The notes under the pieces: generated by a model
Seen by the model: only the letters and a program-made list of their open reading frames with translations
Database searches by the model: none
What the model was told of the DNA's origin: nothing
Source of the DNA: a bacterium
GTDB lineage: Bacteria > Bacteroidota > Bacteroidia > NS11-12g > UBA955
Direction of reading: 5' to 3'
Length of the DNA: 34,566 bases
NCBI GenBank assembly: GCA_029945665.1
Contig: JAQSCZ010000035.1
Span: forward strand, 1-34,566
Translations under genes and position numbers: made by a program
In this document: positions 1-34,566 of the stretch, in pieces
Layout of the letters: each line of letters opens with the position of its first letter
How positions within the stretch are numbered: the stretch's first letter is position 1

Positions 1-1
1 T

Positions 2-55
2 TGTTCAAAATTCTTAATTATTTTCGAATTTTGACACAGTTTATTTTACACTCTC
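2..55. repeat. 54-bp direct repeat, copy 1
   Basis: This segment matches 1951-2004 in the same orientation without gaps: 49 of 54 bases agree, and the last 37 (19-55 versus 1968-2004) are identical. Similarity stops abruptly after CTCTC at base 55. On the minus strand it begins GAGAGTGTAAAATAAACTG, which resembles the terminal sequence of an insertion sequence such as the IS256 family. That family assignment is a guess from memory. In minus-strand order the repeat lies just past the 197-aa gene, as copy 2 lies just past the LRR gene. Confidence 0.8.
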
Positions 56-63
56 TTTTAGTG

Positions 64-95
64 AGAGGGAAGCTAATGGGCTTCCCTCTTTTACT
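64..95 (+). terminator. Rho-independent terminator-like hairpin
   Basis: A perfect 10-bp stem (64-73 with 80-89, GC-rich AGAGGGAAGC arm) encloses a 6-nt loop and is followed by a short T run on the plus strand. It could end a plus-strand gene lying left of the window. It also bounds the minus-strand RHS region. Confidence 0.6.
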
Positions 96-178
96 ATATC
101 CTGTTCCCTAAATTTTTTCTGATTATCAAGTATTTAACTTTTATTAAAACCTCAAACCACACTTTTGTTACACTACTT

Positions 179-772
179 TTAGTAAGTATCAGAATGCAAA
201 TTGTTTGTTATTATATCAATAGCACTCTTTAATTTTGTATCATTTTTCACTTTTCTACCATTAATCCAGATATTTTTGTTTCTTTTTTCTCTTTTTGGGG
301 GAATATATGGGTTCTTTTTTTGAAATATCCAAGTAGAAAACCTACGATCATAATCCCAGTTTCCAAAATCACTTATATAGATTTTCTTACTATTATATGT
401 AAATACAATCACTCTATTTATAGTAGTTTTCTCGTCAAAATCATCAGTAATAGTATCGTTGAGCCTTAATTTGTAGGAATTGGATAATCTTAATATTGAA
501 TCAACAAACTCTAGTGTATTGAAATCTATTATACTGTCATATTTAAATTTTAAAAAATCTGATTGACTCTTTTCACCGCTACCACGTCCTGTAAAGCTTA
601 AAAGATGGTGTGTTTTATAATATTGAATTTTTAACAAAACCAATGTATCGTTATTGGAAGAGGAATATAATGAATTCTTTAATCCTATAATGATATAAAT
701 TAAAATGACTATCGGTTTAACTGAAGGAGAATTTACTAACTTATTGTTAAACTGTTTGTTAGGATTTTTCAT
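179..772 (-). CDS. Hypothetical membrane-anchored protein, candidate immunity protein
   Basis: I do not recognise this 197-residue protein. The N-terminus is lysine/asparagine-rich, followed by one hydrophobic segment at about residues 18-36 (VKPIVILIYIIIGL). The remainder is polar with many lysines and suggests a soluble domain anchored in or exported through the inner membrane. It has an ATG start and lies 86 bp downstream of the orphan RHS toxin cassette on the same strand, the usual position of an immunity gene in polymorphic toxin loci. Its base composition is very AT-rich like the toxin tips and unlike the RHS core. The immunity role is inferred from position and topology only. Confidence 0.55.
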   Translation of the reverse strand: MKNPNKQFNNKLVNSPSVKPIVILIYIIIGLKNSLYSSSNNDTLVLLKIQYYKTHHLLSFTGRGSGEKSQSDFLKFKYDSIIDFNTLEFVDSILRLSNSYKLRLNDTITDDFDEKTTINRVIVFTYNSKKIYISDFGNWDYDRRFSTWIFQKKNPYIPPKREKRNKNIWINGRKVKNDTKLKSAIDIITNNLHSDTY

Positions 773-858
773 GATTTTCTTTACTTATTTGATTATTATT
801 GGTTGCGTCTTCATGTTAATACGAGCCGATAGTCATTTAAATTAAAATAAATTTCTCA

Positions 859-1821
859 TCATTCTGAATTTTTAGATGTGGTTGTGTGAGCTCCTTCATG
901 ATCTGTAACATTTTTATTAGGAATATCTCTTCCAAAATGATTATATCTTTTCATTTCCCCATCTCCTAACTGCTTAACAAGTCGTCTTTCCCATCTTATT
1001 ACTCTCCTTTCTTCGGGCTTAGTATATTTCTTGTTCTTACTATTATCAGAATATGATGTTTGACCCCAATAATATCTCCATTGACGAGAAATTGATCGAA
1101 CAAAGTGTTTAATTTCATGAGCTACCCCAACCGCTGCTGATTGAGTGCCACCAGCAGATGTTTTACCGTCGTCCAACAATATTTCCATCTTAACTTTAGG
1201 ATTCCATAAAATTTGATTTACTTTAATAGGTTGTCCTGCATTCATTTCCAAATTATCTTCCTTATCTAATTTATAAGGCATATAAGTATTCATTCTTGAT
1301 TGCACTTTTTTTGATGTAGGATTATGATCCTCATTTTTTGGATCATATTCTATAATATTAACATCTTCAACTAGCTTCATAGCCCTTTCAATTGTTCTTC
1401 TACCAGCTCTAGACTTGCAATCATAGTCTAACGCCACAATTGCTTGCTTAACAAAATCATTATCTGGAACCATTAACTTTGATTTATATGGGTAGGTTCG
1501 CGGATTTCCATCGCAATCTATATAATGAATTAATATCCTTTTTCCATCGCAATCTACCAAGAAAATAGGAGAATTGTTTGCGAAATTATAAGTACTTAGA
1601 TTTGGATATTCATACATCAACGGATCCAAAGCTAACCACCTCCCCAACCTACTATCATATATCCTCGAACCGAAATCATAATCACCACCATCTACATTTA
1701 TTTCGTTATCCTTTTCCTTGCCATTGAAACCATACTTATACTTAGCATTCGGGTCGTTCCAAGAGCGGGTTGGCATTGGACTACCGAAGGTGCAATAATA
1801 TTTAAGTGCGCTTACTGGCAT
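859..1821 (-). CDS. Orphan RHS C-terminal cassette with HExxH metallopeptidase-like toxin domain
   Basis: The 320-residue product starts within the RHS core. FGSPMP and KYKYGFNGKEKD are followed by YDFGSRIYDSRLGRWLALDP (residues about 10-65), the conserved element that precedes the variable toxin tip of RHS proteins. It lacks the YD-repeat barrel and any signal peptide, so it is a displaced C-terminal module. From about residue 96 the sequence is unique. It contains AHEIKHF with HExxH at residues 235-239, the zinc-binding motif of gluzincin-type metallopeptidases. A glutamate in PEERRVIRWE about 30 residues later could be the third ligand. Upstream of the ATG the frame runs only 9 codons to a stop with no RHS similarity, so the break lies near YYCTFGSP. 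It may be expressed only after recombination into a full-length rhs gene. Confidence 0.8.
   Translation of the reverse strand: MPVSALKYYCTFGSPMPTRSWNDPNAKYKYGFNGKEKDNEINVDGGDYDFGSRIYDSRLGRWLALDPLMYEYPNLSTYNFANNSPIFLVDCDGKRILIHYIDCDGNPRTYPYKSKLMVPDNDFVKQAIVALDYDCKSRAGRRTIERAMKLVEDVNIIEYDPKNEDHNPTSKKVQSRMNTYMPYKLDKEDNLEMNAGQPIKVNQILWNPKVKMEILLDDGKTSAGGTQSAAVGVAHEIKHFVRSISRQWRYYWGQTSYSDNSKNKKYTKPEERRVIRWERRLVKQLGDGEMKRYNHFGRDIPNKNVTDHEGAHTTTSKNSE
1700..1790 (-). repeat. RHS core repeat, copy A (91 bp)
   Basis: It aligns without gaps to 3746-3836 with 82 of 91 bases identical. It encodes the GSPMP..RSW..PNAKYKYGFNG core segment in both RHS ORFs. Being homologous and co-oriented, the copies could serve as a crossover site for exchanging toxin tips. 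Confidence 0.85.
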
Positions 1822-1950
1822 TTTTAAAAACGAATTTAAGAAAATATATTATGAAAAAGTATATTCATTTTTGGAGTAATTTAAAAGTGATATCTATTTC
1901 TATAATGTTTGTTAATCGATGTAAGATTTCTATTTATCCCTCTTTACTGC

Positions 1951-2004
1951 TGTTCAGGATTATTGTTTATTTTCGAATTTTGACACAGTTTATTTTACAC
2001 TCTC
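1951..2004. repeat. 54-bp direct repeat, copy 2
   Basis: This is the partner of 2-55. Its sharp right boundary at base 2004 falls inside the TGA stop codon (2003-2005) of the LRR gene, so insertion or recombination at this point probably set the present end of that gene. Confidence 0.8.
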
Positions 2005-2758
2005 AATAAATTTGGATTCTACTACTTTTTGGGATAATAGTGTCTTTAAAACACATAGGGGTTAACTGTTTTAAATCGCTATGGAGATAATACCATCTTT
2101 TATAAGATTTGCTAAAGCAACATGGTATTTCCTTAATAGGATTAAAGGCAATATCTAATTGAAATCCATCAAAGTTATTAAGACAGCAAGGGAGATTTCT
2201 TATTTTATTAAAGTCTAAATACAAATATTTCAAACTATCTAAATTACAAATTGTTTCAGGAATACTATCTATTAAATTATTTGAAAAACACAAGTTACTT
2301 AATTTTTTATTATTTTTAATTGATGTCACAAAGGAACCTAAATCTATAATTTTATTATACCCTAAATCTAATACCTCTAACTTTTTAAGCTTGCAAATAT
2401 TGAAATTAGGAAAAGAAATTTGATTGCCAACTAAATCAAGTCGTTTTAAATTTTTATTTAAGCATATTAAATCAGGAATTAATTCAAGATTACAAGCAAA
2501 TAATTCAAGTGAAAAAAGATTATCATTTTCTAATATTCTTTTGAAAATACTATCATTCCTTAAATTTGAGGTGCCACCATAATCCATTATTATACGCCTT
2601 ATTATTATTTTAGAGTAGTTCTGTGAATCAGAATTAATGAACAAGTTCATTTGTCTCGCACTTTCGATAACAATAGTTATATCCTTATCAAAATTAAAAC
2701 TAGTTATCAGAAAAAAAATAAATGCTAGAAGCCCCGTTTTAGAAAATAAAGTGACCAT
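2003..2758 (-). CDS. Leucine-rich repeat protein, candidate immunity protein
   Basis: The 251-residue protein has an N-terminal hydrophobic stretch at about residues 7-22 (KTGLLAFIFFLITSF), likely a signal peptide or anchor. About five leucine-rich repeats occupy the central and C-terminal part, for example LKRLDLVGNQI, LEVLDLGYNKI, LSNLCFSNNLI and LKYLYLDFNKI. LRR domains bind proteins. The gene starts 5 bp after the stop of the JAMM-type RHS cassette on the same strand, the expected place for a cognate immunity gene. The stop codon coincides with the edge of the 54-bp repeat, so the C-terminus may have been trimmed. The LRR fold is clear; the immunity role is inferred. Confidence 0.75.
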   Translation of the reverse strand: MVTLFSKTGLLAFIFFLITSFNFDKDITIVIESARQMNLFINSDSQNYSKIIIRRIIMDYGGTSNLRNDSIFKRILENDNLFSLELFACNLELIPDLICLNKNLKRLDLVGNQISFPNFNICKLKKLEVLDLGYNKIIDLGSFVTSIKNNKKLSNLCFSNNLIDSIPETICNLDSLKYLYLDFNKIRNLPCCLNNFDGFQLDIAFNPIKEIPCCFSKSYKRWYYLHSDLKQLTPMCFKDTIIPKSSRIQIY

Positions 2759-2763
2759 AATAT

Positions 2764-5316
2764 TTATTCTATGTCGTTAGGTTTTGATTTTGCTTGGGTG
2801 TTGTAAAACATATTTAAATTCATTGTAGTAGTATTAGTAGCATTAGTTTCTCTATTATATACATGGTTAGTAACCTCGCCAGCAGATTTACTTATAACAA
2901 AATTATTATAGGTTCCCCTGCAATTCATATCAATTTCGCTCGGTTCCGAATTTGCAAATCCATTATTTCCTCCCAATGTATGTGTGGTATAATCAGATGT
3001 AAACATAGGTTTAGTTAGGGAATATTTAGTATTTTCTCCATCTTTAAATTCATATACAAGTATAAGGGGGTGCGAATGCCACGTATAATTTATTTGTGAT
3101 CCTCCATGATCGACATTCATAGAAGTTTTCCATCGTTCAAGGGCATCTTGATCATTCGATTTTCCAACATTTATACTAAAGGGCATTTCAGGAGAGACAA
3201 CACCATTCGCATTGTTCTCACTAACTTTTTTAAAAAATTCAAATAGATCCTTGTCCTCAACTGTTTTCCCAGCTACGGCCTCAGCATAATAAGTGGAGCC
3301 ATCTCCTGAAATATAACCTACCCCACCAACTTCAGAACGGTCAAGTCCAGTTTGTGTCTCCATGGTAGTGCTTATTTGTTGTCTTTCCGTGTAAGATGGC
3401 AATTTAAAATATGCAGACGCCGCTATGGCAGGTCCGATGTATTTATAGTATGAAGGATCAGAGGTTGAATGTTGTAAATTGACCTTCTTTTTAAATAATT
3501 TTAATACATCTCTGTCAGTTACTATAAATATATCAGTTCCATTTGTGCCGTCTGATCCCAAATATTTGCCCGCTGCTGTGTAATAATCTGAATTACCATC
3601 GGGATCAATTTTTGAAATAGGACAATTAGAAAATGAAGCAAAATTAGATTCGAATGGTTTTGAAATAGGATCCATACTTAACCATCTTCCTAATCTGGCC
3701 TCAAATTGTCTAAATTCAGTCATATATACACCTCCCTCTGCACTAATTTCGTAATCCTTCTCCATACCATTGAAACCGTACTTATACTTAGCATTTGGGT
3801 CACTCCAAGAGCGGTTTGGCATTGGACTACCGAAGGCGTAATAATCAGAAATGGTTGTTATTTCTGGCTCAAAATAATCTACTGTATTTACACCATAAGT
3901 TTTAGCAATTCGTTTGTCAGAAACAGTTACCAATACATTGCCCAAATGGTTGCTCAACTCATAACTTTTTAAAGAAAGGGTTCGGTATTTTATTACTGAA
4001 GGGGTATCAATACTTACATTGCTGCCATTTAACCACAATATAGTTTTGCGATTATCCACGCCTAACATACTGCTACCATATATTGGGCGTGCAGTTACTG
4101 TGAGGTCTTTTACGGTGGTAGTGTTTAACATATTTAGCTCGTAATTCGCCATTTCGTTGCCTTGTGCATCACGAAGATAATAAGAATACTTGTAAGTTGC
4201 AACACTTAAAGGCTTTGGCATTACTATTTTGCAAATTCTATTCCCTCCTGCATCGTATACAAATTCAAGATCGGGTTTTGTGCTAGCACCCGTGCGGGTT
4301 ACTTTCTTTATTTTGCCATAAACAGTCCACTCTATATTGGCAATTTGTTCGGCATTATCGCGTTTTAAATTACCCAACTCATCGTACCCATAATTATTTA
4401 CTGTGTTAACATTAGACGTTACCAAAGGGTCAATAGGCACATTATTAAATGAGACCCCTTGGTCATCAATATCATCGGTATAATTGGTTGCATTGGCCCC
4501 ATCATTCACATGGTATAATCTATTGCTTAGTAAATTACCCATTGTTGCAATGGCAGTGCTGGTGTTATATTTGTAATCCATGTTATCCATCTGCAAACCC
4601 CCATTGCCCCAGCGGTTCGCATGCAATATATTGCCCATGGCATCGTAAGTAAAGTTTTCTAGGTAATCTATTGGGCTTCCACCGCCACTTTGCCAAGCAT
4701 TGGTTGCCAAGTTTACATTAAAGAAACTGCGGGCTTCCATCAATCTATTCAACTGATCGTATTTATAAGCCCCACCCCTAACACTTGGTGTAATGGTTCG
4801 GGTTGCATTGTATGAGGAAACATTAGGCATTGCAGTTTCCATGTGGCTAATATTACCATTAAAAAGGTCTTGCCTAGCGGCCATTAAATCGCTACCGGTG
4901 TTAGTTGCTTCGAATTGTTGTAGAAAAGGAATGGCTTTGATACCTGAATAATCGCCTGCATAATAACCTAGGGTATAACCCATCGCATCGCGCGCTACAT
5001 ACTGGCGTGTACTGCCAGGGGCACCATCTTTACCCATGTCTCTATCAGCTTGCATTGTATTACTATTAACACCTTTGAGCCAGCCATGCAGGGTATAGGC
5101 ATAATCCATGCCCTGTACTTCTAAATCGCCAATCACAGTGCGTGCCAATGGACCATGGTTGTAGTAACTATATTTCGCATCATTATCCCACCAAATATTA
5201 TCTTTACTCGTAAAAACCTTGGTGATTCGATTATCCCCATCGTATTCATATTGATGGTAATATTGGTCTTTACTGCCCACATTATAACCTACCTTATTAA
5301 CTTTACCACTTACCAA
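2764..5316 (-). CDS. N-terminally truncated RHS protein with JAMM/JAB-like C-terminal domain
   Basis: The 850-residue reading frame is the C-terminal half of an RHS polymorphic toxin. YD-type repeats (YEYDGDNRI, YDQLNRL, YDAMGNI, YDELGNL) fill residues 1-480. The core follows (FGSPMP at about 493, RLGRWLSMDP at about 540, IDPDG at about 570), then a variable tip of about 275 residues. The tip holds HSHP (747-750), PSEID (S793, D796) and an upstream glutamate in RSEVGG (E662). This is the E...HxHP...SxxD pattern of JAMM/JAB zinc metallopeptidases, also found in RHS toxin tips. The start is TTG. RHS-like coding continues upstream to about 5337 and stops at tandem in-frame TAG and TAA codons (5338-5343). 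Signal peptide and the N-terminal barrel are missing. It is therefore a fragment or silent donor cassette, not an intact secreted toxin. Confidence 0.85.
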   Translation of the reverse strand: MVSGKVNKVGYNVGSKDQYYHQYEYDGDNRITKVFTSKDNIWWDNDAKYSYYNHGPLARTVIGDLEVQGMDYAYTLHGWLKGVNSNTMQADRDMGKDGAPGSTRQYVARDAMGYTLGYYAGDYSGIKAIPFLQQFEATNTGSDLMAARQDLFNGNISHMETAMPNVSSYNATRTITPSVRGGAYKYDQLNRLMEARSFFNVNLATNAWQSGGGSPIDYLENFTYDAMGNILHANRWGNGGLQMDNMDYKYNTSTAIATMGNLLSNRLYHVNDGANATNYTDDIDDQGVSFNNVPIDPLVTSNVNTVNNYGYDELGNLKRDNAEQIANIEWTVYGKIKKVTRTGASTKPDLEFVYDAGGNRICKIVMPKPLSVATYKYSYYLRDAQGNEMANYELNMLNTTTVKDLTVTARPIYGSSMLGVDNRKTILWLNGSNVSIDTPSVIKYRTLSLKSYELSNHLGNVLVTVSDKRIAKTYGVNTVDYFEPEITTISDYYAFGSPMPNRSWSDPNAKYKYGFNGMEKDYEISAEGGVYMTEFRQFEARLGRWLSMDPISKPFESNFASFSNCPISKIDPDGNSDYYTAAGKYLGSDGTNGTDIFIVTDRDVLKLFKKKVNLQHSTSDPSYYKYIGPAIAASAYFKLPSYTERQQISTTMETQTGLDRSEVGGVGYISGDGSTYYAEAVAGKTVEDKDLFEFFKKVSENNANGVVSPEMPFSINVGKSNDQDALERWKTSMNVDHGGSQINYTWHSHPLILVYEFKDGENTKYSLTKPMFTSDYTTHTLGGNNGFANSEPSEIDMNCRGTYNNFVISKSAGEVTNHVYNRETNATNTTTMNLNMFYNTQAKSKPNDIE
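3746..3836 (-). repeat. RHS core repeat, copy B (91 bp)
   Basis: This is the partner of 1700-1790 (82 of 91 identical). The region on the core side (up to about 5330) looks less AT-rich than the toxin tip and LRR gene below 3700, which fits a conserved core joined to exchanged tips. Confidence 0.85.
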
Positions 5317-5538
5317 ATCATATTCATAGAAGTAAGACTATTAGCCAAAGTTGCTATATACAACAACATCTGGATTATTTTCATTTTTCTCACTTTTTGA
5401 ATCAATTTGAAAATCGCTTACACAAATAATTTTAATAAAATAAAGAACCATATTGGCTGTAAAATAGGATATAAATTTGACATAAATTGGGTAAAGTATT
5501 AAATATGGTGTACCAAAATAAGCATCCATTAATACCGT

Positions 5539-5569
5539 TTTGAACTTCCTATTTTATAACCTAATTTCG
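5539..5569 (+). promoter_or_regulatory. Bacteroidota-type promoter for the ABC exporter
   Basis: TTTG (5539-5542), a 19-nt spacer and TAATTTCG (5562-5569) match the TTTG-N19-TAnnTTTG consensus except for one base. The -7 box ends 8 nt before the TTG start codon, implying a very short 5' leader. Confidence 0.5.
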
Positions 5570-5577
5570 CATCACTT

Positions 5578-7350
5578 TTGAAATCACTTCTAACCATCAA
5601 TCATTATTTTATTCGCTACAAATGGCAGTTGATAAGCGGTATTTTATTTGTAATACTCTCCAATATTTTTAACGTAGCAGTCCCTTATTTGGTTCGACAG
5701 GTATTTGACGAAGTACAACTCAAAACTACTTTTCTTCCCAATTTTGCCAATAACCAAGCACAACTTGCTTATTCGAATTCTGTTCTAAATACTGCACTTT
5801 GGTTCGGAGCACTTATTCTGTTAGCTTCTATTATTCGTGGTGTATTTATGTTCTTTATGCGACAAACTTTAATTGTAATGTCACGCAAGATTGAATACGA
5901 TATGAAGCACGATATTTTTAATCACTATCAAAAATTATCACAGCGTTTTTATAGAAAAAATTACACGGGAGATTTAATGAATCGATTGAGTGAAGATGTA
6001 GGAAGAGTGCGCATGTATATTGGCCCAGCGATTATGTATATTGTTAATTTAGTGTTTACTTTCATTACGGTTATATACATGATGTTTTCGGTTAATGTTG
6101 AAATGAGTTTATATGTCTTAATGCCCTTGCCAATTCTATCCATCGCTATTTATTACATCAGCGAAATTATCAATAAAAAAAGTGATAAGATTCAAGAAAA
6201 GTTAAGTGATATTACTTCTTTGTCTCAAGAGACTTTTTCGGGTATTAGAGTCTTAAAATCTTTTGCAGTTGAGCAATCTTTTTTGAGAAACATGGAAACT
6301 GAAAGTGAAAACTATCGGGTAAAAAAAATGTCCCTCACCTTAATTGACTCCCTTTTTAATCCGATGATGCTTGTATTAGTTAGTTTGAGCACTTTACTAA
6401 CCATTTACCTTGGGGGCAAAGGCGTTATTAATGGAACATTTAGCTATGGCAATATCGCAGAATTTGTTATTTATGTGAATTTGTTAACTTGGCCTGTTGC
6501 TAGTTTGGGCTGGGTAACTTCGCTGGTACAAAGAGCTGCTGCATCTCAAACAAGAATTAATCAATTTTTGGATGAGAAACCTGAAATCACAAACCAAACC
6601 AATACCCCTTTTCATTTTAGTAAAACAATTGAATGGAAAACTGTTGATTTCAGATATGATGAAAAAACATTCGATGCCTTAAGTCAAATTAATTTCACTT
6701 TGAAAAAAGGACATACCCTTGGCATTATTGGGGCAACCGGTAGCGGCAAGTCAACAATGGCGGCCTTGTTATTGCGACTCATTGAACCAACTAATGGTAA
6801 AATCTTGATAGATGACCAACCATTAGATGCCATCAATTTGGACAATTATAGACAACAAATTGGCTATGTACCACAAGATGTATTTCTATTTTCTGATACC
6901 ATTGCAAATAATATTGCTTTCGGTTCAAAAGACAAGGATAACCGTGAACTAATAATTAAATATGCAAAACAAGCCCATGTACATGAAAATATTATTCATT
7001 TTAAGGATGGGTACGAAACGGTTATAGGCGAGCGAGGCATCACCTTAAGTGGTGGTCAAAAGCAACGTGTGGCAATAGCAAGAGCGCTAATTCGCGAACC
7101 AGAAATATTGATTCTGGATGATTGTTTATCGGCTGTTGATCAAGAAACAGAAAAACAAATCTTATCAGAACTGAAACAAGTAATGCAAGATAAAACTGCT
7201 GTTATTATCAGTCACCGATTAAGTAGTGTTGTAGCATGTGATGAAATAATTGTGCTTGAAGACGGCCGAATAATAGAAAGAGGCAATCACCAGACCTTAA
7301 TTGAGTTGAACGGGTTGTATGCTGAAATTTACAACAAACAGCAACATTAA
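5578..7350 (+). CDS. ABC transporter, fused transmembrane and ATPase domains (MsbA/MdlB-like exporter)
   Basis: The 590-residue half-transporter has an N-terminal six-helix ABC exporter membrane domain (about 1-310) and a C-terminal nucleotide-binding domain. Walker A is GATGSGKST (385-393), the signature is LSGGQ (490-494), Walker B is ILILDD (D514) and the H-loop is ISHRLSS. The residue after Walker B is Asp (D515, LDDCLSAVD) where canonical exporters have the catalytic Glu. Such a change is typical of the degenerate half of heterodimeric exporters and of MdlA-like proteins. TTG is the only in-frame start before the first membrane helix, because a stop lies 21 bp upstream and the next Met is about residue 89. 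Substrate unknown; lipid or drug export is usual for the family. It converges with the response regulator gene, 1 bp apart. Confidence 0.93.
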   Translation: MKSLLTINHYFIRYKWQLISGILFVILSNIFNVAVPYLVRQVFDEVQLKTTFLPNFANNQAQLAYSNSVLNTALWFGALILLASIIRGVFMFFMRQTLIVMSRKIEYDMKHDIFNHYQKLSQRFYRKNYTGDLMNRLSEDVGRVRMYIGPAIMYIVNLVFTFITVIYMMFSVNVEMSLYVLMPLPILSIAIYYISEIINKKSDKIQEKLSDITSLSQETFSGIRVLKSFAVEQSFLRNMETESENYRVKKMSLTLIDSLFNPMMLVLVSLSTLLTIYLGGKGVINGTFSYGNIAEFVIYVNLLTWPVASLGWVTSLVQRAAASQTRINQFLDEKPEITNQTNTPFHFSKTIEWKTVDFRYDEKTFDALSQINFTLKKGHTLGIIGATGSGKSTMAALLLRLIEPTNGKILIDDQPLDAINLDNYRQQIGYVPQDVFLFSDTIANNIAFGSKDKDNRELIIKYAKQAHVHENIIHFKDGYETVIGERGITLSGGQKQRVAIARALIREPEILILDDCLSAVDQETEKQILSELKQVMQDKTAVIISHRLSSVVACDEIIVLEDGRIIERGNHQTLIELNGLYAEIYNKQQH

Positions 7351-7351
7351 A

Positions 7352-8041
7352 TTAAACGAACAAAGCACCAAACCAGCCTCTTTTCATGGCTATTTTAACG
7401 GCATCAACTTTACTGCAAACCTGTAGTTTTTCGTAAATATTAGCGATGTGTTTTCTAACTGTATGCGGACTAATGAATAATTTTTCAGCCACCACTTTGT
7501 AATCGTATCCATCTACCATTAATTTCAATATATCCATCTCGCGATTACTTAATTGATAGTCATCTACCGTGGTATCTTTTGAAACATTCGCCAATTTAGC
7601 ATTCATTAATAAATTCATGGCTTTGCGAGCGACCCTTGGAGACATTGGCACACCGCCAAATTCTAACACCTCATGTATCGCATCGGAAATCACTTTACTC
7701 GGCTCATCTTTTAATAAATAACCGCTAGCACCAGCCTTTATGGCTTCAAATATTTTCTCGTCATCATCAAAGACGGTAACCATTAAAAACTTAACATCTT
7801 TGTATAATTGATTAGCCTTTCTTACAGTTTCTATCCCATCCATTACTGGCATATCAATATCCATTAACACAACTGCAGGTAAATTATCTTTTGGACATGA
7901 CTTCATTTTCTCCATAAAATCAACCCCATTTACTGCCATAAATACGACCTCAAACTCATGCGCAGCACTAAGGCGTTCATTCAACGACACCCTGTTGGGT
8001 TGCTTATCATCAACAATGGCCACTTTAGTAAAACTAATCAT
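7352..8041 (-). CDS. NarL/LuxR-family response regulator
   Basis: A two-component response regulator of 229 residues. The receiver domain (1-125) has the acidic pair D11/D12, phosphoacceptor D61 in LMDIDMP, T89 and K111. The C-terminal LuxR-type helix-turn-helix (about 163-225) reads LSNREMDILKLMVDG followed by ISPHTVRKHI. It lies 35 bp downstream of the TPR histidine kinase on the same strand, so the pair almost certainly forms one operon and one phosphorelay. Target genes cannot be read from the sequence. Confidence 0.95.
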   Translation of the reverse strand: MISFTKVAIVDDKQPNRVSLNERLSAAHEFEVVFMAVNGVDFMEKMKSCPKDNLPAVVLMDIDMPVMDGIETVRKANQLYKDVKFLMVTVFDDDEKIFEAIKAGASGYLLKDEPSKVISDAIHEVLEFGGVPMSPRVARKAMNLLMNAKLANVSKDTTVDDYQLSNREMDILKLMVDGYDYKVVAEKLFISPHTVRKHIANIYEKLQVCSKVDAVKIAMKRGWFGALFV

Positions 8042-8076
8042 ACTTCAAAGTAAAGCAGCTTTTAGTAATTATAATA

Positions 8077-9870
8077 TTACGCATATGTAGTATTTTTTTG
8101 TTTAATCGTAATTCGAACTTCTGTTCCTTGGTTTGGTATGGATTTCAATTCATACAGAGCCCCAATTTCCTTGGCTCTGTGCCGCATGTTATGCAAGCCA
8201 TAATGGCCCTTATTCACTGCTTCTTCAATATTAAATCCTATGCCTGTATCATAAATTTTACATTCAAAAAAAACAGAATCTGTACTTACAATTTCAATAG
8301 AGATATTGGCTGCTTTTGCATGTTTAAGGGCATTGCTAAATGCCTCCTGACAAATTCTAAACAAATGCAAAGCGACGTTCGGCGGCAAAGTGTCATTCCT
8401 CCCTATCCTATCCAATATTTGGATATTTGTATGGGTTGAAAACTCACTCATTTTTTGAACATAAGCTTTAAATTTATCAGAAAATGCTTCTAAAGAAATT
8501 GCTTCATTGCTTAATGCCCAAACAGTTTCTCTAAGCGTTAAAATAGCCTGTTTACTCATATCTGTGACAGATTGTAAACGCCTTAAATCATATTGTTGTT
8601 GCCCAAATTCAACATTGGCAATGTCCAAATTACTTACAACATAACTTAACTGAGCACCAACATGGTCGTGCAAATCGTGCGATATTCTCAAGCGCTGTTC
8701 TTGCTCAGCTTGTTGAACTTTCAATTGTGTTTGTATTTCTAAATGATTTTGCCTGCGTTTATAATAAAAAATTCCACCAAATATTAACACCAATACACCA
8801 AATATCAATACAACCATTATGATGTTATTATTCTTCGCTTTTTGAATTTCTAATTCTATTTTTTGTTTTAATAATTTATTCTCAATGTTTTTATTCTCTA
8901 CTTCATATTTGGTTTGTATTTCAGCTAGTTGCTCACTTCTTGAGGCATTAAATAGACTATCTTTGACAGCAGTGGCCTTTGAAAAGTAAGTGAGGGATTG
9001 CTGATAATCCCCGGCCTTCTTAAATGATTCAGACAATGAATAATACGCCCTTTGAACAAGGTCAGGATATTGTATTCTCTGTGCTATTTTTAATGCATTA
9101 TTGAACATGCTAATCGCTTTTGCGTTTTCTCCTTTTTTATTATAAAGTTCTCCTAAATAATGGTAGGCAAAAGCTGTAGGCTGATCGAGTTTTTTAATCA
9201 ATCTTAAATTTAAACTCTTTAGCAGAAATTCTTCAGATTGATTAAAATTATTTTGCATTAAATACACCCCACCAATGTTTTCATAACAATAGGATTGACC
9301 AATGGTATCTTTTACCATTTCATACAAATTAAGGGCTTGCTTATAATTTAACAATGCCGCACTCAGTTCATTGCTCATTTCATCAACAATACCGCCATTA
9401 TTCAAAGCTGTCGCCATACTTAATGTATCTTTATTATTCACCGCAATTAAGTAACTGTTATCAAACATTTCTTGCGCTTCTTTTAGTCTATTGTTTTTTT
9501 TGTAAAGCGTCCCTATCTCGTTGTATACAGATGCTTCACCGGTTAAGTTGCGCTTGATTCTATATAAATCCAATGATTTAAAATAAAACTTCAGCGCTTG
9601 GTCGTGCTCTCCAGAAAAATAACTAATAACACCAATCATTTTGTACAATTCAGCGAGATGGGTCGTATCTCTTAATTTTATTGCAAATTGAATGGCCTTG
9701 CCTGCGTTTTCGTATTCTTGTTTACCTTTAGAAAAATAATTTTCAGAAACGCTCTTTTTTAAACGCATCATTTCAATTGAATCAGCCCTTCTTTGGGTAT
9801 TTTGGGCAAACATTTCAAGCACACCAATGAGCGTATAAAAAAGCAAAGTAATTTTAATATAACGCCTCAT
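8077..9870 (-). CDS. TPR-containing sensor histidine kinase (HisKA_3 / NarX-DesK type)
   Basis: The 597-residue protein, counted from the ATG at 9870, begins with a signal peptide (MRRYIKITLLFYTLIGVLEMF). An array of tetratricopeptide repeats (about 45-305) is followed by a coiled coil and one transmembrane helix (about 348-370, IIMVVLIFGVLVLIFGG). Next come a HisKA_3 dimerisation domain with DLHDHVG (phospho-His about 401) and a HATPase_c domain (NALKHA, DTGIGFN, GLHNMRHRA). An upstream in-frame ATG at 9948 would add 26 residues before the signal peptide, so the internal start is preferred. TPR kinases of this layout are common in Bacteroidota. The periplasmic TPR region is the likely sensor. 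Its partner is the regulator just downstream. Confidence 0.92.
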   Translation of the reverse strand: MRRYIKITLLFYTLIGVLEMFAQNTQRRADSIEMMRLKKSVSENYFSKGKQEYENAGKAIQFAIKLRDTTHLAELYKMIGVISYFSGEHDQALKFYFKSLDLYRIKRNLTGEASVYNEIGTLYKKNNRLKEAQEMFDNSYLIAVNNKDTLSMATALNNGGIVDEMSNELSAALLNYKQALNLYEMVKDTIGQSYCYENIGGVYLMQNNFNQSEEFLLKSLNLRLIKKLDQPTAFAYHYLGELYNKKGENAKAISMFNNALKIAQRIQYPDLVQRAYYSLSESFKKAGDYQQSLTYFSKATAVKDSLFNASRSEQLAEIQTKYEVENKNIENKLLKQKIELEIQKAKNNNIIMVVLIFGVLVLIFGGIFYYKRRQNHLEIQTQLKVQQAEQEQRLRISHDLHDHVGAQLSYVVSNLDIANVEFGQQQYDLRRLQSVTDMSKQAILTLRETVWALSNEAISLEAFSDKFKAYVQKMSEFSTHTNIQILDRIGRNDTLPPNVALHLFRICQEAFSNALKHAKAANISIEIVSTDSVFFECKIYDTGIGFNIEEAVNKGHYGLHNMRHRAKEIGALYELKSIPNQGTEVRITIKQKNTTYA

Positions 9871-9973
9871 GATAGCAGTTCTTCTAAATTCATTTCTTCG
9901 AATTAAGGCAAAAAAGAACAAATATTTGATGACATCGGCACAATACATTGAAATTGACCACCATTTATTTAAC

Positions 9974-10004
9974 TTTCTGATTCAATATATTTAAAGTAAA
10001 TTCG
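9974..10004 (+). promoter_or_regulatory. Probable promoter of lpxH
   Basis: TTTC (9974-9977), a 19-nt spacer and TAAATTCG (9997-10004) resemble TTTG-N19-TAnnTTTG with two mismatches. It sits 15 nt before the TTG start, in the short divergent region shared with the kinase gene. Confidence 0.35.
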
Positions 10005-10019
10005 TGGCTAAAATAGCTT

Positions 10020-10772
10020 TTGACCGCCAACAAATCCATATACTTTGCATCCGATTTTCACCTAGGTGTTCCCGACGAAGCAAGCTCATTAATTAGAGAG
10101 AAATTAATTTGTGATTGGTTAGAAATGGCCCGCCAAAACGCCTCTGAAATTTATTTATTAGGCGATGTTTTCGATTTTTGGTTCGAATACAAACAAGTGA
10201 TTCCAAAAGGATTTTCTAGATTTTTTGGCAAAATTTGTGAAATAACAGATAGTGGCATACCCGTAACTTTTTTTAAAGGCAATCACGATATGTGGACCTT
10301 TGGCTACTTAGAAAAAGAATTGGGGGTAAAAGTGATATCCGACGAACTCATCATTGAACGCAATAATAAAAAAATATTTCTTCACCATGGCGATGGGTTA
10401 GGTCCTGGAGACACTGCTTATAAATGGATTCGCAAACTATTTAGAAGTCAGTTCGGAATTGCCTTGTTTGGATTCTTGCATCCGCGACTAGGTGCTGGAT
10501 TGGCTCAATATTTATCGCGCAGCAGTCGCATACAGAATAAAGGTACTGATAAGATTTTTAAAGGCGAAGACAAAGAATACATTGTGCTTTTTTGTAAAGA
10601 AATACTTAAAACCCAACACTTCGATTATTTCATTTGCGGACATAGACATTTACCATTGAATATAGACTTAGGCAACAATTCGCGTTATATCAATTTAGGC
10701 GAATGGGTCAATGATTTCACCTATGCTGAAATGAATGGCACTGAAATTGAACTAAAAGTATTTAAACCATGA
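10020..10772 (+). CDS. lpxH: UDP-2,3-diacylglucosamine diphosphatase (LpxH-type metallophosphoesterase)
   Basis: The enzyme hydrolyses UDP-2,3-diacylglucosamine to lipid X and UMP in lipid A synthesis at the cytoplasmic face of the inner membrane. All calcineurin-type metal ligand motifs are present: SDFH (D12, H14), GDVFDFW (48-54), GNHD (87-90), HHGD (122-125) and GHRH (207-210). The length (250 residues) is normal for the Bacteroidota enzyme. TTG is the only usable start, since TAG lies two codons upstream and the metal motif begins at residue 11. Its stop overlaps the start of the next gene (ATGA), so the two are translationally coupled. Confidence 0.9.
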   Translation: MTANKSIYFASDFHLGVPDEASSLIREKLICDWLEMARQNASEIYLLGDVFDFWFEYKQVIPKGFSRFFGKICEITDSGIPVTFFKGNHDMWTFGYLEKELGVKVISDELIIERNNKKIFLHHGDGLGPGDTAYKWIRKLFRSQFGIALFGFLHPRLGAGLAQYLSRSSRIQNKGTDKIFKGEDKEYIVLFCKEILKTQHFDYFICGHRHLPLNIDLGNNSRYINLGEWVNDFTYAEMNGTEIELKVFKP

Positions 10773-11569
10773 AACTAATCTTATGTTTATTCTCCTGCAT
10801 TTATGCCATGAGTGGATTTACAAACTCCATTAAACCCATCGATACCATAACAGTAAAGAAGGATAGTCGGATTACCACTGATAACATGGGCAATGTGTTC
10901 GTAATTTCTCCAACTAACGACATCGAGAAATACGATAAAAATGGCAATAAATTAGCGACCGCCAATTTTAAAGTATTGGGCACCATTACTTATATTGACG
11001 CTACGAATCCTTTTGAAATATATGTATTCTATCGCGACCAAAATAAAATATTATACCTCGATAATCTTTTAAATCTGAGAGGTGAAACCAACCTCGAGTC
11101 CATTGGTATATCGCAATGTGCCGCTTTTGCAAGAAGTTTTGACAATAACCTTTGGTTAATGGATATGGCCGATTTAAAAATCAAGAAATACAGCAAGGAT
11201 TCTAAATTTATTGCTGAAAGCGCTTCACTCAACACCATAATTAGTGATGGCCCCATTTTTCCAGAGTGTATGGTCGATATTAATAGCACACTTTATGTTC
11301 TAAACAATGGAGCTATTCTTAATTTTGATGCCTTTATCAATTATTCAAAAACCATTATCAGCGATAGTATTACCGCCTTTCAAATGGTTAATCAGCAAAT
11401 CGTTTATCTTAGGAATGGCGCTATTTTTACATACAACCCAGTACTTTTTAAATCAGAAAAATTAGAATTAGGTTTGCCCGAAAAAATAAAAAACATGCGC
11501 ATTGAAAAAGAAAGACTATATATTTTAACTGACGATAACTTAATTTTGCACGCTTATTCAGAAGATTAA
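10769..11569 (+). CDS. Exported protein of unknown function, possible beta-propeller
   Basis: The 266-residue protein begins with a signal peptide (MKLILCLFSCIYAMSGF). Its body of short beta-strand-like segments recalls NHL/YWTD-type propellers: DNMGNVFVIS, IEKYDKNGNKL, NNLWLMDMADLKIKKY, STLYVLNNG. I know no named family for it. The ATG overlaps the lpxH stop codon by 4 bp, and prfA starts 21 bp after it, so it sits inside a lipid A/translation gene cluster. A role in the periplasm or outer membrane is plausible but not shown. Confidence 0.75.
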   Translation: MKLILCLFSCIYAMSGFTNSIKPIDTITVKKDSRITTDNMGNVFVISPTNDIEKYDKNGNKLATANFKVLGTITYIDATNPFEIYVFYRDQNKILYLDNLLNLRGETNLESIGISQCAAFARSFDNNLWLMDMADLKIKKYSKDSKFIAESASLNTIISDGPIFPECMVDINSTLYVLNNGAILNFDAFINYSKTIISDSITAFQMVNQQIVYLRNGAIFTYNPVLFKSEKLELGLPEKIKNMRIEKERLYILTDDNLILHAYSED

Positions 11570-11590
11570 ATTTCTGAATACCCGAATTCC

Positions 11591-12670
11591 ATGTTAGAAA
11601 AATTAGAAGCCATCGAAGGTCGTTACCGCGAAGTTGAATTACTATTAAGCAGTCCAGACACCATGTCGGATATGAAGCGCTTTACTCAATTAAATAAAGA
11701 GTATAGTGATTTGAAAGAGATTGTTGAAACAACCAACGAATACCGCAACACCCTAAATTATTACCAACAAGCCAAAGATTTATTAGCGAATGAAAAAGAT
11801 TCGGAAATAAAAGAAATGGCCAAACAAGAGGCGGATGATATGGAGGCTAAAATTGGCCCACTCGAAGAAAAGATACGACTATTACTTATTCCAAAAGACC
11901 CAGAAGACGCCAAGAATGCCATTATAGAAATAAGAGCTGGCACTGGTGGTGACGAAGCAAGTTTATTTGCAGGTGATTTAATGAAAATGTACATGCGTTA
12001 TTGCGAAAACCGCGGATGGAAGGTTGAAATCCTAGATGAAAATGAAGGCACTGCCGGTGGTTATAAAGAAGTAATTTTGGAAGTAACGGGCAATAATGTA
12101 TTCGGAGATATGAAATACGAAAGTGGTGTTCACCGCGTTCAAAGGGTGCCAAAGACTGAAAGTGCTGGCCGTGTCCATACCTCTGCAGCAACGGTAGCTG
12201 TATTGGCAGAGGCCGAAGATGTGGATGTGCAATTAAATCCTGCTGATATAGATATGCAAACCAGTAGAAGTGGTGGTGCGGGTGGACAAAACGTAAACAA
12301 GGTAGAAACCAAGGTGCAATTAACCCACCGTCCTTCAGGCATTGTAGTGGTTTGCCAGGTTGAGCGTTCACAATTAGGCAACAGAGAACGCGCCATGCAA
12401 ATGCTAAGAACCAAACTTTATGAAAGGGCGTTGGAAGAACACAATTCTAAAATTGCCAATACACGAAAAACTTTAGTTGCAAGTGGTGATAGAAGTGCAA
12501 AAATAAGAACCTATAATTTTTCTCAGAGCAGAGTCACAGATCACAGAATCAATATGACCATCTATGCGTTAGACGCTTTTTTAGGTGGTGATATACAGGG
12601 CATGATAGACGCCTTGAAGGTGGCAGAGAATGCGGAAAGAATGCAAGAAGGAACCGTCGTTTTAATTTAA
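11591..12670 (+). CDS. prfA: Peptide chain release factor 1
   Basis: RF1 recognises UAA and UAG and triggers release of the finished peptide. The 359-residue protein has the stop-codon recognition tripeptide P-x-T as PKT (187-189, in [10 protein letters not shown]), which separates it from RF2 (SPF). The universal GGQ (231-233, in [13 protein letters not shown]) sits in the peptidyl-transferase centre, and its glutamine is normally methylated by PrmC. Length and domain order are standard. The ATG start lies 21 bp after the upstream gene, probably in the same transcript. Confidence 0.97.
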
Positions 12671-13276
12671 ATTTTAAAAGCCTGCAGGTGCTTGCTTAAA
12701 GCATTCCCCTTCTTCTGTTTTTAACTTTCGCTATGTTTTTATCAGTGCTCATTGATTTAATGGTATAACACAAAAATGATTCCAATTATTGTATCTCATT
12801 TTTCTATTAGACGCACAAAAGTGTCGAAACGTTTCACAACCTTTTAATTTTTTAATAAAAAAGACATTATTTTTACAAAAGTATGTTAAGAACTATGTGC
12901 ATAGTACTTGTAAAATGGACTGTAAACTTGAGTAAATAATACCACCTAATTTGTTGTAAAACCTTGTCAAATAATACTTTAAATTAGGCTACAAAAAAGC
13001 AATTATTTTTAGCAACCCGTAATTAATATCCCAAGATGATTAACTTAATATGTTGCATCGTTGATATTGAAAATTCAACTTTGCTAAAATTCAAGTATTG
13101 ATATAGTATTAACATCTTATATTTAAATTCTTTTACTTCAAATAATTAGCACCACCCCTATTTTTTTGTAAAAATATGGCAAATACTAAAATTCAAATTT
13201 TACAAAAAAGCTTGAGCATCAATTCCCATTTTTCTAATTCCTAATACCAATTCCATCCTGATAAATAATAACCCCT
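12671..13276. other. Non-coding stretch of about 600 bp with three dyad symmetries
   Basis: No credible ORF on either strand. It is very AT-rich and contains three symmetric motifs: GAAACGTTTC (12826-12835), ACTATG-TG-CATAGT (12892-12905), and a 12-bp inverted repeat TTTTTTGTAAAA / TTTTACAAAAAA (13162-13173 and 13198-13209, 24-nt loop). A PstI-like palindrome CCTGCAGG lies just past prfA. No strong terminator or known riboswitch was recognised. Confidence 0.5.
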
Positions 13277-13284
13277 TATATTTG
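13277..13284 (+). promoter_or_regulatory. -7 promoter box of glyS
   Basis: TATATTTG is a perfect TAnnTTTG box, ending 9 nt before the chosen ATG at 13294. No good TTTG was found 19 nt upstream. The box argues against the alternative TTG start at 13282, which lies within it. Confidence 0.5.
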
Positions 13285-13293
13285 CGGCAAGTT

Positions 13294-14835
13294 ATGAATC
13301 CGGAAGAATTGTTTAAAAATATCATCTCGCACTCGAAGGAATATGGTTTCATTTTTCAGTCGAGCGAAATATATGATGGCCTTAGCTCTGTTTATGATTA
13401 TGGTCAATTAGGCGCAGAATTAAAAAAGAATTTAAGAGACTATTGGTGGAAAAGTATGGTACAAATGCACCAAAATATTGTTGGCATAGATGCCGCTATT
13501 TTTATGCACCCTACTACTTGGAAAGCAAGCGGACATATTGACGCATTTAACGACCCTCTGATAGACAATAAAGACAGTAAGAAACGTTACAGAGCCGATG
13601 TGTTGATTGAAGATCACATGGCTAAGATTTTAGCAAAAGCCGATAAAGAAGTTGATAAAGCGAAAGCGAAATTTGGCGACACGTTTGATGAAGCTTTATA
13701 CAGAACTACCAATCCAAGAGTTTTGGAAAACTTGAACAAGGCGGCCGCTATTGAGAACAGATTTAAAATAGCTTTAGAAGAAAACAACCTTGAAGAAGTT
13801 CGTCAGATAATTGTTGATTGTGAAATTGTTTGCCCAATATCGGGCACCAAAAATTGGACCGAAGTAAGGCAATTTAACCTCATGTTTAGCACCCAAATCG
13901 GTTCTGTAAGCGATGAGGCCAATACTATCTACCTGCGACCAGAAACAGCGCAAGGGATATTTGTAAATTATTTGAATGTGCAAAAAACTGGCAGAATGAA
14001 AATACCTTTTGGTATCGCTCAAACTGGAAAGGCTTTTAGAAATGAGATTGTAGCCCGCCAATTTATTTTCCGTATGCGCGAATTTGAACAAATGGAAATG
14101 CAATTCTTTGTACGTCCAGGAACAGAAATGGAATGGTACAACTACTGGAAAGAAACCCGCATTAAATGGCACCGTGCATTCGGCTTTGGGGATAATAAGC
14201 ACCGTTTCCACGACCACCTAAAACTAGCACATTATGCTAATGCGGCCTGTGATATCGAATTTAATTTTCCTTTCGGTTTTAAAGAATTAGAAGGCATACA
14301 TAGCCGAAGCGATTATGATTTAAAGCAACATGAGCAATTCAGTGGCAAAAAATTACAATACTTTGATGCCGAGTTAAACGAAAGCTATGTACCCTATGTG
14401 GTAGAAACAAGTATCGGTCTCGACCGTTTGTTTTTGTCAGTTTTAACCGAAGCATTAAAAGAAGAAACTTTAGCCGATGGTTCAACGCGCACATTGCTAT
14501 CATTGCCATTTGCATTAGCGCCAGTAAAAGCGGCCATTCTTCCACTAGTTAATAAAGACGGTTTGCCAGAGAAAGCCGATGAAATCGTCAACCTATTAAA
14601 ATACGATTTCAATGTGAGTACAGAGGCCAAAGATGCGATTGGAAAACGCTACAGAAGAAATGATGCGATAGGTACTCCATATTGTATAACTGTTGACTAT
14701 GAAACCATGGAAAACAATACGGTTACTTTACGTAATCGCGATACCATGGAGCAGCAGCGTGTTGGTATTAGTGAATTGAAAGGTATTATGGATCAAACGG
14801 CAAGTTTAAGCAGTTTATTAAAACAACTCGAGTAA
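13294..14835 (+). CDS. glyS: Glycine--tRNA ligase (alpha2, eukaryote/archaeal-like type)
   Basis: A class II aminoacyl-tRNA synthetase of 513 residues that charges tRNA-Gly. Visible family landmarks are the N-terminal HSKEYGFIFQSSEIYDG, the conserved NDPLIDNKDSKKRYRAD, RPETAQGIF, motif 2 (AFRNEI and REFEQMEMQFF, from about 247), motif 3 (GLDRL, about 375) and a C-terminal anticodon-binding domain. This is the single-chain dimeric type used by Bacteroidota, not the alpha2beta2 GlyQ/GlyS enzyme. The start is taken at ATG 13294, because an in-frame TTG four codons earlier overlaps the promoter box. Confidence 0.96.
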   Translation: MNPEELFKNIISHSKEYGFIFQSSEIYDGLSSVYDYGQLGAELKKNLRDYWWKSMVQMHQNIVGIDAAIFMHPTTWKASGHIDAFNDPLIDNKDSKKRYRADVLIEDHMAKILAKADKEVDKAKAKFGDTFDEALYRTTNPRVLENLNKAAAIENRFKIALEENNLEEVRQIIVDCEIVCPISGTKNWTEVRQFNLMFSTQIGSVSDEANTIYLRPETAQGIFVNYLNVQKTGRMKIPFGIAQTGKAFRNEIVARQFIFRMREFEQMEMQFFVRPGTEMEWYNYWKETRIKWHRAFGFGDNKHRFHDHLKLAHYANAACDIEFNFPFGFKELEGIHSRSDYDLKQHEQFSGKKLQYFDAELNESYVPYVVETSIGLDRLFLSVLTEALKEETLADGSTRTLLSLPFALAPVKAAILPLVNKDGLPEKADEIVNLLKYDFNVSTEAKDAIGKRYRRNDAIGTPYCITVDYETMENNTVTLRNRDTMEQQRVGISELKGIMDQTASLSSLLKQLE

Positions 14836-14838
14836 CAA

Positions 14839-15345
14839 TTACTCAAGTATTAATTTTAAATCAGCTGGATTAGAATTGTCGAACAACAAGTTTTCGTGTA
14901 GTGTTGTAGCCATGCTTATGCCTACATAATCTGCTTTGATGGGGTATAAACGGTGACTTCTAGAGGCCAATACCGCTAGCTCAATTTTTCTTACACCCCT
15001 ATTTAAAAAAGGCATAAAACTACTGACAATGGTTTTACCACTGTTCATCACATCATCTACAATAACGACAACCGAATGGTTTAAAGCATCAAAATCTGAT
15101 TCGCTTAAAAACTTCGGTTCGAAGGTTGTTCTATCAAGGTGTATATCGAGCTGGTGAATACCAAGACTGCTTATTTTTTGCAATTCAGAAATAATTTGTT
15201 TTGCAATAAACTGACCGCGGCTATCAATTCCTGCTACCCAAATCTGCTTCTCATCCATATTATTTTCAAATATCTGCCAAGCAATTCTTTTTAATTTATT
15301 GCTGATTTCAATGTGCGATAGAATGGTATTAGAAGATAGATTCAT
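14839..15345 (-). CDS. Phosphoribosyltransferase family protein (PyrR-like fold)
   Basis: A type I phosphoribosyltransferase of 168 residues. The PRPP-binding loop is VVVIVDDVMNSGKT (92-105), and GIDSRGQ (39-45) matches the pyrophosphate-binding loop region. The closest general resemblance is to the PyrR/uracil PRTase group, but the substrate base cannot be assigned from sequence. It converges on glyS with 3 bp between stop codons. Its own promoter lies just upstream (15354-15385). Confidence 0.85.
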   Translation of the reverse strand: MNLSSNTILSHIEISNKLKRIAWQIFENNMDEKQIWVAGIDSRGQFIAKQIISELQKISSLGIHQLDIHLDRTTFEPKFLSESDFDALNHSVVVIVDDVMNSGKTIVSSFMPFLNRGVRKIELAVLASRSHRLYPIKADYVGISMATTLHENLLFDNSNPADLKLILE

Positions 15346-15353
15346 TTATTGTA

Positions 15354-15385
15354 CGAAAATATTACCGTATGGCTAATATTGCAAA
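15354..15385 (-). promoter_or_regulatory. Promoter of the phosphoribosyltransferase gene
   Basis: On the minus strand TTTG (15382-15385) is followed by a 20-nt spacer and TATTTTCG (15354-15361). The box ends 8 nt before the ATG, again giving a near-leaderless transcript. Confidence 0.45.
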
Positions 15386-15603
15386 CAATATCCTAAATAC
15401 TTTTTCTAATGCTAGAATAAATATGCATAGTGATTGATATCAGGTACTTGAATGAAATTTAATAGGCGATAGTCTAGATTTTAAGACACTGCAACCCCGC
15501 AACAAAGTATAAAGCATGACAGTTTCCAATTCCATTTTCATTAAGCTTAACCCCCGCTGTTCCTTAATTTCTTTTGAATTTCACTGAATTTATCCCAAAT
15601 TTA

Positions 15604-15634
15604 TTTGTTTATAATTAGAATTTGTCTACTTTTG
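15604..15634 (+). promoter_or_regulatory. Promoter of the L31 gene (exact consensus)
   Basis: TTTG (15604-15607), exactly 19 nt, then TACTTTTG (15627-15634) is a perfect match to the Bacteroidota sigma-ABfr consensus TTTG-N19-TAnnTTTG. The ATG follows 22 nt later after an A-rich leader without a Shine-Dalgarno sequence. Confidence 0.85.
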
Positions 15635-15656
15635 CAGTCCCAAAAAGAAAAAAGTC

Positions 15657-15920
15657 ATGAAAGAAGGCATACACCCAAGCAGTTACCGTTTTGTTATTTT
15701 TAAAGATTTAACAAGCGAATATTCTTTTTTAACCCGTAGTTGCGTTGAAACCAAAGAAACCGCTAAATGGGAAGATGGAAACGAATATCCTTTATATAAA
15801 TTAGAGATTTCAGATAAAAGTCACCCTTTCTTTACCGGCAAGCAAACATTGGTGGATACTGCAGGTAGAGTTGAAAAATTCAGAAGACGTTACGATTCAA
15901 GAAAAGAAAGCAATTTCTAA
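15657..15920 (+). CDS. rpmE2: 50S ribosomal protein L31, type B
   Basis: The 87-residue protein belongs to the L31 family: [17 protein letters not shown] at the start, then [10 protein letters not shown], and the C-terminal [10 protein letters not shown]. It lacks the CxxC zinc pair of zinc-containing L31, so it is the type B (YkgM/RpmE2-like) form, which does not depend on zinc. It is monocistronic, with an exact-consensus promoter and a strong terminator. A-rich bases, not a Shine-Dalgarno sequence, precede the ATG. Confidence 0.96.
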
Positions 15921-15940
15921 TCTCAAATACGATGATATTA

Positions 15941-15969
15941 AAATCCCGAGCAATCGGGATTTTTTTTTT
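15941..15969 (+). terminator. Rho-independent terminator of rpmE2
   Basis: A 9-bp stem (AAATCCCGA, 15941-15949, with 15954-15962) is closed by a GCAA tetraloop and runs into an unbroken T tract to 15969. It also faces the end of the convergent T9SS gene at 16000. Confidence 0.92.
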
Positions 15970-15999
15970 GCCTATCCTGCTCTGAAAAATTGTATAGAA

Positions 16000-18900
16000 T
16001 TATCTACTAATTACCAATCGCGCTTGACCTGTTTGCCTAGAGCTTGTGTATTTCAACAAATAAATCCCAGGCTGCCATTCACTAGTTTTTAGTTCATATT
16101 GATTTGAATTAGGACTATAAACACCCAGTACCTTACCATCCACTGTTGTTACTTCAATTCGTTGAATCAATGAAGTCGACTTTATCTGTACCATGCCATC
16201 AGCAGGATTGGGATATAGCTGCCAACCAATTGTATTTAGTTCATCCAGTCCTTGCGTTGGCACCTCTTTATCAATTTTAATTTTGTACAAATTACTTAGC
16301 AATCCATTGTGTGACTTTACTGAGAATTGCACCGTATCTGTAAAATCATTGCTAGTCAAGCCACTTTTTTGTTGTATCAAATTAACACTCCCTTTGGCAC
16401 TATCACTCAAGGTAAACACGCCTATTAAATTCGTCAAATCAGTTGTGTAAGGCACCTTTATCTTTACATAACCACCACCAACAATGGTTGTAATAACACC
16501 CGTATCGGCCGGACTCATTAAACAATAAGTCAACAATTCGGCTTTGTCGTTTTTCAATACAGTTGCAGTTATGTCATAACGTTTTGAGAAATTAGTATCT
16601 TGAGCAGTGACTTTATAGCTGAATGTGCTCTGATAAGTATTCGCAGAAATACCACTTTTTTGCACCACCTGCTGTACCTTTGCTATCGCACTATCACTCA
16701 ATTTAAATACTGCAATTAAATTATTTAAACTGCTACCAAATGGCAATGTCAATGCAACTGTGCCACCTGTATTTCCTACAGCTGTAATAATGCCATTAAC
16801 TGCTGGCGATTGCAGGCTGTATTGCAACAAATCGCAAGACTGGCTTTTGCCCATCTTTACATAAATGAAATATGTTTTTGTAAAAGTGGTATCCTGTGCT
16901 ATCACTTGTAAAATTAAGGGTGAAGTATAATCATTTACAGTTGTATTACTAATTTGTTTAACACCATACACTTTTGCAGTTGAACTATCACTTAAAGTAA
17001 ACCAAGCTTTTATAGCAGTTAAACTGGTACCATAAGGCACCATTAAATTTACATTGCCACCGCCACCTGTTGTTGTAATAGTGCCTGTTACAGCAGGAGT
17101 CACAAACCCATAGCTCAATAAATCACAAGCAGTATTTTTATTGATTATAACCGTAACACTATAGGTTTTAGTTATGCTTGCATCTTTCGCTTTAATGGTA
17201 TAAGTAATTACCGTTTTAAAATTATTTTTATTGACCGCACTATTTTGCAAAACGCCACCCACAAAGGCAGTCGAAGTATCACTTAAAGTATAAGTTGATA
17301 TTAAAGAATCTAATTTTGTACCGTAAGGCACATAACTTGTAATGGCACCACCCGCAGGTGTTTGAATAATGACATCCTTCGTACTCAATCCAACAAACGC
17401 AAAGGTTTTAATACCCAAGAAAAAGCTAGTGGAATCAGCAACAACATTATTGGTATTGCCAACCAGATCCGAAAAAGTACCCGCAGCAATATTTAAATTC
17501 ACAAGACCATTGTTGATAGGGGTAATTTTTGCGGTATATACCAAAGCGCTTTGTTGTGTGAAATTAGATAATACACCATTTGAAACCACTATATCCTTAC
17601 TTTCGAATCCACCCAATATTTCGGAGGCTTTGAATATTGCAGTGAAACTACTACTCACCGTTGGTTTGGGAATAGTGATACTCAAAGTAGGTTTTATTTT
17701 ATCGATCATGATAGAATAATCTTCGCTCTGTCCATAGCTTAAAGCGCCACAAGGGGCAGTAACTGTAGAAAAATCACTTACCACTCTTAATCGCAAAAAT
17801 TTACCTGTGGTTAATGGATTCACTGGAATGGCAATGGTGCAGGATTGACGGCCTTTGCCACTACCTATTGTGCCCACCAATTCGCCAGCATCATTCATCA
17901 CACCATTGTTATTAAAATCGATGTAAATCTTGGCATTCTCATTGTTATAAACACCTGTTGTTAGGTAAGCCGTATAACTATTCCCTGCCTTTACAATGGT
18001 ACTATTATTACATGTAAAATCTTCGTAACTCACCACACCAGCTCCCGATGATTTATCAATTGTATTCAACTCAAAACGATAAATACCAATGCCAAATCCC
18101 CCTAAAATATTAGTGGTTGTAACACATGAAGCTGCAGCACTTAATCCTGCATAATTATAATTGATGCTTTTTGTATTTGAACCTTTGGCATTCGAAACAG
18201 TTAAACAAATTGAATAAGCTCCGTTAATGCTAAATTGAACTTCGGGCCTTTCTGATAAAGAGTCGGTACCATTGATATAAGACCATCCTTTGGCAGGCAA
18301 TATCTGCCAACTTCTCCTAATGGGCGAACCAACTGAATTATCTACCATTATTATGGTATTTGCACAAGTTTGTGAACTTGAATTCTGCACTGTAAAATCG
18401 GCTACAGGTGGCACCGAAGTGGCTTTAAATAAATCAGATTGCCAAATGCCTCGACCATAAGTGGCAATGTGCAAGCGCCCTTTATCAGTACCATCACTCA
18501 TTATTTCCATATCAGAAATTTGTGCAACTGTAGGCATGCCGTTCGAAAAGTTAATCCAATTTTTATAAAATTTATTTCTATAATACACCCCAAAAGCAGT
18601 GGCTGCATACATACTTGAATCAGTAGATTTTTGATCTAACAAAAATTTAATAACAGTTACTGCTGGTAAGTTTTTATTTAAGCTGCTCCAATTATTACCC
18701 TTATCGTTACTGCGTAAAATGCGCGACTGATTCGTTACAACAATTACTATATTGGAATCGTAATCGCAGGTTTCAATCTGCTTAATTTGTTCGCCACTTC
18801 TAAATGGAAATGCAACTCTAGTAAAGGTGGGTGCAACAGAATTAACATCAATACTTCGGTACAAATTCTGTGTGTTATAAGCCATGTAAAAAGTACCCTT

Positions 18901-20430
18901 CGCATTTTTAGAATAAGCCAATGCCTTGGGCGTTGTATTACCACTTATACTCGTAATTTGCGACCAAGTAACACCACTTGCTGGATTGGCTCTTAAATTA
19001 TTAGTACGGTATAAATTTGTTGTTATTTCAAAGAGTACATTCGAGTCTTTTGGATGTACTGCATAAATGCCCCCTTGACCATTAATACCCGCAGTTGCAT
19101 TGCTTACAATATTGCGTTTAATGCCACCGTTCTCGTATAACATACTGCTATCAAAGGCATCGAAGGCAAAGTCGCCACCCCAGTCACCACCGCGCACAGT
19201 AAAAAATTTTTTATCGATGGCCACATCCATGCCGTTGTCTTGCAAACCGCCAATAATGTAATCGTTGTACAATAAGCTATTGCCCATTTTATAAAATTCT
19301 GACGCACTTAAACCATCTTCTAAGGTTGTCCATTTATTACCACCATCGGTTGTTCTATCTAATCCCCCATCGTGGTATACAAATAATTTATTGGCATTAA
19401 ATGGCGAAAATAAATACCCATGTTTATCAGCATGTACGCCATAAGCCCAGGGTGATTTCATCGTAAAATTTACTCCTTCATTGGTAGATTTCCAAATGCA
19501 AATACCCGCTAAATACAAAGTATTTGAATTCACTGGATCCACTGCAATTGCTAAGTTGTAAGCACCTTGACCATCCATACTTGAACCATTGCTTGAGTAT
19601 CCCAAGATATTGGGTGTATCTGCCTGAAAAGTAAAACTGATGCCATTATTTGTCGATTTGTATACACCTCCAAAAGGACTGGTTCCGCCACTCTTCCATA
19701 CTACACAATAAAGCTTATTAGTATCGCTTGGACATACCCCAATTTTAATACCTGCACAAGTAATACTTGGATTAATATTTGACTGTGTCCAGGTATTGCC
19801 ATTATCATACGACCGATAGAAGAAAGTATTTGTAGCTGCGTATAAAATAGAATTACTTTGAGGACGGTAATGCAAATCGCGATAAGAAGTGTTAACGGTG
19901 GTTTTCTTCGCCCAATTTTTACCGCCATCTGTAGATTTATAAATGCCATTGAAACAAGCTGCAATAAGTGTATTCGTATCATTCGGGGTATAGCGAATAT
20001 AAGAAACCAATTGATTTCCCAACCCTGTTGTACTTTGGTACCAAGTTAGTCCACCATTATCTGTGCGCCATACGCCTAAACCCCCGCCATTGTAATTCGC
20101 ATCGCCAGTACCCAATATCATTACTTTAGGATTCAGTGGATTAATCGCTAAGGAAGCGCAAGCTGTCTGCGGTATATCATCACTAATTGGGCGCCATGTG
20201 GCCCCTTCATTAGCCGACTTAAAAACGCCTCCAGATGCTGTGATAGCAAACATAATATTACTATCCTTTGGGTGGTATACCAATTGTGAAACTCGACCCA
20301 TTCCTGTTGTTTGCACACTTGGATTATTCGGGAATTGAATGGGACCTACTTGCGTAAAATTTGCCAAGTTTTGAGCACCAGCCATAAAAAATAGTACTGT
20401 TAAAAAACAGATTGTTAAAAATAATTTCAT
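16000..20430 (-). CDS. Large T9SS-secreted surface protein (BNR/VPS10-like propeller, PKD, GEVED, repeat array, type A sorting domain)
   Basis: The 1476-residue protein starts with a signal peptide (MKLFLTICFLTVLFFMAGA). Residues 25-665 hold many BNR/sialidase-type repeats (GGVFKSANEGATW, GGLTWYQSTTG, KSTDGGKNW), forming VPS10-like propellers. A PKD-like domain (about 672-764) follows, then a GEVED domain (about 766-909, IYIDFNNNGVMNDAGELVG) and an Ig-like domain (about 909-1004). Four tandem repeats of 90-100 residues come next (about 1005, 1097, 1195 and 1293 onward), each with xxLSD(S/T) in the middle. They resemble DUF5018, though that label is tentative. The C-terminus (1397-1476, WQLYPNPADGMVQI) is a T9SS type A sorting domain. 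Expected location is the cell surface or medium. It overlaps the upstream lipoprotein gene by 4 bp (ATGA). Adhesion or glycan binding is possible. Confidence 0.9.
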   Translation of the reverse strand: MKLFLTICFLTVLFFMAGAQNLANFTQVGPIQFPNNPSVQTTGMGRVSQLVYHPKDSNIMFAITASGGVFKSANEGATWRPISDDIPQTACASLAINPLNPKVMILGTGDANYNGGGLGVWRTDNGGLTWYQSTTGLGNQLVSYIRYTPNDTNTLIAACFNGIYKSTDGGKNWAKKTTVNTSYRDLHYRPQSNSILYAATNTFFYRSYDNGNTWTQSNINPSITCAGIKIGVCPSDTNKLYCVVWKSGGTSPFGGVYKSTNNGISFTFQADTPNILGYSSNGSSMDGQGAYNLAIAVDPVNSNTLYLAGICIWKSTNEGVNFTMKSPWAYGVHADKHGYLFSPFNANKLFVYHDGGLDRTTDGGNKWTTLEDGLSASEFYKMGNSLLYNDYIIGGLQDNGMDVAIDKKFFTVRGGDWGGDFAFDAFDSSMLYENGGIKRNIVSNATAGINGQGGIYAVHPKDSNVLFEITTNLYRTNNLRANPASGVTWSQITSISGNTTPKALAYSKNAKGTFYMAYNTQNLYRSIDVNSVAPTFTRVAFPFRSGEQIKQIETCDYDSNIVIVVTNQSRILRSNDKGNNWSSLNKNLPAVTVIKFLLDQKSTDSSMYAATAFGVYYRNKFYKNWINFSNGMPTVAQISDMEIMSDGTDKGRLHIATYGRGIWQSDLFKATSVPPVADFTVQNSSSQTCANTIIMVDNSVGSPIRRSWQILPAKGWSYINGTDSLSERPEVQFSINGAYSICLTVSNAKGSNTKSINYNYAGLSAAASCVTTTNILGGFGIGIYRFELNTIDKSSGAGVVSYEDFTCNNSTIVKAGNSYTAYLTTGVYNNENAKIYIDFNNNGVMNDAGELVGTIGSGKGRQSCTIAIPVNPLTTGKFLRLRVVSDFSTVTAPCGALSYGQSEDYSIMIDKIKPTLSITIPKPTVSSSFTAIFKASEILGGFESKDIVVSNGVLSNFTQQSALVYTAKITPINNGLVNLNIAAGTFSDLVGNTNNVVADSTSFFLGIKTFAFVGLSTKDVIIQTPAGGAITSYVPYGTKLDSLISTYTLSDTSTAFVGGVLQNSAVNKNNFKTVITYTIKAKDASITKTYSVTVIINKNTACDLLSYGFVTPAVTGTITTTGGGGNVNLMVPYGTSLTAIKAWFTLSDSSTAKVYGVKQISNTTVNDYTSPLILQVIAQDTTFTKTYFIYVKMGKSQSCDLLQYSLQSPAVNGIITAVGNTGGTVALTLPFGSSLNNLIAVFKLSDSAIAKVQQVVQKSGISANTYQSTFSYKVTAQDTNFSKRYDITATVLKNDKAELLTYCLMSPADTGVITTIVGGGYVKIKVPYTTDLTNLIGVFTLSDSAKGSVNLIQQKSGLTSNDFTDTVQFSVKSHNGLLSNLYKIKIDKEVPTQGLDELNTIGWQLYPNPADGMVQIKSTSLIQRIEVTTVDGKVLGVYSPNSNQYELKTSEWQPGIYLLKYTSSRQTGQARLVISR

Positions 20431-20864
20431 CGGGTAAGTGTATCGGATTTAGTTTTTTTCCATTGTTCTATTACTTCCTCAGGTGACATAATGGTACCAT
20501 CTGGTTTTACTAAATTTTTATTGCGCTCTTGCCAATTGAGAAAACGTTTATATTCATAAACAAAATCTATTGGTTTCGCAGGAGCATCTTTGGCTTTATC
20601 CGTTTCATAAAGATCTTGACCTTCTCCGTCAGCTTCAGTCGGCTTTTCCTTATCGGCCCAATAGGCTTCGAAAGATGCAACTGCCTTGTTGTAATTTACT
20701 CCTGTACTATCCATCATTGTAAGCCATAATTTATCGTCAACTAAAGGAGTATTTGACTCTGTTTTTGCTAAATTTGATTGGGATTTACTTTTACATCCAA
20801 ATAAAATTGACATCATCAAGAAAAGACAAAATCCTAATATTATTGAAATACGTTTAGAAGGCAT
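20427..20864 (-). CDS. Small lipoprotein, coupled to the T9SS surface protein
   Basis: The 145-residue protein starts at ATG 20864. An alternative TTG at 20873 lies inside the promoter box and is rejected. A hydrophobic N-terminus (ISIILGFCLFLMMSILFGC) ends in a lipobox with Cys24, so it is likely lipidated. The mature part is acidic and polar with no known family. Its stop overlaps the next ATG (ATGA), so it is translated together with the 1476-residue protein and may act with it at the cell surface or during export. That role is inferred. Confidence 0.8.
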   Translation of the reverse strand: MPSKRISIILGFCLFLMMSILFGCKSKSQSNLAKTESNTPLVDDKLWLTMMDSTGVNYNKAVASFEAYWADKEKPTEADGEGQDLYETDKAKDAPAKPIDFVYEYKRFLNWQERNKNLVKPDGTIMSPEEVIEQWKKTKSDTLTR

Positions 20865-20870
20865 ACCACA

Positions 20871-20878
20871 CAAAAATA
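20871..20878 (-). promoter_or_regulatory. -7 promoter box of the lipoprotein/T9SS operon
   Basis: TATTTTTG on the minus strand is a perfect TAnnTTTG, 6 nt before the ATG at 20864. No TTTG was found at the expected -33 distance. Confidence 0.4.
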
Positions 20879-21082
20879 TATTATTTTTTGCACTTGCTTA
20901 TAATTTGATAGCTTAAATATCTAATAGGTTATTTGTTTATCTTAGATTTAAATTAGTTAAAAGGTTATTCCTCGCAAATCATTTGCATATTTTAATAAAT
21001 GATTGTTGATTAAACCCCAATAATAAAGAAACTTTTTAATTCACGTTTAAATCTTTTGAAAAAAAGTTAAATTTAAAAAAAC

Positions 21083-23611
21083 TTATACAATTTTAGCTCC
21101 ACCAGACGGGCCAGTTCTACTTTTTAGCCTTATTTTCAATTTCACAAATTCGTACCATATTACAGATAAAAATCCAATCCCAATACAGACTAATAGCTGC
21201 TTAATACTCAATGTATCAAATTCAAAAAATAATTTCATTTGTGGAATAAAAAGCATAGAACCTGTAATAACAATTGTGATAGCAATGATTACAAAAATCA
21301 TATTGTTTTTATATTTCATAGTAGAAAAAATTGAATAATAAAACGACCGATTAACCAATGTTAAAAATACATTGGCAGCAATCAATACGGTAAATACCAT
21401 GGTTCGTGTATGTGCTTCGTTAAAACCTAAATACACAGAATACTGATAGGCAAACAAAGTGCCAACTGTTATGGCCAACCCTTGAAATATACTTGTTGTT
21501 AACTCTTTCCAATTAAAAAAAGTGGTGGTAAGTGGGCGGGGTTTTTGAAACATTGTATTTTTCTCCATTGGTTCATTTTCAAATATAATTGAACAAGTTG
21601 GACCCATAATTAATTCCAAGAAAATAATGTGTATAGGTGAAAAAATATTCGGATAAATCCAACCCAATGACAAAGGCATAAATACTGTAAGTATAATTGG
21701 TATATGTATTGAAATAACATACTGAATAGCCTTTTTTAAATTAATGTATATTTTTCTTCCCATCCCTATGGCATCCACCATTTTAGATAAATCATCATCT
21801 ATCAATATGAGCGAAGCAGCTTGTTTCGCAATCTCCGTTCCTTTTTTCCCCATAGCAATACCAATATGTGCGGCCTTTAAAGCTGGACCATCATTCACCC
21901 CATCTCCGGTCATTGCCACAATTTGATTTTGTTCTTTTAAAGCTGTGATGATTCTTAATTTTGCCTCAGGGAACATTCTAGTAAAAATATTTACTTGCAT
22001 GACTTTTTTCTGCAATTCTTCATCCGACAAGGTCATCAATTCATCGCCAGTTAAACTGTACTCTAAGCCTTTAAATCCAACTTGTTTAGCAATTGCAATG
22101 GTAGTTTCTGCATTGTCGCCAGTAATTATTTTTACCGATATGCCTGCATTGTAGAAATGATTTAGAACCGACTCTATATTCGCTTTTGGAGGATCATAAA
22201 AAGCTACAATTCCTTTAAATTGAAATTTAATCTCCTGCTGTGTTTTTGGAAAATTACTGCCCTCAAAATCACTTTCTGCAACGCCTAGTATTCTATATCC
22301 TTCAAAGGTCAAAGCTTGTATTGCAATTTTAATGTGTTCTAATTCTTCACCCGTTAAATTACAAACATTGATCAATGCTTCAGTAGCACCTTTGGCAGCA
22401 ATAATTTTTTGACCATTCTTATTTTCAAAAACATGGGTCATCATGGGTGGCTTACCAGCCAATGCATACTCTTGAATTATTTTAAAATTTGGTCTTTCAT
22501 CTTCAGAAGCCAAATCAGTATATGCTTTATGCAGGGCCTTTTCCATAGGATCGAAGGGAATCGGTTCGCTTGCCCACATAGCAATTTTTATCAGTGCTTG
22601 CTCTTCTTCATTCGCTTCTGATGGGTTACTTAATTGATTGCTTGACAAAGCGAATACTTTTGCCAAACTCATTTTATTTTCAGTAAGCGTACCTGTTTTA
22701 TCTGTGCAAATTACGGTGGCAGAGCCTAAGGTTTCCACTGTTTTAGTCTGCTTTACAACAATCCCCATTTTCATTAATCGCCAAGCACCAATAGCCATAA
22801 ATGTGGTAAATGCCATGGGAATTTCTTCGGGTAAAATGCTCATAGCCAAGGTCAGCGCCTTTAATAAACTATCCAACAAATTAGTTGACTGAAAATAATT
22901 GATGGCCCAAACAATGATAAAAACCATGGCACCTAGAATTACTAACTTTTTGACAAAATTATTTATCTGAAGTTCTAAAGGTGTTTTTTCTTCCTTTATG
23001 CTTTCAAGGCTATTGCCAATTCTTCCTAATTTTGTCTCATTTCCAATATTTGTTATTTTTACAATCGCTAATCCACTTGCAACAGTTGTGCCTTTATAAA
23101 TACAATTATCTGCTGTTGTTAGATCTTTTAAAACAGGAAAAGATTCACCTGTCAAGATTGATTCATTAACAGAAAAATCATTGGAATGGAGTATAATCCC
23201 ATCTGCTGTAATTAAGGTTCCTTCTTCAACTATCATGGCATCTCCAACTACTAAATCTTCACTTTTTATTGCTTCACGTTTGCCATTTCTAATAACTTTA
23301 CAAGTAGGTTGTGTGAAGTTTTTAAGTTTTTGAAGGGCATTGCGACTTCTTGAGTCTTGAAACAATGCGATTACAGAAACGATAAGAATTGCGGCTGCGA
23401 GAAAAATGCCATCATCTATTTTTCCACTAACAAAATAAATTAAAGACGCCACTATCAATAGAATTATCATTGGCTCTTTTGCCAAATTTTTTAGCGCGTC
23501 TAATACGCTGCTTTCTTTTTTATATTGTAATTCATTTTGTCCAAATTTTTCCCTTGCAAGAATCACTTGTTCATTTGTCAACCCAATGATTTCAAAATTA
23601 TTTTCTGGCAT
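21083..23611 (-). CDS. P-type ATPase, Ca2+-type cation transporter (P2 family)
   Basis: An ATP-driven cation pump of 842 residues. It has an N-terminal cation-ATPase domain, an actuator domain with TGES (154-157) and a fourth membrane helix with PEEIP (261-265) in place of the eukaryotic PEGLP. Phosphorylation motif DKTGT starts at D304. GDGVND and a C-terminal group of membrane helices follow. Domain order matches calcium-translocating P2A/P2B pumps, and the absence of N-terminal metal-binding CxxC argues against copper or zinc pumps. The ion is inferred as Ca2+ but could be another divalent cation. ATG start; it stands apart from its neighbours. Confidence 0.93.
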   Translation of the reverse strand: MPENNFEIIGLTNEQVILAREKFGQNELQYKKESSVLDALKNLAKEPMIILLIVASLIYFVSGKIDDGIFLAAAILIVSVIALFQDSRSRNALQKLKNFTQPTCKVIRNGKREAIKSEDLVVGDAMIVEEGTLITADGIILHSNDFSVNESILTGESFPVLKDLTTADNCIYKGTTVASGLAIVKITNIGNETKLGRIGNSLESIKEEKTPLELQINNFVKKLVILGAMVFIIVWAINYFQSTNLLDSLLKALTLAMSILPEEIPMAFTTFMAIGAWRLMKMGIVVKQTKTVETLGSATVICTDKTGTLTENKMSLAKVFALSSNQLSNPSEANEEEQALIKIAMWASEPIPFDPMEKALHKAYTDLASEDERPNFKIIQEYALAGKPPMMTHVFENKNGQKIIAAKGATEALINVCNLTGEELEHIKIAIQALTFEGYRILGVAESDFEGSNFPKTQQEIKFQFKGIVAFYDPPKANIESVLNHFYNAGISVKIITGDNAETTIAIAKQVGFKGLEYSLTGDELMTLSDEELQKKVMQVNIFTRMFPEAKLRIITALKEQNQIVAMTGDGVNDGPALKAAHIGIAMGKKGTEIAKQAASLILIDDDLSKMVDAIGMGRKIYINLKKAIQYVISIHIPIILTVFMPLSLGWIYPNIFSPIHIIFLELIMGPTCSIIFENEPMEKNTMFQKPRPLTTTFFNWKELTTSIFQGLAITVGTLFAYQYSVYLGFNEAHTRTMVFTVLIAANVFLTLVNRSFYYSIFSTMKYKNNMIFVIIAITIVITGSMLFIPQMKLFFEFDTLSIKQLLVCIGIGFLSVIWYEFVKLKIRLKSRTGPSGGAKIV

Positions 23612-23897
23612 GCGTTGTGTTTTTGTTTAGTTTAATGGATACTTAAAAAAAACGACCTGTTTTTTTATTGAAAAGCTCAAGCAGTTAATCCCTGTCAAAG
23701 ATAGGAAAACTATCCTAGGAAGTACAAAATAGTAAATATTCAATAGATTCACCTCTATTCTCCGACAATTAAACCTTTTCTATTATGCGAAAATTTAAAT
23801 TGTTTACTTTCAAACAACTAAAAAAAATTAATCTTTTCAAAAAAAATTAAAACCATTATAAATTTTACTACATTCGTTTTTGTAAGTCCCATTCTAA

Positions 23898-24335
23898 ATG
23901 CAATATTTTTTACAAAGTACCCACTCAATTATCAGATGGCTAGTGCTTTTAGGCGCTATTTTGGCCATTGCACTTCCTTACCTTGCAAACAATGAATACG
24001 CAAACCGACTGAATAGATTGCCTGCCCTGTTTTATGTCATTACTTGCGATATACAATTGGTAATTGGTGTGCCGCTTTATTTTGTTTATAGCAGTTATGG
24101 CGCATCAGCTTTCCACAATGGCGTTAATAATGTAATACACAATGAATCTCTTAGAAGCATCGCCATAGAACATTTCGCAATAACAGTGATAGCCTACATT
24201 TTTGTGCACATCGGTTATTTTAAAATTCGAAAAGCTGAAAAGGTTGCCAATATTCGGAAAATAGGGTTACTGTATTTTAGCATTTCTATAATTCTCATGC
24301 TCTCCGCGATACCTTGGAGCAGAATAATGGTTTAA
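23898..24335 (+). CDS. Small four-helix membrane protein, conserved in Bacteroidota
   Basis: The 145-residue protein has four predicted membrane helices and a conserved-looking opening (HSIIRWLVLLGAILAIALPY). Similar proteins in Bacteroidota are often labelled cytochrome b-like or hypothetical. Several His residues lie near helix ends, but no haem role can be claimed. A TACATTCG box (23869-23876) may be its -7 element. Its stop overlaps the convergent LytTR gene stop. Confidence 0.75.
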   Translation: MQYFLQSTHSIIRWLVLLGAILAIALPYLANNEYANRLNRLPALFYVITCDIQLVIGVPLYFVYSSYGASAFHNGVNNVIHNESLRSIAIEHFAITVIAYIFVHIGYFKIRKAEKVANIRKIGLLYFSISIILMLSAIPWSRIMV

Positions 24336-25264
24336 ACTAAATTAATCTTTTTCTTTAATTCATTGAGCCTTACCCTTTGAATTACAAATTCTGTTTTATC
24401 ATCCTTCATGCGCAGTTTGTATTTATCATTCTCCCAATATTGATAGTTTTTTACCATTTGAATATTGATAATAACCGAGCGATTGATACGTAAAAAAAAG
24501 TTTCGATTCAATTCGTTTTCTAACTCGGCCAAAGTTTTGCTGACCTGATAGGTACGACCATTGGTAAATGCAAAATAATTTCGGTTGTCGACTTCGAACC
24601 ACCAAATTTCACTGACATTAACAGGATACTCTCCATTGCTATCATATCCACTAATTACTGCTAAACCCAAATTGGAAGCAGATTCGTCAATTTGCATCTG
24701 CGATTGTTCCTGCTTTAGCATATTGACTTGACCAGTATGCCAATCGGAATAATCTACAAAAATATTAAATATAATAAAGCCTAAGCCGAATATAAGTAAA
24801 GGTACAACATACAAAACATATAAATCGGCATTTATGAAATATTTTGGATAATAAACTTGCCAACTATAAACGGGGAATTTATAAATTAAAAAACGTAACC
24901 CATTCGTAATAGGGGCCATAATAAAAATACTGAGAAGTATGAGTGGTAAACATTTGAAAAGATAAATTGTAAAATGACCCCAACTCAAGACCAATTGATT
25001 CATTGAAAATACTTTGAAATAAATTTGGGCCAATTTGAAAAAAATAAATACCGAGACCAATTCGAAAAAATAATAATAAAGCAACACCTCTTTGATATAG
25101 GTTGTAATATGCCCTTCAAAAAGCGGCCGCAATTCGCCATGCATAGGTTGTATCAGATTAATTATTTGAAATATAAAAACACCAAATGCGGTTCCAATAA
25201 ATATCTGCTTAATACTCCTGAAGTATTGATGGGTGAGTGGAATAATCGGTAAGATATTGGACAT
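24332..25264 (-). CDS. Membrane-anchored LytTR-family transcriptional regulator
   Basis: Counted from ATG 25264 the protein has 310 residues. The N-terminal part holds four or five hydrophobic helices (to about residue 175). The C-terminal 95 residues form a LytTR DNA-binding domain (VSEIWWFEVDNRNYFAF, FLRINRSVIINIQMV). There is no receiver domain or kinase, so this is a one-component regulator that may sense a membrane or extracellular signal directly. The TTG start at 25282 is rejected because an exact TAnnTTTG box overlaps it. Confidence 0.88.
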   Translation of the reverse strand: MSNILPIIPLTHQYFRSIKQIFIGTAFGVFIFQIINLIQPMHGELRPLFEGHITTYIKEVLLYYYFFELVSVFIFFKLAQIYFKVFSMNQLVLSWGHFTIYLFKCLPLILLSIFIMAPITNGLRFLIYKFPVYSWQVYYPKYFINADLYVLYVVPLLIFGLGFIIFNIFVDYSDWHTGQVNMLKQEQSQMQIDESASNLGLAVISGYDSNGEYPVNVSEIWWFEVDNRNYFAFTNGRTYQVSKTLAELENELNRNFFLRINRSVIINIQMVKNYQYWENDKYKLRMKDDKTEFVIQRVRLNELKKKINLV

Positions 25265-25271
25265 GTAATAG

Positions 25272-25279
25272 CAAACATA
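25272..25279 (-). promoter_or_regulatory. -7 promoter box of the LytTR gene
   Basis: TATGTTTG on the minus strand is a perfect TAnnTTTG, 7 nt from the ATG. A GTTT lies 19 nt further upstream as a weak -33 element. Confidence 0.45.
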
Positions 25280-25435
25280 CAATTTTAGCGCCTTTGCTAA
25301 ACTTAATTCAGACGAATTTTTCCTTATTTCAGGTTAATTTTCCTTGTTTCAGCCTTTCAAACAATTGCTTCGGAATGGCGCTATTGCCTGTTAGAGTAGC
25401 CTCACCCAATTTTGCTTCAACAAAATAAAAACAAT

Positions 25436-25999
25436 ATGGATGTATTAAACATGGCATTAAAATTCGGAGGCGTTATCTTATTAAGTGATTTCTTAACGGG
25501 CTGTGCTCATTTTTGGATGGACCAATATGGAAGAGAAAATATGCCCGTGATTGGCAAATTTGTGGTGGAGGTAAATATTTTGCACCACAAAAATCCGCGG
25601 CACCTTTGTAAAAACAATTACATACAACTTACATGGACCAGCTATGTTTTTGGTGCATTACTTTTAATTTTTGAATACCTAATATTGGGCGGTATAGGTT
25701 GGGGCGGACTATTATTGGTTGTGTACGGCAGCCAAGCCAACCTAATTCACAAATGGACCCACCAAACTAAAAAAGAGAATGGTCAATTAATTACTTGGTT
25801 GCAAGATTATCATATTATTCAAAGCATCCCACACCACAGGTTTCACCATGCTGCACCTTTTGATGCCCATTTTTGCATCCTTACCGATTGGCTGAATCCT
25901 GTACTAGAAAAAACCAAATTTTGGCAAGGAGTTATTGCTTTTTTTCAACTCTTTGGCATTCAACCAGTGGCAGGACAAGCTGTAAGAAAAAATGTGTAA
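25436..25999 (+). CDS. CarF/TMEM189-family lipid desaturase (plasmanylethanolamine desaturase-like)
   Basis: The 187-residue membrane protein carries the histidine-box pattern of the PF10520 lipid desaturase family: CAHFWMDQYG (His25), HHKNPRH (50-56), HKWTHQ (105-110) and HHRFHH (133-138), plus His145. Hydrophobic segments lie at about 10-25 and 68-102. Characterised members (Myxococcus CarF, human TMEM189/PEDS1) introduce the vinyl-ether bond of plasmalogens. The fit is good, but the exact substrate here is inferred. ATG 25436 is preferred over an in-frame TTG at 25412. TTG-N20-CAATTTTG upstream is a possible promoter. Confidence 0.88.
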   Translation: MDVLNMALKFGGVILLSDFLTGCAHFWMDQYGRENMPVIGKFVVEVNILHHKNPRHLCKNNYIQLTWTSYVFGALLLIFEYLILGGIGWGGLLLVVYGSQANLIHKWTHQTKKENGQLITWLQDYHIIQSIPHHRFHHAAPFDAHFCILTDWLNPVLEKTKFWQGVIAFFQLFGIQPVAGQAVRKNV

Positions 26000-26080
26000 A
26001 CTCTGATTGAAAATTCCATTAATAAAAAATACTGACCTGTTTTAAATGTTTTAAAGGTATTCAAATTAAACGGCATAAAA

Positions 26081-26199
26081 CACCCCGTGATGTAAAAACC
26101 CTGCCGAGATTACATAAAAAAAAACCTGAAGTTTAATTTCAGGGTTTTTCTGTCACGGGGTGGAAGTATTCGGCAGAATGTCGAACTTTATGGAAAATT
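26081..26199. repeat. Nested-hairpin element, copy 1
   Basis: The outer arms CACCCCGTGA (26081-26090) and TCACGGGGTG (26153-26162) are perfectly complementary. An inner A/T-flanked CCTGAA..TTCAGG stem lies between. It ends in a tail GGTGGAAGTATTCGGCAGAA followed by TGTCGAACTT. Nearly identical in layout to copy 3 (26735-26853). Confidence 0.85.
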
Positions 26200-26267
26200 G
26201 CGTTTAGTTGGAAAATACTGCCCCGTGTTAGAGATTTTCGCTGTGCTCAAATCACAACACAGGACAA

Positions 26268-26340
26268 CTAAAACAAAATCCCGCACTTTGGGTGCGGGAA
26301 TGTTTTAGTAAGTGGTGGCAATGCGCGAAATGTCGAACTT
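26268..26340. repeat. Nested-hairpin element, copy 2 (different stem, same tail)
   Basis: The outer arms ACTAAAACA (26268-26276) and TGTTTTAGT (26301-26309) enclose CCCGCAC-tttgg-GTGCGGG. The tail GGTGGCAATGCGCGAAATG then TCGAACTT (26313-26340) matches the other copies. It ends at the restored stop codon of the GIY-YIG pseudogene (26339-26341). Confidence 0.8.
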
Positions 26341-26644
26341 ATTCTAGTGATATTGTTTCTTTGGGTATTTTGTAACCTAATGAAGTCAGAGTATAATTTA
26401 GCATTAATTTTAAAGCTCGTTTCCCTTTGGAAGATTTAAAATACTTTTCCCTTTAAATGGCATCATCTTTAAATAAATAATATTCAATGAAAATTAGCTT
26501 TAAAGGTCTTCGATGTTGGGTACTTGAGGTTCCTCCATCATTATGGTTATCGATTCTTTTATTTATTTCTGTTGTAAATCCAACATACAAATGATGGTCC
26601 TTTTCACTAAAAAGAACATTTACTGCGTAAGGCAATAAATTCAT
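26339..26644 (-). pseudogene. GIY-YIG nuclease-family gene broken by one nonsense codon
   Basis: Reading from ATG 26644, the product VNVLFSEKDHHLYVGFTT, then NKRIDNHNDGG and FIEYYLFKDDA matches the small single-domain GIY-YIG family (YVG half of the motif, catalytic Arg in NKR, later Glu). The frame meets TAA at 26453-26455, but the same frame continues as REKYFKSSKGKRALKLML and on to a stop at 26339-26341. This is exactly the family's C-terminal pattern (xREKYFK..KGKRxLK). A single AAA-to-TAA change explains it. The first half of the GIY motif is weak (AVNV in place of YYVYV). It is flanked by hairpin copies 2 and 3. Confidence 0.85.
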
Positions 26645-26734
26645 AGTTTTAAGTGGCAATATAATTCAAATAACTTAAATTAAAAGTGGACCCATGATAG
26701 ATCCCTCGCAGAGCCTCGGGAAAATCACGGGTCA

Positions 26735-26853
26735 CACCCCGTGACGTAAAAACCCTGCCGAAATTACATAAAAAAAACCCTGAAAATAATTTCAGGGTTT
26801 TTTCTGTCACGGGGTGGAGGCAATGAGCGAAATATCGAACTTTTTGGAAAATT
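26735..26853. repeat. Nested-hairpin element, copy 3
   Basis: The outer arms CACCCCGTGAC (26735-26745) and GTCACGGGGTG (26806-26816) pair perfectly over 11 bp. The inner stem AAAAACCCTGAAA-ataa-TTTCAGGGTTTTT is also perfect. The tail GGTGGAGGCAATGAGCGAAA then TATCGAACTT follows. The DUF2971 gene ends 5 bp beyond. Confidence 0.85.
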
Positions 26854-26857
26854 AAAT

Positions 26858-27706
26858 TTAGTGAATATCAATTACTTGTATAGAATTATCAATGTCATTA
26901 TGACGGATAGTTTTTATGACAACATTTGGTAAAATGGTTTTAATCAATTCAATCAAACCAATCTTCTCATTTTGAGGCATTAGGTCACCAATTATTACCT
27001 CGGAGAATGTAGGAATAGGAACTTTAATTTGGCGCTCAGTAATGGCTACAATATCATGGTCCCAGAATTTGTAACATCTATATTCCTTTTCAAATGCCCA
27101 TTTTTTTTCTTTGCAATAAACTTGTATACTATGCTCTATGTCAGGATTTTCAAAAGGATGTAATTTGGGAATTTCATCTAAATATTGCACCTCACCTCCA
27201 CCAGTAGAGGTAATCGAAAAAAGCATTTTACTATTAAAACCAACACAGAATCCGGTACGATTTAATGAATATTTGTTCCACATGTCGATATTATCGGGAA
27301 CTGCGGTAACACTTAAAACACCAACCCTAGAAAAATAACGTTGCATGTGTTCCTGATTCACTTTTTTTACATATTCTTTATCTCTGATAGGAGAATGCTT
27401 TGACCAATAGGAAGCCCATTGGAGATGTTCTAAAGGAGTATAGTATGGATTTTTACTTAATGATTCTTCAATAAAATGCTTTAAAATATCGTCTTCAGTT
27501 AGTAACGAATAATCTGTTGGTAATTTACAGTCTAAAGAATCTTCAAAATCTGCGGGTGAGCTAAAAAAGATTTCTTGTCTAGTTATAAGTTTTAAATGAA
27601 ATGGATTAGAAATATCCCTATACTTATAAACCAAAGTCGGTAAATTTTGTAATTCATGCACTGAAGCAACGAATTGTTTCTTAATATTAATATCTAAGGG
27701 TATCAC
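26858..27706 (-). CDS. DUF2971 family protein
   Basis: The 282-residue protein shows the DUF2971 (PF11185) landmarks: an early LVYKYRDI, FFSSPADFEDSLDC, VGVLSVTAVPDNIDMWNKYS followed by GFCVGFNS, and KKWAFEKEYRCYK. Function of the family is unknown. Members are typically accessory-genome genes. The start is GTG, as no ATG is available and a TAG lies three codons upstream. It begins 19 bp after the RCC1 gene on the same strand and is probably co-transcribed with it. It ends next to a hairpin element, in keeping with an accessory island. Confidence 0.85.
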   Translation of the reverse strand: MIPLDINIKKQFVASVHELQNLPTLVYKYRDISNPFHLKLITRQEIFFSSPADFEDSLDCKLPTDYSLLTEDDILKHFIEESLSKNPYYTPLEHLQWASYWSKHSPIRDKEYVKKVNQEHMQRYFSRVGVLSVTAVPDNIDMWNKYSLNRTGFCVGFNSKMLFSITSTGGGEVQYLDEIPKLHPFENPDIEHSIQVYCKEKKWAFEKEYRCYKFWDHDIVAITERQIKVPIPTFSEVIIGDLMPQNEKIGLIELIKTILPNVVIKTIRHNDIDNSIQVIDIH

Positions 27707-27725
27707 TAAGTTCTAGGATTATACC

Positions 27726-29135
27726 TTATTGAACCACAATCTGCCTATTGTAAACAATCCTTCCATCAAAAATTCTTACCAAATATACGCCCTTGGGAGA
27801 ATTAGAAAGGTCAATTTTATTAGAATAACTTTGATTTAAGACCATTTCACCAATAGAATTGTATATTTCATATCTCATTTCATTTAGGACACCATTATTA
27901 GATATAGTAAACGTACCATTTGAAGGGTTCGGGTAAATTGAAACTGCCAAATCCTTATAATTGGTTTCGACTTCAGAAGAAACTGAGCATAATCCACTAA
28001 CCATTACTGGAGTGCTTTTACAATTACATCCAGTTCTATTGGTTGTGCCATCACCAAGCTCTCCATCATAGTTAAATCCCCAAGCCCAAACTGTGCCATC
28101 GCTTTTAAGGGCTAATGCATGGTTTCCGCCACTTGCTATATCCGTTACACTTGATAGTCCATTTGGAAAAGGTTCTATTTTATCAATATTAGTTCCATCA
28201 CCTAATTGTCCGTTAATATTAACACCCCAAACCCAAACAGATTTGTCGTTTTTTAAGGCAACCGAATTTTCATTTACTGCTTCTATTGCTATTATATTTG
28301 ATAGATTGTGAACCTGAACAGGACTAGTTTTGCATAAACAACCTGCCTTATCCTTTGTGCTATCACCAAGTTGACCATAAAAATTATTTCCCCAAGCCCA
28401 AACTGTTCCATCATTTTTTAGTGCAAGGGAATGTTTACCATATCCTGCTGAGATTGCCTTTATGTTTACCAATAAATTCACTTTAGTGGGAATTATTTTA
28501 TTGTTTATCGTGCTATCTCCTAAAGAACCGGATGAATTGTCGCCCCAAGCAAATACAGTTCCATCATTCTTTAAAGCAAGAGAATATTTATTACCCCCAG
28601 AAATAGCAATAATACTATCTAGTCCATAGACCTTTACAGGAATAGATTTGTCAATTTTACTACTATCCCCTAATTGACCTAAGTTATTTGCACCCCAAGT
28701 CCAAACAGTGCCATCATTTTTCAAGACAAGTGAATGGTCAGCACCACATGATATAGCCTTAATTTGGGTTAGATTATTTATTATTTTAGGACTAATATTA
28801 TTATTATCTCCCCAAAACCACACTGTATTGTCGTTTTTTAATGCTAGAGAATGCTTATTACCACCAGATATTGCAATAATACCTTTTAGGTTATTAACTT
28901 TTGCAGGGGTTGTCTTATCAACCCTAGTGCTATCACCAAGCTGACCATAGAAATTATATCCCCAAGCCTTTACGTTGCTATCATTGCAAATTGCAAAAGA
29001 AAAAGAAGCGCCACCAGCAATTTTCTGTGCATTGATTGTTGCTGGAAAAAAAAACACTAATCTAAATATGACCAATATGCCTGAAATTGTTTTCAGCTTA
29101 TTATCGAATTTTAGGGAGTAAACATTTGTTAACAT
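27726..29135 (-). CDS. T9SS-secreted RCC1-repeat beta-propeller protein
   Basis: The 469-residue protein starts at ATG 29135. A longer TTG start overlaps the promoter box. A hydrophobic export signal (ISGILVIFRLVFFFPATINA) is followed by seven RCC1-type repeats such as VKAWGYNFYGQLGD, VWTWGANNLGQLGD and VWAWGFNYDGELGD, enough for one seven-bladed propeller. The second blade is shortened (VWFWGDNNN, no GQLGD). The last 80 residues (AVSIYPNPSNGTFTI, ending IVYNRQIVVQ) form a T9SS type A sorting domain. Location is therefore cell surface or secreted. Ligand unknown. Confidence 0.92.
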   Translation of the reverse strand: MLTNVYSLKFDNKLKTISGILVIFRLVFFFPATINAQKIAGGASFSFAICNDSNVKAWGYNFYGQLGDSTRVDKTTPAKVNNLKGIIAISGGNKHSLALKNDNTVWFWGDNNNISPKIINNLTQIKAISCGADHSLVLKNDGTVWTWGANNLGQLGDSSKIDKSIPVKVYGLDSIIAISGGNKYSLALKNDGTVFAWGDNSSGSLGDSTINNKIIPTKVNLLVNIKAISAGYGKHSLALKNDGTVWAWGNNFYGQLGDSTKDKAGCLCKTSPVQVHNLSNIIAIEAVNENSVALKNDKSVWVWGVNINGQLGDGTNIDKIEPFPNGLSSVTDIASGGNHALALKSDGTVWAWGFNYDGELGDGTTNRTGCNCKSTPVMVSGLCSVSSEVETNYKDLAVSIYPNPSNGTFTISNNGVLNEMRYEIYNSIGEMVLNQSYSNKIDLSNSPKGVYLVRIFDGRIVYNRQIVVQ

Positions 29136-29150
29136 AATTTTAAAGAAAAA

Positions 29151-29158
29151 CAAAATTA
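29151..29158 (-). promoter_or_regulatory. -7 promoter box of the RCC1 gene
   Basis: TAATTTTG on the minus strand is a perfect TAnnTTTG, 15 nt before ATG 29135. No clear -33 element. Confidence 0.4.
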
Positions 29159-29473
29159 CTTAATTTAGTTAAGATAAACTATTTGTGGTCTGAGGAGCAT
29201 TGATAAATATCTTCCATTTAAAATTAATTTTTATTGATAATCAGCTTATTAGCTAAATAATTGGTCTTTTCTTGGTTAACATAGCGGTTTTTTTAATGAA
29301 TTTAGTTATTCTTGTTTTAGAGTTAATCAATTTTTTTTTAAATAAAATGGATTATTGAGTTAATTTGATACTGTTAAGAATCAGTATTACCAATATATAA
29401 TATTACAAAACCGCAGCATTTTGTTTTATTTTATTAATAAGTTAAAGATACACTTATATAAAAATAAATAAAA
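29159..29473. other. Divergent intergenic region between two T9SS genes
   Basis: About 315 bp of AT-rich sequence without an ORF between the RCC1 gene (minus) and the beta-helix gene (plus). It must hold the upstream parts of both promoters. I found no exact TTTG-N19-TAnnTTTG for the plus-strand operon. Confidence 0.4.
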
Positions 29474-31357
29474 ATGAAACAAAAATTACAACCTGATTCT
29501 GCCTATTTTAAATTAATCTTCTTCTTTTCATTAATTTTTCTTAGTACTAACACTCTTAAGGCATTAATAAACATAAGTGTCAATACACACTGGCACTCTG
29601 GCAATTTGCCTCCAACTTCACTAGGTAATGATTATCGAACTGGAATATTTATTCAATCAAATGTGGAATTGATTATTGATGGGAGGAGTTTGGCAATGAA
29701 TACTGGCACTACAATTGAATTGGATTTAGGAGCACATTTAAGATTAGTAAACAATACAATCATTACATCGTCAAGTCCAGGCACTAATGTTACATGGAAT
29801 GGTATTTTGGCAACTGGTGATTTACTTAATCACTTTATTCAAGAACCTTACACAACCATACTTGATGATACTACTGCATGGCAAGGTATAATAAATCCTG
29901 ATGAAACATATGTAGGAATTTTCAATTCAACAATTTCAAGTGCTTATTATGGTGTTTATTCTGACCGAGGGGCAATTGTTAGAGCAAGAAATTCTACGTT
30001 TTCAGATAATGGAACAGGTGTTTATATAAAGTATAGTATTAATGAAAAATGTGCTACTTATTTTATGGATTGCAATTTTTTATGGACAAAAACTAATTCC
30101 AATCTTGTTCAAACTAATTTAACTGGAATATCGCTTGAAAATTCAAATAATATTAATATTGGTGGATGCACTTTTACAAATAATGATGTTGGGCTTCATT
30201 GCACTGATGAGAGAGGAACAGGGATAAAGGCTGCCGGGGCAAGTTTTAATCTTTCTAAAAGTGGAAATACTTTCTGCAAAGACGCACTGTATTGTTTTGA
30301 AAATTGTTATCAATCTGGAAGTCCCACTCCAGTAAGTCAATCCAATTCATTTACAAATCTTTCAAAAGGAATTGAGGTAACCCAAGGACCGGGGTCCAGT
30401 TTTAGATGGGCTTATGTAGCTAGACAATCTGTATTCCAAGATAATTTCATTGCAATTTCTTCTAATAGTACAGAAAACTCTAAAGTTTATAAATGTACAT
30501 TTAGCGGTAGTAGAAGTGCGTTAGCATATTTCTTTAATACAACCTGTCTAACAAGTACTACAATGATAAATCATATTATATTTACTGATGACCTTGACTG
30601 GGAGGCTTACGATAATACATTTAGCTTTACTGGTGCTTATATAAATCATATAAAAGCTCCAGGTTACACTTTTGCCCAAAGTAGAATTCAAATGAATACA
30701 TTTACTAATTCCAACACATCTACAGTTGCCTCAAATCAAGTAAATGGAATTTACGTTTCTAATACGAATGCATATATGGAAATATATTGCAACACATTCA
30801 CAAATATGGGAACAGACATTAATTTAGTTGCAGGAGGAACTGTTATAGACCCATTGGGCAGCAATACTTTACCTGCTGAAAATGTTTTTTCTTCAATACT
30901 TGTGGGTAGATATAGAATTGATAACTCAGCAAATCCATCTATGAATTATTTCTATAATTCAACCAAAGGAACTTCTCACCGCCCTTTATTTCCGACATCC
31001 TCTATTTCAGTTTTTGAAACAGGTGTCGCTCCTTCTCAAGAAAGAAATTGTTCCCTAAAGTGCTATAAGTTTTATACTACGCCTGTGAAAAAGCATAATT
31101 ACTATGATTCCTATTTTAAGATTTATCCAAATCCAGCGGATAATCAGCTTAATTTGTCATCAGAATTTAACTTGATAAAATCTGTAATTATATATAACTC
31201 ATTAGGACAGGTTGTTTATAATTTTAGTGATGAAACTAATTCAAATCTCCATCAAATAGACGTTTCAAACTTAAATAATGGAATATACCAACTAATGGTT
31301 CTTACTCCTTTTGGAACTACCATATCTAAGAAGATAATTATCACTCATATTAAATAA
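29474..31357 (+). CDS. T9SS-secreted right-handed parallel beta-helix protein
   Basis: The 627-residue protein has an N-terminal export signal (FKLIFFFSLIFLSTNTLKA). A long region of short repeated strands follows, with asparagine/serine-rich turns (VRARNSTFSDNGTGVYI, ISLENSNNINIGGCTFTNND), typical of right-handed parallel beta-helix (pectate lyase-like/NosD-like) folds. The C-terminal 80 residues (FKIYPNPADNQLNL, ending KKIIITHIK) are a T9SS type A sorting domain. No lyase active site could be identified, so it may be structural or adhesive. Its TAA overlaps the ATG of the next gene by one base (TAATG). Confidence 0.88.
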   Translation: MKQKLQPDSAYFKLIFFFSLIFLSTNTLKALINISVNTHWHSGNLPPTSLGNDYRTGIFIQSNVELIIDGRSLAMNTGTTIELDLGAHLRLVNNTIITSSSPGTNVTWNGILATGDLLNHFIQEPYTTILDDTTAWQGIINPDETYVGIFNSTISSAYYGVYSDRGAIVRARNSTFSDNGTGVYIKYSINEKCATYFMDCNFLWTKTNSNLVQTNLTGISLENSNNINIGGCTFTNNDVGLHCTDERGTGIKAAGASFNLSKSGNTFCKDALYCFENCYQSGSPTPVSQSNSFTNLSKGIEVTQGPGSSFRWAYVARQSVFQDNFIAISSNSTENSKVYKCTFSGSRSALAYFFNTTCLTSTTMINHIIFTDDLDWEAYDNTFSFTGAYINHIKAPGYTFAQSRIQMNTFTNSNTSTVASNQVNGIYVSNTNAYMEIYCNTFTNMGTDINLVAGGTVIDPLGSNTLPAENVFSSILVGRYRIDNSANPSMNYFYNSTKGTSHRPLFPTSSISVFETGVAPSQERNCSLKCYKFYTTPVKKHNYYDSYFKIYPNPADNQLNLSSEFNLIKSVIIYNSLGQVVYNFSDETNSNLHQIDVSNLNNGIYQLMVLTPFGTTISKKIIITHIK

Positions 31358-34161
31358 TGCTTTTTTTTAGGTGGTTTAAAATATGTCTCATATTTGTTTG
31401 GGTAAATAACATTTTTACCCAAACCAATAATTTTTGGAATAATTACGAACAAGGTTTTTCTTTTAACGTTTCTGGTAATTTAAAATATCATATTGGTTTA
31501 ACCAATGATTACTCTAGTACAAACAACTTATCTATTGCTGATTTTAATGGATTGCCTTTGCTTTATACCAATGGTAGTAATGTTTATAACTTTAAGAATG
31601 AATTAATACCTAATGGTGTGGGGTTAAAAAGTTATTTCAATAATTTTAATAGCAGCTATTTTTTAACGCTTGATACTAGTAATTTCCTTATGTATGGTAA
31701 TGGCCCAAGTACAAACACAAAAAAATACATAAATGATAGTTTAATATATTACTCTTACATTAAAAGGGATTTCTCAGTTTTAGAACGGTTTTCAATCCCT
31801 CCCAATAAAAAGAATATTCTACTTCATTTTAATTCAAGTATTTTATGTATTACAACTTGCCGGGATAATGATGCACAACCCATAATGGTGTTTCGCACGA
31901 AAAAATATTTTTATTCATATAAGATTGCAACTGGGGGCAATTTCAAAATTTTGGACAGTTTGTATTATCCAGAAAATAAAATAATACCTGATAGTCTTAA
32001 CTTGAATCCATTGCTTGTAACTAATGGTGTTTTTTCTGAAATGCAATTATCTAATAACGGTGAGTTCATTGCCTTTAACGATTTATATGCATTTTCAATA
32101 AAACATTTGAGTGAATTGTATTTTGCATCAAATAATAGATTTATAATGACTTTTGATAAACAAACGGGCAAATTCGGTAGTCCTAAAATGATTAGCACCT
32201 TTTTTTGGCATAAATTCCTGACCCCATTTAAAAATAATAATTATTATGATGGGTTCTGCTTTTCACCCAATGATAGTTTTTTATATTATCATGATGTTTT
32301 TTATGACCTTGGTACTAGATGGAGTACCCATGAAGATTTATACCAATATGATGTATATGGCAATGCCTCTCCTCAATTGATTTATAAGAATATTACAAAA
32401 AATGCAAATAATGTTATATTATCTTTAAATCACTTAGGGGAATTGTTTTTCTTTAATCGTTCAGTTTCAGGAAGCCAAGTATATCTTAATAAAATAAAGC
32501 AACCTAATAACAAATACCCGCAATGTGCTATTCAATTGCAATCAGAGACCGTTAGTACAACTGTTTCAATACAACCTGAATTAATTAATCAACATTTATA
32601 TGATTATATCAGGACAGCCAAACAGGTCAGATACGATTGTGTGGCTAAGGTTGACTATAAAAACAAAAGCCAAACATGGATAGGGTTTACAGATTTTACA
32701 TGGCATATAAAAAATGATAAAGGTGGCATGGATTATTATAAATCTTTTGAGCCACCTCAATTGATTTATACAAAAAACGGGGATTACCCTGTTAAGCTTT
32801 TTGCATACAGTCCAAAGGGTAAAGGTTGTGGAGAATGGTTCATTGATACAATTAAAATTCGTATCCCTGAAAAACCAATTGCAAATTTCTATGCAAAGGA
32901 CAGTATTGTATGTCGTTATACAGGTTTACAATTCATTAATTACAGCAATGCAAAAGATACGATTAATAACAACTACGTTTGGAGTTTCGGAGATGGTAAT
33001 ACAAGTACAGAGAAAAGTCCTTCACATGTTTATACAAGTCCAGGAACTTACACTGTAATCTTATTCTATCGTAATGGCTATTGTGATAGCACTTTGACAA
33101 AGAACCAATATATAAAAGTAGTTGATGCCCCTAAACCCGGGTTTAGTGCACTATATAAGCAAGGTTGTTCACCTTTTACGGCAAATTTCACTGATTCCGT
33201 TACCCTCAATGTCAAGCAAAAGGATTATTACTTCTCAGATGTTAAATTATGGCAGAATATCACCAATCCTAAATTTATCCATACTTTTAATACTGAAGGC
33301 GTTTACAAAGCTGTACAAAGGCTTACTGGCTATTCGGGTTGTGTTATCCAAACCGACTCTGTAATTTTCAATATTTCGAAAGGTCTAACAATGTCAGATA
33401 CATTAAATATCTTTAATTCATCTGTTGAGAACAAACATGCTGTAATTCATTGGAATAGGCATGATGCAGCAGTAAAGTATCAATTATTTAAGGATGGAAA
33501 GCCTTACATACAGCAAAAGGATACCTTTTTTAATGAAACCACACCATATTTAAAAGATGCGGTTTATACTGTCACAGGAATTGATAGCTGTGATAATCAA
33601 AGTTCAACAGGTAGATTAGGAAAGCCAATGCTTTTGCATGGCAATTTAATTGGTAATAATGAAGCGTCTGTTATCTTTTTTTCACCATATCAACAATGGA
33701 AGGGGACTGATATTACCTACAAAATTCAGAAATTAATTAATAATAATTGGTTAATCATCAATAGTGAGAAAGTAAATGCTCCATACCACGATGACCAATT
33801 TTTAAATAAGACTGAACTACAAGCCTGTTATCGAATTGAGGCTTTTGAAAACTCTCAACCTGCTTTGCTATCTCACAGCAATGAATTATGTATTCCTTAC
33901 ATCCCTACATTATTTATACCAACAGCATTCAGCCCGAATAATGATTTAGTAAATGATGTATTTGATATAACTGGGTTTGGAATAGAAAAATACACTTTTA
34001 CTGTTTATAACCGTTGGGGGCAAAAAGTTTTTAATGGAATAGATAAACAAAGTTGGGATGGTAGCAATGCATCGGAAGGTATTTATCTCATTTTAATTGA
34101 ATATACTACTAACGAAGGCCTGAATCTTGTCCAAAGAGTTAACGTTACACTCATAAAGTAA
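31357..34161 (+). CDS. PKD-domain protein with gliding-motility/T9SS type B C-terminal domain
   Basis: The 934-residue protein begins with a signal peptide (FFRWFKICLIFVWVNNIFT). Residues about 30-400 are unclassified but propeller-like, with phrases such as FCFSPNDSFLYYHD. One clear PKD domain lies at about 514-588 (VWSFGDGNTSTEKSPSHVYT), and further Ig/fibronectin-like segments follow. The last 85 residues (FIPTAFSPNNDLVNDVFDI, YNRWGQKVF, WDGSN) are the gliding_CTERM / T9SS type B sorting domain. The ATG overlaps the previous stop (TAATG), so both are translated from one mRNA. They probably form a surface assembly. Type B proteins often need a partner or PorP-like anchor, and none is seen in the window. 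Confidence 0.9.
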   Translation: MLFFRWFKICLIFVWVNNIFTQTNNFWNNYEQGFSFNVSGNLKYHIGLTNDYSSTNNLSIADFNGLPLLYTNGSNVYNFKNELIPNGVGLKSYFNNFNSSYFLTLDTSNFLMYGNGPSTNTKKYINDSLIYYSYIKRDFSVLERFSIPPNKKNILLHFNSSILCITTCRDNDAQPIMVFRTKKYFYSYKIATGGNFKILDSLYYPENKIIPDSLNLNPLLVTNGVFSEMQLSNNGEFIAFNDLYAFSIKHLSELYFASNNRFIMTFDKQTGKFGSPKMISTFFWHKFLTPFKNNNYYDGFCFSPNDSFLYYHDVFYDLGTRWSTHEDLYQYDVYGNASPQLIYKNITKNANNVILSLNHLGELFFFNRSVSGSQVYLNKIKQPNNKYPQCAIQLQSETVSTTVSIQPELINQHLYDYIRTAKQVRYDCVAKVDYKNKSQTWIGFTDFTWHIKNDKGGMDYYKSFEPPQLIYTKNGDYPVKLFAYSPKGKGCGEWFIDTIKIRIPEKPIANFYAKDSIVCRYTGLQFINYSNAKDTINNNYVWSFGDGNTSTEKSPSHVYTSPGTYTVILFYRNGYCDSTLTKNQYIKVVDAPKPGFSALYKQGCSPFTANFTDSVTLNVKQKDYYFSDVKLWQNITNPKFIHTFNTEGVYKAVQRLTGYSGCVIQTDSVIFNISKGLTMSDTLNIFNSSVENKHAVIHWNRHDAAVKYQLFKDGKPYIQQKDTFFNETTPYLKDAVYTVTGIDSCDNQSSTGRLGKPMLLHGNLIGNNEASVIFFSPYQQWKGTDITYKIQKLINNNWLIINSEKVNAPYHDDQFLNKTELQACYRIEAFENSQPALLSHSNELCIPYIPTLFIPTAFSPNNDLVNDVFDITGFGIEKYTFTVYNRWGQKVFNGIDKQSWDGSNASEGIYLILIEYTTNEGLNLVQRVNVTLIK

Positions 34162-34305
34162 CCTATTTCTGGTTCAGAAAATCTTCAATTAGCTTGGAAC
34201 GAAAATCATTTATTTTGTCCCTTTTTCCGAAGGGAATTAGCTATAATAAGAAAAATAACCAGTGTCGAACCTCAGAAATTAATCCTCTATTTTCGTACAT
34301 CGCTT

Positions 34306-34410
34306 ACCTGAAGCAGGTCTTGGTGCAAAAAAAAATCGGAATAACTGATAGTAGTTTCAATTATTCCGATTTGGTGGAAGCAATAGGCAGAATGTCGAAC
34401 TTCTTGGAAT
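34306..34410. repeat. Nested-hairpin element, copy 4
   Basis: A 12-bp perfect stem AAATCGGAATAA (34333-34344) / TTATTCCGATTT (34361-34372) is followed at once by the tail GGTGGAAGCAATAGGCAGAA then TGTCGAACTT (34373-34402). A small ACCTG-aag-CAGGT hairpin (34306-34318) precedes it. Here the tail's reverse complement reads GCTTCCACCA, with a tRNA-like CCA. Confidence 0.75.
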
Positions 34411-34566
34411 GATAAATCAACGTAATTTTAAGCTTTGAATTCTTTAAAGTTCATATAAATCCATTTATTAATGTAAGTTTAAAAAATAGCAATGATGCCA
34501 TATTGAATAAAGTGGAGTAATAGACATTTTTAATGCTATTTTTAAGACGCAAGCTTCTAATAGACA

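Follow-up and report, generated by a model that had tools for sequence, protein, structure and literature searches.

A Short Tail Resembling a tRNA 3′ End as the Candidate Right Terminus of Small, Modular Mobile Elements in a Genus of Bacteroidota

INTRODUCTION

MITEs are short elements without genes that depend on others to move; they have unit-like ends, a target duplication, and terminal inverted repeats. Another kind of genetic neighborhood has been described in phages, where SegB, a small, free-standing homing endonuclease of the GIY-YIG type, lies beside tRNA genes of many isotypes, as set out in parts of PMC13096335; section 10 of that article describes the amplification of tRNA segments for SegB. 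The locus presented here touches on both, and on REP-type repeats as well. It lies in a stretch of 34,566 nucleotides from a bacterium of the phylum Bacteroidota (GenBank assembly GCA_029945665.1, contig JAQSCZ010000035.1, positions 1 to 34,566), which we refer to throughout as the window. Within it, a short tail with the look of a tRNA 3′ end recurs beside stable hairpins and beside a gene for a GIY-YIG nuclease. In what follows, we describe the tail, the units that it closes, and their distribution in the genus, and we weigh the explanations for them.

RESULTS

The tail repeat in the window and in the genus

An earlier note on the window had described four copies of an element in which one constant tail accompanies different stems. 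A 29-nt tail is indeed present at all four sites, with the minus-strand sequence AAGTTCGACATTNNGC..ATTGCYTCCAC. The stems proved less diverse than had been thought, since copies 1 and 3 share a near-identical nested stem (CACCCCGTGA..TCACGGGGTG), while those of copies 2 and 4 do differ. Allowing up to 3 mismatches, GTGGNNGCNNTNNGCNGAATNTCGAACTT occurs at 7 places in the 3.79-Mb genome, as against none for the reversed pattern.

Across the genus, a 27-nt version of the tail was found at 21 places in 10 of 17 genomes, one of these places (in genome G006) being weak, since it departs from the full tail at 8 positions. When 59 genomes were searched with a longer version, 6 of the 17 from the genus and none of the 42 from outside it gave a match. 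The tail is thus restricted to this genus among the genomes searched, and its copy number differs between genomes. Neither a scan of viral contigs with the tail nor a blastn search of phages with copy 1 gave a match; a 16-nt pattern gave at least 115 stretches in contigs and was too loose for any conclusion to be drawn. Some tails lie close behind a stop codon and ahead of a terminator. Taken by eye as coding sequence, the tail would read V E A I. R M S N F, but the positions that vary do not fall mainly on the third base of codons, and this reading was rejected. An integron attC reading, likewise considered by eye, was dropped as well.

A tandem of units on the minus strand

The true reading direction is the minus strand, on which a hairpin comes after each tail. 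Read in that direction, positions 26842 to 26081 run tail 3, A hairpin, B hairpin, GIY-YIG gene, tail 2, A, B, spacer, tail 1, A (Table 1). This order, together with the overlap of the GIY-YIG stop codon with tail 2, identifies 26081-26842 as a tandem of units, and the hairpin adjoining a tail is part of the following unit or of the flank. The type-I A hairpin at 26081..26162 overlaps the CCAC end of tail 1. All four hairpin-plus-tail stretches folded more stably than 200 dinucleotide shuffles (z of -4.5 to -5.5). The fold of 26072-26188 reached -37.1 kcal/mol with a z of -4.5, and those of 26268-26340, 26700-26842, and 34328-34402 each gave a z of -5.5. The tail by itself scarcely folds.

TABLE 1 Features of the tail-bearing units in the window
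Feature	Position	Strand	Remarks
Type-I A hairpin after tail 1	26081..26162	(-)	Outer stem CACCCCGTGAT/GTCACGGGGTG; inside terminator-like
Tail 1	26160..26188	(-)	Right end of unit without GIY-YIG
B hairpin	26221..26264	(-)	9-bp arms, GTG / CTCT internal loop
Type-II A hairpin	26267..26309	(-)	ACTAAAAC..GTTTTAGT around CCCGCAC..GTGCGGG
Tail 2	26312..26340	(-)	Overlaps stop codon of GIY-YIG reading frame
GIY-YIG nuclease gene of unit	26339..26644	(-)	PF01541; one in-frame TAA (pseudogene)
Degenerate B hairpin of GIY-YIG unit	26690..26732	(-)	Read from sequence; absent from covariance-model matches
Type-I A hairpin of GIY-YIG unit	26734..26816	(-)	Fold
Tail 3	26814..26842	(-)	Directly after DUF2971 gene; occupies place held elsewhere by tRNA 3′ end
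Terminator-like hairpin after tail 4	34334..34373	(-)	Fold; different sequence
Tail 4	34374..34402	(-)	Solitary, ahead of another terminator

The tail compared with tRNA ends

The likeness of the tail to a tRNA T-loop and acceptor end, which the earlier note had put forward, is real in sequence, yet the tail is not a tRNA. ARAGORN found no tRNA in the window, the tandem chain included, and no Rfam family reached its gathering score there. The oddities that had been remarked on, some 20 nt after TTCGA and the lack of a T-stem, are borne out: compared by eye, 21 nt lead from TTCGA to the terminal AC in the tail, versus 16 in tRNA-Met, and no T-stem is evident.

The note had suggested comparing the tails with the 3′ ends of tRNAs. 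None of the tRNAs read here ends like the tail. At 8 of the 10 loci that have an intact tRNA, tail and tRNA agree in their last 4 nt, where shuffling gave a mean of 4.5 (P = 0.012). The pairs were CTAC with CTAC at 3 of 3 loci and CCAC with CCAC at 5 of 6, and a CCGC tail with a CCAC tRNA, seen once, was a miss. Adding two loci with partial tRNAs, G012:C34 and G000:C16, neither of which matches, gives 8 of 12 (P = 0.018). The rows of this comparison were compiled by hand from the loci read, with G012:C3 counted once. The tRNA likeness was a right pointer, because the 3′ ends of tRNAs are where many units lie, and because the final bases of the tRNA are in most cases repeated in the tail.

Placement of units at tRNA genes

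A tRNA on the same strand lies within 500 nt upstream of 7 of the 21 tail places, where 0.06 would be expected; this expectation, like the 0.10 given below for the nuclease genes, assumes 36 tRNAs per 3.0 Mb. Where a tRNA is nearby, the order in the sister genomes is tRNA, A, B, an AT-rich stretch that may or may not contain an open reading frame, tail, and terminator. At locus G012:C3, three such units stand in tandem behind tRNA-fMet. The tail is kept behind tRNA-Met, tRNA-Arg, tRNA-Val, and tRNA-Phe. Partial tRNA copies identical over 34 of 34 nt were found after a GIY-YIG gene at G000:C78 and after an A-B pair at G000:C31.

Elongator tRNA-Met genes, of which 13 of the 17 genomes yielded 14 in all, allow loci with and without a unit to be set side by side; the first 130 nt downstream were read at 13 of the 14 places, that of G016 being left out. 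In G000 this tRNA is followed by a 149-bp unit, and in G014 by one of 495 bp that carries the nuclease gene. In G005 and G011, A and B follow, and the consensus tail is absent from the 130 nt read. The other nine places, including those of G008 and G012, have no unit within 130 nt. Among these nine, a different GIY-YIG gene is present in G001, and a B match lies 138 nt downstream of each of the two copies in G007. When the right flanks of G000, G014, G008, and G012 were aligned in pairs over their first 60 nt, the alignments beat each of 1000 letter shuffles; by blastn, right-flank matches were confined to the pairs of G000 with each of the other three, and the flank of G014 matched neither G008 nor G012. 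A long shared upstream neighborhood beyond the tRNA-Met was seen for G000 and G014 only. The right flank of the tRNA-Met is of a common tRNA terminator type, so that the top score in a set of 106 tRNA flanks went to a G014 tRNA-Val (30.5, versus 27.5 for the G008 tRNA-Met). In light of these limits, we speak of tRNA-Met genes without a unit, which are not proven empty alleles.

Hairpins A and B

Hairpin B has 9-bp arms that flank a GTG / CTCT internal loop. The earlier note had named compensatory changes in the stems and a covariance-model scan as ways to check its proposal, and hairpin B was examined in both respects. Since an initial choice of copies by pairing would have been circular, the copies were picked again by the 5′ arm alone: 34 distinct copies were chosen by 5′ arm and loop, with the 3′ arm left free. 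These realize 285 of 306 possible pairs. With the 3′ arms shuffled, the count was 237 on average and 254 at most, and none of 2000 shuffles reached the observed value. In a 19-row alignment, covariation was 0.735 versus 0.302 when shuffled (0 of 500), although the figures from the 19 rows lean towards pairing because the rows are a chosen subset of the 34 copies. In the same rows there was no clear excess of two-sided pair changes (7 versus 5.2 shuffled, reached in 33 of 500) or of further pair types (15 versus 16.8 shuffled, reached in 490 of 500). The invariant parts are the arm bases and the GTG and CTCT of the internal loop; the bases outside the arms vary between copies.

The covariance model of hairpin B found matches in 14 of the 17 genomes of the genus, 1 to 49 in each, some of which are A hairpins seen from the opposite strand, and in 1 of 91 other genomes of the order. 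The window copy at 26221..26264 matches with an E value of 1.5e-12 but is itself a row of the seed. In its own genome, 7 of 18 B matches lie within tRNA or tail units, and 11 stand alone, with no A hairpin or tail within about 190 nt on either side. Genome G007 has 14 B matches and neither a small GIY-YIG match nor a Y1 match. Type-I A has the design of B inverted, so that an A-B pair resembles an inverted doublet. The A hairpins hold terminator-like stems, and similar terminators are found behind different tRNAs. A covariation count for the A stems had 5 usable rows and 1 spurious one, and we put no weight on its result.

The GIY-YIG nuclease gene

The gene at 26339-26644, which the earlier note had missed, matches PF01541 (E = 1.4e-11) and has one TAA, so that it is broken. 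It is 84% identical to an intact relative in G014, a stand-alone GIY-YIG nuclease (PF01541, E = 1.5e-14). Only 5 of the 21 tails have a GIY-YIG gene directly ahead of them, and one of these genes (in G004) is from another subfamily. The list for the genus holds 76 GIY-YIG domain matches, from which 29 in frames of at least 461 aa were set aside and 4 short ones left out, leaving 43 small GIY-YIG sites. An intact tRNA lies within 400 nt upstream of 21 of these 43, where 0.10 would be expected. Several further small GIY-YIG sites follow partial tRNAs. At six loci of the subfamily, the distance from the tRNA to the GIY-YIG domain is 175 to 188 nt.

At E values of 1e-12 or lower, the nuclease subfamily is present in 9 of the 17 genomes of the genus (best E of 1.2e-16 or lower in each) and in 4 of the 91 other genomes (2.2e-13 to 8.0e-13). 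These four relatives outside the genus are also near tRNAs, with a tRNA no more than 60 nt upstream in three and 104 nt downstream in the fourth. In a sample of 149 genomes of the class, the best-scoring GIY-YIG genes lie mostly away from tRNAs, 2 of 29 being within 600 nt of one; among 16 further genes picked by hand, 3 are at tRNAs. Outside the genus, G213 carries ten GIY-YIG units behind tRNA-Met with a period of 457 bp. Periods one to nine are identical to one another, and the last 27 nt of the tRNA are repeated after each of the ten genes. In the class sample, G201 has three tandem units behind tRNA-Leu.

DISCUSSION

On balance, and with modest confidence, we favor the view that the tail forms the right-hand terminus of a small, modular, mobile element, which would insert at tRNA 3′ ends and also behind its own earlier tails. 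The unit order, the placement at tRNAs, the tRNA-Met genes with and without a unit, the tandems, the covarying B stem, and the frequent match of terminal bases all point this way. Several findings count against it: a GIY-YIG gene stands directly ahead of only 5 of the 21 tails, 11 of the 18 B hairpins of the own genome are solitary, G007 has B matches with neither a small GIY-YIG nor a Y1 match, the chain in the window includes no tRNA, the compared tRNA-Met loci are not proven alleles, and the terminal bases differ at 2 of 10 loci and at both loci with a partial tRNA. From left to right, such an element would consist of a terminator-type hairpin A, a REP-like hairpin B, an AT-rich stretch, and the tail. 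The AT-rich stretch would either encode a stand-alone GIY-YIG nuclease of about 95 residues, giving a possibly self-mobile form, or be only about 25 to 40 nt long, giving a dependent one. The T-loop-like GTTCGA of the tail and its terminal CCAC or CTAC may mimic a tRNA 3′ end. Presumably, the nuclease would cut the tRNA 3′ end, perhaps by reading the T-loop, and repair after the cut would copy the element in. The terminator in A could then stop the tRNA transcript, and the tail could act as a fresh target, so that tandem chains like that in the window would grow. We infer cutting and mobilization by the GIY-YIG protein from its place in the unit, the array in G213, and the parallel with phage SegB. 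The earlier note had spoken of a mobile or processed-RNA repeat. The mobile, REP-like side of that suggestion is well supported by the covariation of B, the restriction to the genus, and the tRNA-Met genes with and without a unit, while ARAGORN and Rfam, with no hits in the window, lent no support to the other side. The constant tail with variable hairpins that it took for the element is a repeat, but the true unit is larger and includes the nuclease gene.

The hairpins and tail might instead be duplicated tRNA trailers or terminators, spread by recombination between tRNA loci with the GIY-YIG gene as a passenger. The terminator-like stems of A, the similar terminators behind different tRNAs, and the existence of tandem units would all suit such cassettes. 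We nevertheless hold this to be somewhat unlikely, given that tRNA-Met genes without a unit occur, that no tRNA read ends like the tail, and that the GIY-YIG domain keeps its spacing of 175 to 188 nt from the tRNA at six subfamily loci. It is also unlikely that the tail arose by decay of a tRNA 3′ end and is a scar, left at the attachment site of integrative elements and passively carried. Its GTTCGA and its CCAC or CTAC end are what one would expect of a scar, and true partial tRNA copies close elements at G000:C78 and G000:C31. However, the tail is alike behind tRNA-Met, -Arg, -Val, and -Phe, and its gap-free copies are 5 nt longer than the tRNA-Met end; therefore, it is not the local tRNA decaying.

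An origin of the hairpins as REP-type repeats mobilized in trans by a Y1 (RAYT) transposase is disfavored, and we regard it as improbable. B is a short palindrome, the A-B pair looks like an inverted doublet, Y1 matches occur in 12 of the 17 genomes, and at G009:C133 a Y1 and a B match are 2.3 kb apart, the closest pair among the matches listed. Against this, no other Y1-B pair among the matches listed lies within 50 kb, Y1 is absent from four genomes with B matches (G003, G004, G007, and G010), G002 has Y1 without B, and no foot tag was seen on B. Very improbable, in our judgment, is that tail and terminator together function as a small RNA or as a 3′ regulatory element: the position of some tails between a stop codon and a terminator is consistent with it, but the tail alone hardly folds, a Rfam match is absent, and copy number varies among genomes.

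Returning to the mobile element aimed at tRNA ends, a broader proposal can be made tentatively, as a possibility that we hold to be less than probable. The units may represent a class of transposable element without transposase or recombinase, in which a GIY-YIG protein of about 95 residues would address the T-loop of any tRNA gene and cut its 3′ end, and repair would install a hairpin-terminator cassette that keeps the tRNA working. Cassettes with hairpins only would use the GIY-YIG protein in trans, and the dispersed REP-like hairpins would derive from the cassette. Among the best-ranked papers of a literature search, we recognized no description of such elements in bacteria. If true, the proposal would point to a way in which a very small nuclease could disperse a cassette among tRNA genes while leaving these functional. 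It would also provide an origin, open to testing, for a family of REP-like hairpins without an evident RAYT transposase.

Comparison with known systems

The short gene-free forms resemble MITEs in their unit-like ends and, putatively, in a short target duplication (the last 4 nt, 8 of 10 loci, P = 0.012; with the two partial tRNAs, 8 of 12, P = 0.018). Unlike in MITEs, terminal inverted repeats are not evident by eye, and the ends differ, with a hairpin on the left and the tail on the right. Hairpin B is like the REPs and REPINs treated in part of PMC3733652 in being short, restricted to the genus, and conserved in structure, with up to 49 matches per genome; the A-B pair resembles an inverted doublet, and B has compensatory changes and many copies. 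It is unlike them in that the foot tag GTAG or CGTC was not found in the 19 aligned B hairpins, that no directly adjoining RAYT gene was seen for B, and that some B copies lie at tRNA ends within a larger unit. With SegB, the elements share the GIY-YIG catalytic domain, intact in G014 (E = 1.5e-14) and broken in the window, and the position beside tRNA genes, at 21 of the 43 small GIY-YIG sites of the genus. Unlike phage SegB, they belong to the chromosomes of bacteria and are placed at the tRNA 3′ end, they are packaged with a terminator, REP-like hairpins, and a tRNA-end-like tail, and they include enzyme-less forms. If the proposed mobility is true, these elements would be a bacterial-chromosome counterpart to the phage SegB-tRNA association.

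GIY-YIG units and hairpins at tRNA 3' ends

An array of units was found in G213, a genome of the class sample outside the genus, where a single tRNA-Met is followed downstream by 10 GIY-YIG genes with a period of 457 bp. Periods 1 to 9 are identical to each other, and the last 27 nt of the tRNA-Met are repeated after every one of the 10 genes. In G201, also from the class sample, a tRNA-Leu is followed by three GIY-YIG units in tandem, with partial tRNA-Leu copies standing between them. A unit of hairpin A, hairpin B and tail in G000 lacks an intact tRNA and is immediately preceded by a 13-nt 3' fragment of tRNA-Phe (CTGGAGGTACCAC). Matches to the hairpin B covariance model were numerous in two genus genomes, G009 (n = 49) and G007 (n = 14) (e.g., loci L418 and L414), and no hairpin A or tail was present at the matches inspected (four in G007 and one in G009).

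Features and the regions that hold them
Feature	Sequence	Region
tRNA-Met with GIY-YIG array (L448)	G213:C9	905400-911400
tRNA-Leu with GIY-YIG units (L449)	G201:C2	233700-236000
A-B-tail unit at tRNA-Phe fragment (L179)	G000:C16	4000-10000
Short lipid-desaturase gene (PF10520)	window	25412-25999

The desaturase gene of the window also matched CarF plasmanylethanolamine desaturase, with a score that fell short of the CarF cut-off.

Other inserts and repeats

A second insert family at tRNA 3' ends (L261 and L266; G000:C22 and G000:C68) consists of a large hairpin and then a short stretch that is either GATCACGCA-like or of a similar kind. Behind it, in both L261 and L266, 14 nt of the tRNA 3' end are repeated. 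Judged by eye, L265, L275, L276, and L281 resemble these inserts. Downstream of the terminators of several tRNAs (L263 near 640 in G000:C23, L310, and L314) are TTTGCATACAATTTGCATACAA-like direct repeats, which may be arm sites of lost integrative elements.
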